The notes below the pieces were generated by a model. It saw only the letters and a program-made list of their open reading frames with translations. It searched no databases and was not told the origin of the DNA. Positions 1 through 64,000 of a DNA stretch of 64,000 nt are shown in pieces. The translations under genes and the position numbers were made by a program. This stretch comes from Streptomyces geranii. GTDB taxonomy: Bacteria; Actinomycetota; Actinomycetes; Streptomycetales; Streptomycetaceae. Positions within the stretch are counted from its first letter, which is position 1. Each line of letters starts with the position of its first letter. Location of the stretch: assembly GCF_002954775.1 (NCBI RefSeq), contig NZ_PJME01000003.1:310001-374000 (forward strand), given 5' to 3'.

Positions 1-276
1 CCGGCCGCCCAACCCGCCTTCTACAAAGGCACGTTCGAGGTCGAGACGCCCGCCGACACTTTCCTGTCGCTGCCCGGCTGGACCAAGGGCCAGGCCTGGA
101 TCAACAACTTCCACCTCGGCCGCTACTGGAACCGGGGCCCGCAGCGCACCCTCTACGTGCCCGCGCCCGTACTGCGCCCGGGCGCCAATGAGTTGGTGCT
201 CCTGGAGCTGAACGCCACCACCTCCACGCGGGTCCTGCTCACCGACACCCCCGACCTCGGCCCGGTGAAACCGTGA
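1..276 (+). CDS. GH35 beta-galactosidase, C-terminal fragment (5' end outside window)
   Basis: Ninety-one C-terminal residues are visible, open from the first base. They match the last galactose-binding-like beta-sandwich of bacterial GH35 beta-galactosidases, including the stretches [36 protein letters not shown] and NELVLLEL. The catalytic TIM barrel lies outside the window. Its TGA overlaps the GTG of the next gene by 4 bases (GTGA), so the two are translationally coupled. The family removes terminal beta-galactosyl residues from oligosaccharides. The neighbouring GH35 gene and LacI regulator suggest a galactoside-use operon, which is inference. Confidence 0.85.
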
Positions 277-2636
277 CCCACCACTCCCTCCGGGTCCCCG
301 CGCCCGCCGGGCCCCCGCTCACCGGCCACCTCCCCTTCGCCGACGCGCCGGGCGTCCCGGACCCGATCGGGGTGACCGGCCGCTGGTTCACCCGTGGCGG
401 ACGCCCCTGGTTCCCCGTCTCCGGCGAGTTCCACTACTCCCGCTACCCGGCGGGGGAGTGGGAGGAGGAGCTGCTGAAGATGAAGGCGGCGGGCATCACC
501 GCCGTTGCCAGCTATGTCATCTGGATCCACCACGAGGAGATCGAGGGCCGGGTCCGCTTCGACGGCGACCGCGACCTGCGCCGCTTCGCCGAACTCTGTG
601 CCCGTCACGGCCTCGACCTCATCCCGCGCATCGGCCCCTGGAGCCACGCCGAGGTCCGCAACGGCGGCCTCCCTGACTGGCTGCTCACCCGCACCACCGC
701 GCCCCGCACCGACGACCCCGACTACCTGGCACCCGTACGCGGTTGGTTCGCCGCGATCGCCGAGCAGTTGACGGGGCTCGACCGCGCGCACGGCGGCCCG
801 ATCGTCGCCATCCAGATCGAGAACGAGCTGTACGACCAGCCGGACCATCTCCTCAGCCTGAAGCGGATCGCGCAGGAGGCCGGGCTGAGCGCACCGCTCT
901 GGACCTCCACGGCCTGGGGCGGGGTCCGACTCCCGCCCGACGAACTGCTTCCGCTCTACGGCGGCTACACCGAGACCTTCTGGACCGACTGGGACGGCGG
1001 CTGGTCCGACACCTGCCGCAAGCACTTCCTCTTCACCCACCAGCGCGACGACGAGGGCATCGGCGCCGACCTGCGCCCGACGACCGTACGGGGCGGCGAG
1101 CCCGCGCCGACGACCGGCCGATTCCCCTGGGCCACCTGCGAGTTGGGCGGCGGAATGGCCGTGGCCTACCACCGCCGCCCGCAGGTCGACGCCGCCGACG
1201 TCGGCGCGCTCGGGCTCACGAAGATCGGGTGCGGCTCGGTCTGGCAGGGCTACTACATGTTCCACGGCGGCACCAACCCGGTGGGCGAACTGACCACCCT
1301 CCAGGAGTCCCACGCCACCGACTACCCGAACGACCTGCCCGTCCTCACCTACGACTTCCAGGCACCGCTCGGCGAGTACGGCCAGTACCGGCCCTCGTAC
1401 GACGAACTGCGGCTCCAGCACCTGCTGTTGGCGGACTTCGGCGAGCGCATCGCGCCCATGGAGTCCGTGCTGCCGGAGCAGGCGCCCGCCGGACAGGACG
1501 ACCGGGAGACCTTGCGCTGGGCCGTGCGGAGCGACGGCGACTCCGGCTTCCTGTTCGTCAACAACCACCAGCCGCACGAACCGTTGCCGGACCACCCGGA
1601 CACGTCGTTCACCGTCGACCTCCCCGGCGGCTCCGAACTGACCCTCCCCAGCGCCCCGGTGACGGTCCCTCAAGGGGCCTACTTCTGCTGGCCATTACGG
1701 CTCGACGTGGCCGGGCTTCGCCTCGACTGGGCCACCGCCCAGCCGGTGTGCACGGTCGACGCGGGCGGACGTACCGTCCTCGTGCTCGCCGCCACGGACG
1801 GCGTTCCCGTCGAACTCGCCCTGGACGTCAGCACGTTGAGGTACGTCCACACCCCGATGGGCAAGGTCGTGTCCGCCGACGGACGCTTCCTCGTCACCGG
1901 ACTGCGGCCCGGTACCGATGCCCTCGTCGAGGTCGGCACCCCGGACGGCGGACAGGTCGGCCTGCTGGTGCTGGACGCGGCGACCGCCCGTACCGTCTAC
2001 CGGGGCCCGGCCTGGGGCGCCGAGCGCCTGATTCTGTGCGAGGCCGGCGACGGGGTCGTCTTCGACGAACCGGCCGGGGAAGTACGGGTGCACAGCGCGG
2101 CGGCGGAGGTGTCGTTCGCCGTGCTGCCCGCGCCCGGGACGCCTCCCGGCGAGGGCCTCGCCGTCTCCTCCGACGGGGTGTTCACCCGCTACACCTTCCC
2201 TGCGGATGAAGCGCGCGATGGTTCCGGCGTCCTCGGCGTCTCCCTGCTCCGGGCCGCCGGACCCGCGCCCGATACCGTCACCGGCGTTCAGGGCCGGGCC
2301 AGTGCGCCCGCCGACAAGTACTTCGACACGTCCGCCGCCGAGTACCTCGTCGACGTACCGGACGAACTCCCGCGCGCCGGAACCCTGTTGCGCGTCCACT
2401 GGACCGGTGACGTGGCCCGCGCCTACGTCGGGGACACGCTCGTCGCCGACCAGTTCTACTCGGGGCGGGTCTGGGAGATCGCTCTCGGCCGGGTCCCGGC
2501 CGGTGATCTGCGGGTGAAGGTGGTGCCGTTCGCCGCCGACCCGCCCGTGCGTCTGCCGGTGCCCGTGCCGGTGGGGGAGGCCGGGATCGCGCGGGTCGAG
2601 TGGGTCACCGTACGGACTCAAGTGATCACCGGGTAG
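273..2636 (+). CDS. GH35 family beta-galactosidase-like glycoside hydrolase
   Basis: 787 residues with a GTG start overlapping the previous stop. The N-terminal half is a GH35 barrel (about residues 30-390), with [19 protein letters not shown] and then IQIENEL; Glu185 of that motif is the expected acid/base. Glu290 in CELGGGM is the likely nucleophile. The rest is beta-sandwich domains. No signal peptide is seen, so it probably acts inside the cell on imported oligosaccharides. Codon 475 is TTA (1695-1697), rare in Streptomyces and read by the bldA tRNA, so translation should be growth-phase dependent. It is longer and more divergent than the upstream GH35 enzyme and may differ in substrate. 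GH35 membership is firm; galactosidase specificity is inferred. Confidence 0.85.
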
Positions 2637-2735
2637 GTCCCGGTCGGCGGTGTCCGCCGCCCGGCCGCCTATTCTGTGGGCCAGTCGGGCGGGGCACGAC
2701 CGCCCCCACGGGACGAAGCCGAAGGATGCATCCCC

Positions 2736-3839
2736 ATGACCCGAAGTGCCGGTGGCGGCGCCGCTCCCAAGGGGCGCAGCCGGCGCAACTTCGCGGGCGC
2801 GCGGCCGGTGATGGACGACGTGGCCCGGCTGGCCGGGGTCTCCAAGCAGACCGTGTCGCGGGTGCTCAACGACAACCCGGCCGTCCGCGCCGAGACCCGG
2901 GAAGCCGTCCTCGACGCCATGCGGTCGCTCGGGTACCGGCCCAGCCGCAGCGCCCGCTCGCTGGCCAGCGGGCGGACCCGGATGCTCGGGGTGATCTCCT
3001 TCGACGCGGCCCGCTACGGCCCCGCCTCCACCCTCACCGCGATCAACACCGCCGCCCAGGACGCCGGTTACCTGGTCAGCTCGATCGCCCTCGACACCGC
3101 CGACCGGGACACCGTCGTCCAGGCCGTGGACCGGCTCTCGGCGGAGGGCGCCGACGGGGTCATCGCCATCGCCCCCCAGCGACGGGTCGGCCGCGCGCTC
3201 GCCGAGGCCCACCTCGACATCCCCCTCGTCGTGATGGACAACGCCCTCGGCGACGACACCCCGATGGTCACCGCCGACTCCCGGGGCGGAGCCCGCGCGG
3301 CCACCGAACACCTGCTCGGGCTCGGCCACCGTACGGTCCGGCACATCGCCGGACCCACCGGCTGGACCTCCGCCGAACGCCGGGCCGCGAGCTGGCGCGA
3401 GACCCTGGAGAAGGCCGGGGTCGAGGTACCCGAGCCGCTCGTCGGCGACTGGAGCGCCGACTCCGGCTACGAACTCGGCCGACGGCTCGCCCGCGACCCG
3501 GACGTCACCGCCGTCTTCGCCTCCAACGACCAGATGGCGCTCGGCGCGCTGCGCGCCTTCCACGAGGCCGGCCGCCGGGTCCCGGACGACGTCAGCGTCG
3601 TCGGCTACGACGACATCCCGGAGGCCGCCCATCTGCTGCCCCCGCTCACCACCATCCGCACCGACTTCCAGGAGATCGGCACCCGCTCGCTGCGGATCCT
3701 CCTGGCCAGGATCGACGGTGAGGCGAACGCGGGCCCGACGGCCGTCGCGAAGGCCGGTGCGGAGGGGGAGACAGACCTTGTCACGGTCATTCCGGCCCAC
3801 CTCATCGTGCGGCGCAGCACGGGTCCCGCACCGGCCTAA
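2736..3839 (+). CDS. LacI family transcriptional regulator
   Basis: 367 residues. The N-terminal helix-turn-helix reads MDDVARLAGVSKQTVSRVLN, followed by the hinge-helix segment RPSRSARSLASG and a periplasmic-binding-protein-like sensor domain (GVISFD, FASNDQMALGAL, VSVVGYDDIPEAA). The ATG at 2736 is preferred because GAAGG at 2721-2725 is a well-spaced ribosome-binding site; a GTG 60 bases upstream lacks one. It probably senses a sugar and represses the upstream GH35 genes. No clear operator was found in the 99 bases before it, so the target is inferred from position only. Confidence 0.9.
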   Translation: MTRSAGGGAAPKGRSRRNFAGARPVMDDVARLAGVSKQTVSRVLNDNPAVRAETREAVLDAMRSLGYRPSRSARSLASGRTRMLGVISFDAARYGPASTLTAINTAAQDAGYLVSSIALDTADRDTVVQAVDRLSAEGADGVIAIAPQRRVGRALAEAHLDIPLVVMDNALGDDTPMVTADSRGGARAATEHLLGLGHRTVRHIAGPTGWTSAERRAASWRETLEKAGVEVPEPLVGDWSADSGYELGRRLARDPDVTAVFASNDQMALGALRAFHEAGRRVPDDVSVVGYDDIPEAAHLLPPLTTIRTDFQEIGTRSLRILLARIDGEANAGPTAVAKAGAEGETDLVTVIPAHLIVRRSTGPAPA

Positions 3840-3848
3840 ACTGGGCCC

Positions 3849-4205
3849 GTGGTGACAGGTACGGGCAGTTCCGGTTCCGGTGATCCGTCCGCCGAGGTGC
3901 TGGCGGAGGCCGCCGGTACCTTCGGGCTGCTCGCCTCGCCCGCCCGGCTGCACATCGTGTGGGCGCTGGCCCAGGGCGAGAGCGATGTGACCGGGCTCGC
4001 CGAGCGGGTCGGCGGCGCGCTGCCCGCCGTCAGCCAGCACCTCACCAAACTCAGACTCGCCGGACTCGTCCGCTCGCGCCGCGAGGGACGCCGCCAGGTG
4101 TACTTCGTCGACGACCCGGACGTCGTCACCGTCGTACGGCTGCTGGTCGGGCGGCTGACCGACCGCGCCGAGCACGCCCCGGTACGGCACCTCCGTGGAG
4201 TCTGA
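3849..4205 (+). CDS. ArsR/SmtB family winged-helix regulator
   Basis: 118 residues with a GTG start. It is a compact ArsR fold: LLASPARLHIVWAL, then the recognition helix region ALPAVSQHLTKLRLAGLV and the wing SRREGRRQVYFV. It contains no cysteine, so the classic alpha-3 thiol metal site is absent. Acidic and His residues near the C-terminus (DDPD and DRAEH) could form an alpha-5 type site, which is speculative. Its last 11 bases overlap the next gene, an MgtA-type ATPase, so the two should be one transcript and this is the probable regulator of transport. Confidence 0.88.
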   Translation: MVTGTGSSGSGDPSAEVLAEAAGTFGLLASPARLHIVWALAQGESDVTGLAERVGGALPAVSQHLTKLRLAGLVRSRREGRRQVYFVDDPDVVTVVRLLVGRLTDRAEHAPVRHLRGV

Positions 4206-6708
4206 TTTCGGCACGCTCCGGTGGCTCGACGCCTCCCCGCGCGGTCTGACCGAGGGCGAGGCCGAGGCTCGGCTGACGGCCGTCGGGGAGAACGTGGTCC
4301 CGGCCGCCCGTCCGGTCCGGTGGCCCGCCCTCCTCGTACGGAGCCTGCGCGACCCCTTCACCGCCGTACTGCTCTGCCTCGGCCTAGTCTCGGCGGTCGT
4401 CACGGCCTGGGGTACGGCCTCGGTGATCCTGTTCCTGGTCGCGGTCAGCGCGGTGCTCCGGGCCTCCGGCGAACATCGGGCGGAACGTTTCCTCAGCGGG
4501 CTGCGCGAGCTGGTCGCCGGCACCGCGACCGTCCTGCGCCGCCCGACGGCGGACGGGCCGCCGCTCGCCCGGGAGATCCCGGTCGCCGAACTCGTCCCCG
4601 GCGACGTGATCCGGCTCGGTCCCGGCGACCTGGTCCCGGCGGACGTACGGCTGCTGCGCGCGACCGGGCTGACCGTGCACCAGGCGCCGCTCACGGGCGA
4701 GTCGGCGCCGGTGGCGAAGGGCGTACGGCCGGATCCGGCGGACCGGGGTGTGTTCGCGCGGCCCGAGCTGTGCTTCCAGGGCAGTGCCGTTGTCTCAGGG
4801 AGCGCGACCGGCGTGGTGGTGGCCACGGGGGCGCGTACGCGTTTCGCGGGCGCGCACAGTGCGGTCGTACGCCGGGAGGCGAGCGCCTTCGACCGGTCGC
4901 TGCACGGCGTGTCCTGGGTGCTGATCCGGTTCATGCTGCTCGCCCCGCCCCTGGTCCTGATGGCCAGCGGCGCGCTGCGCGGACAGGGGCCCGAGACACT
5001 GCCCTTCGCCGTCGCGGTGGCCGTCGGGCTGACGCCCGAGATGCTCCCGGTCGTCGTCAGCACCTGTCTCGCGCGCGGGGCGTCGGGGCTCGCCCGGGAG
5101 CACGGGGTCGTGGTGAAACGCCTGCCCGCGCTGCACGACCTGGGCGCGGTCGACGTCCTGTGCCTCGACAAGACGGGCACCCTCACCCAGGACCACCCGG
5201 TCGTCGAACGGTCGATGGGCTCCGACGGCCGGGACGATCCGTCGGTCCTCGACTGGGCCGCCGTAGCCGCCTGGTGGACCCTCCAACTCGCCGAACTCCC
5301 CACCCCGGACGCCCTCGACGAGGCGCTGCTCGCGGCGGCGGGGCCGGTCGGGGAGCGGTACGACGGGGTGGCCGCGCTGCCCTTCGATCCGGTGCGGCGG
5401 CTGGCCACGGCGGTGGTACGGGGGCGGCTCGGCACCCATGTCCTCGTCGTCAAGGGCGCGGTCGCGGAGGTCGTCGGGCGGTGCGCGCTGGACCCCGCCG
5501 AGCGGGAACGGGTTCTCGCACGCGCCGACCTGGAGGCGGCCGGCGGGCTGCGGCTGCTCGCGGTCGCCACCGCCGAACGGCCCGCACGCACCCGGGACCG
5601 GACCCCGGCCGACGTACACGGCCTGACCTTCCGGGGCTTCGTCGCCTTCCGGGACGACCTCGCGCCCACCGCCGCCGAGGCCCTGCGCGACCTCACCGCG
5701 CTGGGGATCGAGGTCAGGATCCTCACCGGCGACCATCCGGGTACGGCCGCCCGCGCCTGCCGTGACCTGGGCCTCGCCCCGGGGGTGGTGGCGGAGAACC
5801 CTGAAGACCTGGAGGGGCTCGGGGACGCCGAACTGGCGGAACTGGTCCGGCGTACGACCGTCTTCGCGCGCTGCACCCCGGCAGGCAAGGCGCGGATCGT
5901 CGCCGCGCTGCGGGCCGATGGTCGTACCGTCGGCTTTCTCGGGGACGGGGTGAACGACGTGCCCGCGCTGGGCGCCGCCGACGTCGGGATCGCGCCGCGC
6001 GCCGCCGTGGACGTGGCGCGGGAGCGGGCCGACGTCGTGCTCGGGGAGAAGGATCTCGCCGCCGTCGCGCACGCCGTCACGACCGGGCGGCTCGGCAGCG
6101 GCAACATCGCCACGTATCTGCGGGTCACGCTCTCCTCGAACCTCGGCAACGTCGTCGCGATGCTCGCCGCCGGGCTCCTGCTGCCCTTCCTGCCGATGCT
6201 CCCGGCGCAGGTCCTCGTGCAGAACCTGTGCTTCGACACGGCACAACTGGCCTACGCCTACGACCGTCCGGCGCCCGGTGCGCTGGCCCGGCCGAGCGTC
6301 CTGCGGCCCCGCGAACTCCTGCGCTTCCTCGGCCGGTTCGGCGCCCTGAACGCCGTCGCCGACCTCGCGACCTTCGGCGTGCTCGCCCTCGCGCTGCACG
6401 GGCCCGACGCGCTGGACGACCGGGCGGTCTTCCACTCGGCCTGGTTCACCGAGAACCTCCTCACCCAGGCCGTGGTGATGGTGCTGCTGCGCGGCGGCGG
6501 GCGCCGGGGCACGGGAGCCGTCGGGCGGGCGGCGGGCGCACTCGCCGCCGTCGGGCTCCTGCTGCCCCTCTCCCCGCTCGGCCCGACCCTGGGGCTGGTG
6601 GGGCTGCCGGGGTCCTACTACGCGGCTCTGGTGGCCGTGCTGGGGCTCTACGGGGGTGCGCTGGCTGTCGCCCGGCGGGCGCGGGGTGCGCGGGTCAGCC
6701 GTAGGTGA
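4195..6708 (+). CDS. mgtA: MgtA-type P-type ATPase, magnesium transport (P3B)
   Basis: 837 residues, GTG start inside the arsR end. The actuator loop has TGES at 167-170, the phosphorylation motif DKTGT begins at Asp325, and the hinge motif GDGVND is at 583-588. The membrane segment GLTPEMLPVVVSTCLARGA is typical of MgtA/MgtB rather than Ca or heavy-metal pumps. There is no N-terminal metal-binding domain. Family members import Mg2+ with ATP hydrolysis. The 3' end overlaps the convergent LCP gene by 14 bases. Control by a cotranscribed ArsR protein differs from the PhoP and riboswitch control known in enterobacteria, so the exact cation is not certain. Confidence 0.85.
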   Translation: MESDFGTLRWLDASPRGLTEGEAEARLTAVGENVVPAARPVRWPALLVRSLRDPFTAVLLCLGLVSAVVTAWGTASVILFLVAVSAVLRASGEHRAERFLSGLRELVAGTATVLRRPTADGPPLAREIPVAELVPGDVIRLGPGDLVPADVRLLRATGLTVHQAPLTGESAPVAKGVRPDPADRGVFARPELCFQGSAVVSGSATGVVVATGARTRFAGAHSAVVRREASAFDRSLHGVSWVLIRFMLLAPPLVLMASGALRGQGPETLPFAVAVAVGLTPEMLPVVVSTCLARGASGLAREHGVVVKRLPALHDLGAVDVLCLDKTGTLTQDHPVVERSMGSDGRDDPSVLDWAAVAAWWTLQLAELPTPDALDEALLAAAGPVGERYDGVAALPFDPVRRLATAVVRGRLGTHVLVVKGAVAEVVGRCALDPAERERVLARADLEAAGGLRLLAVATAERPARTRDRTPADVHGLTFRGFVAFRDDLAPTAAEALRDLTALGIEVRILTGDHPGTAARACRDLGLAPGVVAENPEDLEGLGDAELAELVRRTTVFARCTPAGKARIVAALRADGRTVGFLGDGVNDVPALGAADVGIAPRAAVDVARERADVVLGEKDLAAVAHAVTTGRLGSGNIATYLRVTLSSNLGNVVAMLAAGLLLPFLPMLPAQVLVQNLCFDTAQLAYAYDRPAPGALARPSVLRPRELLRFLGRFGALNAVADLATFGVLALALHGPDALDDRAVFHSAWFTENLLTQAVVMVLLRGGGRRGTGAVGRAAGALAAVGLLLPLSPLGPTLGLVGLPGSYYAALVAVLGLYGGALAVARRARGARVSRR

Positions 6709-8203
6709 GGTTCGAGCAGGGGTTGTCGTCCGCCGAGCGGGCGCTGTCGGCGACGTCCTTCGGGACGGCGGTGGGCGTCGGCGAGGCGGTGGCGCCGCCC
6801 TGGTAGGACTGGCCGACCACGACGTTGACGCCGTCCGCCGTCACCGGCTGGATGGCGGCGCCCGGGAAGACGCGGGCCACCGTCTGGGCCTCGACCTTGT
6901 GGCCGGGGCCGTACTCGACGACCGTCGTCGTGTGGTCCTGGCTGCTCGCGGTGGCCGTGCCGGTGACCGTGAAACCGTCGGCGGTCAGCTCGGCGGCGGC
7001 CTTCTTGGCGAGGCCGGTGACGGTGGTGCCGTTGTAGACGGCGACGGCGATTCCTTTGCCGGACACGGCAGTCGGGGCTGTCGAGGGGCTCGCGCTCGGG
7101 GTGGCCTTCTTCTTGCCGCTGGCGTCCTTGCCGTCGAGCGTGCGGTCCGCCTTGAGGGCCGCCCAGAGGTCGCTCGCGTCCGGTTCGACGATCGCGACGC
7201 GTGAACCCTCGTACCGCCAGGGGATGGTGACGAACTTCGTGTTGTGCAGGTCGATGTCCTTCAGCGACATCGCGAAGGAGATCAGCTTGTCGGCGGAGCC
7301 GAGACCGGGGTCGACGGTCAGGGACTTGGTGGCCGCGTCGGCGAGGGGCAGCAGTTTGGTCGGGGTCAGGCCGTTGCTCTTGACCTCCTTCATCAGGCTT
7401 GCCACGAAGGCCTGTTGGCGTTTGATACGGCCGATGTCCGAGCCGTCGCCGAGGCCGTGCCGGATCCGGACGTAGTCCAGCGCCTTCTGCCCCGAGACGG
7501 TCTGCTCGCCCTTCGGGAAGAGCAGCTTGCCGCGGGTGGGGAGTTTGGGCTTGAGGTCGCGTTCGTAGACGTTCTGCGGGAGGCACACCTTCACGCCGCC
7601 GACCACGTCGGTCAGCGCGGCGAAGCCCTTGAAGTCGACGACGACGGTGTGGTCGACGCGCAGACCGGTGATGCTCTCGACCGTGTTCTGGGTGCAGGCC
7701 GGGTTGCCCTTCTCGGTCTCGCCGACCGAGTAGGCCTCGTTGAACATCGTGTCCGGCCGCGCGCTCGTCCACTTGCCGTCGGGCAGCTTGCAGGGCGGGA
7801 TGGTGACCAGGGTGTCGCGGGGGATGGAGACGGCGACGGCGTTCTTGTGGTCGGCGTAGATGTGCAGCAGGAACGCGGTGTCGGAGCGGCCGATGTCGTC
7901 GGCGTCGCCGCCGCCGAGCGCGGCGTTGCCGTCGTTGCGCGCGTCCGAGCCGATGACCAGGACGTTCTCGCCCTTGGAGGAACCGGCGGCGGGGCGGTTG
8001 TCGGAGAGGCCGCCCGCGTCGAAGGTCTTGATGTCGCCGTTCAGCCGGAGATAGACCCAGCCGGCGCCGGCCGCGACGAGCAGCACGAGCGAGAGGCAGA
8101 TGCCCAGCGCCAGCCGTCCGCGCCGCCCGGATCCGCGCCGCCGGGGGCCTGCGGCGGACCGGTGTCGTGCTGGTGCGGCCCGCCTGCTGGTGCTGGTGGT
8201 CAT
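6695..8203 (-). CDS. LytR-CpsA-Psr (LCP) family cell-wall ligase
   Basis: 502 residues. The ATG at 8203 follows AGAAGGG with 6-base spacing; a GTG 15 bases upstream is the alternative. After an Arg-rich cytoplasmic tail comes one membrane helix ([19 protein letters not shown]), then the LCP catalytic domain with [18 protein letters not shown] and [21 protein letters not shown], whose Asp and Arg residues bind pyrophosphate and Mg2+ in this family. A Ser/Pro-rich linker leads to a LytR_C domain (IAVAVYNGT to about VVVGQSY). LCP enzymes transfer lipid-linked glycopolymers to peptidoglycan outside the membrane. The acceptor polymer is unknown. Confidence 0.92.
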
Positions 8204-8234
8204 CGGCGCCCTTCTCACGTCTCACCTTGGTTGT

Positions 8235-8258
8235 ACAGTTGCGCAAAGTAGCAACTGT
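8235..8258. promoter_or_regulatory. Inverted repeat between divergent LCP and tatA genes
   Basis: ACAGTTGC at 8235-8242 and GCAACTGT at 8251-8258 form a perfect 8-base inverted repeat with an 8-base spacer, in a locally AT-rich stretch between the two start codons. The symmetry fits a dimeric regulator such as MarR or TetR type. No regulator gene adjoins it. Confidence 0.5.
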
Positions 8259-8289
8259 TATGTGTGACGAACGAAAGGGGTGTGAGGTT

Positions 8290-8517
8290 GTGCTCCGCAA
8301 CGGACTGGAACCGTGGCATCTGCTGGTCGTGGCGATCATCTTCATCGTCATGTTCGGCTCGAAGAAACTCCCGGACACGGCCCGGGCACTCGGCCGCTCG
8401 ATGCGCATCCTCAAGAGCGAGGCGCGGGCGATGAAGGCGGAGGGGGCGGTGGGGGAGGGATCTTCGCAGGTGAGCGAGGGCGCCACGCACCCGGCCGACC
8501 CTGCGGCCGATCGGTAA
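8290..8517 (+). CDS. tatA: TatA/E-type twin-arginine translocase subunit
   Basis: 75 residues from GTG at 8290, chosen because AAAGGGG at 8275-8281 precedes it by 8 bases; an upstream in-frame ATG at 8260 has no ribosome-binding site. The protein has the TatA plan: one short N-terminal helix ([15 protein letters not shown]), the FGSKKLPD hinge, an amphipathic helix [19 protein letters not shown] and a flexible acidic tail. TatA oligomers form the pore or membrane-thinning part of the Tat system, which exports folded proteins. No tatB or tatC is nearby, so this may be a paralogue of the main tatA. Confidence 0.88.
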
Positions 8518-8527
8518 GATCATCGGC

Positions 8528-9271
8528 ATGGCCGCTTCCGAACCCACCATCCTCGCGACCTCCGGCGGACACCGCACCGGCGGCCGGACCATGGTGTCGT
8601 TCGACGCCCTCGTCCATCACGCCGTCGATCTCTCCGGGGCCCACGGCCGCCGGCCGCGCGTCCTGTACGTCGGTACGGCGATCGGCGACGCCGAGCACTT
8701 CACGGCCCGCATGGGCGAGGCCGCCCGGGTCGCGGGCTTCGACCTCACGCCCCTGCACCTGTTCCCGATGCCCAACGTCGACGACGTCGAGGGCACGGTG
8801 CTCGCGCAGGACGTCGTCTGGGTCATGGGCGGCTCGGTGGTGAACCTGCTGGCCGTGTGGCGGGCGCACGGCCTGGACCGGATCATGCGGCGGGCCTGGG
8901 AGGCCGGGGTCGTGCTGAGTGGGGTGAGTGCGGGGTCCCTCTGCTGGTTCAGGGGTGGGACCACCGACTCCTTCGGGCCCGAACTCCGGCCTCTCACCGA
9001 CTCGTTGGGATTTCTGCCGTACGGCAACGGTGTGCACTACGACAGCGACGCGGGGCGCCGGCCGCTGGTGCACCGGCTTGTTGCCGACGGCACCCTGCCC
9101 ACCACGCACTGCACCGACGACGGGGTCGGGCTCGTCTACCGAGGTACCGAACTCGTCGAGGCGGTCGCGGAGTTGCCGGGCAGGGGTGCCTATGTCGTCA
9201 GGTGTGCGGGGGAGTCGGCGGTCGAGGAGCGGATCGAGCCGCGCAGGCTGCCCTCGCCCGTGTCGTCCTGA
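8528..9271 (+). CDS. Peptidase E-like protein, S51 family
   Basis: 247 residues, starting 10 bases after tatA. It resembles dipeptidase E: ILATSGGHRTGG, VWVMGGSVVNLL and GVSAGSLCWF, where the serine of SAGS is the nucleophile. HCTDDGVGLVY near the C-terminus holds the family's conserved acidic and His region. The enzyme is cytoplasmic and classically cleaves Asp-X dipeptides, but S51 includes cyanophycinase-like enzymes, so the substrate is not fixed. Its 3' end overlaps the convergent DUF6114 gene by 82 bases. Confidence 0.85.
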   Translation: MAASEPTILATSGGHRTGGRTMVSFDALVHHAVDLSGAHGRRPRVLYVGTAIGDAEHFTARMGEAARVAGFDLTPLHLFPMPNVDDVEGTVLAQDVVWVMGGSVVNLLAVWRAHGLDRIMRRAWEAGVVLSGVSAGSLCWFRGGTTDSFGPELRPLTDSLGFLPYGNGVHYDSDAGRRPLVHRLVADGTLPTTHCTDDGVGLVYRGTELVEAVAELPGRGAYVVRCAGESAVEERIEPRRLPSPVSS

Positions 9272-9738
9272 CCGGATTCCGGCTTCGCGGTGGACTCCGC
9301 GGTCGCCGAGGTGGCCAGGGCCGCCTTCTTCTCCCGCTTCTCCTTGCGGCGCTGCTTGCGGCTGACCTTCGGTTCCTGGTCCGGCAGCCAGCCGAACGCC
9401 ATGCAGCTGCCCACCGCACCGAGCGCGAGGCCGATGAAGAAGCCGCCGAGGTTCGAGGTGAGCCACGTGCCGAGCGTGACCCCGATGCCGACGATCGAGT
9501 AGAACAGGCGCTGCGCGGGGTTGAAGATGATCAGCACACCGCACACGATCATCAGCGCCGGCAGCAGATAGCCCGCCAGACCCTGCATACCGATGTGCAG
9601 GATGACCCCCAGCGACGCCTTCATGGTGACCAGGATCTCCGTGCCGCCCAGGGTCAGCAGGACCCCGGCCAGGAACGGACGGTGGGCCCGCCAGGATCTG
9701 AAGGCGGGCCGCACCTCCTGCCGTTTGTCGGCGAACAT
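9190..9738 (-). CDS. DUF6114 membrane protein
   Basis: 182 residues, starting at the ATG that shares its A with the upstream DUF6230 stop (TGATG), which implies coupling. It has four hydrophobic segments (FLAGVLLTLGGTEILV, GLAGYLLPALMIVCGVLIIF, LFYSIVGIGVTLGTWL, GGFFIGLALGAVGSCMAFGW) and a charged cytoplasmic tail rich in Lys and Arg. Function is unknown; the family is found with DUF6230 in Streptomyces. Its last 82 bases run antisense into the peptidase E gene, an unusually long convergent overlap. Confidence 0.85.
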   Translation of the reverse strand: MFADKRQEVRPAFRSWRAHRPFLAGVLLTLGGTEILVTMKASLGVILHIGMQGLAGYLLPALMIVCGVLIIFNPAQRLFYSIVGIGVTLGTWLTSNLGGFFIGLALGAVGSCMAFGWLPDQEPKVSRKQRRKEKREKKAALATSATAESTAKPESGQDDTGEGSLRGSIRSSTADSPAHLTT

Positions 9739-10469
9739 CAGCAACCCGTACCGCTGAAGCCGAGCTTCAGGCCGGGGAGCTTGAACACGGCCGCCGTGGT
9801 GGCGTAGTTGGTGGAAGTGAGGTTGGCGATCCGGATGGTGTCCGCCTGCTGACTGAAGACACCCTCGGGACCCTTGACGCCCGCCTTCGTGAGCGTGCTG
9901 GCGTCGTTGCCGATCTCGATGTTGGTGAAGGACGCGTCACCCGCCTGCTCGGTGCCGTCCAGCGTCAGGTCGGTCGCGGTCACCGGGGTGCCGTTGCCGC
10001 CCGCCCTGATGACCAGGTTGATGCCGCCCAGGTCGACGCTCTGGCACAGCTTGGTGATCGACGCGTTCTTGATCGCGGTGGTGATCACCAGGACCTGGCC
10101 GCCGGTGTCGCCCTCGTTGGGGCTGTTCTCGATCATGTGGTCGAGGGCGCCGAACTGCTCGAAACCGGTGCCGGTCATCTCGGTCGCGGTGACCTCGAAC
10201 GGCATGCCGGAGATGGCGAACTGGACGCCCAGGGCGCCCTCGGCGGTGAGCACCGCGAGGGTCGCGGCGACCAGGGTGGCCGGCACCGCCATGACGGCGG
10301 CGCGGCGCCCACGGACCCGGCCGCGTCGTTCGGCGCCCTTCCCGGCGCCTTCGAAGAATTCGGACACGTTGGAGGATCCCGATCCCCCGTCGCCTCCGGA
10401 GGCGTTACCGCTCTCCGGCAGCTCGGGGTTGGATCCGGCGGACGACGAGACGTCCGAGGACGAGGCCAT
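9738..10469 (-). CDS. DUF6230 family secreted or membrane-anchored protein
   Basis: 243 residues from ATG at 10469. GGGAG lies 5 bases before it, inside a competing upstream ATG at 10481, which favours the inner start. A hydrophilic Gly/Ser-rich N-terminal tail of about 55 residues is followed by a basic segment and one hydrophobic helix (MAVPATLVAATLAVLTA), then a beta-rich extracellular domain with two Cys (KLCQSV and the C-terminal GTGC). Databases often call such proteins cholesterol esterase, but no serine hydrolase motif is present, so that name should not be trusted. It forms an operon with DUF6114. Confidence 0.85.
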   Translation of the reverse strand: MASSSDVSSSAGSNPELPESGNASGGDGGSGSSNVSEFFEGAGKGAERRGRVRGRRAAVMAVPATLVAATLAVLTAEGALGVQFAISGMPFEVTATEMTGTGFEQFGALDHMIENSPNEGDTGGQVLVITTAIKNASITKLCQSVDLGGINLVIRAGGNGTPVTATDLTLDGTEQAGDASFTNIEIGNDASTLTKAGVKGPEGVFSQQADTIRIANLTSTNYATTAAVFKLPGLKLGFSGTGC

Positions 10470-10618
10470 GGCTGCTCCCATGCATAGTCATTGCGTCAAT
10501 GCTGGTCGGGCTTCAGTGGCGTGTTGTCCTGGCGCGGACAGCAGCTGGTGCGTACGTCTCCTCGCAACTCCCGGCGGTTGCAAGGGCTTTCGCGGTTACG
10601 CTCCAGTAGCCGCCGAGG

Positions 10619-10637
10619 AAGTTACCCGTGGTTACTT
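10619..10637. promoter_or_regulatory. Imperfect inverted repeat upstream of the DUF6230 operon
   Basis: AAGTTACC, a 3-base spacer (CGT) and GGTTACTT; the arms differ at one position. It sits 150 bases before the DUF6230 start in a local AT-rich island and has the size of a TetR-type operator. The regulator is unknown. Confidence 0.4.
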
Positions 10638-10708
10638 TAGAGGGTCAAGGGAGTTGTGGAAAAAGGGTGCGGATTATGCGCCACCTGTGGCTTCGCGGGC
10701 TGATCTAG

Positions 10709-11860
<1,152 letters not shown>

Positions 11861-11885
11861 CGAACCGTCAATGAACGGCTGGGTC

Positions 11886-11912
11886 GCCGGTGTTGATCAG
11901 TCGATCACCGGC
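11886..11912. terminator. Hairpin between convergent secreted-protein and LPMO genes
   Basis: GCCGGTG at 11886-11892 pairs with CACCGGC at 11906-11912, and GATC elements extend the stem with a small bulge. It overlaps the stop codon of the LPMO gene and may serve both strands. There is no T-tract, as is common in Streptomyces. Confidence 0.45.
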
Positions 11913-12885
11913 GGCGCAGCCGCAGGACGAGGGTGACGGCCACGGCGAGCAGCACTGCCGCGGCGGCGCCCGCGACCGCGTACCGCGGTCCGGTGTTCTC
12001 GGTGGCGGCGGCCACCGGGGCACCGGCCACGGTGCTCCCGGACTGAGGGGCGGCGGAGTCGGCGGACTCCGCCGCCTCTTCCGTTTCCACGGCCGGCGCC
12101 GGCTGCTCGGCCGGAGCGCTCGCGGTGGCCGACTTCGTGGGCGCGGCGGACGCGGCCCGCGCGGTCGGCGTCGCGCCGGCGGACGTACCGGAGCCGCCCG
12201 TGCCACCGCTGCCGCCCGCGTTGCTCTTCGCCGCCGGGAACACCACGTCCGAGCACGAGTAGTAGGTGTCCGGCGTACTGGAGTTCTGCCAGATCGTGTA
12301 CAGCACATGGCGCCCGGTCCGGTCCGAGGGCAGCGTCATCGCGAGGCGGTACGCGTCACCCGTCAGCGCGGGGTCCTTGACCTCGGCGAACGGCCGCTCT
12401 GGCAGATCCGACCAGGTCAGCGGCTGGGCCGGGTCGTACCCGGGCTTCGTCAGGAACATCTTGAACGTGCCGGTGTGCGGGATCGTCGAGCGGTACGTCA
12501 TGGTCAGCCGCGCGCCCGGCGTCAGCGTGGTCGAGGGCCAGTCGGCGCGCGCCAGGTCGAGCCCCCGGTAGGCGGAGAGACCGCCGCTGCACAGCTTGCC
12601 GTCGGGGATCACCGCGCGGTCCCGCCCGGCCACGTCCGGGACCCGCACGTTGTCCCAGAAGGTGAAGGGCGCCCCGCCGTTCGCGGTGAGCGCCGCCCGG
12701 CAGGCCGCCGTACCGGCCGTGGCACCGCCGTCGGGGGAGCAGGCGTAGGCCCGGCTGACCGGCTTGGTCGGCGCACCGTGCGCCTGGGCGGGACCCGCCG
12801 CCGACAGCGTCAGCAGCAGCGGTGCGGCGACGGCGGCGGTGCAGGAGAGTGCGGCGGCCGACAGGGTGCGGCGGTGGGCGGTCAT
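11905..12885 (-). CDS. AA10 lytic polysaccharide monooxygenase with C-terminal membrane anchor
   Basis: 326 residues; GAGGAG lies 9 bases before the ATG. The signal peptide ends at AQA, so His36 becomes the mature N-terminus, the first half of the copper histidine brace; the second His is in TIPHTGTFKMF. The AA10 domain spans about 36-205 (FWDNVRVPDVAGRD, YTIWQNSSTPDTYYSCSDVVF). These enzymes oxidatively cleave chitin or cellulose. No carbohydrate-binding module follows. Instead a long Ala/Pro/Thr linker leads to one membrane helix and RLRRR, with no LPxTG/LAxTG sorting motif, so the enzyme should remain on the cell surface. Confidence 0.93.
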   Translation of the reverse strand: MTAHRRTLSAAALSCTAAVAAPLLLTLSAAGPAQAHGAPTKPVSRAYACSPDGGATAGTAACRAALTANGGAPFTFWDNVRVPDVAGRDRAVIPDGKLCSGGLSAYRGLDLARADWPSTTLTPGARLTMTYRSTIPHTGTFKMFLTKPGYDPAQPLTWSDLPERPFAEVKDPALTGDAYRLAMTLPSDRTGRHVLYTIWQNSSTPDTYYSCSDVVFPAAKSNAGGSGGTGGSGTSAGATPTARAASAAPTKSATASAPAEQPAPAVETEEAAESADSAAPQSGSTVAGAPVAAATENTGPRYAVAGAAAAVLLAVAVTLVLRLRRR

Positions 12886-13380
12886 CCGGTACGTCTCCTC
12901 GACCGAGGCGGAAAGGGGAAGGAGCAAGGAAGGGGGCGGGCTGGGGAACGGCGGAACAGGTCTGGTGCGGGCCGGCCCGCGAGCGGGTCTGCTTTCGGGC
13001 AGTACGGGAAGCGGGCGGACCGCGTTCAACCGGCACCCGCACCACCACATGTGCCGCCCCGCACCGAACCCCGTACCGCCAATACCCCGCAACTCGCCCA
13101 ACCCGGTCAACTGGCCGTCGTCCACGGGCGGTTTCCGGCGCTCAAGGGTGTGCATCCGGCCCGATCGAGGGTTTCCCCTGTATCCGGATGACCTTCTCTT
13201 TGCCTAATGTTCCACCACAGCCGCCCCATAGGTAACCCCGGAACGGGCCGCTCGCGCTTGGCCGGCCGCCGTGCCGCTTTTCGAACCGCACCCCCCGCCG
13301 CTTCGACGACGAAGCGAATCGACCGACACTCCTCGCTGCCCGCGCGGCCCAGAGGAGTACGGCTCCCGAAAGGCAAGCCC
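12886..13380. other. Divergent intergenic region between LPMO and subtilase
   Basis: About 495 bases containing the promoters of both genes. TAATGT at 13205-13210 could be a -10 element for the protease, leaving a leader of about 165 bases, but no convincing -35 is seen. Open frames run through the region but show no recognisable protein. Confidence 0.5.
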
Positions 13381-15183
13381 TTGCGTACTTCACCCTCCCG
13401 TGCCACGGGGCGGAAGCTGATATCCGCCGCCGCGGTCTCCGCCGCCCTGGTCGCCGCGGCCACCACCTCGGTCGCCTTCGCCCAGGAGCCCGCCGCTCCC
13501 GCCGCCGCCCCGGAGGCCGCCGCACAGGCGGTCGCCGCCCCGGCCGAGCGCCTGATCGTCGGCTACAAGGCCGGCGCCGCCGAGGCCACCTCGAACCAGG
13601 CCGCCGACGCCGACGCCGCCGCCAAGGGCAAGGAGGCCGGGGAGACCCTCGACTTCCAGCGCCGCCTCGGCACCGGCGCCGCCCTCGTCGACCTGGGCGA
13701 GCAGCTCAGCAAGACGGACGTCGCCGACGTCATCGCCGAGTACCAGGCCGACCCGCAGGTCGCCTACGTCGTGCCGGACCGCCTCAACAAGCCGCAGGCC
13801 GACCCGAACGACACCGAGTACAGCAAGCAGTGGGACCTCTTCGAGGCCGCCGCCGGCATGCGCGTCCCGGGCGCCTGGGACCTCGCGACCGGCACCGGCG
13901 TGACCGTCGCCGTCATCGACACCGGCTACGTCACCCACTCCGACCTGGCCGCCAACATCGTCGCGGGCTACGACTTCATCGCCGACACCGCCGTCTCGGT
14001 GGACGGCAACGGCCGTGACAGCAACCCCGCCGACCCGGGCGACTGGTACGCGGCGAACGAGTGCGGCACGGGCATCCCGGCGTCCAACTCCTCCTGGCAC
14101 GGCACCCACGTGGCCGGCACCATCGCCGCCGCCACCAACAACAGCAAGGGCGTCGCGGGCATCGCGTACAACGCGAAGATCTCCCCGCTGCGCGTCCTCG
14201 GCAAGTGCGGCGGCTACGACTCCGACATCATCGACGCCATCACCTGGGCGTCGGGCGGCACCGTCTCCGGTGTCCCGGCCAACGCGAACGTCGCCAAGGT
14301 CATCAACATGAGCCTGGGCGGCTCCGGTGCCTGCACCACGGCCACCCAGACCGCCATCACCAACGCCGTGAACCGTGGCACCACGGTCGTCGTCGCGGCG
14401 GGCAACAGCAACGCCAACGCGGCCAACTACTCCCCGGCCAGCTGCGCCAACGTCATCTCGGTCGCCGCGCTCAGCCGCACCGGCGCCAAGGCCTCGTACT
14501 CCAACTTCGGTGCCTCCGTGGACATCGCGGCCCCGGGCGGCCAGACCAGCACCGGCACCGCCAACGGCATCCTGTCCACGCTGAACTCCGGCACGCAGGG
14601 CCCGTCCACCGAGTCGTACGCCTACTACCAGGGCACCAGCATGGCCGCCCCGCACATCGCGGGTCTCGCCGCGCTGCTGAAGTCGGCCAACTCCTCGCTG
14701 ACCCCGGCCCAGATCGAGTCGGCCATCAAGACCAACTCCCGTGCCCTGCCCGGTGCTTGCTCGGGCGGCTGCGGTGCGGGTCTGGCCGACGCCGCCAAGA
14801 CCGTGCAGGCCGTGACCGGCACCGGCGGCGGCACCACCGGCACCGTCTTCTCCAACACCACCGCGGTCGCGATCCCGGACAACAGCTCCGCCATCGAGTC
14901 CTCGATCGCCGTCACCGGCCGCACCGGCAACGCCCCCTCGGCTCTCCAGGTCGGCGTGGACATCACCCACACCTACCGCGGTGACCTGGTCATCACCCTG
15001 GTCGCGCCCGACGGCACGACCTACCCGCTGAAGGCCTCCGGCTCGGACTCCGCCGACAACGTGGTCGCCACGTACACGGTCGACGCCTCCAGCGAGGTCG
15101 CCAACGGCACCTGGAAGCTCCGCGTCCAGGACGTGGCCTCCGCCGACACGGGCACGCTCAACAACTGGAAGCTCACCTTCTGA
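13381..15183 (+). CDS. Secreted subtilisin-like serine protease (S8) with P domain
   Basis: 600 residues from TTG at 13381, with GAAAGG 7 bases upstream; the frame is open further 5' but lacks a typical start. The signal peptide ends around residue 34 (VAFA-QEP). An I9 propeptide follows (ERLIVGYKAG to VAYVVPD), then the S8 domain with Asp180 (VIDTG), His240 (HGTHVAG) and Ser420 (GTSMAAPH). The last 110 residues are a P/proprotein-convertase domain (DITHTYRGDLVITLVAPDG). It is an extracellular protease that should self-process. The subtilisin inhibitor encoded at 35.7 kb could act on it, which is speculation. Confidence 0.94.
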   Translation: MRTSPSRATGRKLISAAAVSAALVAAATTSVAFAQEPAAPAAAPEAAAQAVAAPAERLIVGYKAGAAEATSNQAADADAAAKGKEAGETLDFQRRLGTGAALVDLGEQLSKTDVADVIAEYQADPQVAYVVPDRLNKPQADPNDTEYSKQWDLFEAAAGMRVPGAWDLATGTGVTVAVIDTGYVTHSDLAANIVAGYDFIADTAVSVDGNGRDSNPADPGDWYAANECGTGIPASNSSWHGTHVAGTIAAATNNSKGVAGIAYNAKISPLRVLGKCGGYDSDIIDAITWASGGTVSGVPANANVAKVINMSLGGSGACTTATQTAITNAVNRGTTVVVAAGNSNANAANYSPASCANVISVAALSRTGAKASYSNFGASVDIAAPGGQTSTGTANGILSTLNSGTQGPSTESYAYYQGTSMAAPHIAGLAALLKSANSSLTPAQIESAIKTNSRALPGACSGGCGAGLADAAKTVQAVTGTGGGTTGTVFSNTTAVAIPDNSSAIESSIAVTGRTGNAPSALQVGVDITHTYRGDLVITLVAPDGTTYPLKASGSDSADNVVATYTVDASSEVANGTWKLRVQDVASADTGTLNNWKLTF

Positions 15184-15220
15184 TCCAGCTGATCAGCGGG
15201 CTGAAGGTGTGACACAGACG

Positions 15221-15260
15221 GGCGGGTCGGTCGGCGTGGATGGACGCCGGCCGACCCGCC
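15221..15260 (+). terminator. Strong hairpin terminator after the subtilase gene
   Basis: A 16-base stem (15221-15236 with 15245-15260, one G-T pair) encloses an 8-base loop, 37 bases after the protease stop. It is GC-rich with no T-tract, typical of Streptomyces terminators. Confidence 0.8.
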
Positions 15261-15365
15261 GCTGTCATGTGCCCTACGTGGTAGGCGAGTTACTTGGGAC
15301 GGGCGCGGGAAACCGCGCGACCGGTCCCCACCGGCCCGCGGTGAACGATCCGCCTCGCGGAGCGA

Positions 15366-16217
15366 TCAGCCGAACTCCGCCAGCCGCTCCGTCGCCCACT
15401 CCCGGTACCCACGCCCAGGCCGCCCGAGCAACTCGGCCACATCCGGCTCCACTTGCCCCTTCGACCCGTCCCGCCCCCGCGCGGCGCTCTCGGCCAGAGC
15501 ACGGGCGATCGGCTCCGGACAGCGCGCGAGGAGCCCCTGCAGCACCTGATCGGTCGTCAATTCCACGAACTTCAGGGGCCGTTGCAGCAACTCGCCCAGG
15601 ATCTCGGTCTGTTGGACCGGGGTGACCCCCGCGGGACCGGTCAGCGCGTACGCCCGCCCCGCGTGCCCCGCCGGGTCCATGAGCGCCCGTACCGCCACAT
15701 CCGCGATGTCCCGGGGGTCGATCGCCGCCGTCGCCACCGTGCCGTCCGCGCCCCGCACCACGCCCTCCGCCCGGATCGAACGGGCCCAGCCGAGCGTGTT
15801 GGACATGAAGGCGCGCGGTCGCAGCAGCGTCCAGGACAGGCCCGAGGCGCGCAGCAGCCGTTCGTTCTCCCGCTGCCACTGCGTGATCAGGTCGGTCGCG
15901 TCCGGTTCGGTCACCGACAGGGTCGTCAGCTTCACCGCGTGCCCGACCCCGGCGGCCCGGGCGGCCGTCAGGAAGTTCTCGTCGTGGGCGTTCGTCAGCG
16001 GGTTCGCGGTGACGAGCAGCGCGGAGCGTACGCCGGTCAGCGCCCGGCGCAGACTCGCGGGGTCCTCGAAGTCGCCGCCCACCACCTCGGCGCCCGGGCC
16101 CGCGAGGGCGGCGGCGCGGGCGGGGTCGCGGGACAGCAGCCGTACCGGCTCGTCGATGGGCAGGCGCCGGGCCACCAGGCCGCCGACGGTGCCGGTCGCG
16201 CCGGTCAGCAGGATCAT
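15366..16217 (-). CDS. NmrA-like NAD(P)-dependent reductase (atypical SDR)
   Basis: 283 residues with the N-terminal dinucleotide motif TGATGTVGGLVARRL, a basic residue pattern (LLSRDPARA) favouring NADP, and the NmrA-like segments DENFLTAARAAGVGHAVKLT and YALTGPAGVTP. No Tyr-x3-Lys catalytic pair is clear, as is usual in this atypical SDR group. It lies 42 bases downstream of the GBL-receptor gene on the same strand, so the two are probably cotranscribed. Because butyrolactone synthesis needs reductions after the AfsA step, a role in making the signal is possible, but that rests on position only. Confidence 0.85.
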   Translation of the reverse strand: MILLTGATGTVGGLVARRLPIDEPVRLLSRDPARAAALAGPGAEVVGGDFEDPASLRRALTGVRSALLVTANPLTNAHDENFLTAARAAGVGHAVKLTTLSVTEPDATDLITQWQRENERLLRASGLSWTLLRPRAFMSNTLGWARSIRAEGVVRGADGTVATAAIDPRDIADVAVRALMDPAGHAGRAYALTGPAGVTPVQQTEILGELLQRPLKFVELTTDQVLQGLLARCPEPIARALAESAARGRDGSKGQVEPDVAELLGRPGRGYREWATERLAEFG

Positions 16218-16259
16218 GACGCTGTCCGCCGGATCATGATGTCTTCCAGGGCCGCGGGG

Positions 16260-16925
16260 TCATGACGCCTTCAGGGCGAGGGAGTCGGCCGAGTCGAGCT
16301 GGGAGAGGACCCGGGCGCCCCGGTCCGGCCTGCTGTCGAGGCCCAGCAGCAGTCCCGGGACCGCGATGCTCGGCAGGATGTGCGCCCACAGCACGGACAG
16401 CCGGTGGCCGAGATCGGCGCGGTCCGTCATCGCCCGCGACATCAGCTGGATGCCGGTGAAGCCGCCGACCAGCAGGTCCACCGTCTCCGGCGGATCCACC
16501 GTCGGCAGCAACTCGCCCTGCTCACGGGCCTGTTCCATCAGGAACGTCAGCCGCTCCGACCACTGCCGGAACGGCTCGGCGTGGTCGACGTGGTTCGGCG
16601 TCTCCATGTCCACCGCCAGCCGGACACTGCCCCGCAGCAGCGAGTTCGTCAGCAGCCGCTGGCCGACCACGAACGTCATGTCGATGATCTCCTGCAGCTT
16701 GCAGGGACGCGGCGGCACACTCCCGAAAGGCACCTGCTCGTCGAGCACCGCCTGCGCGAGGGATTCCTTGGAAGGGAAGTGGAAATACAGGGCGCCCTTG
16801 GTCACCTCGGCCCGCTCCAGCACCATCGAAATGGTGGTGGACGTGTAGCCGTGTTCGTCGAAAACCGCGCCCGCGGCTTCGAGGATCGCCCTGCGCGTCC
16901 TGATGGCGCGCTCCTGTTTCGCCAT
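16260..16925 (-). CDS. Gamma-butyrolactone receptor-type TetR regulator (ScbR/ArpA family)
   Basis: 221 residues; AAGGGGG precedes the ATG by 6 bases. It opens with MAKQERAIRTRRAILEAAG, the hallmark start of ScbR-like receptors, and has the helix-turn-helix TISMVLERAEVTKGALYFHF. The C-terminal ligand domain keeps a Trp in VLWAHILPSIA at the place of the butyrolactone-contacting Trp of the family. Such receptors repress their own and the synthase gene until the lactone binds. It is divergent from an afsA homologue with an operator-like site in between. Whether it is a true receptor or a pseudo-receptor cannot be settled from sequence. Confidence 0.9.
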   Translation of the reverse strand: MAKQERAIRTRRAILEAAGAVFDEHGYTSTTISMVLERAEVTKGALYFHFPSKESLAQAVLDEQVPFGSVPPRPCKLQEIIDMTFVVGQRLLTNSLLRGSVRLAVDMETPNHVDHAEPFRQWSERLTFLMEQAREQGELLPTVDPPETVDLLVGGFTGIQLMSRAMTDRADLGHRLSVLWAHILPSIAVPGLLLGLDSRPDRGARVLSQLDSADSLALKAS

Positions 16926-17030
16926 AAGAGCCCCCTTCTGGCGCCCAGTTGGCCGGTGTCCGTGTTCCGGTGCCGTTCGCGGTGCCGTGCTGGTGCGGGA
17001 CGACGCGTGGTCAGTGCGCCGGAACCGCCG

Positions 17031-17036
17031 ATCATA
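17031..17036 (-). promoter_or_regulatory. Candidate -10 element of the receptor gene
   Basis: Read on the minus strand this is TATGAT, close to the sigma-70 consensus, about 105 bases before the receptor ATG. No good -35 is present at 17-18 bases. Confidence 0.35.
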
Positions 17037-17057
17037 GGGCCGGACCGACTGATCTCG

Positions 17058-17086
17058 TTGAAAACAAACCGGTCGCCTCGTACTCT
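17058..17086 (+). promoter_or_regulatory. afsA-like promoter with embedded receptor operator (ARE-like)
   Basis: TTGAAA (17058-17063), a 17-base spacer and TACTCT (17081-17086) form a good promoter about 65 bases before the afsA-like start. The spacer holds AAACAAACCGG, matching the left half of known autoregulatory elements for ScbR/ArpA; the right half (TCGCCTCGT) is weaker. A receptor bound here would block RNA polymerase directly. Confidence 0.7.
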
Positions 17087-17150
17087 AACGCTCACCGGAG
17101 CGGGCGCTTTTCCCGTCCGTCACGCCATTCGGGGGACCGAGGGAGAGACA

Positions 17151-18083
17151 TTGCCTCCAGTGCCGCAGTCTGCCGAGATCCCAGCCATGACAGCGAGCGT
17201 TCCGCGCCAACTCGTGCACCGCGCGGCCATCGCGGAGACGTTCCCCACCGGTTGGTCCAGAACGGAGACCGACCGGTTCAGCGTCTGCGCGCAATGGCCG
17301 AGAGTTCACTGCTTACACGTGTCGGCCGATCGAACGGCATACGATCCGCTGCTCGTGGTGGAGACCGTACGACAGGCGGGGACCCTGCTCAACCACACCG
17401 AGTACCAGGTGCCGCTGGACCACCAGTTCGTGCTCCAGGAGTTCCGGATCACCACGTTCCCCGAGCACTTGGGTGTCGGGCCCCTGCCCGCCGAACCGAC
17501 CGTCGACATCACCTTCTACGACATCCGCCATCGAGGCAAGCGACTGGTTTCGGCCCGCTACGAGGCCGACGTACGCCTGGACGGAGAGCTGGTCGCGCAC
17601 GCCGACGTCGCCTTCACCTGCACCAGCGGAGCCGTCTTCAGCAGGCTGAGAGGCGGCCGTACGGCGGCCGGGGTGACCGCGCTGCCCGTTCCGCCGGGGC
17701 TGCCGGCGGCCGATGTGGGCCGGGACTCGGCGGCGGACGTCGTCCTGGCCGTGCCCCAACGCGGCCACCGTGACTGGCAGTTGCGAGTTGATACCGGTCA
17801 TGCTGTTTTCTTCGATCATCCCCTCGACCACATACCGGGCATGCTGCTCCTGGAGGCCGCCCGCCAGGCCGCACTCGCCCGGACCGGCCCCGACGGCGGC
17901 CTCATACCCGTGTCCTTCGACACGACCTTCCACCAGTTCGCCGAACTGGACCAGCCCACCTGGATCGAGTCCACCGACCAAGGTGACGGAGCGCTGAAGG
18001 TGGTCGGAACGCAGGAGGGACGCACGGTTTTCGAGTGTGTGGTGGGCACCGTGGAACGGTCGGCTATCTTGTACAGGGAGTAA
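17151..18083 (+). CDS. AfsA/ScbA-type butyrolactone (A-factor) synthase
   Basis: 310 residues from TTG at 17151, chosen for GGGAG 5 bases upstream; ATG at 17187 has no such site. The protein has two AfsA hotdog repeats: the first around PRQLVHR, FSVCAQWPRVHCLHV and YDPLLVVETVRQAG, the second around LRVDTGHAVFFDHPLDHIPGM and LLLEAARQAA. AfsA enzymes condense a beta-ketoacyl thioester with dihydroxyacetone phosphate, the first committed step to gamma-butyrolactone signals. Codon 55 is TTA (17313-17315), so signal synthesis should need the bldA tRNA. The gene is divergent from the receptor and 73 bases upstream of cprB. Confidence 0.92.
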   Translation: MPPVPQSAEIPAMTASVPRQLVHRAAIAETFPTGWSRTETDRFSVCAQWPRVHCLHVSADRTAYDPLLVVETVRQAGTLLNHTEYQVPLDHQFVLQEFRITTFPEHLGVGPLPAEPTVDITFYDIRHRGKRLVSARYEADVRLDGELVAHADVAFTCTSGAVFSRLRGGRTAAGVTALPVPPGLPAADVGRDSAADVVLAVPQRGHRDWQLRVDTGHAVFFDHPLDHIPGMLLLEAARQAALARTGPDGGLIPVSFDTTFHQFAELDQPTWIESTDQGDGALKVVGTQEGRTVFECVVGTVERSAILYRE

Positions 18084-18084
18084 T

Positions 18085-18110
18085 AAACAAACGGCATATC
18101 CCGTTTTTCT
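18085..18110. promoter_or_regulatory. Second ARE-like inverted repeat, upstream of cprB
   Basis: AAACAAACGG (18085-18094), a 6-base centre and CCGTTTTTCT (18101-18110); the half-sites agree at 8 of 10 positions. It begins 2 bases after the afsA-like stop and 47 bases before cprB. CprB is known to bind upstream of its own gene in S. coelicolor, so autoregulation is likely. Confidence 0.65.
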
Positions 18111-18156
18111 TCAGGGAGTTCGGGAGCGCCGTGACGGTGGGGAGGGGTGGGCGCCG

Positions 18157-18807
18157 ATGGCGAGGCAGTTACGCGCCGAGCAGACCCGAGCGACGATCAT
18201 CACGGCCGCGGCCGACCTGTTCGACCGGCATGGCTATGAATCGACCAGCCTGAGCGACATAGTCGAGCACGCCCATGTCACCAAAGGCGCCCTCTACTTC
18301 CACTTCGCGGCGAAGGAGGACCTGGCCCACGCCATCCTGGAGATCCAGTCCAGGACTTCCCGGCGCATGGCCAGGGACATCGACGGCCGCGGCTACTCCT
18401 CCCTCGAAGCGCTGATCCGCATCACCTTCGGGATCACCAGGATGGCCGTCGAGGGCCCGATCTCCCGGGCGGGCCTGCGCCTCGCCGCGGGAGACGTCGT
18501 CGTACGGCCGCCGCTGCGGCACCCCTTCCGCGAGTGGTCGGAGATCGCGTCGGGCAAACTCCTCGGCGCGGTCAAGGAGTCCGACGTCCACCCGGACGTC
18601 GATGTCGACGCGATGGCGCACTCCCTCGTCAGCTTCTTCGTCGGCAGCCGCGTGGTCAGCCGCGCGGTGGAGCCGGTGGCCCGCCAGCCCCGCCGTACGG
18701 CGGACATGTGGCGCCTCACCATCCGGGCACTGGTGCCGACGCCCAGGCGGGCGCGGTATCTGAGCCTGGTGGCGCAACTGGAGCGGGAGATAAGGGGTGT
18801 TGCGTGA
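18157..18807 (+). CDS. cprB: CprB-type gamma-butyrolactone receptor homologue (TetR family)
   Basis: 216 residues; GGAGGGG is 9 bases before the ATG. It strongly resembles S. coelicolor CprB along its length: start MARQLRAEQTRATI, the segment HVTKGALYFHFAAKEDLAHA, then ILEIQSRTSRR and RGYSSLEAL. It is a dimeric repressor with a C-terminal ligand pocket whose natural ligand is uncertain; in S. coelicolor it affects antibiotic production and sporulation. Codon 5 is TTA (18169-18171), so it too should depend on bldA. The gene may be read from the afsA promoter and from its own promoter at the ARE-like site. Confidence 0.9.
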   Translation: MARQLRAEQTRATIITAAADLFDRHGYESTSLSDIVEHAHVTKGALYFHFAAKEDLAHAILEIQSRTSRRMARDIDGRGYSSLEALIRITFGITRMAVEGPISRAGLRLAAGDVVVRPPLRHPFREWSEIASGKLLGAVKESDVHPDVDVDAMAHSLVSFFVGSRVVSRAVEPVARQPRRTADMWRLTIRALVPTPRRARYLSLVAQLEREIRGVA

Positions 18808-18842
18808 GGCAGGTCGTGGGTCCGGGGTGGGGCGTCTGCCGG

Positions 18843-18875
18843 CGGTGACGTCTCCCGGGCGGTGATGTCCCCGGG
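18843..18875 (+). repeat. Imperfect tandem repeat between cprB and the next gene
   Basis: Two adjoining copies of about 16 bases (CGGTGACGTCTCCCGGG, then CGGTGATGTCCCCGGG). A regulatory role is possible but unsupported. Confidence 0.4.
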
Positions 18876-18907
18876 CCGTACGTTTCGTGGACGGTACGGT
18901 GAGGCGC

Positions 18908-20182
18908 ATGCCTGCCTCCGCCTCCGAGTCCCCCTCCGGCTCAGCGCTCCCGCCCGTGATCGTCTCCGACGAGCCGGGCTCGTTCCCCTGGAGCGTGCTG
19001 GCCGAACGGCATCCCGCGCTCATCCAGAAGGTGCGCGACGCCTTCCCGTACGGCCCCGAGCAGCACCGCGCGCTCGACGCGCTCCTCAAGAACTGCACCG
19101 AGGGCGTCGTCGAACCCCTCCCGGCCGGGGCCGAGGACCGGCAGCAGTGGGAGGAGTGGGGCACCGGGGAGTACGCGGGCCGATCCTGGTTCGACGTGCC
19201 GTGGCTGTGGGCGGAGGGATACTTCTACCGCCAACTCCTCGAAGCGGTCGGGTACTTCGGCAGCCCCCGAGGCGGATCCGGGGGTGACGGTGCCTGGCGG
19301 GGGATCGACCCTTTCCGGCCTTTCAAGCTCGCCGAACTGGACGCCTCCGAGACCGACGAGGAACTCGCCGCCCTGGACGACCTGGTGGGCAGGCCCGAGG
19401 CGGAACAGGCGCGCGCCCTGCTCCACGGCTCACTGTGGGGCAACCGGGCCGACCTCGGCTTTCGCCTCTCCGGCGCGAGCGGGAGCGCGAACGAGGGCCT
19501 GAACGAGGGGGAGGGCAAGGGTGTGGACAAGGGCGGGGACGCCGCCGGACTCCTCGCCGACGACAGCGAGGCCTTCTGGTCGCTGCTCCGGCCCGCCGGG
19601 CGCGACGTCCGCACCGTGTGCCTGGTCGCCGACAACGCCGGCCGCGAACTCGTCCCCGACCTGCTCCTCCTGGACCACCTGCTGACCCACGGCCACGCCG
19701 AACGCGCGGTCCTGCACGTGAAACCGCACCCCTACTTCGTCTCCGACGCGACCACCGCCGACGTGGTCGACGCCCTGCGCAGGCTGACCCGGGCGCCGGG
19801 CGAGGCCGCCGCGTACGGCCGGCGCCTCTGGTCCGCGCTGGCCGACGGCCGCCTCGTCGTACGCGCCCACCCCTTCTCCTGCGCCCCGCTCCCTTACGAG
19901 GCGATGCCCGCCGACCTGCGCGAGGACTTCGCCTCGGCCACGGTCACCGTCATGAAGGGCGACCTGAACTACCGCCGCCTGGTCGGCGACCGCCTCCGGC
20001 CCCCGACCACACCGTTCGCCGACGTCACCGCGTACTTCCCCGGCCCGGTGGCCGCCCTGCGCACCCTGAAGTCCGATGTGATCGTCGGCCTCGACGCCGC
20101 TACCGAGAGCGCGCTGGTCGCCGCGGAGGGGCAGCGCTGGCGGACGAGCGGTACGCACGCGGTGGTGCAGGTGGCGCGGTGA
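18908..20182 (+). CDS. ARMT1/DUF89-type damage-control phosphatase
   Basis: 424 residues; GGTGAGG lies just before the ATG. The DUF89 signatures are VADNAGRELVPDLLLLDHLL, whose Asp-Asn pair binds the metal, and VTVMKGDLNYRRLVGD near the C-terminus; the region around VKPHPYFVSDAT completes the site. Family members are metal-dependent phosphatases that remove damaged sugar phosphates such as fructose-1-phosphate. A low-complexity Gly/Glu/Lys insert (about residues 192-215) interrupts the middle and looks like a lineage-specific loop. No signal peptide is seen. The natural substrate is unknown. Confidence 0.85.
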   Translation: MPASASESPSGSALPPVIVSDEPGSFPWSVLAERHPALIQKVRDAFPYGPEQHRALDALLKNCTEGVVEPLPAGAEDRQQWEEWGTGEYAGRSWFDVPWLWAEGYFYRQLLEAVGYFGSPRGGSGGDGAWRGIDPFRPFKLAELDASETDEELAALDDLVGRPEAEQARALLHGSLWGNRADLGFRLSGASGSANEGLNEGEGKGVDKGGDAAGLLADDSEAFWSLLRPAGRDVRTVCLVADNAGRELVPDLLLLDHLLTHGHAERAVLHVKPHPYFVSDATTADVVDALRRLTRAPGEAAAYGRRLWSALADGRLVVRAHPFSCAPLPYEAMPADLREDFASATVTVMKGDLNYRRLVGDRLRPPTTPFADVTAYFPGPVAALRTLKSDVIVGLDAATESALVAAEGQRWRTSGTHAVVQVAR

Positions 20183-20238
20183 CCTGTTCACCCATGGTCC
20201 TGTGGTGATCATGTCAAATCTTTGGTAGGTATGCGCGC

Positions 20239-21213
20239 ATGGCGTTACGTCCATTGCGCTCGGGAAGAGTAAAACTCGCGGCGGCGCTGGCCGCCCTGAC
20301 TCTGGCCGTCGCGGCCTGCGGCGGTGACGACTCGGACTCGTCCTCCTCGGCCGACGGCAAGAAACGCATCAATGTCGCCGCCCTTCCACTGATCGACTGC
20401 GCCGCCCTCTACCTCGCGCGCGACCGCGGCCTGTTCGAGAAAGAGGGCCTCGACGTCCGCATCACCCAGATCCAGCAGAGCCTCCAGGCGCTGCCCGCGC
20501 TGGCGAAGGGCCAGGTCGACGTCGTCGCGAGCGCGAACTACGTCACCTACTTCCAGGCCCATGAGAAGGGCACCCTCGACATCCGCATCGTCGCCGAGTC
20601 GATCAGAGCCGCGCCGCACATGATGGACGTCCTGGTGCCGAAGGACTCGGACATCAGGACCGTCGCCGACCTCAAGGGCCGCAAGCTCGCCGTCAACGTC
20701 CTCAACAACGTCCAGTCGCTGACCTTCAACGAAGTCTTGGAACAGGCGGGCGCCGGCCGCCCCGACTACCGCCAGGTCCCCTTCCCGCAGATGGGCGCCG
20801 CCCTGGAGAAGGGCCAGGTCGACGCCGTCCACGCGGTCGAACCCTTCGACAGCGTCATCCAGGACGAACTGAAGGCGAGGGTACTGATCGACGGCGCCTC
20901 GCCCCCCGTCGAGGCGATCCCCCTCAGTGGCTACATCACCACCCATCACTACGCCACCGAGAACCCGGAGACCCTCGCCGCCTTCCAGCGGGCCATCAAG
21001 GCCGCCGCACAGCTCGCCGCCGAGGACCCGTCGGCCGTACGCGCCGTGGTGCCGACGTACACCAAGGTGACCGCCGCCCAGGCGAAGTCGGTCGACCTGC
21101 CGGACTTCCCACCGGTCATGGACCCCACCCAGATCGCCCGCCTGACCGAACTGATGGAGAAACAGGGCCTGTTGGAGAAGGCGATCGACCCGGCGACGCT
21201 GTTGGTGAAGTGA
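20239..21213 (+). CDS. ABC transporter substrate-binding lipoprotein (NMT1/SsuA type)
   Basis: 324 residues. The lipobox is in LTLAVAACGG, so the protein should be anchored by Cys on the outer face of the membrane. The mature domain has the NMT1/SsuA pattern ALYLARDRGLFEKEGLDV and ALAKGQVDVVASANYVTYFQ. Family ligands include sulfonates, taurine, nitrate and thiamine precursors. Codon 3 is TTA (20245-20247), predicting bldA-dependent expression of the whole operon. It is the first gene of four, with GTGA overlap to the permease. The ligand cannot be named from sequence. Confidence 0.88.
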   Translation: MALRPLRSGRVKLAAALAALTLAVAACGGDDSDSSSSADGKKRINVAALPLIDCAALYLARDRGLFEKEGLDVRITQIQQSLQALPALAKGQVDVVASANYVTYFQAHEKGTLDIRIVAESIRAAPHMMDVLVPKDSDIRTVADLKGRKLAVNVLNNVQSLTFNEVLEQAGAGRPDYRQVPFPQMGAALEKGQVDAVHAVEPFDSVIQDELKARVLIDGASPPVEAIPLSGYITTHHYATENPETLAAFQRAIKAAAQLAAEDPSAVRAVVPTYTKVTAAQAKSVDLPDFPPVMDPTQIARLTELMEKQGLLEKAIDPATLLVK

Positions 21214-22145
21214 AGAGGTTTCGCGGAGAGACACGGGTACGGCAGGAACCGGTGCTCGGCCTGCTCGGTGTGCTCATCGCCTTCGGCGTCTGCGAGGCGG
21301 TGAGCCGGGCCGGGATCGTCCGCAGCAGCTATCTGCCGCCCGCGTCCGAAGTCCTGTCCCGGGCCGTGGAGTTGGCGGGTGACCCGGCCTTCCTGGACGG
21401 GCTCGGCGCGACCCTGCGCGCCTGGGCCCTGGGGCTGGCCCTGGCCTGCGCGATCGCGATCCCGCTGGGGCTGCTGCTCGGCAGCGTGCCGGTCGTCGAC
21501 GCCGCCGTACGCGCGATCGTCGAGTTCCTGCGCCCGCTGCCCTCCGTCGCGCTGATCCCCCTCGTCTCCCTGCTGCTCGGCTCGGGCACCGAGACCAAGG
21601 TCGCGCTCATCACGTACGCCTCGGTCTGGCCCATCCTCTTCAACACGATCTACGGGCTCGGCGAGACCGACCCCCTCGCCAAGGACACCCTGCGCGCCTT
21701 CGGCTTCGGCCGCCTCTCGGTACTGCTGCACGTCGAACTCCCCGGCACTGCCCCCTTCATCGCGGCCGGTATCCGCATCTCGGCCGCGATAGCCCTCGTC
21801 CTCGCCGTCGCCACGGAGATCCTCGCGGGCTTCGGCGACGGCCTCGGCATCTTCATCGCCCAGGCGAGCACCGCACCGGACGGCACCCGCGACGTACTGG
21901 CCGGGGTCGTCTGGGCCGGGACACTGGGTCTGCTCATCGACGGGGTGCTCGTGCGGTGCGAGCGCCGAGCGTTTCCGTGGACCCCGGAACACCGGACCCT
22001 GCAACGCCGGCCTCCGAAAGGAGAGGCCCCGGAACGCCGGACCCCGCAAGGCGGGACGCCCCGGCAACGGTCCCGTGACGCGTCCGCGCCGATGCCGGGT
22101 CGGCACTCCGCCGCGGACGTCTCCGACCGCGAGGCCCGCCCATGA
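21210..22145 (+). CDS. ABC transporter permease (SsuC/TauC type)
   Basis: 311 residues from GTG overlapping the binding-protein stop (GTGA). It has about six membrane segments and the cytoplasmic EAA-type loop around FGFGRLSVLLHVELPGTAPFI. The last 65 residues are a hydrophilic tail with a degenerate repeat (EHRTLQRRPP, ERRTPQGGTP) not usual in the family. The tail may be tolerated expansion rather than a functional domain. It should pair with the second permease to form a heterodimeric channel. Confidence 0.87.
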   Translation: MKRFRGETRVRQEPVLGLLGVLIAFGVCEAVSRAGIVRSSYLPPASEVLSRAVELAGDPAFLDGLGATLRAWALGLALACAIAIPLGLLLGSVPVVDAAVRAIVEFLRPLPSVALIPLVSLLLGSGTETKVALITYASVWPILFNTIYGLGETDPLAKDTLRAFGFGRLSVLLHVELPGTAPFIAAGIRISAAIALVLAVATEILAGFGDGLGIFIAQASTAPDGTRDVLAGVVWAGTLGLLIDGVLVRCERRAFPWTPEHRTLQRRPPKGEAPERRTPQGGTPRQRSRDASAPMPGRHSAADVSDREARP

Positions 22146-23050
22146 ACCGGCGGGTGCCGACGCCAGGCGGGGCCGGATCCGGGCCCGGTGCGGACCCTGT
22201 CACCCCCGCCCCGACCCCCACCCCCATCCCCACCACCTCCCGTACTGAGTCCCGCACCACCCGCGTCGGCCCCCTCGCCCGAGGCGCACTCCTCCGCTGG
22301 CTGGTGCTCGCCCTCGCCGTGGGCGTCTGGCAGTTGGTCGCCCGTGCGCACGGCAGCGTCTACTTCCCTCCTCCCGCCCGTATCGCCCGGCACGCCTACG
22401 ACCTGTGGTTCTCCGGCCCCGCCCGTCATCTCCTCCTCACCGATGCCGCCGTCGACAACATCCTGCCCAGCCTCGGCCGGATGGCCGCCGGGTTCGCTCT
22501 CGCCGCCGTCGCCGGGGTGGCGCTGGGTATCGCCGTCGGGCGGTCGCGTCGGACGTACGCCCTGTGCAATCCGGTACTCCAGTTCGCCCGTGCCGTCCCG
22601 CCTCCGGCCCTCGTCCCCGTCTTCGTCGTCGTGCTCGACTTCGGTACGCAGATGCAGGTCGCGTCGATCGCCTTCAGCGCCGTATGGCCCGTGCTGATCA
22701 ACACGGCGGAGGGGGCACGCAATCTCGACCCGCTGCGGGTCGAAGTCGCCACCGTGCTGCGGCTGACCGCGTTCGAACGGCTCTGGCTGCTGCTTCTGCC
22801 CTCCGCGCTGCCGCGCATCTTCGCGGGGCTGCGGCTGAGCCTCTCGCTCTCCCTCATCCTCATGGTGTTCTCGGAGCTGCTGCCGGGCACCGCCGACGGC
22901 ATCGGCTTCACCCTCACCGACGCCCAGTCACGCTCCGACCTGCTGACCGTCTGGGCGGCCCTGGTGCTGCTCGGCGCACTCGGATTCCTGCTCAACACCG
23001 GACTGCTGGCGGTCGAGAAGCGGCTCGTCGGCAGCAGGCGACCTACATGA
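22142..23050 (+). CDS. ABC transporter permease (SsuC/TauC type), second subunit
   Basis: 302 residues with ATGA overlap to the first permease. A Pro/Thr-rich N-terminal tail, from a C-rich stretch of DNA, precedes membrane segments such as WLVLALAVGVWQLVARA and LIVMVFSELLPGT-like regions. The EAA loop is near TAFERLWLLLLPSALPRIFAG. Two different permease genes in one sulfonate-type operon are less common than a homodimer. The substrate is shared with the lipoprotein upstream and is unknown. Confidence 0.87.
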   Translation: MNRRVPTPGGAGSGPGADPVTPAPTPTPIPTTSRTESRTTRVGPLARGALLRWLVLALAVGVWQLVARAHGSVYFPPPARIARHAYDLWFSGPARHLLLTDAAVDNILPSLGRMAAGFALAAVAGVALGIAVGRSRRTYALCNPVLQFARAVPPPALVPVFVVVLDFGTQMQVASIAFSAVWPVLINTAEGARNLDPLRVEVATVLRLTAFERLWLLLLPSALPRIFAGLRLSLSLSLILMVFSELLPGTADGIGFTLTDAQSRSDLLTVWAALVLLGALGFLLNTGLLAVEKRLVGSRRPT

Positions 23051-23091
23051 CCCGCGACACCCCAGGCTCTCAGGACAGGTGACCGATCCGG

Positions 23092-23856
23092 ATGCTCACG
23101 CTCGACTCCCTCGGCCGGCACTACGGCGACCACCTCGTCCTGCGGGACATCAGCCTCACCGTGCCCGACGGCCAACTCCTCTGTGTCGTCGGGCCGTCCG
23201 GCTGCGGCAAGTCCACGCTGCTGCGCACCATCGCCGGACTGCTGCCCGCCCACGAGGGCACGGTCACCGTCGACGACACCCCTGTCTCCGGTGTGCCCGA
23301 CCGGCTCGCCGTCGTCTTCCAGGACTACGGGCGCTCCCTGTTCCCCTGGCTCACCGTCCGCGAGAACGTCGCGCTGCCGCTGCGCCGCCGTGGTCTCGGC
23401 CGGGCCGAACGGCGTGCCGAGGCGGAACGGATCCTGGAGCGCGTCGGGCTCGGCGGAGTGGCCCGGCGCCACCCCTGGCAGCTCTCCGGCGGTATGCAGC
23501 AGCGCGTCGCCATCGCCCGCGCGCTCGTCTGCCGGCCCGCCCTGCTGCTCATGGACGAGCCCTTCGGCTCGCTGGACGCCCAGACCCGCGAGGACCTCGA
23601 AGACCTGCTCCTTGAGGTGCACCGCACAGACGGCGCGACCATCGTCTTCGTCACGCACGACATCGACGAAAGCGTGTACGTGGGCGACCGCGTCGTCGTG
23701 CTCTCCCCGGGGCCCGGCTCGCGTGTCCTGCTCGACCTGCCGGTCGAACTCCCCGGCCCCCGCGACCAGATCGGGACCCGGGGCCTGCCCGGCTTTGTGG
23801 CGCTCCGGGCGCAGGTGGGACGGGCGGTGCGCTCGGGGAAGAAGGAACTCCCTTAG
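23092..23856 (+). CDS. ABC transporter ATP-binding protein (SsuB/TauB type)
   Basis: 254 residues. Walker A is GPSGCGKST, the signature LSGGMQQRVAIARAL, Walker B LLLMDEPFGSLDAQT and the switch His in FVTHDIDES. FQDYGRSLFPWLTVRENV is the Q-loop region typical of nitrate/sulfonate/taurine importers. It sits 41 bases after the second permease and completes a four-gene importer. It ends 156 bases before geosmin synthase on the same strand. Confidence 0.93.
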   Translation: MLTLDSLGRHYGDHLVLRDISLTVPDGQLLCVVGPSGCGKSTLLRTIAGLLPAHEGTVTVDDTPVSGVPDRLAVVFQDYGRSLFPWLTVRENVALPLRRRGLGRAERRAEAERILERVGLGGVARRHPWQLSGGMQQRVAIARALVCRPALLLMDEPFGSLDAQTREDLEDLLLEVHRTDGATIVFVTHDIDESVYVGDRVVVLSPGPGSRVLLDLPVELPGPRDQIGTRGLPGFVALRAQVGRAVRSGKKELP

Positions 23857-23982
23857 TACTCGCAGGACTCGTGTGACATCTCGTGGTGATCGCATGTCGA
23901 GTGAACTCACAGCGCCCGCCCGGAATCCCCGAATCGGTCCCGATTCACGCGATGGTGTGATCATGTGGGGCGTCGTGGATGA

Positions 23983-26166
<2,184 letters not shown>

Positions 26167-26186
26167 CGGCGGCCCCGCCCGCCCCG

Positions 26187-27722
26187 TCAGCCGAGGCCGC
26201 GCACCCGCTCCGCCGTCTCCTCGGCGAGCTCCCGTACGCCCGTGGCGGCGTTCCCCGAGAGCTCGCCGAGTATCGCGTCGGCGTGGGCCAGCAGGGCGCG
26301 GGACTCCGCCCGGAGGTCCGCGTCGGCCAGCGCGCGGGTCAGGGCGTAGTGCTCCTCGGCGATGAAACAGCCGAGGTTCACCCCGTGCCAGTGCCGCAGG
26401 GAGGTGTCCCTGGGGTCGGTGAGGACGGCCCGCAGGGTCGTCAGCGTGGCGGTGGCCTGCGACAGCCGGCCCAGCTCGCGTTCGAGCCGGGCCTGCGTCA
26501 GCCGGGCCGACACCCGGGCCCAGGCCGTGTCCTGGAGGTCCGCGAACAGACGCTGGGCGCGCAGGGCCTGGAAGGTGTCGCCCAGTTTCTGGAACGCGTG
26601 GCTGAGGGACCGCAGCGGGGAGGCGCCCAGCGCCTCCGGGGCCGCGCCGGGCCGCCGGAGCTGGAACAGCCCCAGCTCGATCTCGTCGAGCAGCCGGATC
26701 AGGGTGACCCGGGCCAGTTCGGTCATGCCCTGGTCGCGGGCCAGCTCCGCCAAGGTGAAAGGCGGTTCGTCCGCCGGGTCCGCGCCGAACCAGGAGGCGT
26801 CCGTGTCCAGCGCCCACTGGCGCAGCTCGGCGCCCGTGGCCCCCGCCCCGGGCAGCTCGCTCAGCCCGCACACCGTGTCGAAGTCGGTGTCCCGCACCTC
26901 GTGCAGCAGCGGGAGATCCTCGGCCAGGCCGTGCAGGCCCACCAGGACGGCACCGAGGCGCAGTTCGTCCGTCATCGACGACCCGGCCTCGTACCGCACG
27001 AGATGCCGCAGCAGGCCCAGATCGCTGTCCGCGCGGTCGAACTGCGCGGCCCGCAGCACGAGTCGGCGGCGCAGCGGATCCCGGGCCACCGCGTCCCACT
27101 CCGCCGGGCCGCCGCCCGCCCGCAGCACGGCCAGGTCGGTCCGGCCACGGGCGAGCACCGGCTCCCACAGCGGCGGACGCGGATGCCGGTCGAGCCGTTC
27201 GTACGCACCGCCCTCCTCCGCGTTGAGCAGCAGGAAGTCGGGCTCGGTGCGCAGCAGCGCCGCGTGCAGCATGCCGATCAGCTCGACGGGGGAGCGCTCG
27301 GGCAGCCCCAGGGCGGTGCGGAGGCCGGCGCGCTCGGCGTCGAGGTCGAAGTCCTCGTCCTCGCGCATGTCCTCCTCCGCCTCCGCGACCCGGGCGAGGA
27401 TCTTCTCCGCGCCGTCGGCGGGCGACAGATCCAGACAGTCGTGCCAGCCGGGCAGGCCGACGACTATCTCCAGCGCCTCGTCGACACTGGAGCCGATGAT
27501 CCCGGCCGAGCCCTCCGAGTCGGCGTACAGCACCGATCCGTCCGCGCACACGAAGAACGTGCCTCCGGTGCCGTCCCCGGCCACCGGGGTCAGCGGTCCG
27601 CCCGAGGCGAGGCGGACCTCCTCGCCGTGGTCGGCGCGATCGAGGTCGAAGTCGAACGGGAACGCGGCCAGTTCGGCGGCGGCACGGCTCTGGCGCAGCA
27701 GCCGCAGGGCATGATCGGTCAT
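26187..27722 (-). CDS. Conserved actinobacterial protein of unknown function
   Basis: 511 residues from ATG at 27722; the ribosome-binding site is weak. I do not recognise a named family. The first 85 residues (AAFPFDFDLDRADHGEEVRL, GTFFVCADGSVLYADSEGSAG) recall small acidic SMI1/SUKH-like recognition domains, but this is only an impression. The last 200 residues are helical with repeated Leu-rich segments (LARVTLIRLLDEIELGLFQL, RLTQARLERELGRLSQA, HADAILGELSGNAATGV) suggesting TPR-like or coiled helices. There is no signal peptide or membrane segment. It ends 20 bases from the convergent geosmin synthase gene. Confidence 0.75.
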   Translation of the reverse strand: MTDHALRLLRQSRAAAELAAFPFDFDLDRADHGEEVRLASGGPLTPVAGDGTGGTFFVCADGSVLYADSEGSAGIIGSSVDEALEIVVGLPGWHDCLDLSPADGAEKILARVAEAEEDMREDEDFDLDAERAGLRTALGLPERSPVELIGMLHAALLRTEPDFLLLNAEEGGAYERLDRHPRPPLWEPVLARGRTDLAVLRAGGGPAEWDAVARDPLRRRLVLRAAQFDRADSDLGLLRHLVRYEAGSSMTDELRLGAVLVGLHGLAEDLPLLHEVRDTDFDTVCGLSELPGAGATGAELRQWALDTDASWFGADPADEPPFTLAELARDQGMTELARVTLIRLLDEIELGLFQLRRPGAAPEALGASPLRSLSHAFQKLGDTFQALRAQRLFADLQDTAWARVSARLTQARLERELGRLSQATATLTTLRAVLTDPRDTSLRHWHGVNLGCFIAEEHYALTRALADADLRAESRALLAHADAILGELSGNAATGVRELAEETAERVRGLG

Positions 27723-27863
27723 GCCGCAGAACGTAACAGCCCCCACTGACAACGGGTGATTTGGGGGGATATGACTGCCCATGTCCGACCCTGGGGCAGT
27801 CTCACTCGTTCGTGGCTCGTCGTGCGCCGGTGTGCCGGGTAGAGCACCTGCCGGAGGCGAACC

Positions 27864-28526
27864 ATGGAACAGACTGCGCTGCGTCCCAAGCCCATGCCCG
27901 GTCAGGAACCGGCCGGCGGCACCACATCCCGCCCGGCCCGGCGTCCGCACGCCGCGCCCCGGCGCGGCCGACGGCTGACGAGCCTGCTGTTCGGCCTGTT
28001 CGTCGCGGGCGTCCTGGTCCTCGCGGGCGTCGGGCTCGGCACGCTCGGCGCCACCGTGATCGGCATGAGTAAGCTCGCGGACCTGCAACGCCAGGCGGGG
28101 CAGCAGGGGCCGGGCCGGGGGGAGGGGCAGGGGGCGGACCCGGCGGGTGGGCGCAGCGGCACACCCGCCGGGTCCGGGGCCGGGGTCGAGTCCCGTTCCG
28201 GAACCGGCCCTTCCCGGCCGCCCTCCGGCGGCGCGAGTCCGAGTTCCTCGCCGTCGGCCGTGACCGCGACGCTCGGGGTCGAGGCCGTCGACGCGGAGAA
28301 GGCGGGCGCCCTGCTCGTCGGCGTCCACATGCCTGGCCCGGGCTACACCGCGGGCCTCGTCCGAGGGGACGTACTCCTCACGTTCGGCGGCGCCCGGGTC
28401 GACTCGGCGGCCGATCTCGCGCGCGTGGTCGCCCGCGCCCGCCCCGGTGCCGAGATCACCCTCACCGTCCGGCACCGCAGCGGCGGCTACCAGCAACTGG
28501 TCGCGATCCCGGGCGTCGTCACCTGA
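27864..28526 (+). CDS. Membrane protein with C-terminal PDZ domain
   Basis: 220 residues. A basic N-terminal tail is followed by one membrane helix (LLFGLFVAGVLVLAGVGLGTL region, about 40-62), a Gly/Pro/Ser linker and a PDZ domain from about residue 132 (LGVEAVDAEKAGALLVGV, GLVRGDVLLTFGGARVDSA, LARVVARARPGAEITLTV). The PDZ is outside the membrane. PDZ domains bind protein C-termini, often next to a protease, but no protease domain is present here, so it may be an adaptor. Its partner is unknown. Confidence 0.85.
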   Translation: MEQTALRPKPMPGQEPAGGTTSRPARRPHAAPRRGRRLTSLLFGLFVAGVLVLAGVGLGTLGATVIGMSKLADLQRQAGQQGPGRGEGQGADPAGGRSGTPAGSGAGVESRSGTGPSRPPSGGASPSSSPSAVTATLGVEAVDAEKAGALLVGVHMPGPGYTAGLVRGDVLLTFGGARVDSAADLARVVARARPGAEITLTVRHRSGGYQQLVAIPGVVT

Positions 28527-28535
28527 CGCCCTCCG

Positions 28536-29291
28536 TCACGCGACCACCCTGAAGTGGCTGGTCAGCCGCCCGCTGTCGGCCAGCACATGGAACGCGAGGC
28601 CGACCGGCGCGTCCCGGTCCGCGACCTCCGTGCCCTCCCAGGGCAGCCGCAGGGTCCAGGTCACCCCCGGGCCGACGGCCAACGGCCGTCCGGCGAAGGT
28701 CGTGGCGGCCGGTGTGTGCGCGTGGCCGGTGATCAGCCCCGCGATCTGCGGCCTGCGCTCCATCAGGGCGGCCAGCCGGTCGGGATCGCCCAGTCGGCAG
28801 GCGTCCGGCAGCGGGTGGTGCAGCGCGACCGGCGGATGGTGGAAGGCGAGCAGTGCCGGGACGCCCTCGTCGAGTTCGTCGAGCGTCGAGTCGATCCAGT
28901 CGTACGTCTCGTCGTCGAGGGCGCCTTCGTCGCTCCCGGGCACGCTGGAGTCGCACATCAGGACGGCGGCGTCGTCGAAGACGTGCGCGCTGTTGACCGG
29001 GGCCCCGCCGGCGGGCAGTCCCAGCAGCGCCTTGCGGTACGGGGCGCGGCTGTCGTGGTTGCCCGGGCAGGTGAGTACGGGGAAGGGCGCGTCGCCGGTG
29101 CGCAGTCCGAGGAGGTGTGCGGCCTCCTCGTACTCCGCCTCCGTGCCGTGGTCCGCGATGTCCCCGGTGACCAGCAGGGCGTCCACATGCCCCGGCAGTT
29201 CCCACAGCCGGTCGCGCACCCGTTCGGCGCGTGCTGTGGAGCGTGCGGTTCCGTCGAGGTGCAGATCGCTGATGTGGGCGAGTACGAGCAT
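28536..29291 (-). CDS. Class III cyclic-nucleotide phosphodiesterase-like metallophosphoesterase
   Basis: 251 residues; GGGAGG and GGAAGG precede the ATG. It has the full metallophosphoesterase set: AHISDLHLDG (D and H), TGDIADHG, CPGNHDSR, AFHHPP and ITGHAHTP, ligating a two-metal centre. The compact form matches CpdA-type phosphodiesterases, which hydrolyse cAMP, though the family also includes other phosphoesterases. It is cytosolic. Its upstream region contains a perfect 20-base palindrome at 29327-29346. It ends 9 bases from the convergent PDZ gene. Confidence 0.9.
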   Translation of the reverse strand: MLVLAHISDLHLDGTARSTARAERVRDRLWELPGHVDALLVTGDIADHGTEAEYEEAAHLLGLRTGDAPFPVLTCPGNHDSRAPYRKALLGLPAGGAPVNSAHVFDDAAVLMCDSSVPGSDEGALDDETYDWIDSTLDELDEGVPALLAFHHPPVALHHPLPDACRLGDPDRLAALMERRPQIAGLITGHAHTPAATTFAGRPLAVGPGVTWTLRLPWEGTEVADRDAPVGLAFHVLADSGRLTSHFRVVA

Positions 29292-29326
29292 TGCCTTCCG
29301 CCTCCCTTAATGGTTCAAGGAGATCT

Positions 29327-29346
29327 AAGCATTAGTACTAATGCTT
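29327..29346. promoter_or_regulatory. Perfect 20-base palindrome, probable operator
   Basis: AAGCATTAGTACTAATGCTT is fully self-complementary and sits 36 bases upstream of the phosphodiesterase gene, in an AT-rich island between it and the M24 peptidase. No regulator gene is adjacent. The form fits MarR- or TetR-type dimers. Confidence 0.65.
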
Positions 29347-29473
29347 GCTCAAGCTCCTTCCGTTAGTAGTGGGCGTGAGAGGCCTACAGGAAGAGCCGTC
29401 AACCGGCTCGCGCCGCACCTCCCGGCCGGGCAGGATGCTGCCCGTAGCCCCTCGCCCTTCCACGGAGGCCCGG

Positions 29474-30601
29474 ATGACCGGCAGCAGGCCCGCGCCCTTC
29501 ACCGCCGACGACTACCGGGACCGGATGCGGCGTGCCGCCCGCGCGGCCGAGGACGCGGGACTCGCCGGGCTCCTGGTGGCACCGGGACCCGACCTCGTCT
29601 GGCTGACCGGCTACGCGCCCACCGCTGTCACCGAACGCCTCACCCTGCTCGTGCTGGCCGCCGGACAGGACCCGGTCCTCGTGGTCCCCGCCCTGGAGGC
29701 CCCGGACGCGGCACACGCGGCGGGCGCACCCGCCCTGACCCTGCGCGACTGGACCGACGGCAAGGACCCGTACGCGGCCACCGCGGCCCTACTCGACGCG
29801 GCCGGCCGCTTCGGGGTCAGCGACAACGCCTGGGCACTGCACCTGCTGGCACTCCAGAAGGCGCTGCCCCGCACCTCGTACGTCTCCTTCACCGAGGGAC
29901 TGCCGATGCTGCGCGCCGTGAAGGACGCGGCGGAACTGTCCCGGCTGGCAGCCGCGGGCGCGGCTGCGGACGCAACGTACGAGGAGATCCGGAAGGTTCC
30001 CTTCGGCGGGCGCCGCGAGAGTGACGTCGCGGGCGATCTAGCCGAGCTGCTGCGGCGGTTCGGGCACTCCCAGGTCGACTTCACCATCGTCGCCTCCGGC
30101 CCCAACGGCGCCGATCCGCACCACGAGGCGGGCGACCGGGTCATCGAGCGGGGTGACATGGTCGTCCTCGACTTCGGCGGCCTCCTCGACGGCTACGGCT
30201 CCGACACCTCCCGCACGGTCCACGTCGGCGAACCGGACGCCGAGCGGCGCAGGGTCCACGACATCGTGCGCGAGGCCCAGGAGGCCGGTTTCCGCGCCGT
30301 ACGGCCCGGCGCCGCGTGCCAGGACGTCGACCGGGCGGCCCGCGCGGTCATCACCGCGGCCGGGTACGGCGAGTACTTCATCCACCGCACCGGCCACGGC
30401 ATCGGCGTCACCACGCACGAGCCGCCGTACATGATCGAGGGCGAGGAACTGCCCCTCGTCCCCGGGATGTGCTTCTCCGTCGAACCCGGCATCTATCTGC
30501 CCGGCCGCTTCGGCGTCCGCATCGAGGACATCGTCACGGTCACCGAGGACGGCGGCCGGCGCCTCAACAACACCACCCGAGAGCTGGTCACCGTGGACTG
30601 A
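29474..30601 (+). CDS. M24 family Xaa-Pro aminopeptidase-type peptidase
   Basis: 375 residues from ATG at 29474, with ACGGAGG just upstream. An N-terminal creatinase-like domain (about 1-135) is followed by the pita-bread domain with the five metal ligands: Asp in VVLDFGG, Asp in GYGSDTSRTV, His in RTGHGIGV, Glu in CFSVEPGIY and Glu in RIEDIV. The family removes N-terminal residues before proline using Mn or Co. It is cytosolic and is followed 64 bases later by an APH-fold gene on the same strand. Confidence 0.92.
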   Translation: MTGSRPAPFTADDYRDRMRRAARAAEDAGLAGLLVAPGPDLVWLTGYAPTAVTERLTLLVLAAGQDPVLVVPALEAPDAAHAAGAPALTLRDWTDGKDPYAATAALLDAAGRFGVSDNAWALHLLALQKALPRTSYVSFTEGLPMLRAVKDAAELSRLAAAGAAADATYEEIRKVPFGGRRESDVAGDLAELLRRFGHSQVDFTIVASGPNGADPHHEAGDRVIERGDMVVLDFGGLLDGYGSDTSRTVHVGEPDAERRRVHDIVREAQEAGFRAVRPGAACQDVDRAARAVITAAGYGEYFIHRTGHGIGVTTHEPPYMIEGEELPLVPGMCFSVEPGIYLPGRFGVRIEDIVTVTEDGGRRLNNTTRELVTVD

Positions 30602-30665
30602 CCGACCACGCACCCGGGGCCCCGCCCCTCCGCCACCCTCCCCTCCGGACGACAACGGCGCGACC

Positions 30666-31622
30666 ATGACCCAGGCACCGACACCCACCGCGGACACGGT
30701 CCGCCGACTGGTCCGCTCACTCCTCGCGGACAGCGCCCCCGGCACGGGCGCGGCTACCGGGCCCGACGTCCGGCCCGTCGGCGCGGGCGGCGAGGGCGGC
30801 GAGGGCGCGACCTGGTGGGTGGGCACCCGGCACGTCCTGCGCCTGGCCCCCGACCGGGAGGCCTCCGCGCGACTGCGCCGCGAACTGCGGCTGCGCGACC
30901 TCGTCCGCCCGCACCTCGGCGTCGCCGTGCCCGTCGGCGTGGCGCACGGCGAGTGGGCCGGCGGACTGGCCTACACGCTCGACACCAGGGTGCCCGGCGG
31001 CACGGCCGAGGAGCACGACGTCTCCGCCGTCGGCGAGGCCGATCTGGCCGGGCTGCTCACGGGCCTGCGCGAGGTGCCCGCACGCCAGGCCGAGACGCTC
31101 GGGGTGCCACGGGTCGCGCCCCGCTCCCTGGAGGCCCTGCGCCGGGCCGCCGTGAGCGCGGCCGAACGCCTCGCCGCGGCCGACGAGTTCGACCCCGCGC
31201 GGCTCCACCAGCTGACCTCGTCCGCCACCACCCAGCTCGCCGCACAGGCCGGTACGTCGGTCCTCGTCCACCACGGCCTCAGGGGCGAGCACCTCGTGGT
31301 CAGCGCCGACGGGCGGGTGCGCGGCGTGCTCGACTGGACCGACACGGTCGTCGGCGACCCGGCCGAGGACATCGCCGGCCTCGCCCGCGCGGTCGGCGCA
31401 CCCGCCGCCGTGCGCGCCGCCACCCTCGCCGGATACGCGGCCCGCCCCTGTCTGCGCGGCCTGTGGCTCGCCCGCTGCGACACGGTCGTCCGGCTCGCCG
31501 ACAGCCTGGCCGGCCGCGACACCGGCCCACGGCCCCTGCTCAGGGTCCAGCTGCGCCGAGCTTGGGAGGCGATCCTGCTGGAACGGGTGACGGAGCTGCG
31601 GGAGCGGGACGAGGAGGAGTAG
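30666..31622 (+). CDS. Aminoglycoside-phosphotransferase-fold protein, catalytic loop degenerate
   Basis: 318 residues with the APH/choline-kinase fold. The DFG-like end GVLDWTDTVVGDPAEDIAGLA is intact. The catalytic loop is not: where active members have HGDxxxxN, this one reads HHGLRGEHL (202-210), so the catalytic Asp is replaced by Gly and the Asn by His. The nucleotide loop is also unusual (AGGEGGEGATWWV). It may be a pseudokinase or a binding protein. The gene is intact and shows normal codon use, so it is not a decaying pseudogene. Confidence 0.8.
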   Translation: MTQAPTPTADTVRRLVRSLLADSAPGTGAATGPDVRPVGAGGEGGEGATWWVGTRHVLRLAPDREASARLRRELRLRDLVRPHLGVAVPVGVAHGEWAGGLAYTLDTRVPGGTAEEHDVSAVGEADLAGLLTGLREVPARQAETLGVPRVAPRSLEALRRAAVSAAERLAAADEFDPARLHQLTSSATTQLAAQAGTSVLVHHGLRGEHLVVSADGRVRGVLDWTDTVVGDPAEDIAGLARAVGAPAAVRAATLAGYAARPCLRGLWLARCDTVVRLADSLAGRDTGPRPLLRVQLRRAWEAILLERVTELRERDEEE

Positions 31623-31684
31623 TCGGGCGGCGGGCGGGACGGGGGAGGGGGAGCAGGAGGGGCCACGGTGCGGGGCGCCGGGCA

Positions 31685-31724
31685 ACGTAAGCGTTTACGC
31701 AAACGATTGCGTAAACGCTTACGT
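31685..31724. terminator. Perfect 18-base hairpin; bidirectional terminator or LacI-type double operator
   Basis: The arms at 31685-31702 and 31707-31724 are perfectly complementary around a 4-base loop, between the 3' ends of two convergent genes, so a shared terminator is the simplest reading. It is unusually AT-rich, and each arm holds a sequence like the GalR/LacI operator core TAAnCGnTTA: GTAAGCGTTTAC at 31687-31698 and GTAAACGCTTAC at 31711-31722. Confidence 0.75.
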
Positions 31725-31735
31725 CCACGAGACGC

Positions 31736-33481
31736 TCACCCTTGCTCCAGCACCACGCAGGACTCCCCGGGGACGTGCAGCAGCCCGTCCGCGCCCGGCA
31801 GTTCGACCGGTTCCCAGGCGGCCAGGACCTGTGCCCGGCGCGGGCCCAGGGGGATCGCCGCCGAGGTCTTGGCGAGGTTCGCCACCACGCGTACGTCCCC
31901 GCGCCGGAAGGCGAGCCAGCGGGCGTCCTCGTCGTAGGCGACCTTGATGTCCGACAGGTCCGGGTCGGTGAGGTCGGGCTGTGCGTGGCGCAGGGCGATC
32001 AGTTCCCGGTACCAGGACAGCACGCGCGCGTGGGGCTCGTTCTCGGGCTCCGACCAGTCGAGGCAGGAGCGGTCGCGGGTCGCCGGGTCCTGCGGGTCAG
32101 GGACGTCCTCCTCGGCCCAGCCGTGCGCCGTGAACTCCCGCCGCCTGCCCCGCCGTACGGCCTCCGCGAGGTCCGCGTCCGTGTGGTCGGTGAAGAACTG
32201 CCACGGGGTGCCCGCCGCCCACTCCTCGCCCATGAACAGCATCGGTGTGAACGGCCCGGTGAGCATCAGCGCGGCGGCGCAGGCCAGCAGACCGGGGGAG
32301 AGGGCGGCCGAAAGGCGGTCCCCCTGGGCACGGTTGCCGATCTGGTCGTGGGTCTGCGTGTAGCCGAGCAGCCGGTGCGCGGCGACGCCCGTACGGTCGA
32401 GCGGGCGGCCGTGCGCCCGGCCCCGGAACGTCGAATAGGTGCCGTCGTGGAAGTAGCCGCCGGTTAGCGTCTTGGCGAGCGCCGCGAACGGGGCCCGCGC
32501 GAAGTCCTCGTAGTAGCCCTGCGACTCGCCCGTCAACGCCGTGTGCAGGGCGTGGTGGAAGTCGTCGCTCCACTGGGCGTGCAGCCCGAGACCGCCGCCC
32601 GCGCGCGGGGTGACGAGCCTAGGGTCGTTGAGATCCGACTCGGCGATCAGTGACAGCGGCCGGCCCAGCTCGGCGGCGAGGGCGTCCACGGCCGTCGACA
32701 GCTCCTCCAGGAAGTGGCACGCGCGCGTGTCCCGCAGCGCGTGCACCGCGTCGAGACGCAGCCCGTCGATCCGGTAGTCGCGCAGCCAGGCCAGCGCGCT
32801 GCCCAGCAGATACGCGCGCACCTCGTCCGACCCGGGCGCGTCCAGGTTCACGGCGGAACCCCACGGCGTCTGATGCGTGTCCGTGAAGTACGGGCCGAAG
32901 ACGGGCAGATAGTTGCCGGACGGGCCCAGATGGTTGTGCACGACGTCCAGAACCACGCCCAGACCGAGCGCGTGCGCCTCGTCGACAAAGCGCTTCAGCG
33001 CCTCGGGGCCGCCGTACGGCTCGTGCACCGCCCACAGCGACACCCCCTCGTACCCCCAGCCGTGCCGCCCCGGGAAGGGGCACAGCGGCATCAACTCGAC
33101 GTGCGTGACGCCCAGTTCCACCAGATGGCCCAGGCGCCCGGCCGCCGCGTCCAGCGTGCCCTCGGGCGTGTACGTGCCCACGTGCAGCTCGTACAGCACC
33201 GCCCCCGGCAGCGCGCGGCCCGCCCACTCGGTGCGCCAGGTGTGCAGGCCGTGGTCGACGACCGCGCTCAGCCCGTCCGGGCCGTCCGGCTGGCGGCGCG
33301 AGCGCGGATCGGGCCGTACGGGGCCGTCGTCCACGGCGAAGCCGTAGCGCGACCCGTCCGCGGCCTCGGCCTCGCCGGACCACCAGCCCGCGCGCTCCGG
33401 ATCGCGCTCCAACGCGCGCGTGCCCGCGTCGCAATGGAGCGTCACACGACTGGCCTGCGGTGCCCACACCTCGAAGTGCAC
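31736..33481 (-). CDS. treZ: Malto-oligosyltrehalose trehalohydrolase
   Basis: 581 residues from GTG at 33481, giving the usual TreZ start VHFEVWAPQASRV with GAAGGGG 9 bases upstream. An N-terminal CBM48-like domain is followed by a GH13 barrel: nucleophile Asp in GLRLDAVHALRD, acid/base Glu in LIAESDLNDPR and the third acid in THDQIGNRAQG. It hydrolyses the bond releasing trehalose from maltooligosyl-trehalose made by TreY. In this window treZ is separated from treY by about 4.3 kb of protease-related genes on mixed strands. Confidence 0.95.
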   Translation of the reverse strand: MHFEVWAPQASRVTLHCDAGTRALERDPERAGWWSGEAEAADGSRYGFAVDDGPVRPDPRSRRQPDGPDGLSAVVDHGLHTWRTEWAGRALPGAVLYELHVGTYTPEGTLDAAAGRLGHLVELGVTHVELMPLCPFPGRHGWGYEGVSLWAVHEPYGGPEALKRFVDEAHALGLGVVLDVVHNHLGPSGNYLPVFGPYFTDTHQTPWGSAVNLDAPGSDEVRAYLLGSALAWLRDYRIDGLRLDAVHALRDTRACHFLEELSTAVDALAAELGRPLSLIAESDLNDPRLVTPRAGGGLGLHAQWSDDFHHALHTALTGESQGYYEDFARAPFAALAKTLTGGYFHDGTYSTFRGRAHGRPLDRTGVAAHRLLGYTQTHDQIGNRAQGDRLSAALSPGLLACAAALMLTGPFTPMLFMGEEWAAGTPWQFFTDHTDADLAEAVRRGRRREFTAHGWAEEDVPDPQDPATRDRSCLDWSEPENEPHARVLSWYRELIALRHAQPDLTDPDLSDIKVAYDEDARWLAFRRGDVRVVANLAKTSAAIPLGPRRAQVLAAWEPVELPGADGLLHVPGESCVVLEQG

Positions 33482-33665
33482 GGACGGATCCCCTTCGTCT
33501 GCCGGGTGCTGCCCACCGGGAGGTAGCCCGTCCCATCGTGCTTCAAACGCCCGCACTCCGCGCTTGAATCCTCACCATTGCCCGAGGTGTCGTCGGACCG
33601 GTCCGGGAGGCCGCCGTTTCCGCGTTTTCTGGACACCCCGCGCGCACTGCCCGACAATCACGAAC

Positions 33666-34217
33666 GTGACGTCGTCCTTCGAGTTCCACACGTACCCAGC
33701 GCGTCTCTCGGACGCGGAGCGCGACCGGGCGCTGAAGGTCCTGCGGGACGGAGTCGCCCTGGGCCGGCTCTCGCACGACACGTTCATCCGGCGCATGGAA
33801 CTCGCGCTCGCCGCCCGCCGCTCCGACGAACTGGCCGTCCTCACCGCCGACCTGCCCACCGAGAACCGCCTGTCCCGCCTGGTCTTCGGCACCGTCGAGG
33901 CGGTCTCCGGCTTCACGGTACGGCTGCGCAGGGCCTGGCAGTCCGAGCGGCTCCCCAAGCTGCTGCTGCCCCACCCCGGCAGCGGCCACCCCCTGCGCAT
34001 AGGGCGCGACCCCGCCAACGGCCTGCGGCTCACCCACGAGACGGTCTCGCGCGTGCACGCCGAACTCCGGCACCAGGGCGGCCTGTGGGTGCTGCGCGAC
34101 CTCGGCTCGACCAACGGGACCACGGTGAACGGCCGCCGGGTGATCGGCGCGGCCGTCGTGCGCGACGGCGACCAGATCAGCTTCGGGCACATGGCGTTCA
34201 GGCTCGCCGCGGAGTGA
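33666..34217 (+). CDS. DUF1707 and FHA domain protein
   Basis: 183 residues with a GTG start. Residues about 9-58 are a DUF1707 domain (LSDAERDRALKVLRDGVALG, LSHDTFIRRMELAL, ELAVLTADLP). Residues about 95-180 are a forkhead-associated domain with RIGRDPANGLRL, TVSRVHAEL and DLGSTNGTTVNG, the residues that bind phosphothreonine. No membrane helix is present. FHA proteins read Ser/Thr kinase signals; no kinase is next to it. The gene is divergent from treZ. Confidence 0.9.
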   Translation: MTSSFEFHTYPARLSDAERDRALKVLRDGVALGRLSHDTFIRRMELALAARRSDELAVLTADLPTENRLSRLVFGTVEAVSGFTVRLRRAWQSERLPKLLLPHPGSGHPLRIGRDPANGLRLTHETVSRVHAELRHQGGLWVLRDLGSTNGTTVNGRRVIGAAVVRDGDQISFGHMAFRLAAE

Positions 34218-34273
34218 TCCCGCGCGCGTGGGTGCCCTCCCCGGAGGGGCGATTCACTTTGCCCGCCGCGGTG

Positions 34274-34279
34274 TTGACG
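34274..34279 (+). promoter_or_regulatory. Candidate -35 of the M14 peptidase gene
   Basis: TTGACG. Transcription starting about 36 bases from its first base would begin near 34310, downstream of the possible GTG start at 34307, which supports the inner CTG start at 34358. The -10 is poor. Confidence 0.35.
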
Positions 34280-34357
34280 TACCCCCGCAGTCGTGACTGA
34301 CTGTGCGTGCGCCTTGTACACCAGGTGATCCGACGGTCCCGCTCGTGGAGGTGTGTC

Positions 34358-35710
34358 CTGTCGCCGCTCCTCCGCTACCCGTCCGTGGACGAGCTGGCCG
34401 ACCGGGCCGCCGCGCTCGTCGCCCGGCACCCCGCCGACGCCCGGCTGCGCACCGTCGGCACCTCGCGCGGCGGTACGCCCCTGTGGCTGCTCTCCGTGGG
34501 CCACGGCGACCGACAGGCGCTCGTCGTCGCCGGACCGCACGCCAACGAGCCCGTGGGCGGCGCGACCGCCCTCAGGCTCGCCGAGCGGGCCCTCGCCGAC
34601 CCCGGACCGACCGTCCGCGCGGACGCCACCTGGAACCTGCTGCTGTGCGTCGACCCCGACGGGTCGCGCCGCAACGAGGGCTGGCTCGGCGGCCCTTACA
34701 CCCTCGGGCACTACTTCCGTAACTTCTTCCGGCCCGGCTTCCTGGAACAGCCCGAATGGCTGCCCGACGGCGCGGCCCGCGCCGCCCTGCCGGAGACCCG
34801 CGCGCTGCTCGCCGTCCAGGACGAACTACGGCCGTTCTTCCAGTGCTCGCTGCACGGCGTCGACGTCGGCGGCGCCTTCGTGGAACTCACCCGCGACCTG
34901 CCGGGCCTCCCGCAGCGCGTCGCCGAGACCGCCGCCCGGCTCGGCATACCGCGCGAACTCGGCCCGTTCGACACCCTGTACTGGCCCCGCCTGGGACCCG
35001 CCGTGCACCGGATACCGCCGCCCAGACGCGGCGACCTGGCCGCCGCCATCACGGAGGCGGCCGTCGAGTCGACCTGGTTCCATCCGCACCGGCACGGCAC
35101 GGTGACCGCGATCGTCGAGGCGCCCATGTGGGGCGTCGCCGCCGTGGAGGACGACAGCCCGCCCGCCGACGCCGACGCGGTCCTGCGCACCGTCAGCCAC
35201 ACCCTGCGGCACGACACGCGGTATCTGGAGCTGGCCCTCGGACGTCTGAGACCCCACCTCGCGCGCGTGCCGGACGCGGACCGGCTCCTCGCCCCCGTGG
35301 ACGACTACCTCCTGGTCTGCCCCGGCCTCGCCGACGCCTGGGACCCCGACACCGACGACGGCACCGCGCGCCCCCTGCCCCCGCTCAGCACCGCCCACCT
35401 GGCCACCCTGCGCATCGCCGGGCGGAAACTGGCCCTGCGCACGGCGGGACTGCTGCACCAGCTGGCGTGCGCCGCCGGTCCGGGGGCCGCCGACGTCCGG
35501 TGCGCGCTCGACCGGCTGATCGACGAATGGTGCGCCGACTACCGCGACGGCTGCGGTGCGCGCTGGATACCGGTCGCCCGTCAGGTGGAGTACCAGTCGC
35601 GGGTGGTGCTCGCCGCGTTCGAACTGGCGGGCAGGCACGCGCGCGTGGGCTCACGTTCGGGTGAGCCGGGCTGGGGAGCGGGGGCCGCGGTGCCGATGCA
35701 CAGGGAATGA
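34358..35710 (+). CDS. M14 zinc carboxypeptidase, probable CTG start
   Basis: 450 residues from CTG at 34358, which has GGAGG (34347-34351) 6 bases upstream and gives a start (SPLLRYPSVDELA) parallel to its paralogue at 36.2 kb. An in-frame GTG at 34307 is the alternative but lacks a ribosome-binding site. Zinc ligands are His61 and Glu64 in GPHANEP and His166 in CSLHGVDVGG; the catalytic Glu is Glu254 in AIVEAPMWG. No signal peptide is visible, so it is probably cytosolic. The stop overlaps the start of the subtilisin-inhibitor gene (ATGA), so they are coupled. Confidence 0.85.
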   Translation: MSPLLRYPSVDELADRAAALVARHPADARLRTVGTSRGGTPLWLLSVGHGDRQALVVAGPHANEPVGGATALRLAERALADPGPTVRADATWNLLLCVDPDGSRRNEGWLGGPYTLGHYFRNFFRPGFLEQPEWLPDGAARAALPETRALLAVQDELRPFFQCSLHGVDVGGAFVELTRDLPGLPQRVAETAARLGIPRELGPFDTLYWPRLGPAVHRIPPPRRGDLAAAITEAAVESTWFHPHRHGTVTAIVEAPMWGVAAVEDDSPPADADAVLRTVSHTLRHDTRYLELALGRLRPHLARVPDADRLLAPVDDYLLVCPGLADAWDPDTDDGTARPLPPLSTAHLATLRIAGRKLALRTAGLLHQLACAAGPGAADVRCALDRLIDEWCADYRDGCGARWIPVARQVEYQSRVVLAAFELAGRHARVGSRSGEPGWGAGAAVPMHRE

Positions 35711-36159
35711 CCCACACGATCGACACCGGCGCCCCCGGCCGGACCGACAGCACCCTCAGGACCACCGTGCGAGCCGTACGCGGTGCCCTGCTGGCCGTCG
35801 GCCTCCTCGCCGCGGCCTCCGCCCCCGCCCAGGCCGCCTCCCAGTACACCGCCGGGGACAACTGGCTCTACGTCACCGTCACCCGGGGCGAGTCCGGTTC
35901 CGGCGGCACCCGCGGCACCCTGGTGCTGTGCGACCCGCCCCAGGGACACGCCCAGGCGGACCGGGCCTGCGCGGACCTCGACGCGGCGGACGGCGACATC
36001 GCCGGCATCCCGCCGCGGAAGGTCATCTGCCCGATGCTCTACGCCCCGGTCACCGTGCACGCGCACGGCGAGTGGAACGGCCGCCCGCAGGAGTACGACA
36101 GGACCTTCTCCAACGGCTGCGAACTGGGCGCGAGGACCGGCTCCGTGTTCGCCCTGTAG
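35707..36159 (+). CDS. Subtilisin inhibitor-like protein (SSI family, I16)
   Basis: 150 residues. The signal peptide is preceded by a long N-terminal region and ends near AQA-ASQ. The mature part is a typical SSI: LVLCDPPQGHAQADRAC, then KVICPMLYAPVTVHAHGEW and FSNGCEL, with four Cys for two disulfides. By analogy with SSI the reactive bond is Met110-Leu111 in CPML; Met at P1 suits subtilisin-like proteases. It is exported and inhibits extracellular serine proteases as a dimer. Translational coupling to a zinc carboxypeptidase gene is unusual for this family. Confidence 0.93.
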   Translation: MTHTIDTGAPGRTDSTLRTTVRAVRGALLAVGLLAAASAPAQAASQYTAGDNWLYVTVTRGESGSGGTRGTLVLCDPPQGHAQADRACADLDAADGDIAGIPPRKVICPMLYAPVTVHAHGEWNGRPQEYDRTFSNGCELGARTGSVFAL

Positions 36160-36195
36160 CGGTCCGCCGAGGGCGCCCCGCGGAGGCCGAACCGC
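36159..36195. terminator. Possible hairpin between convergent SSI and M14 genes
   Basis: GCGGT at 36159-36163 pairs with ACCGC at 36191-36195 and the stem continues with one mismatch around a GC-rich loop. The whole space between the two stops is used. Confidence 0.35.
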
Positions 36196-37455
36196 CTAAC
36201 TCCTCGGGGCGGCCCCCTCGCGCGCGTGCCGGGCCGCCGCCAGCACCGTGCGGGCCTGGTGCTCGACCTGGTGCTCCAGGGGCACCCAGCGGGCGCGGAA
36301 GCGGTCCATGAAGGCCTCGCTCCAGACCGTGACCAGGTGTTCGAGACGGGGTGCCGCGCGGTCGTCGGTCTCCCGCAGGACCCGCAGCAGCATCGCGGCG
36401 GCCCGCAGCGGCAGCCGGCGGCCGAAGGCGTCCACGCTCCCGACGTACGCCATCGTCGTGTCGGCGGGCGGTGTCCGCGTCCAGTCGGCGGCCAGTCCCG
36501 GCACCAGCTCCAGCGCCCACCGGGCGGCCCGCAGCAGCGGCACCTCGGGGCCCGCCGGCCGGGGCAGCGCGTCCGCGAGGACCCGCTCGACCTCCAGCCC
36601 GTCCCGCAGCAGACGGTCCGCGAGCCGCCGTATCGCCGCCGCCGGGGCGGGATGCGGGGCCGGGTCGTCGACCAGGTCGCTGGCCCACATCGGCACCTCG
36701 ACGACGGCGGTCAGCCCGCCGTACCGGTGGGCGTGGTACCAGGTGCTGTGCCGGGCGTCGTCCGGCATGCTCGGGTACGCCGCGTGCGAGCCCGGCGCCG
36801 GCATCACATGCACCCCGGGTCCCGACGCGGGCCAGCCCGCCGCGTCCGAGGCGCCCGTCTCCACCGGGATGTGCAGCTCCGCCGCCGACTTGGCGAACGG
36901 TTCGGCGAGCCCGGGGATGTCCTTCGTGAGCTGTACCCAGCTGCCGCCCACGTCGGTGCCGTGCAGGGTGACCTGGAGGTAGGGCCGCACCGCGTCGATG
37001 ACCCCCATCAGGGCACGGGTCTCGGGCGGCAGCCGGTCGGGCGGCAGCACCGAGGGCGACCACTCCGGCTGCTCGGGCCCGGCGGGCCGGTAGAAGCCGA
37101 GGTGGTAGTCGAGCAGGCTGCGCGGCGCCGGAGTGACATGCAGGCTGGCGCCGTCCGGGTCCGCGCACAGCAGGAAGTGCCAGGCGGTGTCCGCCCGCAA
37201 CTCCCGGTCGCGCAGGGCCCGTTCGGCGAGGGCGAGGAGCGTGGAGCCGCCCGTGGGCTCGTTGGCGTGGGCGCCCGCGACGACGAGCACGGCGCGCTGC
37301 GCGTGGCCCACGGACAGCAGGTGCAGGGGCCGCCCCGCGCGGGAGGAGCCCACCTGCCTGAAGGAGCACAGGCCGGGCCGGTGAGCCGCCAGCGCCCGGG
37401 CGGACGAGACGAGTTCGTTCACACTGGGGTAGCGCAGCTCCGGCAGGAGACTCAC
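36196..37455 (-). CDS. M14 zinc carboxypeptidase, paralogue of the 34.4 kb gene
   Basis: 419 residues from GTG at 37455; ATG at 37497 is the alternative. A perfect -35 hexamer TTGACA (minus strand, 37516-37511) would start transcription near 37481, after that ATG, favouring the inner GTG. Zinc ligands are His and Glu of GAHANEP and His of VTLHGTDVGG; the catalytic Glu is in AVVEVPMWA. Its sequence and start (SLLPELRYPSVNEL) parallel the gene at 34.4 kb, so the pair arose by duplication. The two copies face each other with the SSI gene between them. Confidence 0.85.
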   Translation of the reverse strand: MSLLPELRYPSVNELVSSARALAAHRPGLCSFRQVGSSRAGRPLHLLSVGHAQRAVLVVAGAHANEPTGGSTLLALAERALRDRELRADTAWHFLLCADPDGASLHVTPAPRSLLDYHLGFYRPAGPEQPEWSPSVLPPDRLPPETRALMGVIDAVRPYLQVTLHGTDVGGSWVQLTKDIPGLAEPFAKSAAELHIPVETGASDAAGWPASGPGVHVMPAPGSHAAYPSMPDDARHSTWYHAHRYGGLTAVVEVPMWASDLVDDPAPHPAPAAAIRRLADRLLRDGLEVERVLADALPRPAGPEVPLLRAARWALELVPGLAADWTRTPPADTTMAYVGSVDAFGRRLPLRAAAMLLRVLRETDDRAAPRLEHLVTVWSEAFMDRFRARWVPLEHQVEHQARTVLAAARHAREGAAPRS

Positions 37456-37497
37456 CCCCGTCTGGTCCACCCTGCGTCGCAATCCGCAGTACCCCAT

Positions 37498-37830
37498 GGC
37501 GTCCAGGAACTGTCAAGAAGGTGACGGGGCGGCTCCAGGGGGCGCCAAGGAGCATTCGCCGCCGACGCGGCGGACGGACACGGTCCACGGGGGCGGTCGG
37601 CGGGGGCACCGGCCGTACGGACGGCACGCGTACACCCGGCCGAGGGCACGCGCGCGTGCCGCCCACCGGGCGCGAGGCGGGCGACGCCGGTCACGACCAC
37701 GCGCCGGTCGTCCCGCACCCGCTCCGGGCCCGCGCGCGGCCGTGAGCCGGGCGCCGGAGCGCCCGCACAGGCGCGCGAAGAAGCCTCACGCGCTCCACCA
37801 ACCCCGCGCGCGCCCCCTGGTGCCGTCCCG
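37498..37830. other. Intergenic region between M14 paralogue and treY; perfect palindrome at 37645-37660
   Basis: About 330 bases lie between the M14 gene's upstream region and the treY stop. Apart from the -35 above and a 16-base perfect palindrome GGCACGCGCGCGTGCC at 37645-37660, with alternating purines and pyrimidines, nothing is recognisable. Open frames here are only GC-driven. Confidence 0.5.
37511..37516 (-). promoter_or_regulatory. Perfect -35 hexamer (TTGACA) for the M14 paralogue
   Basis: Minus-strand TTGACA. The -10 at 17 bases is GGTACT, a weak match. Confidence 0.4.
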
Positions 37831-40215
37831 TCACTCCTCGCCGACCCGCTCCAGCAGCGCCACCGGCAGCCGCGCGAAAAGCTCCGCCACGCGCGCGTGC
37901 CCCGTGAACTCCCGCTCCGGGGCCAGCAGATCGGCCCACCGGCCCGGCGGCAGCGGCAGCCGCGTGTCCTGCCAGCCGCCCGTGTCCGCCAGCCGAAGCG
38001 ACAACCGCGTGATCGCCGTGACCACCTCCCCGGAGCGCGCGAACGCCAGACAGTGCGCCGCCGCCGGACCCTCCGCGACAACAGGCGCGTATGTCGCCGT
38101 GTCGCCGAACACCCCGGGACGCCGCGCGCGCAGCCGTAGCGCCGCCCCCGTCAGCTCGGCCTTCACGCCAGGCACCTCCGGAGGGAAGCTGGCCGGGCGC
38201 CGGTTGTCCGGGTCCACCAGCGCCCGGTACTCGCTCTCCGTGCCCTGGTAGAGGTCCGGCACGCCCGGCATCGTCAGATGGACCAGGGCCGCCCCCAGGA
38301 CGTTCGCCCGGACATACGGCTCCAGGACGCCCCGCAGCGCCGCCACGGCCTCGCCGGGCGCCCCGCCCGGCCCCGCCGCCACGAAGGCCGCCACAGCCGC
38401 CTCGTACGCCGGTTCCTGCTCCGTCCAGGCGGTGTGCAGGCCGGCCTCCCGGACGTGCTTCAGCAGGGCGCCCTGGAGCCGCTCCGGGTCCGCCGGGCCC
38501 AGCCCGAAGGCCGTCTGCCAGGCCGCCCACGCCAGCTGGGCGTCCGGCACGCCCTCGCCGGTGCGCGTGACCTCCGCCAGGACGTCCGCCCAGCGCTGCG
38601 GGCACTCGGTGAGCACGGCCAGCGCCGCGCGGACGTCGGCGCTGCGCTTCGTGTCGTGCGTCGACAGCACCGTCCCCGTGGCCGGCCAGTCGCGCTGCAC
38701 GCGCGCGCAGTAGGCGTGGAAGTCCTCCGGCGACACCGCGGGGCTGCCCGGACCGCCGCCGACCTCGGTCGCCGACAGCAGCGGCACATAGCGGTAGAAC
38801 GCCGTGTCCTCCACGGACTTCGCCCGCAGCGCCGACGCCGTCTGCGCGAACCGGTCCCGGAACTCGGCCTGCCCGGGCCCGTCCCCGCAGCGCCCCAGGA
38901 GCAGATTCCGTACGACGTCCACGGCCCCGCCCTCCTCCGGGACGGTGAACGTCCGCCGGGCCTCCTCGGCGGCCTCCTCGGTGACCAGGGAGGCCGCGTC
39001 GCCGGGGGTGTAGGGGCGGTAGACCTCCAGGCGGACCAGCAGCTCGCGCAGCGCGGTCCGCAGGGCCCAGGGGGCGCGGTCGCGCAGGGCGGGGTCCGGG
39101 GAGGTGGCGCAGATACGGTTCGCCACCCGGGTCAGCCGGTCCACCTCGGTGGCCAGCTCGTGCGTCACCACCTTGTACGCGGCCCGCCGTACCGTCGCCT
39201 CCCAATGGCCGCCACGGTCCGCCTGAGGGGCCGCGAAGCGCCGGTACTGGCCGAGGAGTTCACCGGCGCCCGCCGGGTCCGTGAACAGGCCGTCCACGTG
39301 CCGCAGGGCGTCGTACCCGGTGGTACCCGCGACCGGCCAGCCGGCCGGCAGCCGCTCCCCGTCGGCCAGGATCTTCTCGACCACCGTCCAGCGGCCCCCG
39401 CTCGCCCCGTGCAGCCGGCGCAGATAGCCGCCCGGGTCCGCGAGACCGTCCGGATGGTCCACCCGCAGGCCCTCCACGACCCCGTCGTCGAGAAGTTCCA
39501 GCAGTTTCCCGTGGGTCGCCGCGAACACCTCCGGGTCCTCGACCCGCACCCCGATCAGCTCCGAGATGCTGAAGAAACGCCGGTAGTTCAGCTCGGTGCG
39601 GGCCAGCCGCCACCACACCGGGCGGTACCACTGGGCGTCGACGAGCTGCGGCAGCGGCAGTTCCTCGGTGCCCTCGCGGAGGGGGAGGACATGGTCGTAG
39701 TAGCGCAGGACATGACCGTCGTACCCCAGGTGCGCGTCCTGCCACCGCTCGACCTTCAGCTCGTCGCTCACGGCGCCGAGCGGCTGCCCGAGCAGCGGCA
39801 TCAGCACCTGGCCGCCCTGCGCCTCCCAGTCGATGTCGAACCAGCGCGCGTACGGGGAACCGGGGCCCTCCCTGAGCACCTCCCACAGGGGGCGGTTGTG
39901 GCGCGGCGACATGGCCATGTGGTTGGGCACGATGTCGGCGATCAGCCCGAGACCGTGCTCCCGCGCGGTGCGCGCCAGTGCGCGCAGCCCGTCCTCGCCG
40001 CCGAGTTCACCGCGCACGCGCGCGGGGTCCACGATGTCGTAGCCGTGCGTCGACCCGGGCACGGCCTCCAGGAACGGCGACAGATGCAGGTGCGAGACGC
40101 CGAGCGAGGCCAGATACGGCACGGCCGCCGCCGCTGCGTCGAACGGGAACGCGGGCTGGAGCTGCAGCCGGTAGGTGGCCGTGGGCACGACCGGGTCAGG
40201 GCGCTCAGGTGTCAT
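37831..40215 (-). CDS. treY: Maltooligosyl-trehalose synthase
   Basis: 794 residues, the family's usual size. It starts TATYRLQLQPAFPFDAA and carries LADIVPNHMAMS, the GH13 nucleophile Asp in GLRVDHPDGLADP, acid/base Glu in VVEKILADGE and the third acid in STHDTKRSADVRA. It isomerises the reducing-end alpha-1,4 bond of maltodextrins to an alpha-1,1 bond, making maltooligosyl-trehalose for TreZ. It follows glgX by 68 bases on the same strand, so the two are probably cotranscribed. Confidence 0.96.
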   Translation of the reverse strand: MTPERPDPVVPTATYRLQLQPAFPFDAAAAAVPYLASLGVSHLHLSPFLEAVPGSTHGYDIVDPARVRGELGGEDGLRALARTAREHGLGLIADIVPNHMAMSPRHNRPLWEVLREGPGSPYARWFDIDWEAQGGQVLMPLLGQPLGAVSDELKVERWQDAHLGYDGHVLRYYDHVLPLREGTEELPLPQLVDAQWYRPVWWRLARTELNYRRFFSISELIGVRVEDPEVFAATHGKLLELLDDGVVEGLRVDHPDGLADPGGYLRRLHGASGGRWTVVEKILADGERLPAGWPVAGTTGYDALRHVDGLFTDPAGAGELLGQYRRFAAPQADRGGHWEATVRRAAYKVVTHELATEVDRLTRVANRICATSPDPALRDRAPWALRTALRELLVRLEVYRPYTPGDAASLVTEEAAEEARRTFTVPEEGGAVDVVRNLLLGRCGDGPGQAEFRDRFAQTASALRAKSVEDTAFYRYVPLLSATEVGGGPGSPAVSPEDFHAYCARVQRDWPATGTVLSTHDTKRSADVRAALAVLTECPQRWADVLAEVTRTGEGVPDAQLAWAAWQTAFGLGPADPERLQGALLKHVREAGLHTAWTEQEPAYEAAVAAFVAAGPGGAPGEAVAALRGVLEPYVRANVLGAALVHLTMPGVPDLYQGTESEYRALVDPDNRRPASFPPEVPGVKAELTGAALRLRARRPGVFGDTATYAPVVAEGPAAAHCLAFARSGEVVTAITRLSLRLADTGGWQDTRLPLPPGRWADLLAPEREFTGHARVAELFARLPVALLERVGEE

Positions 40216-40283
40216 GGGAACCTACGTACCCGCCCAGCAGCCTTTCGTGTCATGGGGTCGTGCATCCGGTCGCCGGACGGGCC

Positions 40284-42440
40284 CTATGCAGGGCGCTGCA
40301 GCACCGTCAGGCTGCGGTCCGTCAGGGTCAGCCGGTCGCCCGCCTCCACCTTCGCGCCCGTGCCCGGGGGCACCCCCTCCGGGCGGGCCGTGTCGATCAC
40401 GACCTGCCATCTGCGGCCGTGGTTGACCGGCACCACGAACTCCAGCGTCTTCGGGGAGGCGTTGAACATCAGCAGGAACGAGTCGTCGGCGATCCGCTCA
40501 CCGCGGGCACCCGGTTCGGAGATCGCGTTGCCGTTGAGGAACACGCTCATCGCGCCCGCCTGCGACGAGTCCCAGTCCCGCTGGACCATCTCCTCGCCCG
40601 CCGGGGTGAACCAGGCGATGTCCGACAGGTCGTCGTGAGTGCCCTCCACGGGACGGCCGTGGAAGAAGCGGCGCCTGCGGAAGACCGGGTGGTCCTTGCG
40701 CAGCCACACCATCGCGCGCGTGAAGGCCAGCAGATCGGCCGGCCCGGCCTCGCCGTCGTCGTCGCCCGCGGTGCCGCCGTCGCTCTCCCCGGCGTCCGGC
40801 CACGGCACCCAGGAGATCTCGTTGTCCTGGCAGTACGCGTTGTTGTTGCCGCCCTGGGTGCGGGCGAACTCGTCGCCGTGGCTGATCATGGGCACGCCCT
40901 GGGACAGCATCAGGGTCGCGATGAAGTTCCGCAGCTGGCGCCCCCGCAAGGCGAGGACGTCCGGGTCGTCGGTCTCGCCCTCCGCGCCGCAGTTCCAGGA
41001 CCGGTTGTGGCTCTCGCCGTCCCGGTTGTCCTCGCCGTTGGCCAGGTTGCGCTTGTCGTTGTACGACACCAGGTCGTTGAGGGTGAAACCGTCGTGGCAG
41101 GTCACGAAGTTGATCGAGGCCAGCGGGCGGCGGCCGTCGTCCTGGTAGAGGTCCGAGGAGCCGGTCAGCCGGGACGCGAACTCCGCGAGCGTGCGCGGCT
41201 CGCCCCGCCACATGTCCCGTACGGTGTCGCGGTACTTGCCGTTCCACTCGGTCCACAGCGGCGGGAAGTTGCCCACCTGGTAGCCGCCCTCGCCCACGTC
41301 CCACGGCTCGGCGATCAGCTTCACCTGGGACACCACCGGGTCCTGCTGGACCAGGTCGAAGAACGACGACAGCCGGTCCACCTCGTGGAACTGCCTGGCC
41401 AGCGTGGCCGCGAGGTCGAAGCGGAAGCCGTCCACGTGCATCTCGGTGACCCAGTAGCGCAGCGAGTCCATGATCAGCTGGAGGACGTGCGGGGACCGCA
41501 TGAGCAGCGAGTTGCCGGTGCCCGTGGTGTCCATGTAGTAGCGCTGGTCCTCGGCGAGCCGGTAGTACTGCGCGTTGTCGATGCCCCGGAAGGACAGCGT
41601 CGGGCCCAGGTGGTTGCCCTCCGCGGTGTGGTTGTAGACCACGTCCAGGATGACCTCGATACCGGCCTCGTGCAGCGCCCGCACCGCCGACTTGAACTCC
41701 AGGACCTGCTGGCCGCGGTCGCCCCAGGAGGCGTACGCGTTGTGCGGGGCGAAGAAGCCGATCGTGTTGTAGCCCCAGTAGTTGTTCAGGCCCATGTCGA
41801 CCAGCCGGTGGTCGTTCACGAACTGGTGGACCGGCATCAGCTCCAGGGCGGTGACCCCGAGCTTGGTCAGGTGTTCGATGATCGCCGGGTGGGCGAGCGC
41901 CGCGTAGGTCCCGCGCAACTCCTCGGGCAGCGCCGGGTGGCGCATCGTCAGGCCCTTCACATGGGCCTCGTAGATCACCGTGTGGTGGTACTCGGTGCGC
42001 GGGCGCCGGTCGTCGCCCCAGTCGAAGTACGGGTTGACCACGACGGACGACATGGTGTGCGGCGCCGAGTCCAGGTCGTTGCGCCGCTCGGGTGCGTCGA
42101 AGTGGTAGCCGTAGACCTCCTCGCCCCAGGTCACCGCGCCGCTGATCGCCTTCGCGTACGGGTCGAGCAGCAGCTTCGCCGAGTTGGACCGCTGGCCGCG
42201 CTCGGGCGCGTACGGGCCGTGCATCCGGAAGCCGTACCGCTGGCCCGGCATCACGCCGGGCAGATACGCATGCCGGACGAACGCGTCGCTCTCCCGCAGT
42301 TCGACCGCAGTCTCCGAGCCGTCGTCGTGCAGCAGACACAGTTCGACCCGGTCGGCGGCCTCCGAGAAGACCGCGAAGTTGGTGCCGGCGCCGTCGTACG
42401 TGGCACCGAGTGGGTACGCCTCTCCTGGCCAGACCTGCAT
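40284..42440 (-). CDS. glgX: Glycogen debranching enzyme GlgX
   Basis: 718 residues from ATG at 42440, giving the family's start MQVWPGEAYPLGATYDG. A CBM48 domain precedes a GH13 isoamylase-type barrel: VYNHTAEG, nucleophile Asp in DGFRFDLA, acid/base Glu in LIAEPWDVGEGGYQ and the third acid in VTCHDGFTLNDL. It cuts alpha-1,6 branches from phosphorylase-limited glycogen, supplying linear chains to TreY. It is the first gene of the glgX-treY unit and diverges from the amine-oxidase genes across a 190-base promoter region. Confidence 0.95.
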   Translation of the reverse strand: MQVWPGEAYPLGATYDGAGTNFAVFSEAADRVELCLLHDDGSETAVELRESDAFVRHAYLPGVMPGQRYGFRMHGPYAPERGQRSNSAKLLLDPYAKAISGAVTWGEEVYGYHFDAPERRNDLDSAPHTMSSVVVNPYFDWGDDRRPRTEYHHTVIYEAHVKGLTMRHPALPEELRGTYAALAHPAIIEHLTKLGVTALELMPVHQFVNDHRLVDMGLNNYWGYNTIGFFAPHNAYASWGDRGQQVLEFKSAVRALHEAGIEVILDVVYNHTAEGNHLGPTLSFRGIDNAQYYRLAEDQRYYMDTTGTGNSLLMRSPHVLQLIMDSLRYWVTEMHVDGFRFDLAATLARQFHEVDRLSSFFDLVQQDPVVSQVKLIAEPWDVGEGGYQVGNFPPLWTEWNGKYRDTVRDMWRGEPRTLAEFASRLTGSSDLYQDDGRRPLASINFVTCHDGFTLNDLVSYNDKRNLANGEDNRDGESHNRSWNCGAEGETDDPDVLALRGRQLRNFIATLMLSQGVPMISHGDEFARTQGGNNNAYCQDNEISWVPWPDAGESDGGTAGDDDGEAGPADLLAFTRAMVWLRKDHPVFRRRRFFHGRPVEGTHDDLSDIAWFTPAGEEMVQRDWDSSQAGAMSVFLNGNAISEPGARGERIADDSFLLMFNASPKTLEFVVPVNHGRRWQVVIDTARPEGVPPGTGAKVEAGDRLTLTDRSLTVLQRPA

Positions 42441-42629
42441 GCACCCGACTCTTTCAGTTGTGGTTCGACGCTGGGGCGACTCCGCTCCGAGTCTCCCCGA
42501 AAGTGATGGAACCACCTACGACTTACGTCCCTCTTACCGGTCGACCAGTGCGTACCCGCTCACCCGGGTATGTCAAAACCTTCCTTCTTCACATACTCCC
42601 TGGGCTGTGAGGGGGAGTAAGGGGACAAT

Positions 42630-43460
42630 GTGCGCAAGATCGTGCGCCGCCACCTGGGCAAGGTGGTGGCGGGTACGGGGATCGCGGTGGCCGGTACGGC
42701 CGTCATGATCGCGGTGACGCTGCCGGGACCGGCGGGGGCCGACGAATCGGGAGGTACGGGGAGCGCGGGGAACTCGGGCAGTCCGACGAGCACGGGCGGG
42801 AGCGCGGACCAGTCCGGGCAGCAGGCCGCCGTGCCGCCCGGCGTCGTCGAACAGGTGCCCGCCGAGGGCGCGAAGGGCACCGGCCGCGACCCGCTGACCG
42901 ACGGCGAGATGGCGAAGGTCGAGCGGATCGTCCTCAACCGCCAGCTGCTCGACTCCAGTGAGAACGTCGAGGGGGAGCGCGGCCCGCAGCGGATCGGCGT
43001 CGACCTCGCCGACCCCGAGGCCTCCGAGGTGGACAACGCGAACGCGCCCCGGCGCGCGGACGTGTCGTACTACGACTACAAGGACGACACCCTGGTCACC
43101 AGGACCGTCAACCTCGACACCGGCAAGGTCGAGCGGACCGGCACCCAGCACGGCGTACAGCCGCCGCTGACCCGCGCCGAGACCGCCGAGGCGACCGTGC
43201 TGCTGATAGCCGACCCGCTGGGCGCGGGCCTGAAGGCCGACTACAAGGACGCGACCGGCAAGGACCTCACCGCACCGGACCAGCTGCTCGTCACCAGCAT
43301 GATCTACCGGGCCGTCCCGGGCGCCCAGCCCGCCGTGCTCGCCTCCTGCGGTGAGCACCGCTGCGTGCGGCTCTTCCCGAAGGTGAAGAACGGGCCCTGG
43401 ATAGACGCCCGTTCGCTGGTGATCGACCTGAGCACGCGCAAGGTCGCCGCGCTCGGCTGA
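42630..43460 (+). CDS. Secreted protein resembling the N2/N3 domains of copper amine oxidase
   Basis: 276 residues from GTG at 42630, with AAGGGG 5 bases upstream. The N-terminus (KIVRRHLGKVVAGTGIAV) looks like a signal peptide, possibly Tat, ending near GAGA-DES. After a Gly/Ser linker the domain has DPLTDGEMAKVERIVLN, VSYYDYKDDTLVTRTVNLD, GVQPPLTRAETAEATVLL and WIDARSLVIDLSTRKV. These follow the order and character of the small N-terminal domains of copper amine oxidases, where a GVQPPLT-like turn is typical. The downstream gene encodes a catalytic-type domain lacking them, so this is probably its partner. The homology is my reading, not a search. Confidence 0.75.
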   Translation: MRKIVRRHLGKVVAGTGIAVAGTAVMIAVTLPGPAGADESGGTGSAGNSGSPTSTGGSADQSGQQAAVPPGVVEQVPAEGAKGTGRDPLTDGEMAKVERIVLNRQLLDSSENVEGERGPQRIGVDLADPEASEVDNANAPRRADVSYYDYKDDTLVTRTVNLDTGKVERTGTQHGVQPPLTRAETAEATVLLIADPLGAGLKADYKDATGKDLTAPDQLLVTSMIYRAVPGAQPAVLASCGEHRCVRLFPKVKNGPWIDARSLVIDLSTRKVAALG

Positions 43461-43466
43461 CCGGGG

Positions 43467-43550
43467 GCTCTTCCTTCCCGCCCCCTTCCCTCTTTCCCTC
43501 TCCTGTCCCTCCCCTTACTCCTGTTACCCCTGTCTCGATCTCTCCTCCTT
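43467..43550 (+). other. Pyrimidine-rich tract between the two amine-oxidase-like genes
   Basis: About 84 bases contain only some eight purines on the + strand. The RNA would be C-rich and G-poor, as in rho-utilisation sites. It ends just before GGGAG (43551-43555), the ribosome-binding site of the next gene. Confidence 0.6.
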
Positions 43551-43565
43551 GGGAGTCTCTTCGTC

Positions 43566-44861
43566 ATGCGCGAAAAGTATGTGCTCGCCGGCCTCTCCGC
43601 GGTCGCCCTGGCCGCGGGCCTCACCACGGCGGCGGGCCCGGCCACCGCCCAGCCGAAGGCGGGCCCCGTGCCGCCCGCCCCGTGCAGTGCGCCGTACCGC
43701 ATCGAGCAGAAGCTCACCACCGGCACCACCTGGCGGATGTGCTGGCGCTACGAGAGCGAGGCCGGGCTCGTCCTGGAGAACGTCACGTACCAGCCCCCGG
43801 GCGAGTCCCCCATCAAGGTCCTCAACTCGGCGAAGCTCGGCCAGATACACGTCCCCTACGACGACGGCAAGGCCGAGTACAGCGACCTCACCCAGGCGGG
43901 CTTCGGCCAGGGCCTGATGAACCTCGCGCCCGGTGAGTGCCCCGGCGGCACCATCAAGACCGTCAAGGTCCCCGAGGCCTGGGACCCGGACAACGCGAAC
44001 GTCAAGGGCCTGTGCACCACGACCCGTTCACGCGGCCACGCCTACCGCATGCAGGGCGACACCGCGGGCAAGGTCTGGCAGACCCAGGGCAAGGACCTGC
44101 TCGTCTACACCGTCAACCAGGTCGGCTGGTACGAATACATCACCGAGTGGCGCTTCCAGGACGACGGCACCGTCAACATGAACGTCGGCGCCACCGGCAG
44201 CCTCGCCCCCGAGGACTACGACGCGGGCGACGGCCGCGGCTGGCCCATCGGCAAGGGCGCCAAGGCGTACGCCACCAGCCACAGCCACAACGTCTTCTGG
44301 CGGCTCGACTTCGGCCTCGACGGCTCCTCCAAGGGCAAGATCGAGCAGTACGACTCCGTGGTCAGCCCGCCCGCGAGCGGCGACGAGGGACCCACGAACA
44401 GAACGACCCGCACCCAGGTCAAGAAGGAACTCGCGGGCGACGCCAAGAACATGCGCTGGTGGCGGATCGTCAGCGCCACCGGCAAGAACAAGGACGGCCA
44501 CGCGCGCTCGTACGAGATCGTCCCCGGCGCCAGCACCAAGTACCCGGGCCGCGGCTTCACCAAGCACGACATCTACTTCACCGAGTACAACAAGTGCGAG
44601 CAGTTCGCCAGCGACAACCTGGGCAACTGCGGTGCGGGCGCGAAGAAATCGGTCGACGGATGGGTCAACGGACAGACCCTCACACACCCGTTGGTCTGGG
44701 TGAACGTCGGCTTCCACCACATAGCCCGGGACGAGGACCAGCAGCCCATGCCGGTCCACTGGCAGGGCTTCGCCATCGCCCCGCGCGATGTCACGGCTAT
44801 GAATCCGCTCACTCCCGCCGCCCTCGCCGATCAGAACGGGCATGTCGAAAGCGGTAGTTGA
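43566..44861 (+). CDS. Secreted copper amine oxidase-like catalytic domain, shortened and divergent
   Basis: 431 residues with a Sec-type signal peptide ending near ATA-QPK. It matches the C-terminal barrel of copper amine oxidases: QVGWYEYITEWRFQDDGTV, with Tyr189 at the place of the self-processed topaquinone Tyr; HSH at 239-241; and GFHHIARDEDQQPMPVHW, with His385 as third copper ligand. The usual Asn before the Tyr is Trp here. The segment matching the catalytic-base motif (FDAGEYG in the family) reads TQAGFG, so the Asp appears to be Gln110. Length is about two-thirds of normal because the N-terminal domains are absent; they seem to be encoded upstream. Activity is therefore uncertain. 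Confidence 0.8.
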   Translation: MREKYVLAGLSAVALAAGLTTAAGPATAQPKAGPVPPAPCSAPYRIEQKLTTGTTWRMCWRYESEAGLVLENVTYQPPGESPIKVLNSAKLGQIHVPYDDGKAEYSDLTQAGFGQGLMNLAPGECPGGTIKTVKVPEAWDPDNANVKGLCTTTRSRGHAYRMQGDTAGKVWQTQGKDLLVYTVNQVGWYEYITEWRFQDDGTVNMNVGATGSLAPEDYDAGDGRGWPIGKGAKAYATSHSHNVFWRLDFGLDGSSKGKIEQYDSVVSPPASGDEGPTNRTTRTQVKKELAGDAKNMRWWRIVSATGKNKDGHARSYEIVPGASTKYPGRGFTKHDIYFTEYNKCEQFASDNLGNCGAGAKKSVDGWVNGQTLTHPLVWVNVGFHHIARDEDQQPMPVHWQGFAIAPRDVTAMNPLTPAALADQNGHVESGS

Positions 44862-44976
44862 GAAACGACCCTGTCCATCCTGCTGCACCGCCGACCGCTC
44901 CCGGAGTACCCTTCCTTGATCGTTGGCCGGGACCGGCCACGGGGAGAAGCTCGGGGGAGCGGAAGGCGGTACACGG

Positions 44977-46215
44977 GTGGGCTCGGGAGGGCTGGAGCTG
45001 CCCCCTGGTGACGAGAGTCACGAGGGGAACTCCACAGAGGTCCCGCCCGGCGCGGTGTCCCTGGCACGGCCGATGGAGACGGGTTCCATTGGACCGGAAC
45101 TGGACTGGGACGCCGACGCCTGGCGCGAGGTGCGTACGCGCGCCCAGCGGGCCGGCCGGGCCTACATCTGGCTGAACCTGGTCGAACAGCGCCTGCGCGC
45201 GGTCGTGGCCGCCGTACTGCGCCCGATCTACGAACCTGTCCACGGCGACGAGTGGGTGGTCGCCGCCGCGGGCCCGGCCGGTCAGGAGTGGGTGCAGCGA
45301 GCGGTCGCGGTACGTGAAGTCAGCCGCCGCAAGGGCTACTTGCTCGACCCCGCCGACGACAACGTCCTGAGCTTCCTCACCTTGCCCCAGCTGCGCGAGC
45401 TGATGGTGCAGCACTGGCCGTGCTTCGAGCCGTACGTCGACGAGCGCCGCGACGTCGAACTCGCCCTGGACGAGCTGGAGGTGACGCGCAACGTCGTCTC
45501 CCGCAACCGCGCCCTGTCCGAGGCCGTCCTCAACCAGGCCGAACGCGCCTCCGGCAAGCTCCTGGAGACCCTCGGCGCGGGCGGCGACGTACCCTCCGCG
45601 CGCAGGCTGCCGGTGGACGCCGTAGAGGACCTGGTGGGCGACCGGTACGGCGACGTGGTCGCCGTGCACACCGACCGGGTGCGGCTGATGCGCCAGTTCC
45701 CGGCCGAGGACATCTTCGGCGGCGCGCGCCGCCTCGACGCCATCGGCATCGGCCTCAACCTGCTGGTGCAGAACTTCTCCGGACGGCGACTGGTGCGCCT
45801 CGCGGAGTCCGGCTGCCGGGTACGGCTGCTGTTCCTGAACCCCGCGTCCAGCGCGGTGAAGCGGCGCGAGCGGGAACTCGGCCTCAAGCGGGGCGAGTTG
45901 AGCCGAGCCGTGGAAATGAACATCCTGCACATGCGCCGGGTGCGGTCGAAGCTGCGCGACCCCGGCGCCTTCGAGATCCAGGTCTTCGACGAGACACCCC
46001 GCTTCACCGCCTACCTCGTCGACGGGGACGGCTCGGACGGGGTCGCGATCGTGCAGACCTATCTGCGGCGGACCCGGGGCATGGAGGCGCCGGTGCTGGT
46101 GCTGCGGGGCGGGAGCCGGACGGTCAAGTCGGGCGAGGTGGAGGAGATCGGTATCTTCCCGACGTATCGCGAGGAGTTCGAGGTGGCCTGGGCGGATTCG
46201 CGGCCGGTGTCCTGA
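44977..46215 (+). CDS. SAV2148-type HEPN domain protein
   Basis: 412 residues from GTG at 44977, with GGAAGG 10 bases upstream and the family's typical start GSGGLELPPGD. A helical N-terminal domain contains R82-x6-H89 (RPIYEPVH), the R-x4-6-H motif of HEPN ribonucleases. The middle is helical and charged (LDELEVTRNVVSRNRALSEA), and the C-terminal third (RRLVRLAESGCRVRLLFLNP, FEIQVFDETPRFTAYLVDG) resembles the phospholipase D-like or DUF fold seen in other signalling proteins; that last point is tentative. It is a conserved streptomycete protein with no settled function. A DEDDh exonuclease gene follows on the same strand. Confidence 0.82.
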   Translation: MGSGGLELPPGDESHEGNSTEVPPGAVSLARPMETGSIGPELDWDADAWREVRTRAQRAGRAYIWLNLVEQRLRAVVAAVLRPIYEPVHGDEWVVAAAGPAGQEWVQRAVAVREVSRRKGYLLDPADDNVLSFLTLPQLRELMVQHWPCFEPYVDERRDVELALDELEVTRNVVSRNRALSEAVLNQAERASGKLLETLGAGGDVPSARRLPVDAVEDLVGDRYGDVVAVHTDRVRLMRQFPAEDIFGGARRLDAIGIGLNLLVQNFSGRRLVRLAESGCRVRLLFLNPASSAVKRRERELGLKRGELSRAVEMNILHMRRVRSKLRDPGAFEIQVFDETPRFTAYLVDGDGSDGVAIVQTYLRRTRGMEAPVLVLRGGSRTVKSGEVEEIGIFPTYREEFEVAWADSRPVS

Positions 46216-46327
46216 CCTGACCGGCCTGTGCGGCTCCGGCAAGCGGAGTGCGGTCCTCTGATTGTCAGTGGCTCGTGGGATCGTGGAGACCACTGGGGGA
46301 AAGCACCACCAAGAAGGGGGGCCAGGC

Positions 46328-47047
46328 ATGGGCTGGCACCAAGAGCTGCTGATCGGCTTCGACCTGGAGACGACCGGGACGGACCCGCGCGAGGCGCGCA
46401 TCGTCACCGGCGCGGTGATCGAGGTGAGGGGCGGGGAACCGCTCGGCCGCCGGGAATGGCTGGCGGATCCGGGCGTCGAGATCCCGGCGGACGCGGTGGC
46501 CGTGCACGGCATCACCAACGAGCGCGCGACGAGCGAGGGGCGCCCGGCCGACCAGGTCGCGGACGCCATCGCGGAGGTGCTGGTGGGGTACTGGAGGACG
46601 GGCGTACCGGTCGTCGCCTACAACGCCAACTTCGACCTCACCCTGCTCTCGGCGGAGCTGCGGCGGCACGAGCTGCCGTCCCTGCGGGAGCGGTTGGACG
46701 GGCTGGAACCGGCGCCGGTGATCGACCCGTACACGATCGACCGGTCCGTCGACCGCTATCGGCGCGGGAAGCGGAACCTCGAAGCGGTGTGTACGGAGTA
46801 CGGGGTCGCGTTGGACGCGGCGCACGACGCGTCGGCGGATGCGTTGGCGGCGGCGCGGTTGGCGTGTGCGATAGCCGAGCGGCATCCCAAGGTGGGTGGG
46901 TTGGGGCCGGTGGAGCTGCATCGGCGGCAGGTCGAGTGGTATGCGGAGTGGGCGGCGGATTTTCAGGGGTTCTTGCGGAGGAAGGGGGAGGTGGGGGCTG
47001 TGGTGGATGGGAGTTGGCCTGTGCGGGAGGTTGGGGTCGGGGTTTGA
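46328..47047 (+). CDS. DEDDh 3'-5' exonuclease (DnaQ-like)
   Basis: 239 residues from ATG at 46328 with a G-rich ribosome-binding site about 8 bases upstream. The Exo motifs are FDLETTGTD (Asp12, Glu14), AYNANFDLTLL (Asp103) and HDASADALAAARL (His166, Asp171), the full DEDDh set. VAVHGITNERA is also conserved. No polymerase or UvrC-like domain is attached. Such proteins trim DNA or RNA 3' ends; the substrate is unknown. It lies 112 bases after the HEPN gene. Confidence 0.93.
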   Translation: MGWHQELLIGFDLETTGTDPREARIVTGAVIEVRGGEPLGRREWLADPGVEIPADAVAVHGITNERATSEGRPADQVADAIAEVLVGYWRTGVPVVAYNANFDLTLLSAELRRHELPSLRERLDGLEPAPVIDPYTIDRSVDRYRRGKRNLEAVCTEYGVALDAAHDASADALAAARLACAIAERHPKVGGLGPVELHRRQVEWYAEWAADFQGFLRRKGEVGAVVDGSWPVREVGVGV

Positions 47048-47058
47048 GGGTGGGGGTT

Positions 47059-47160
47059 CAGCCTGTCCGGCGTTTGAGGACAAGGCTCGTTCAGCGCCGT
47101 AGCGGGGGTTCGGGGGCGGAGCCCCCGAGGATGGTGGGGGTCCCCCCTCTGGGGGAGGGT
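47059..47160. repeat. Streptomyces-type dispersed intergenic repeat with hairpin
   Basis: The unit has the GTCCGGCGTTTGAGGAC box followed by a G-rich stretch and the hairpin TCGGGGGC / GCCCCCGA (47110-47117 and 47121-47128, loop GGA). I recognise this arrangement as widespread between Streptomyces genes. It lies between the convergent exonuclease and EamA genes and supplies the last codons of the latter. Confidence 0.7.
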
Positions 47161-48155
47161 AGGGGCGGCGGGGGCGAGGGAATTCGGGGGGTTCGGCGGG
47201 CCCGGTGGGCCCGTTCCACCGACTGGCCCCAGTAGGTGCCCGTCACCATCAGGGTCGCCCCCAGCGCCGTGAGCGGCGTCAGGTGTTCGCCGCCCAGGGC
47301 GATTCCGATCGCCGCCGCCCAGATCGGCTCCGTCCCCAGCAGCAGACTCGCCCGGCTCGCCGACGTCCGCTGTACCGCCCACGTCTGTGCCAGGAACGCG
47401 AACACACTGCAGAACAGGGCGAGATACAGCAACTGCGTCCAGGTGCCGGTGTCGGCGCGGGCGAGTGCCGGGAGGTCGGGGGCGGCGGCAGGCAGGAACA
47501 GGGCCGTGCCGATCACCGTCTGGAGGGTCGTCAGGTGCAGGGGGCGGATCGGGCGGCCGGCGGTGAGGCGTCCGACGAGGGCCACGTGGACCGCCCGTAT
47601 CAGCGCCGCGCCCACCATCAGCAGGTCACCGAGACGCGGCGCGTGGAAGCCGTTGCCGGACATCAGCAGGCCCACCGCCAGGACGCAGACCCCGGCGGCT
47701 GCGTAGAACGCCGGGGGCAGCCCGCCGGGGTGTCCGGCGCGGTCGAGGAGAGGGGTGAGCACGATGGTCAGGCTGATGATCAGGCCCGCGTTGGCGGCGG
47801 TCGTGTGGGCGACCCCGTATGTCTCGATGACGAGGACCGCTGCCTGCGTCAGCCCGAGTGGGAGGCCGGCCCGCAGTTCCTCCCTCGTCCACAGCCGGGA
47901 GCCTTGGCCGCGGACCCGGACGCGGACCTGGCCCCGGCCCCCGTCCCCGGCTTTGCTTCGCTCCCTGCCCTGTCCCGCCGCGACCAGGCCCAGACAGGCG
48001 ACCGCGGAGAGGGCGTACCGCGCGAGCAGGACCACCAGGACGGGCAGGGCGGTGGTGGCCGTCTGGGCGGACAGGTAGCTGGAGCCCCAGACGAGCGCGA
48101 CAAGGAGGAGTACCGCATCGGTACGGCGGGAGTCGGACACGCGACTACGGTGCAC
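47091..48155 (-). CDS. EamA/DMT-superfamily transporter
   Basis: 354 residues from GTG at 48155 (AAGG upstream); a second GTG 15 bases downstream is possible. Ten hydrophobic segments in two EamA halves are seen, the first starting LLLVALVWGSSYLSAQ and the second near LLMVGAALIRAVHVALVG, with SASRASLLLGTEPIWAAAIG typical of the family. A hydrophilic Arg/Gly insert (QGRERSKAGDGGRGQVRVRV) lies in the first half. The C-terminal 25 residues come from the dispersed repeat and are probably not functional. Family members export metabolites or amino acids. It is divergent from the LysR gene, its likely regulator. Confidence 0.88.
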   Translation of the reverse strand: MHRSRVSDSRRTDAVLLLVALVWGSSYLSAQTATTALPVLVVLLARYALSAVACLGLVAAGQGRERSKAGDGGRGQVRVRVRGQGSRLWTREELRAGLPLGLTQAAVLVIETYGVAHTTAANAGLIISLTIVLTPLLDRAGHPGGLPPAFYAAAGVCVLAVGLLMSGNGFHAPRLGDLLMVGAALIRAVHVALVGRLTAGRPIRPLHLTTLQTVIGTALFLPAAAPDLPALARADTGTWTQLLYLALFCSVFAFLAQTWAVQRTSASRASLLLGTEPIWAAAIGIALGGEHLTPLTALGATLMVTGTYWGQSVERAHRARRTPRIPSPPPPLPSPRGGTPTILGGSAPEPPLRR

Positions 48156-48222
48156 CGGCGGAGACCTTGAAGCCTAGAGCCACCTTCTTCAACGATCTTT
48201 TAGTTTCACTACACAGTCCGCC

Positions 48223-48228
48223 TACACT
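48223..48228 (+). promoter_or_regulatory. -10 element of lysR-type gene, leaderless start
   Basis: TACACT, 6 bases before the GTG at 48235, so transcription should begin at or next to the start codon. No ribosome-binding site is present. Confidence 0.55.
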
Positions 48229-48234
48229 GGGTCC

Positions 48235-49155
48235 GTGGACGAACGTCAGCTGCGCATCCTGCGCGAACTCGGCGAGCTGGGCAGCGTCACGGCTGTCGCC
48301 GACGCGCTGCTCGTCACGCCCTCGGCGATCTCCCAGCAACTGCGGCTGCTCCAGCGGGCCATCCCAGTCCCGCTAACCGAGCGACAGGGGCGGCGGCTGG
48401 TGCTGACCGACGCCGGACAGGCGCTGGCGGGCGCGGCGACCGAGGTGGAGTCGGCGCTCGCGCGGGCCCGGCACACCGTCGAGGAGTTCCTGGACCGGCC
48501 GGACGGGGAGGTGTCCGTGGCGGCGTTCAGCAGCGCGGGCGCCGCCTTCTTCCCACTGCTGCTGCGCGCCCTCGCCGGACCGGACGGGCCGGTGCTCGCG
48601 CTGGCCGACGCGGATGTCACGCAGGACGACTTCCCGCCGCTGACCAGGGAGTACGACCTAGTCCTCGCCCACCGCCTCGACCACGCCCCGCCCTGGCCGC
48701 GCACGGTGACGGCGACCCCGCTGCTGAGCGAACCCCTCGACGTCGCCCTGCCCGCCGGTCACCCGCTCGCCGCCAAGCCACGGCTGACCCCGCGCGATGT
48801 GGCCGACCAGCCCTGGATCGCCGTACACGACGGTTTTCCGATCATGGCGACGATCGAGGCCATCGCCACGGCGGCGGGCCGCCGGCCCCGTCTCGCCCAC
48901 CGCATCAACGAGTTCTCGGTGGCGGCGGAGGTGGTGGCCGCCGGGGGAGGCCTCGCCCTGATGCCCCGCTGGACCTCGCGCCCCCACCCCGACCTGGTCC
49001 TGAAACCCCTCAGCGGAGTGCAGGCCAGACGCCGGATCGACGCCCTCCACCGCCCGGAACGTACGGCCAGAAAGGCCGTACGAACGGTGCTCACCGAGTT
49101 GCGCGGAGCGGCACGCACGATCAGGGACGGACTCGCCCATGACGACGACGGCTGA
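48235..49155 (+). CDS. LysR family transcriptional regulator
   Basis: 306 residues from a GTG that appears leaderless. The helix-turn-helix is at the N-terminus (QLRILRELGELGSVTAVADA, then VTPSAISQQLRLLQR), followed by a periplasmic-binding-protein-like effector domain (VSVAAFSSAGAAFFPLLLRA, DVALPAGHPLAAKPRLTPRD, VAAEVVAAGGGLALMPRW). It is divergent from the EamA transporter gene, the usual arrangement when a LysR protein activates an exporter. The effector is unknown. Confidence 0.92.
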   Translation: MDERQLRILRELGELGSVTAVADALLVTPSAISQQLRLLQRAIPVPLTERQGRRLVLTDAGQALAGAATEVESALARARHTVEEFLDRPDGEVSVAAFSSAGAAFFPLLLRALAGPDGPVLALADADVTQDDFPPLTREYDLVLAHRLDHAPPWPRTVTATPLLSEPLDVALPAGHPLAAKPRLTPRDVADQPWIAVHDGFPIMATIEAIATAAGRRPRLAHRINEFSVAAEVVAAGGGLALMPRWTSRPHPDLVLKPLSGVQARRRIDALHRPERTARKAVRTVLTELRGAARTIRDGLAHDDDG

Positions 49156-49173
49156 ACTCCTGCTTCAGTTGCT

Positions 49174-52100
49174 TCAGTTGTCCGGTAGGAGGAAGCTGCG
49201 TCGCTCGTCCTCCGTCAGTCGGCGGAAGACTCGGGAGCGGGCCAGCGCGAGCAGGGTTTCGAGATCCGCCGTCGGGTCCCAGATCCTTGCCGTGCGGTCG
49301 CGGGACACCGTGATCAAGCGGGAGCCGTCGGGGTGCCAGGCCAGGGCGTTGACCTCGTCGTCGTGGACGCCGACGACCTTCGACTCCCGGCCGTCGACGG
49401 GGTTCCAGAGCCGGACCGTCCGGTCCCAGGACGCGGTGGCGAGGTGCCGGCCGTCGGGGGACCAGGCGACGCCCTGGACCCGTTCGCGGTGGCCGGTCAT
49501 GACGCGGAGGGCGGCGCCCGTGACCGAGTCCCAGACACGGACCGTGTTGTCCCGGGAGCCGGTGGCGAGGCGTGTCCCGTCGGGGGACCAGGCAATGCTC
49601 CAGGCGTAGTCCGTGTGCCCTTCGAGGGTGGTCACGCGCGTGCCCCGCTCGGGGTCCCAGACGCAGACCGCCCGGTCCGTCCACGACGTGGCGAGACGAC
49701 GGCCGTCGGGCGACCAGGTGGCGCCCCCGAGCCAGTGGCCGCCGCCCCGGAGTACCTTGAGTTCCCCGCCGTCCGAGGCGGCCCAGACGCGGGCGGTGCG
49801 GTCCCGTGACGTCGTGGCGATACGGGTGCCGTCCGGGGACCAGGAGATCGCGGTGATCTCGTCGTCGTGGCCGCGCAGTACGGAGAGTTGGGTGCGGTCG
49901 CTCGCGTTCCAGAGGGTGGCGACGCCGCCGAGCGAGACCGTGGCCAGCCGGGCGCCGTCGGGCGACCAGGCCACGCCGGACACCTCACCGGCGTGCCCCA
50001 GCTCCGCCTCCGCGGCGCCTGCCGCGAGGTCCCAGATCGTCGCCGTACCGTCCTGGGAAGCGGTGGCGACACGGGTGCCGTCCGGTGACCAGGAGACGCC
50101 GGTGACCGATGCGGTGTGGCCGCGCAGGGTGGCGCGCTGACCGCCGCGTGCGGTGGCGTCCCACACGGCCACCGTTCTGTCGCGGGAGACGGTGGCTATC
50201 CGGGAGCCGTGCCAGGCGATGGCGTTGACGCTGTCGGTGTGGCCGGACAGTGTGCGTTCCGCGCCGGTGTCCGGTTCCCAGATCCGGACTGTCCGGACCT
50301 CGTCCCCGACCGCCAGGTACCGGCCATCGGGGGACCAGGTGACACAGCTCAACTTGTCCCGGCACCGCAGCAGTTGGAGCTGGGTCAGGTCGATGGCGGA
50401 CCAGACGACGACGGTGCGGTCCTCCGACACCGACGCGAGCAGTGTCCCGTCGGGGGACCACGCGACGCCGGAGACAGCGGCCTGGTGTGCAGCCCTTTGG
50501 CCGGCCGCCCCACCGGCCTCCACGGACCAGACGCGCACCGTACCGTCGTCCGACGCACTGGCGACCCGCTCCCCGTCCGGCGACCACGCGAGGTCCCGCA
50601 CCTGTCGCTCGTGGCCGGTGAGCAAGGTCAGTTCCACGAGGGCCGTCGGGTCCCAGATCCGCACTGTGTGGTCACTGCTCGCCGTGGCGACCCGCCGGCC
50701 GTCCGGTGACCACGCGACGGCCTGGACGGCGTCGCCGTGCCCGGTGAGTGTGCCGAGCGCGGTACCCGTCGCGGCGTCCCAGACGGTGACCGTGCCGTCC
50801 CGGGCGCCGCTCGCCAGGTGGTTCCCGTCCGGCGACCAAGTCACCGTCTGTACGCGGCTGTTGGTGCCGTCGGGTGCGAGGACCGTTGGCCCGGTGCGGG
50901 GAGGGGGCCGCTCGTCGCCGTGCCAGATCCGGATCGTGCCGTCGTCGGAGGCCGTGGCCAGCCGGGTGCCGTCGGGCGACCAGGCCACCGCGTTGATGTC
51001 CTGCTCGTGGCCCCGGAACACCGCCCGCAGGTGGGAGACGTTGAGCGCGGTGTGCAGTGCCTGCTGGGCGGCCGAGGTCGGGGCCCACTCCTCAAGTGCG
51101 GCCACCGCACCCAGGAGCGCCAGCTCCGGATCACCGGCGGCGATCTCCGTCACCCGCGCGGCCACCGCGTCGGCGTGCTGTTCCGCGGACGCCCGGTCCA
51201 GCCGCGCCGAGCACTCCAGGAACTCGGCGAGGAGCGGGGCGCCGGTCGTCAAGTCGGCCGCGCCGTCCGCCCGTTGGAGTGCGGTGCGCAGGCGTTCGCC
51301 GTTCAGGAGGTACGCGTCCTTGCGACCCGAGTGGTCCCAGTCCCGTGCCCAGCGCTCCAGTTCAGTGCGGTGCCGCAACTCCTCCGCCCGGGCCTCGACG
51401 GTCTGCCGCAGCGGCGGCCACTGCCGGAACAGGGCCTCGTGAGCGACATCCAGTACGCCGCCGTCCGCGCCGACGAGCAGACGCCCCGTCACGAACGCCT
51501 CGGCCACCACGAGTTCCTGGTCCGTGAGTTCGGCGCGGTCGACCCGGCGGCGGGTCGGTTCGCCGCGCTCCATCGCCACGAACCTCAGCAGTGTGGCGAG
51601 GACGGGCGAGTCCGCGTCGGCCGCGCGCAGTTCGGCGCTGATGCGATCCGCCTGGTCGGACAGGGCCCCGGCGACGCCGCCCGAACGACGGTAGTCCTCC
51701 GCCGTGACCGTCCCGCCGGCGCCGACCCGCAGGTACAGCTCCTGGAGGGTGTACGCCAGCAGCGGCAGCGCGTCACCGCCTCCGGCGTCGTCCACCATCC
51801 GTGCTACGGCCCCGGGTCGGAACGTCAGGCCGACGCATTCGGCAGGCTTCTCGATCACCTCGAACAGCTCCGGGCGGCCGAGCGTCCCGACCAGCGCGGG
51901 CTGCCGTACCAGCTCGGCGTGCCCGGCTTCGAGCACGTCCGTCAGGAAGTCGGACCGCAGCCCGGCCACCACCCACAGCAAGGGGTCCGCCGCGAGCGAC
52001 GCCCTGAGCAGCGCGAGAAACGCGTCCCGCTCCCGAGCCCCGCTCAGTGTGAAGACCTCCTCAAGCTGATCGACGACCAGCAGCACCGGCACCGCACGCC

Positions 52101-52761
52101 CACCTGGCGCCGCACGTCCGCCGGATCCACGCCTACCCGCCGCCGCCCGCACCCGGTCCACACACCGCCGTACCCCCGAACCCCCCTCGCCCAGCTCCGC
52201 CCGAACCTGCTCGACGCTCATGCCGATCCCCGGCGCGGCGGCCAGACTCGCCGCCAGCCCGGCCAGCGGGTCGGTGCCCGGCGTGAAGGGCGGCAGGATC
52301 TCCCAACGCCCGCGCCGCAGCCGGAGGGTGGGCAGCAGACCGGCCCGCAGCAGCGACGACTTCCCGCTGCCCGAGGGGCCGATCACGGCGACGAACCGGT
52401 GCGCGCGGGCCGGTACGGCGGGATGCAGCCTGCCGACCAGGTCCCTGATCTCCCGGTCCCGGCCGAAGAACACCCCGGCGTCGGCCTCGGTGAACGACTC
52501 AAGCCCCGGATAAGGGGGTTGGGCCGCGTCCCAGCTCCGGCTGATCGCCACCGGCCGGTCCAGCAGGTGCAGCCAGATCTGTCCCGCGACCAGCAGCACG
52601 ATCGCCGTCACGACCAGCGGCAACGACCACTCCCGCAACACCCGCAGTAGCCAAGGCACATGATCCGTGCGGCTGGTGGCGTAGTTGGCCGCGATGCCCA
52701 GCAACGCCCCGACCAGCATGATCAGGACGTCCACGATCAGCTTCGCCAGACGACGATCCAC
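49174..52761 (-). CDS. Membrane-anchored STAND ATPase with 14 WD40 repeats
   Basis: 1195 residues. Two N-terminal membrane helices (about 9-27 and 46-66) precede an nSTAND1-type NTPase: PGLESFTEADAGVFFGRD, Walker A GPSGSGKSS (128-136), Walker B VLLVVDQLEEVF and a winged-helix/helical region to about 575. From about 580 to 1180 I count 14 WD40 repeats, nearly all with AWSPDG and a terminal WD or W, which would make two seven-bladed propellers. STAND proteins are ATP-driven switches that oligomerise when the sensor repeats bind a ligand. No fused effector enzyme is evident and no kinase or nuclease gene is adjacent. It ends 18 bases from the convergent LysR gene. Confidence 0.93.
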   Translation of the reverse strand: MDRRLAKLIVDVLIMLVGALLGIAANYATSRTDHVPWLLRVLREWSLPLVVTAIVLLVAGQIWLHLLDRPVAISRSWDAAQPPYPGLESFTEADAGVFFGRDREIRDLVGRLHPAVPARAHRFVAVIGPSGSGKSSLLRAGLLPTLRLRRGRWEILPPFTPGTDPLAGLAASLAAAPGIGMSVEQVRAELGEGGSGVRRCVDRVRAAAGRRGSGGRAAPGGRAVPVLLVVDQLEEVFTLSGARERDAFLALLRASLAADPLLWVVAGLRSDFLTDVLEAGHAELVRQPALVGTLGRPELFEVIEKPAECVGLTFRPGAVARMVDDAGGGDALPLLAYTLQELYLRVGAGGTVTAEDYRRSGGVAGALSDQADRISAELRAADADSPVLATLLRFVAMERGEPTRRRVDRAELTDQELVVAEAFVTGRLLVGADGGVLDVAHEALFRQWPPLRQTVEARAEELRHRTELERWARDWDHSGRKDAYLLNGERLRTALQRADGAADLTTGAPLLAEFLECSARLDRASAEQHADAVAARVTEIAAGDPELALLGAVAALEEWAPTSAAQQALHTALNVSHLRAVFRGHEQDINAVAWSPDGTRLATASDDGTIRIWHGDERPPPRTGPTVLAPDGTNSRVQTVTWSPDGNHLASGARDGTVTVWDAATGTALGTLTGHGDAVQAVAWSPDGRRVATASSDHTVRIWDPTALVELTLLTGHERQVRDLAWSPDGERVASASDDGTVRVWSVEAGGAAGQRAAHQAAVSGVAWSPDGTLLASVSEDRTVVVWSAIDLTQLQLLRCRDKLSCVTWSPDGRYLAVGDEVRTVRIWEPDTGAERTLSGHTDSVNAIAWHGSRIATVSRDRTVAVWDATARGGQRATLRGHTASVTGVSWSPDGTRVATASQDGTATIWDLAAGAAEAELGHAGEVSGVAWSPDGARLATVSLGGVATLWNASDRTQLSVLRGHDDEITAISWSPDGTRIATTSRDRTARVWAASDGGELKVLRGGGHWLGGATWSPDGRRLATSWTDRAVCVWDPERGTRVTTLEGHTDYAWSIAWSPDGTRLATGSRDNTVRVWDSVTGAALRVMTGHRERVQGVAWSPDGRHLATASWDRTVRLWNPVDGRESKVVGVHDDEVNALAWHPDGSRLITVSRDRTARIWDPTADLETLLALARSRVFRRLTEDERRSFLLPDN

Positions 52762-52834
52762 CCTGCCCCCACCCGTGACGGATCACCAACACGCCGCCCA
52801 CCCTACGCACACCGGCGCCCCCGCGAACGGGCGG

Positions 52835-53701
52835 TCAGAACGGATACCAGCGCACCGCCTCGTCCCCCTCCCGCAGCGACCGCACCCGCCGCTCGAACTC
52901 GGCCAGCGCCTTCGGATTCACCGGCGCGTGCTGCGCCACCCACGCACAGCTCGCCGTCTCCCGCGCCCCGCGCAGCACCCCGCACCCCTCCCACTCCCGT
53001 ACGTCCCACCCGTACGCATCCGTGAACGCGCCGTAGGACTCGGTCGGCAGGCCGTACCGGTCGTGGGAGAGGGCCATGACGACCAGGTCGTGCTCGCGCA
53101 GATCGGCGGAGAAGGTCTCCAGGTCGACCAGGACCGGGCCGGCGGGGCCGATGTGCACGTTGCGGGGCAGCGCGTCGCCGTGGATCGGGCCGCGCGGCAG
53201 GCGCGGGACGAGCGCGGCTGCCGCTGCCGCGAAACCGTCGCGCCGCTCGCGCAGATACGCCGCGTCGGCCGGGTCGATCGCGTCGCCCGCGAGCCGCAGC
53301 CAGCGTTCGACGCCGCTGAGGAGTTCGCGCGGCGGGAGGGTGAAGGAGGTGGGGAGGGGCAGGGCGTGGACGATCCGTAGGAGTTCGGCCAAATCCGTTG
53401 GTTCGGCGGGGCGTTCGGGGTCGGGCAGCCGGTGCCACACGGTCACCGGGTGGCCCTCGACGAGGAGCGCCTTCGGGTCGGCCGCGCGGACCGCCGGGAC
53501 GTCCGCCTCGGCGAGCCAGAGCGCGATGTCCAGCTCCCGCCGGGCGCGGTCGAGGAGTTCGGCGTCGCGGCCCACCTTGACGACCAGGTCACCGGCGGCG
53601 AACACCGCGTTCTCGCCCAGCGCGAGCAGTCGTACGTCCGCTGCCGTGGCGGGCAGTACGCCCGCCGTGGCCAGTACGTCCCGGGCCCGTGCCTCGTCCA
53701 T
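52835..53701 (-). CDS. APH/choline-kinase family phosphotransferase, catalytic residues intact
   Basis: 288 residues from ATG at 53701, GGGAGG upstream. It has ENAVFAAGDLVVKVGRD with the ATP-binding Lys, the catalytic loop GPIHGDALPRNVHIG (His-Gly-Asp and Asn all present) and VLVDLETFSADLREHDL as the DFG-like metal site. These features contrast with the degenerate APH-like protein at 30.7 kb. The family phosphorylates small hydroxylated molecules such as aminoglycosides, homoserine or choline; this substrate is unknown. It lies 73 bases upstream of the STAND gene on the same strand. Confidence 0.88.
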   Translation of the reverse strand: MDEARARDVLATAGVLPATAADVRLLALGENAVFAAGDLVVKVGRDAELLDRARRELDIALWLAEADVPAVRAADPKALLVEGHPVTVWHRLPDPERPAEPTDLAELLRIVHALPLPTSFTLPPRELLSGVERWLRLAGDAIDPADAAYLRERRDGFAAAAAALVPRLPRGPIHGDALPRNVHIGPAGPVLVDLETFSADLREHDLVVMALSHDRYGLPTESYGAFTDAYGWDVREWEGCGVLRGARETASCAWVAQHAPVNPKALAEFERRVRSLREGDEAVRWYPF

Positions 53702-53758
53702 CGTCCGCCTCCCGCGCAAGTCACGCCCATGATCCGCCGACCATGGCCGCGTACGTAT

Positions 53759-53778
53759 GTGAACGGCGTCGGGTTCAC
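53759..53778. promoter_or_regulatory. Inverted repeat upstream of the sugar importer operon
   Basis: GTGAAC (53759-53764) and GTTCAC (53773-53778), spacer 8 bases, 140 bases before the first permease. A second, weaker dyad (CAGTG and CACTG) lies nearby at about 53791-53809. A regulator site is possible. Confidence 0.4.
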
Positions 53779-53832
53779 GCCATCCGCCGGTCAGTGTCGC
53801 ATTCGCACTGGTGGGGGCGTGTGCGCGGTGCC

Positions 53833-53861
53833 TTGACTGCGCACATCGGCTTCACGACCAT
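53833..53861 (+). promoter_or_regulatory. Candidate promoter of the sugar ABC operon
   Basis: TTGACT (53833-53838), a 17-base spacer and GACCAT (53856-53861), about 58 bases before the first permease start. Confidence 0.45.
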
Positions 53862-53918
53862 GACGGGACCGTCCGGGGACGTCCGGGGCCACTCGGTACG
53901 ACCGAAGGAGCCGATCGC

Positions 53919-54860
53919 GTGACACTGGTGACCGGGACCGGACGACCGGCGAAGCGCGCGCCACGCGCCGGACCCGGCGGCAGACGGCCGTTCGGCGGTT
54001 ACGGCGCCTGGTTCCTCGTCCTGCCCGCCCTGATCCCCATCCTCGTGCTCAGCGTCGGCCCGCTGCTGTACGGCATCCTGCTGGCCTTCACCGACGCCCA
54101 GTCGGGCCGGACCGCGTCCGCGCAGTGGATCGGCACCCTGAACTTCCAGGACCTGCTGCACGACCGGCTGTTCTGGGAGTCGTTCCGGATCGGGCTGGTC
54201 TGGGCGGTCGGGGTGACCGTGCCGCAGTTCCTGCTCGCCCTCGGCCTCGCGCTCCTCCTCAACCAGGAGTTACGGCTGCGCTGGCTGGCCCGCGCCCTCG
54301 CGATCGTCCCGTGGGCGATGCCCGAGGTCGTCGTCGGCATCATGTGGCGGCTCGTCTACAACCCGGACGCCGGTGTCCTCAACGAGACGCTCCGCGACCT
54401 AGGCCTGGGCGACGGCCGCGACTGGCTCAGCGGCCTCGCGACCGCGCTGCCCGCCGTCATCGTCGTCGGCGTCTGGGCGGGCATGCCACAGACGACGGTC
54501 GCCCTGCTCGCGGGCCTGCAGAACACCCCGCGCGAACTGCACGAGGCGGCGGCGATGGACGGCGCGGGCGCCTGGCGCCGTTTCCGGACGGTCACTTGGC
54601 CCGCGTTGCGCCCCATCGCGCTCGCCATCACCGCCCTCAACCTCATCTGGAACTTCAACTCCTTCGCCCTGGTCTACGTCCTGACCAACGGCGGCCCCGG
54701 CGGACGCACCCGCCTCCCCATGCTCTTCGCCTACGAAGAGGCCTTCCGCTACGGCCAGTTCGGCTACGCGGCTGCCATGGGCTGTGTGATGGTCGCCCTC
54801 ATCTCCGTCCTCCTCGCCGTGTTCCTCGTCGGCCGACTGCGGGGAGGGGACGAAAGTTGA
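53919..54860 (+). CDS. CUT1-type sugar ABC transporter permease (MalF-like)
   Basis: 313 residues from GTG at 53919, with GAAGGAG 8 bases upstream. Six membrane segments (LVLPALIPILVLSVGPLLYG, FLLALGLALLL and others) and the EAA loop ELHEAAAMDGAGAWRRFRTVTWP mark a CUT1 family permease. Codon 118 is TTA (54270-54272), predicting bldA-dependent translation. It is the first gene of a three-gene importer; its stop overlaps the next start. Confidence 0.92.
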   Translation: MTLVTGTGRPAKRAPRAGPGGRRPFGGYGAWFLVLPALIPILVLSVGPLLYGILLAFTDAQSGRTASAQWIGTLNFQDLLHDRLFWESFRIGLVWAVGVTVPQFLLALGLALLLNQELRLRWLARALAIVPWAMPEVVVGIMWRLVYNPDAGVLNETLRDLGLGDGRDWLSGLATALPAVIVVGVWAGMPQTTVALLAGLQNTPRELHEAAAMDGAGAWRRFRTVTWPALRPIALAITALNLIWNFNSFALVYVLTNGGPGGRTRLPMLFAYEEAFRYGQFGYAAAMGCVMVALISVLLAVFLVGRLRGGDES

Positions 54861-55690
54861 GGACCAGCAAGAGCGCCCGCGCCGGTCAGTACGCGGCCCT
54901 CCTCGCGTATCTCGCCTTCCTCGCCCTCCCGTTCCTCTGGCTCCTGTCCACCGCCTTCAAGCCCCCACGGGAACTGGGCAGTCTGCACCCCACCTGGATC
55001 CCGAGGAACCCCACCCTCGACAACTTCCGCCAGGCCTTCGACGAACAGCCCCTGCTGCACGCCGCGTTCAACTCCCTGCTCGCGGCGGCCTCGGCCGCAC
55101 TGATCGCCGTACTGCTCGCGACCCCCATGGCCTACGTCATGGCCAGGCACCGCTCGCTGCTCGGGCGGGCGGCGACCGGGTGGGTGGTGGTCAGCCAGGC
55201 GTTCCCGTTCGTGCTGGTGATCATCCCGCTGTTCCTGGTGCTGAAGAACCTGCGGCTGATCGACTCCGTCTTCGGGCTGGTGATGGTGTACGTGGTGTGG
55301 TCGCTGCCGTTCGCGCTGTGGATGCTCGTCGGGTATGTACGGGCCGTACCACCCGAGTTGGAGGAGGCGGCGGCCGTCGACGGCGCCGGACGCCTGCGCA
55401 CGCTCGTCTTCGTCACGGCACCGCTGCTCGCGCCGGGGATCGTGGCCACGGCACTGTTCGCGTTCATCACCGCCTGGAACGAGTTCTTCTTCGCGCTGGT
55501 GCTGCTGAAGACTCCGGAGAAGCAGACCCTGCCGGTCGTCCTCACGCACTTCATCGGCGCGGAGGGCGTGGCCGACCTCGGCCCGCTGGCCGCCGCCGCG
55601 TTCCTGGCGACGCTGCCCTCGCTGGTCGTCTTCGCGGTCATCCAGCGCCGGATCACGGGCGGGATGACGGCCGGGGCGGTGAAGGCGTGA
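54857..55690 (+). CDS. CUT1-type sugar ABC transporter permease (MalG-like)
   Basis: 277 residues. The start is TTG at 54857, overlapping the previous TGA (TTGA), with GGAGGGG 7 bases upstream; no ATG or GTG fits. The membrane segments and EAA loop ELEEAAAVDGAGRLRTLVFVTAP are typical of MalG-type permeases. It forms the channel with the preceding protein. Its TGA shares the A of the next ATG (TGATG). Confidence 0.9.
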   Translation: MRTSKSARAGQYAALLAYLAFLALPFLWLLSTAFKPPRELGSLHPTWIPRNPTLDNFRQAFDEQPLLHAAFNSLLAAASAALIAVLLATPMAYVMARHRSLLGRAATGWVVVSQAFPFVLVIIPLFLVLKNLRLIDSVFGLVMVYVVWSLPFALWMLVGYVRAVPPELEEAAAVDGAGRLRTLVFVTAPLLAPGIVATALFAFITAWNEFFFALVLLKTPEKQTLPVVLTHFIGAEGVADLGPLAAAAFLATLPSLVVFAVIQRRITGGMTAGAVKA

Positions 55691-56973
55691 TGCGCGCGCG
55701 ATGGTTCCTGGTCGTCCTCGGCCTGCTGCTCGCCGGGTGCACCGGCGACGGTGGTACGGCCACCGACGGCACGATCACCCTCCGCTTCCAGTCCCTCGCC
55801 TGGCAGGACGAGTCCGTCGCCGCCAACAAGGCGCTGGTGAAGGAGTGGAACACGACCCATCCGGACGTCAAGGTCGAGTACGTCCAGGGCAGTTGGGACA
55901 GCGTCCACGACCAGCTCCTCACCTCCTTCGAGGGCGGTGAGGCCCCCGACATCATCCACGACGCCTCGGACGACCTCGCGGACTTCGCCTACGGCGGCTA
56001 CCTCGCCGATCTGCGCGAACTGCTGCCCGCGCGGCTCAAGTCCGGCATCCCGCAGCGCAGTTGGGAGACGACGACCTTCGGGGACGGTGTGTACGGCGTG
56101 CCGTTCCTCCAGGAACCCCGCGTGCTGATCGCCAACGCGAAGTGGCTGCGGGAGGCGGGCGTACGGATTCCCACTCCCGAACGACCGTGGAGCTGGCCGG
56201 AGTTCAGGCGAATCACCCGGCAGCTCAGCGACGGCGGTGACGGCAAGTACGGCGTCGCCTGGCCGCTCAAGGAGCCCGTCTCCGCCACCCTCAACCTCTC
56301 CCTGTCGGCGGGCGGGCAGCTCTTCCACCGGGGTGCCGACGGCAAGGTGACCATCCGGTTCGAGGCGGCCGACCAGACCGTGCCCCGCACCATCCACGAC
56401 CAGGCCAACACCGACCACAGCGCCTCCCCGACCACCCTCGGCAGCGGCGGCTCCGACACCCTGCCCGGGTTCTTCGGCGGCCGGTACGCGATGGTCCCGC
56501 TCGGCTTCTCCTACCGTCAGCAGATCGCGCAGCAGGCCCCGAAGGACTTCGAGTGGCAGGTGCTGCCCGCACCGGCGGGCGCCGACGGACTCACCCAGGG
56601 CGTCAGCCCGCAGACCCTGTCCATCGCCGAGGACAGCCGACATCCGCGCGAGGCGGCCGAGTTCATCGACTTCATGCTGCGCCCCGAGAACATGGTCCGG
56701 CTTGCCTTGGGTGACTGGATGCTGCCCACCGGCACCGAGGCCCTGAAGTCCCCGTCCCTGCGGACGGAGAAGGACGGCTGGGCGACCGGTACCGCCCTCG
56801 CCGGCCACCTCCGCTCGGCGCCCGCCCAGTCCGTACGCGGCTACCCGGAGTGGAAGGACAAGGTCGCGACGCCCGCGTTCCAGGAGTACTACAGCGGGGC
56901 GATCGACCTCGCCGAGCTGCGGAGACGGCTGGTGAGGGACGGGAATCTGGTGCTGGCCCGCTACCAGCGGTGA
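55690..56973 (+). CDS. Sugar ABC transporter substrate-binding lipoprotein
   Basis: 427 residues. The lipobox is LLLAGC at residues 12-17, so it should be a surface lipoprotein. The body is a family 1 solute-binding protein: [55 protein letters not shown] and [15 protein letters not shown]. The binding-protein gene comes last, whereas in most CUT1 operons it is first. No ATPase gene is present, as is normal in Streptomyces, where MsiK serves several sugar importers. The sugar is unknown. Confidence 0.9.
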
Positions 56974-57006
56974 GCGGCTCTCGCGGCGAAGGGCCGTTCA
57001 ATCAAG

Positions 57007-57036
57007 TTGCACGAGACGTATCGTCTCGCTTACGGT
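57007..57036 (+). promoter_or_regulatory. Glycosyltransferase promoter with palindromic TetR-type operator
   Basis: TTGCAC (57007-57012), an 18-base spacer and TACGGT (57031-57036). The spacer holds the 17-base dyad CGAGACG-TAT-CGTCTCG (57012-57028). Transcription should start at about 57043-57044, so the mRNA is probably leaderless. A protein bound here would block the promoter. Confidence 0.7.
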
Positions 57037-57043
57037 CGAGAAC

Positions 57044-58285
57044 ATGACCACCACCCCCGCGACCACGACTCCGGCGACCCCCACCCGTGTGAACCCCGCT
57101 CACATCGCCATGTTCTCCATCGCCGCCCACGGCCACGTGAACCCCAGCATCGAGGTCATCCGCGAGCTGGTGGCCCGAGGACACCGCGTCACGTACGCGA
57201 TTCCGCCCGCGTTCGCCGAGAAGGTGGCCGAGACCGGGGCGGAACCCGTGCCCTACACCTCGACGCTCCCCGGCCCCGACGACGACCCGGAAGCCTGGGG
57301 CAGTACCCTCCTCGACAACGTCGAGCCCTTCCTCGCCGACGCGATCCAGGCGTTGCCGCAGCTCATCGAGGCATACCGGGGGGACACCCCGGACCTCGTC
57401 CTGCACGACATCGCCTCCTACCCCGCCCGCGTCCTCGCCCACCGCTGGGGCGTCCCCGCGATCTCCCTCTCGCCGAACCTCGTCGCCTGGGACGGTTACG
57501 AGGAGGAGGTCGCCGAGCCGATGTGGGCCGAGCCCAGGCGGACCGAGCGTGGCCAGGCCTACTACGCGCGCTTCGAGGGCTGGCTGAAGGAGAACGGCAT
57601 CACCCAGCACCCCGACCCCTTCGCCGGCCGCCCGGCCCGTTCCCTCGTGCTGATCCCCAAGGCCCTGCAGCCCAACGCCGACCGCGTCGACGAACGCGTC
57701 CACACCTTCGTCGGCGCCTGCCAGGGTGACCGATCCGCGCAGGGGGACTGGCAGCGGCCCGCCGGAGCAGAGAAGGTCGTCCTGGTGTCGCTGGGATCCG
57801 CCTTCACCAGGCAGCCCGGGTTCTACCGGGAGTGCGTGCGCGCCTTCGCCGAGCTGCCGGGATGGCACCTCGTCCTCCAGGTCGGCAAGCATGTCGACGC
57901 GGGCGAGCTGGGCCCCGTACCGGCCGATGTCGAAGTGCGTTCCTGGGTTCCGCAGTTGGCGATCCTGCGACAGGCCGACCTGTTCGTCACGCATGCCGGG
58001 GCCGGTGGCAGTCAGGAGGGGCTGGCCACCGCGACGCCGATGATCGCCGTACCGCAGGCTGCCGACCAGTTCGGCAACGCGGACATGTTGCGGGGGCTCG
58101 GGGTGGCCCGGCACTTGCCCATGGAGGAGGCGACCGCCGAGGCGCTGCGCGCGGCTGCGCTCGCGCTCGTCGGCGATCCCGAAGTGGCCGGGCGGCTCAA
58201 GGAGGTTCAGGCCGGGATGGCCGGGGAGGGTGGCACCCGACGGGCCGCCGACCTGATCGAGGCCGAGCTGCTGCCCTCGCGCTGA
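57044..58285 (+). CDS. Macrolide-type UDP-glycosyltransferase (MGT family, GT1)
   Basis: 413 residues. The N-terminal acceptor domain begins with [20 protein letters not shown], holding the catalytic His of GT1 enzymes. The C-terminal donor domain has [30 protein letters not shown] and [20 protein letters not shown] with [10 protein letters not shown], the nucleotide-sugar motif. The closest known type is the Streptomyces macrolide glycosyltransferase, which inactivates macrolides with UDP-glucose. It is cytosolic. It may protect against macrolides or modify another hydrophobic compound; the single-gene operator in its promoter suggests drug-induced expression. Confidence 0.92.
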
Positions 58286-58305
58286 GCCCCCAACTACGTA
58301 CGCAA

Positions 58306-58340
58306 AGGGCCCGTTGGCTCCCCGGTGACCAACGGGCCCT
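58306..58340. terminator. Perfect 12-base hairpin, shared terminator
   Basis: AGGGCCCGTTGG (58306-58317) pairs perfectly with CCAACGGGCCCT (58329-58340) around an 11-base loop, between the convergent glycosyltransferase and MMPL genes. Confidence 0.85.
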
Positions 58341-58364
58341 CGCCGTGAGGGAACTGGCGATGGA

Positions 58365-60626
58365 TCAGACGCTGATCCGCTCGCCGCCCTCCACCCTCGG
58401 CGTGACCGCCTCGGGAGACTCGTCGTGCGTCAGGTCGGGCAGCCGGTTCAGCCACTTCGGGAAGTACCAGTTGCGCTCGCCGAGCAGGGCCATCACCGCG
58501 GGCAGCAGCACACCCCGGATGATCGTCGCGTCGATGAGCACCGCCGCCGCGAGGCCGACCCCCATCTGCTTCATGGACTGCATCGACAGCGTCCCGAAGA
58601 TGGCGAACACGGCGACCATGATGACGGCGGCACTGGTGACGACCCCGGCCGTGGTGACCACCCCGTGCTGGATCGCGTCCTTCGTCGTACGGCCCCGCAT
58701 ACGTGCCTCACGGATACGCGAGACGACGAACACGTGGTAGTCCATCGACAGGCCGAACAGGATCACGAAGAGGAACAGCGGCAGCCAGGTGATGATCGCG
58801 CCCACACCCTCCGCGCCCACCAGCGACGCGCCCCAGCCGTGCTGGAAGACGGCGACCAGGATGCCGTAAGCCGCCGCGACCGAGAGGAGGTTGAGCGCGA
58901 TCGAGGTGATCGCGATCGTCACGGAGCGGAACGACAGGAGCATCAGCAGGAAGGCGAACACGACCACGAAGGCGAAGACCGGGGCGACCGCGCCCGCCAG
59001 TTGGTCGTTGAAGTCCTTGGAGCCCGCGACCTGTCCGGTGATCGGCGCCTGGACACCGTCGACCTTGCCGAGCGTGGCCGGACGTACCTCGTCGCGCAGC
59101 TTGTCCAGGCTCTCGCCGGCCTTGTCCAGGTCGGAGCCGCCGACCAGCGGGACGTACACGAAGGCGATGTTCTCGGCGTCGTGCAGCTTGATGTCCACCG
59201 GGCCGCGCGAGGCGCCCGAACTGATCGCCCGCGCACGGAAGTCTGCGAGCGCGGACTTCACCTCGGGCGCGTTGATGTCCTTCGCCTTGACGATCACCTC
59301 GGCGGGGTCGGAGCCGCCGGGGAAGGCGTCGTTGACGCGGTTGTAGGTGCCGACGATCGGCAGCGAGTCGCCGAACTCCTGGTCCAGGGTGAGGTTCTGG
59401 GTCTTCATGCCGAGCGCGGGCGCGGCGATGGCGAGCAGCGCACCGGCCGCGACGACGAGGGCGATGGCGGGCCTGGCGAGGACGACCTTCAGCACGGCCG
59501 TCCAGAACCGGCTCTCGCTGTTGCCCTTCTGCCCGTTGCCGTTCTTGCGGCGCTTGTCCGGGTGCAGGAAGGGGATCCGGCCCTTCTCGACGCGCTCGCC
59601 GAGCAGCGAGAGCAGCGCCGGGAGGACGGTGACCGAACCGACCATGGCGACCGCGACGACCATCAGCGAGGCCAGGCCCATCGCCTCGAAGGTGGCGAGC
59701 CCGGTGAACAGCATGCCCGCCATCGCCACGCACACCGTGACACCGGAGACGATGATCGCGCGGCCACTGGTCGCCGCGGCGACCTGGAGCGCGACCTCAG
59801 GCGACCGGCCCGCCGCCCGCTCCTCGCGCTCCCGGCGCAGATAGAACAGGCAGTAGTCGACGCCGACGGCGAGCCCGACGAGCAGCATCACAGAGCTTGC
59901 CGTGTCGTCCATGGGCTGGAGGTGGCTGACGAGGCCCATCAGACCCATCGTCGCCATGATCGCGGTCATCGCCAGCGCCACCGGCAGCAGCGCCGCGACC
60001 ACCGCGCCGAACGCGATCAGCAGAATGCCGAGGGCCACCGGCAGGGCGGAGTACTCGGCCTTCTTGAAGTCGTCACCGAAGGCGTCGTCGAACGTCTTGT
60101 TCATACTGGCGCCGCCGATCTCCTCGATCCGCAGCTCCTCGTGGTCCTTCTGGACGTCCGCGACGGCCTTCAGCACCGGCTCGACCCGGTCACCGGCGGT
60201 CTCGGCGTCGCCCCGCATGTCGAACTGGACGAGCGCGCTGCGGCCGTCCTTCGAGAGGGTGTCCGTGTCGTACGGCGACTGCACGTCCGTGACCTTGCCG
60301 GTGCCGTCGACCGCCTTCATGACATCGGCGACGGCGGCCCGGAAGGCGGCGTCCGTGGCCTTGAGGCTCCCGTCCTTCGCCTGGATGAGGACGGTCTCGC
60401 TCGCGGGTTCGTCGATCCCGGCGTCCTCGATGATCTTGGCGGCCGTGTGGGTCTCGCCGCCCAGCTGGTCGCTCTCCTTGACCTCGACGCTGCCGGCCGC
60501 GGAGCCGAGCCCCATCGCCAGGACGACGAACAGCACCCAGATCCCGACGGCCGCCCAGCGGTGCTTGGCGCTCCAGCCGCCGGCCCGGGCGGCTATGCCC
60601 CGCACCCGCGTTTCTCCGTTCCCCAT
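58365..60626 (-). CDS. MMPL/RND family exporter
   Basis: 753 residues from ATG at 60626 (GAGGGGG about 10 bases upstream). It shows the MMPL duplication: helix 1 (AAVGIWVLFVVLAMGLGSA), a periplasmic-type loop, five membrane helices with GLAVGVDYCLFYLRR, a second loop and five more with FGLSMDYHVFVVSRIREA. The Asp in each GxDY segment is used for proton transfer in the family. It exports lipids or drugs with the proton gradient. The short divergent region to DUF1697 contains no regulator gene. Confidence 0.93.
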   Translation of the reverse strand: MGNGETRVRGIAARAGGWSAKHRWAAVGIWVLFVVLAMGLGSAAGSVEVKESDQLGGETHTAAKIIEDAGIDEPASETVLIQAKDGSLKATDAAFRAAVADVMKAVDGTGKVTDVQSPYDTDTLSKDGRSALVQFDMRGDAETAGDRVEPVLKAVADVQKDHEELRIEEIGGASMNKTFDDAFGDDFKKAEYSALPVALGILLIAFGAVVAALLPVALAMTAIMATMGLMGLVSHLQPMDDTASSVMLLVGLAVGVDYCLFYLRREREERAAGRSPEVALQVAAATSGRAIIVSGVTVCVAMAGMLFTGLATFEAMGLASLMVVAVAMVGSVTVLPALLSLLGERVEKGRIPFLHPDKRRKNGNGQKGNSESRFWTAVLKVVLARPAIALVVAAGALLAIAAPALGMKTQNLTLDQEFGDSLPIVGTYNRVNDAFPGGSDPAEVIVKAKDINAPEVKSALADFRARAISSGASRGPVDIKLHDAENIAFVYVPLVGGSDLDKAGESLDKLRDEVRPATLGKVDGVQAPITGQVAGSKDFNDQLAGAVAPVFAFVVVFAFLLMLLSFRSVTIAITSIALNLLSVAAAYGILVAVFQHGWGASLVGAEGVGAIITWLPLFLFVILFGLSMDYHVFVVSRIREARMRGRTTKDAIQHGVVTTAGVVTSAAVIMVAVFAIFGTLSMQSMKQMGVGLAAAVLIDATIIRGVLLPAVMALLGERNWYFPKWLNRLPDLTHDESPEAVTPRVEGGERISV

Positions 60627-60863
60627 GACGGGCTTGCCCCCTCGTAAGCGGCGACAGCCCCCTGCCATCACCTTTAGTTCGAAGGTATGGGCCGGATAAG
60701 AGCGTCTCGTCGTGCTCCCCGGTGAGGTGTGGCGGTCCGGAGTCCTCCCGTCGGATGCCGGGGTCTCCCCACTGGGTAGGACACCGGCCCCCTACATCTA
60801 AAAGACGATCTCGGGGTGATGTCTCAGGGACACGGCCACCGGGCGACTGTCAGTGGGCCGCCC

Positions 60864-60869
60864 TATGGT
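60864..60869 (+). promoter_or_regulatory. -10 element of the DUF1697 gene, leaderless start
   Basis: TATGGT, 6 bases before the ATG at 60876; no ribosome-binding site intervenes. Confidence 0.5.
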
Positions 60870-60875
60870 GTGCGG

Positions 60876-61463
60876 ATGACGACAGGTGAGCGGACGACAA
60901 CGGGCGAGAGGGCGACGAGGACCTACGCGGCGCTGCTGCGCGGCATCAACGTGGGCGGCAACAAGAAGGTCCCCATGGCCGAGCTGCGCACCCTCCTGGA
61001 GGGCCTCGGTTACGGCGGCGTGGCGACGTACCTCCAGAGCGGCAACGCGGTCTTCGCCACTGGGCACGGCGACGAGGAGTCCCTGGCCGGGGAGATCTCG
61101 GGGGCGATCGAGAAACACTTCGGCTTCACGGTGGACGTGATCGTGCGCGACCACGCGTACCTACGGTCGATCAGGGACAACTCCCCCTTCCCGGCAGCGG
61201 AGTTGGAGCCGAAACAACTCCACGTGACCTACTTCTCCACCCCGGTCGACGACACCCGCTTCGCGGACATCGACCAACCCGCCCACCTCCCCGAGGAGTT
61301 CCGCCTCGGCGACCGCGCCCTGTACCTGTACGCCCCGGACGGCCTCGGCCGCTCCAAGCTCGCGGAGCAGCTCGCCAAACCCCGGTTCCTGAAGGGGGTG
61401 ATCGCGACCACGCGGAACTGGAACACGGTGGTGAAACTGGTGGAGCTGACGGCGGGAGACTGA
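60876..61463 (+). CDS. DUF1697 family protein
   Basis: 195 residues from ATG at 60876. The family marks are RTYAALLRGINVGGNKKVPM, ELRTLLEGLGYGGVATYLQSGN and the C-terminal KGVIATTRNWNTVVKL. It is a small cytosolic two-lobed protein with no known biochemical function. It lies 43 bases before the ketopantoate-reductase family gene and may be cotranscribed with it. Confidence 0.9.
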   Translation: MTTGERTTTGERATRTYAALLRGINVGGNKKVPMAELRTLLEGLGYGGVATYLQSGNAVFATGHGDEESLAGEISGAIEKHFGFTVDVIVRDHAYLRSIRDNSPFPAAELEPKQLHVTYFSTPVDDTRFADIDQPAHLPEEFRLGDRALYLYAPDGLGRSKLAEQLAKPRFLKGVIATTRNWNTVVKLVELTAGD

Positions 61464-61506
61464 CCCGGGGCGACCGGCCGGCTTCCCTGCTGGCACGCTG
61501 ATCGGT

Positions 61507-62538
61507 ATGCGCTACATCATCATCGGGGCCGGGGCGGTCGGCGGAGCCATCGGCGGACGGCTGGCCGGTGCCGGACACGAGGTCGTCCTCGTCGCCCGGG
61601 GCGCCCAGTACGAGGCGCTGCGCGCGCACGGGCTGCGGCTGGTGACCCCGGACGGACAGCACACGTACCGCCTGCCGACCGTCGACGGACCCGCCGCACT
61701 CGGCGACCTGCGCGCCGACGACGTACTCGTCCTCACCGTGAAGACCCAGGACAGCGAGGGCGCCCTCGCCGCCTGGGGGCCGGTGCCCGTCGCGGGCGGC
61801 GGTACGGCGGCCGAGCGGTTGCCGCTGCTCTGCGCGCAGAACGGCGTGGAGGGCCCGCGCCTCGCGCTGCGCCGCTTCCGGCGGGTGTACGGGGTCTGCG
61901 TCTGGCTGCCCGCGACCTATGTGGAACCCGGCGTCGTCTCCGCCGCCGGCGCCCCGCTCACCGGCATCCTCCACCTCGGCCGCTATCCGCATGGCACGGA
62001 CAACACCCTGCGCCGGATCGCCGCAGACCTGGAGAAGACGGCGTTCGAGGCACCGGTCGTCCCGGACGTCGCACGCTGGCTGTACGCCAAGCTGCTCACC
62101 AACCTCGGCAACGCCGTCCGCGCGCTCAGCGGCCCGGCGGACAGCGAGGAGAGCGCACGGCTGCGCCAGCGGGTGTACGCCGAGGGCGAGTCGGTGCTCG
62201 CGGCGGCCGGAATCCCGTACACGAGCGCAGAGGAGGCGAAGGAGCGGCGCGGCGACCGGATCACCCTGCATCCGCTGCCCGGCGTCGAGCCCGGTGGCGG
62301 CTCCACCTGGCAGTCCCTGGCCCGGGGCACCGGCACGATCGAGACCGACTATCTCAACGGCGAGATCGTGTTCCTGGGCCGCCTGCACGGCGTACCGACA
62401 CCGCTGAACGAGCTGCTGCAACGACTGGCCGACACCTTCGCCCGGGAACGGCGACCGGCCGGTTCGCTGCCGTCGGCGGAACTGGTGCGCTTGGCGGACG
62501 AGGCGGACGAGGCGGACCAGGCGGTCGGGACTGAGTAG
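61507..62538 (+). CDS. Ketopantoate reductase (PanE/ApbA) family protein
   Basis: 343 residues. The Rossmann motif IIIGAGAVGGAIGGRLAG is at the N-terminus; VLVLTVKTQD and CAQNGVEG follow, and the helical C-terminal domain holds YAKLLTNLGNAVRAL (the family's catalytic Lys) and GIETDYLNGEIV-like residues. PanE reduces 2-dehydropantoate with NADPH in pantothenate synthesis, but Streptomyces has several paralogues with other substrates, so I do not assign the symbol. It ends 71 bases from the convergent chelatase gene. Confidence 0.85.
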   Translation: MRYIIIGAGAVGGAIGGRLAGAGHEVVLVARGAQYEALRAHGLRLVTPDGQHTYRLPTVDGPAALGDLRADDVLVLTVKTQDSEGALAAWGPVPVAGGGTAAERLPLLCAQNGVEGPRLALRRFRRVYGVCVWLPATYVEPGVVSAAGAPLTGILHLGRYPHGTDNTLRRIAADLEKTAFEAPVVPDVARWLYAKLLTNLGNAVRALSGPADSEESARLRQRVYAEGESVLAAAGIPYTSAEEAKERRGDRITLHPLPGVEPGGGSTWQSLARGTGTIETDYLNGEIVFLGRLHGVPTPLNELLQRLADTFARERRPAGSLPSAELVRLADEADEADQAVGTE

Positions 62539-62609
62539 GAGACTTGGGCCGGGCTGCCTCTGGCCTGAGCCGAGCCGTTCGTGGGCGGGCCCCGACTTCC
62601 CGCTCGCGC

Positions 62610-63368
62610 CTACGCGCTCATTGAAGTCCGCCCCGGCAGCGGTGACGGCATCCGCAACGCCGCCTCCGCGTACCGGCGCAGCAGCAGCCGGGCCACCTCG
62701 GGGGCCGGGCCCAGGACGTCGGCGAGGACGTCCGCCTCGGCGGCGCCCCGCGCGATGCGGTCGGGCAGGAAGCCGGGGGCGAGGACGTAAGGCGCGACGG
62801 CGACGCGGTCGCAGCCCAGGTCGCGCAACTCCCGTACCGCGTCCTCCGTTCGGGGGAGGGCGGCGGAGGCGAACGCGGGTCGTACGGCGTGCCAGCCGGT
62901 GTGCCGCCACTCCCGCGCGATCTCCGCGATCACCGCACGCGCCTCCGGGTCGGTGGACCCCGCCGAGGCCAGTACGACCCCGGTCGTGGGCTTGTCGGCG
63001 GGCGTCAACCCCGCCTCGTACAGGCGGCGTTCGAGCGCCGAGAGGAGGAGGGGGGACGGGCCCAGCACCTCAGCCTGGCGGATGCGGAGCCCGCGTGGCG
63101 CGTCGCGCAGGACCGCCGGGATGTCCGCCTTCGCGTGGAAGGCTCGGGTCAGGAGGAGGGGGAGGGCGATCACGTCACGGACGCCCTCCGCCGCCAGGGA
63201 GTTCAACACCCCTGGTACGGACGGGATGTTGAACTCCAGGAAGCCGGTCTCCACGCGCAGCCCCGGCCGCAGCGACCGTACGCGCCGGACGAGGGCGTGG
63301 ACGGTCGCCGCGTGCCGCGGGTCGCGGCTGCCGTGGGCGATGACGAGGAGAACGGGTTCGTGGTGCAT
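62610..63368 (-). CDS. CbiX/SirB-type sirohydrochlorin chelatase
   Basis: 252 residues from ATG at 63368, 5 bases after the permease stop. It has two CbiX-like halves: the first with VLLVIAHGSRDPRHAATV and PLLLTRAFHAKADIP, whose two His residues bind the metal, and a second with VLASAGSTDPEARAVI and VAPYVLAPGFLPDRI. Chelatases of this kind insert Fe2+ or Co2+ into sirohydrochlorin. Coupling to a sulfonate-type importer suggests the siroheme of sulfite reductase, in line with the Streptomyces sulfur-assimilation cluster. Confidence 0.9.
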   Translation of the reverse strand: MHHEPVLLVIAHGSRDPRHAATVHALVRRVRSLRPGLRVETGFLEFNIPSVPGVLNSLAAEGVRDVIALPLLLTRAFHAKADIPAVLRDAPRGLRIRQAEVLGPSPLLLSALERRLYEAGLTPADKPTTGVVLASAGSTDPEARAVIAEIAREWRHTGWHAVRPAFASAALPRTEDAVRELRDLGCDRVAVAPYVLAPGFLPDRIARGAAEADVLADVLGPAPEVARLLLRRYAEAALRMPSPLPGRTSMSA

Positions 63369-63373
63369 AGGCT

Positions 63374-64000
63374 TCAGCTCTTCACCAGGAGGCCTCGGCT
63401 GCGGAGGACTCGTCGCTCCAGCGGGCTGAAGACGAGCAGGTCGACGGCGATACCGACGAAGAGGATCAGGAAGATCGCCTCGAAGATCATCGGCATGGAG
63501 CTGGCGTTGCGGCCGTTCTCCAGCAGCGCGCCGAGGCCGATGCCCAGGTCGGGCGAGGAAGCGATGATCTCCGCCGCCATCAGGGAGCGCCAGGAGAACG
63601 CCCAGCCCTGCTTCAGACCGGCCAGATAGCCCGGCAGCGAGGCAGGCAGGACGATGTGCCAGGCGCCCTTCCAGCCGGTCGCGCCCATCGTGCGGCCCGC
63701 CCGCAGGAACAGCGGCGGCACCTGGTCGATGCCGGAGACCAGGCCGTTGGCGATGGACGGGACCGCGCCGAGCAGGATCACCGCGTACATCATCGAGTTG
63801 TTCAGACCGAGCCACAGCACGGCCGGCGGCACCCACGCCACCGACGGCAGCGACTGCAGACCCGACAGGACCGGACCGATCGCCGCGCGCACGAACTTCA
63901 CCCGGGCCACGATCAGCCCCAGCGGGGTGCCGATCGCCAGCGCCAGCAGGAAGCCGAGCAGACCGCGCTCGACACTGGTCCAGATGTAGCCGAGGAGCTT
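63374..64000 (-). CDS. Sulfonate/nitrate-type ABC transporter permease (5' end outside window)
   Basis: 209 C-terminal residues, open to the window's edge. It shows SsuC-type segments: LLGFLLALAIGTPLGLIVARV, LQSLPSVAWVPPAVLWLGL and the EAA-like loop AGRTMGATGWKGAWHIVLPASLPGYLAG. It should import an organosulfur or sulfate-type compound with a binding protein and ATPase encoded beyond the window. It is followed at 5 bases by the chelatase gene, so they form one operon. Confidence 0.9.
   Translation of the reverse strand, partial: KLLGYIWTSVERGLLGFLLALAIGTPLGLIVARVKFVRAAIGPVLSGLQSLPSVAWVPPAVLWLGLNNSMMYAVILLGAVPSIANGLVSGIDQVPPLFLRAGRTMGATGWKGAWHIVLPASLPGYLAGLKQGWAFSWRSLMAAEIIASSPDLGIGLGALLENGRNASSMPMIFEAIFLILFVGIAVDLLVFSPLERRVLRSRGLLVKS

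Follow-up and report, generated by a model that had tools for sequence, protein, structure and literature searches.

Can a copper amine oxidase (CAO) be built from two chains that leave the cell separately? The consensus form of these enzymes is a homodimer of ~70-80 kDa chains, and a 2012 review states that all CAOs structurally characterised by then were homodimers with chains of 70-80 kDa (PMC3382800). A locus in Streptomyces geranii raises the question anew. A preliminary description of the window, by which we mean the whole 64,000-nucleotide stretch of DNA analysed, had proposed that a CAO is split here into two secreted proteins and that its catalytic base is altered. Both open reading frames, of 276 and 431 aa, lie where that description had placed them; we refer to them as P1 and P2, and list the locus with its predicted features below.

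42630..43460, plus strand: P1, protein with N2 and N3 domains; 276 aa, GTG start, stop codon included
42630..42740, plus strand: predicted export signal of P1, residues 1-37, ending in AGA; hydrophobic stretch, cleavage site placed by eye
42876..43163, plus strand: N2-like domain of P1, ~residues 83-178; profile alignment, predicted helices and four strands, borders by eye
43164..43457, plus strand: N3-like domain of P1, ~residues 179-276; predicted-fold match to PDB 1ekm
43461..43565, plus strand: intergenic stretch of 105 bases between the two same-strand ORFs, P1 and P2
43566..44861, plus strand: P2, CAO catalytic domain; 431 aa, ATG start, stop codon included
43566..43649, plus strand: predicted signal peptide of P2, residues 1-28, ending in ATA; hydrophobic stretch, site placed by eye
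43884..43886, plus strand: Asp107, predicted catalytic base; profile and multiple alignments
44127..44129, plus strand: Trp188, where CAOs have Asn before the cofactor Tyr; multiple alignment
44130..44132, plus strand: Tyr189, predicted topaquinone precursor; multiple alignment
44280..44288, plus strand: His239 and His241, predicted copper ligands; multiple alignment
44718..44720, plus strand: His385, predicted third copper ligand; multiple alignment

The closest homologues of P1 and of P2 are Streptomyces proteins, and many Streptomyces records label the P1 family 'Tat pathway signal sequence domain protein'. Scans for consensus sites, the only kind applied, found nothing promoter-like or terminator-like between the two genes (43461..43565). 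As to the claim that both proteins are secreted, each does carry an N-terminal hydrophobic stretch, from which export is predicted; in P1, the stretch may be either a cleaved signal or a membrane anchor, and in some P1 relatives it starts as late as ~40 residues in.

P2 scores 144.3 bits with the Pfam model Cu_amine_oxid (PF01179), whose cut-off is 27. Searched against the PDB, a clade profile built from 13 diverse relatives found 3loy as the best match (E 9.5e-35), with AGAO of Arthrobacter globiformis at ~7e-29, and the P2 profile compared by hhalign with 18 single-chain CAOs gave 99.9%. Residues were counted over 229 distinct split-clade sequences out of 246 loci and proteins, a set skewed to near relatives of the window, since 120 of the 246 are the closest matches of P2. 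Tyr189 and the putative copper ligands His239, His241 and His385, found at the positions first claimed for them, are each present in 229/229, as are Tyr191, His384 and His398, while Tyr98 is present in 228/229. The Asp/Glu position of the CAO motif is Glu190 in P2 and Glu in 223/229.

The catalytic base had been read as Gln110 in place of Asp. We rule this out, since position 110 is variable (its seven commonest residues among the 229 are Gly 109, Asp 39, Thr 24, Ser 21, Gln 14, Glu 13 and Ala 6) and the conserved Asp is Asp107. The latter occurs in 228/229 sequences, the single one without it (L065) having a broken frame, and it is also invariant in the 13 diverse rows. Asp107 falls on the catalytic Asp when the clade profile is aligned with AGAO and 3loy, in a profile-profile alignment with 18 single-chain CAOs, and in a multiple alignment that includes 22 of the single-chain enzymes. 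One single-sequence alignment of P2 with ECAO of Escherichia coli set Thr109, not Asp107, at the base position, which we take to be Asp383 in that enzyme. The base of AGAO is Asp298 (PMC3382800). Of the proposed split CAO with an altered base, the altered base is not supported, Asp107 being present, whereas the split is supported by profile, predicted fold and a survey of loci.

The assignment of P1 to the N2/N3 region rests on profiles and on predicted fold. Residues 87-196 align with positions 17-122 of the NCBIfam profile PRK11504 at E 4.6e-5, a match far under that model's curated cut-off of 651 bits. In profile-profile comparison, residues 83-198 match the canonical CAO N region with a probability of 96.3% (E 1.5e-9). 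When an AlphaFold model of P1 alone was searched with Foldseek, CAOs made up 50/50 of the matches listed, of 717 in total (E up to 10), and residues 81-276 of the predicted fold superpose on residues 19-207 of PDB 1ekm. Pfam gave no match of P1 to the N2 or N3 domains, its sole match being WHEP-TRS, under that model's cut-off, and a PDB sequence search with the P1 profile gave no match up to E 1. The preliminary description had seen N2/N3 character in P1 and had staked the split on a profile comparison with CAO N domains; P1 does match them, in profile and in predicted fold alike.

How general is the arrangement? We surveyed two sets of loci, with some genomes common to both: 46 split-clade loci from searches of family and class genomes, the window's own included (set 1), and the best 80 of 479 relatives from a scan of GTDB genomes (L050-L129, the GTDB set). 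The latter come from Motilibacter, Micromonosporaceae, Actinomadura, Streptomycetaceae, Microbacterium, Agromyces, Nocardioides, Jiangella and Solirubrobacter (class Thermoleophilia). A separate N ORF lies directly upstream on the same strand in 45/46 loci of set 1, and upstream on the same strand in 80/80 of the GTDB set. No ORF among the 46 + 80 loci fuses N and C parts, so the proposed survey of pairs against fused forms came out wholly on the side of pairs. Every examined locus having both parts has them as two ORFs, unlike a one-chain CAO; the D2 and D3 domains that precede the catalytic domain are present, by profile and predicted fold, on the separate P1. With starts chosen by script, the gap between the two genes ranges from -4 to 140 bases in 76/80 GTDB loci and from -11 to 376 bases in the 45 pairs of set 1. 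Hydrophobic leaders (12-residue mean of at least 1.5, script-chosen starts) were found in 45/45 N parts of set 1 and 77/79 of the GTDB set, and in 44/46 and 79/80 of the respective C parts. Distances between N parts and between C parts correlate at 0.95 over 110 pairs, as expected under linked inheritance.

Within a family sample of 150 genomes, the window's own included, the C part (E <1e-100) occurs in 29 and the N part (E <1e-50) in 30; 29 genomes have both, one has the N part alone and 120 have neither, with three short weak C matches (G104, G142 and G124; E 2e-7 to 9e-4) not counted. Among 296 genomes of the class, a C part above 200 bits was found in 17 genomes outside the family. A phylum-wide N search of 396 genomes, a sparse draw in which few candidates were scored, recovered full-length N parts from 6 genomes, each belonging to the window's genus, and gave weak matches in others; the GTDB loci show the pair in other families. 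Two loci depart from the pattern. L046 (also L180) has a C part, lipoprotein-like by eye, with no N ORF upstream, and an N gene was not found in its genome, where the best N match has E 0.57. Conversely, G141 (L179:2048-3331) has an N part with no adjoining C part, in a genome with 7% contamination.

In a tree combining 40 split with 22 single-chain catalytic domains, a branch with 100/100 support separates the split clade from the rest. The tree is unrooted; L046, CAN_L001, CAN_L143 and L045 are long rows on it, and the placement of L046 beside L045 and L047 may be false. The simplest reading is that the pair originated by breakage of one ancestral single gene, though an unrooted tree does not prove it. 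The window's genome itself has a second CAO frame of the normal type (G000:C4). Some C parts carry C-terminal additions of ~100-250 residues (L037, L039, L045, L047, L084, L098 and L110). These end in an Ig-like PF16640 domain over the cut-off in L037 and L110 and under it in L047 and L098, and in a weak LPXTG-anchor match, under the cut-off, in L084; no named domain was found in the additions of L039 and L045. Ig-like and LPXTG-like ends fit a life at the cell surface.

As first described, the Asn that precedes the cofactor Tyr in CAOs is Trp in P2. The same is true of most of the clade: position 188 is Trp in 221, Asn in 6 and Tyr in 2 of the 229 sequences. The six Asn-retaining members are the Solirubrobacter proteins L098, L106 and L112 and the Actinoplanes copies L101, L110 and L119, which make up one starred group on the tree. 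Four residues ahead of the Tyr, the Thr of the CAO consensus is also replaced, by Lys in 110, Gln in 91, Arg in 20, Ala in 7 and Ser in 1 of 229. We considered a lysyl-tyrosylquinone cofactor, for which the Lys at this position in 110/229 would be suggestive, and dropped it, as 91 members, P2 included, have Gln. In AGAO, the Asn381Ala variant still forms topaquinone, 180-fold more slowly, and its kcat is 160-fold lower (PMC9491219). Given this cost, Trp188 is the real active-site oddity of the split CAOs, and it points either to a changed handling of the cofactor or to lost activity.

The genes around the pair bear on its function. A DUF305 gene lies directly downstream on the same strand in 42/47 GTDB-set loci outside Streptomycetaceae (Micromonosporaceae 26/26, Microbacteriaceae 13/13, Motilibacter 1/1, Actinomadura 1/1, Jiangella 1/2, Nocardioides 0/1 and Solirubrobacter 0/3), and adjoins the pair in 0/31 Streptomycetaceae loci and 0/2 loci without a family label; these counts come from a profile built on the same loci, with Pfam DUF305 met in 5/5 checked. 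In the Jiangella locus lacking the gene, the contig stops 51 bases on. The distance from the C stop codon to the DUF305 match is 16-158 bases in 41 loci and 404 in one, and the downstream DUF305 proteins appear, by eye, to be exported. Among 15 genomes from outside the family, some of them also in the GTDB set, DUF305 stands beside the C gene in 8 (G224, G210, G412, G368, G283, G326, G358 and G403) and not in 7 (G192, G294, G290, G347, G202, G386 and G318). Genomes have 0 to 7 DUF305 genes each (18 genomes), so adjacency at such a frequency is not chance. Copper binding has been shown for one DUF305 protein, CopM of Synechocystis (PMC4335983).

An amino-acid-family permease and an IclR regulator are each found near the pair in 20/47 loci outside Streptomycetaceae, with Pfam checked on two permeases and one IclR regulator; in L060, the permease sits on the opposite side of the pair and may be unrelated. 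Neither DUF305 nor a permease was found near the pair in any of the 31 Streptomycetaceae loci, so the gene context there holds no hint of amines or copper. The Streptomyces pair adjoins a divergent glycogen-debranching-like gene and a treY-like gene, both named by eye. Directly downstream of P2, the window encodes a SAV2148-like HEPN protein with DUF5919 (44923-46215), a neighbour found in 10/38 loci compared.

We consider it probable that the pair is a two-chain secreted CAO, which assembles outside the cell into a copper/topaquinone amine oxidase. Behind this stand the profile-based domain identities, the kept active-site residues, the conserved adjacency, the lack of a fused form among the loci examined and a separate clade. 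Export, the N2/N3 fold of P1 and its packing on P2 as in a whole CAO are predictions. The preliminary description had also made a predicted interface a condition of the split; as a stand-in for it, P1 and P2 were modelled by AlphaFold as one joined chain, and they packed like a whole CAO. Both the tether and AlphaFold's familiarity with CAOs bias this model to contact, and it speaks to fit, not to binding. P1 and P2 would be exported separately, meet outside the membrane and join into one enzyme. In single-chain CAOs, D3 contributes part of the amine channel, a part that P1 may fill here, and two P1-P2 units may pair into a heterotetramer. Tyr189 would be converted to topaquinone, with copper held by His239, His241 and His385, and Asp107 would abstract a proton from the substrate imine; the expected products are an aldehyde, ammonia and H2O2. 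The DUF305 protein encoded next door may deliver the copper in several families, Streptomycetaceae not among them. The split would place the meeting of P1 and P2 outside the membrane, and it may be there that the enzyme is switched on. A stronger version, to which we hold only tentatively and which may well be wrong, takes the pair as a secreted quinone oxidase that is obligately made of two subunits. Here the small chain would complete the substrate channel, so that switch-on occurs outside the cell only, the Trp-Tyr pair would replace the Asn in steering topaquinone, and copper would be loaded by a DUF305 protein dedicated to the task.

The strongest doubt about an active oxidase is the Trp beside the cofactor Tyr. 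It counts against the two-chain oxidase together with the change of Thr to Lys, Gln or Arg (221/229, like Asn to Trp) and with the C part of L046 and the N part of G141, each lacking its partner. The one alignment that sets Thr109 at the base position, the Streptomycetaceae context and the 7/15 other genomes without an adjacent DUF305 gene weigh on the same side. Might the pair then be a copper-binding pseudoenzyme, keeping the CAO fold and copper site, oxidising no amines, and storing, buffering or sensing extracellular copper? The Trp (221/229) would suit it, as would the 160-fold turnover loss of the AGAO Asn-to-Ala variant (PMC9491219), the neighbour from a copper-protein family, DUF305, and Streptomycetaceae loci without amine-related neighbours. 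However, Asp107, which catalysis requires but copper binding does not, is retained in 228/229, along with Tyr189 in 229/229 and Tyr98 in 228/229, six members retain the normal Asn, and amino-acid permease and IclR genes stand beside 20/47 loci outside Streptomycetaceae. We regard a pseudoenzyme as unlikely, though deserving of serious attention.

It is quite improbable, in our judgement, that P2 works alone and P1 is a separate helper, for example in folding or copper loading, that is then released. The near-strict co-occurrence of N and C parts in 150 family genomes argues against this, as does the predicted two-domain fold of P1, the same as is seen packed against the catalytic domain in CAO structures; L046, whose genome yielded a C gene but no N gene, favours it, as does a possible membrane anchor on P1, where the hydrophobic stretch starts up to ~40 residues in among some relatives. 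An artefact, namely a single CAO gene broken by a frameshift, a sequencing error or a wrong gene call, has next to no chance of being the explanation. Such breaks do occur, a canonical CAO in L149 being broken in the same linker, but the pair is found in 45/46 and 80/80 loci of many genera, nearly all N and C parts have hydrophobic leaders, and the clade is distinct on the tree from CAOs of one chain; on its conservation and separate clade we reject the artefact. The break in L149 (L149:122-2577) leaves a normal-type CAO in two frames, matching profile positions 9-204 and 204-641 on either side of the N3-catalytic linker; no export signal was seen in it by eye, and it is a sequencing error, decay or an independent split.

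Read as a two-chain CAO, the pair can be set against known systems. Like the single-chain AGAO, ECAO and HPAO (Hansenula), it has the order N2, N3, catalytic domain, and it retains the CAO copper His, cofactor Tyr, base Asp, Tyr98 and the conserved Cys pair Cys125/Cys150. Unlike them, it consists of two chains with two predicted export signals instead of one, and the N3-catalytic linker is, by eye, mostly gone. The Thr-X-X-Asn before the Tyr has become Lys/Gln/Arg-X-X-Trp in most split CAOs. There are additional residues, too: Cys40 and Cys59 in P2 (228/229 each), Cys240 and Cys245 in the N3-like domain of P1 (invariant in 69 aligned rows, as is Arg244), and His384 and His398 in P2 (229/229), His384 being also found in 9/22 single-chain CAOs. 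Methylamine dehydrogenase and quinohemoprotein amine dehydrogenase are likewise exported amine oxidisers with different subunits and a protein-derived quinone; in contrast to the CAO pair, they have other folds and other quinones, and lack copper. CopM belongs to the same DUF305 family as the downstream neighbour in several families outside Streptomycetaceae (five tested); the DUF305 protein adjoins the oxidase and is not a part of it, and may deliver copper.

In searches of open-licence PubMed Central, none of the papers listed describes a split or two-subunit CAO in its title or the start of its abstract, and a search for CAOs together with DUF305 found 0 papers. A 2025 paper on the CAO tree has 0 occurrences of Streptomyces or Actinobacteri (PMC12058724). 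A natural and widespread two-chain form makes the role of N2/N3 addressable by omitting the small chain, and a natural Trp beside the Tyr offers a test of the role of Asn381, studied so far by mutation of AGAO (PMC9491219). For annotation, the pair suggests a likely function for the 'Tat pathway signal sequence domain protein' family and a possible context for DUF305 proteins.

A few further observations were made. Two different copies of the pair are present in each of Actinoplanes regularis (L063/L119), A. cyaneus (L069/L110) and Streptomyces humidus (L079/L129). Four genomes of one genus (G049, G081, G108 and G129) have ORFs of 224-327 residues with a weak match to the middle of the N profile (E 6e-8 to 7e-7), which are possibly lone N2-like domains. 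Elsewhere in the window, the minus strand at 49174-52761 encodes a 1195-residue ORF with, by eye, a P-loop-like start and many WD40-like repeats.
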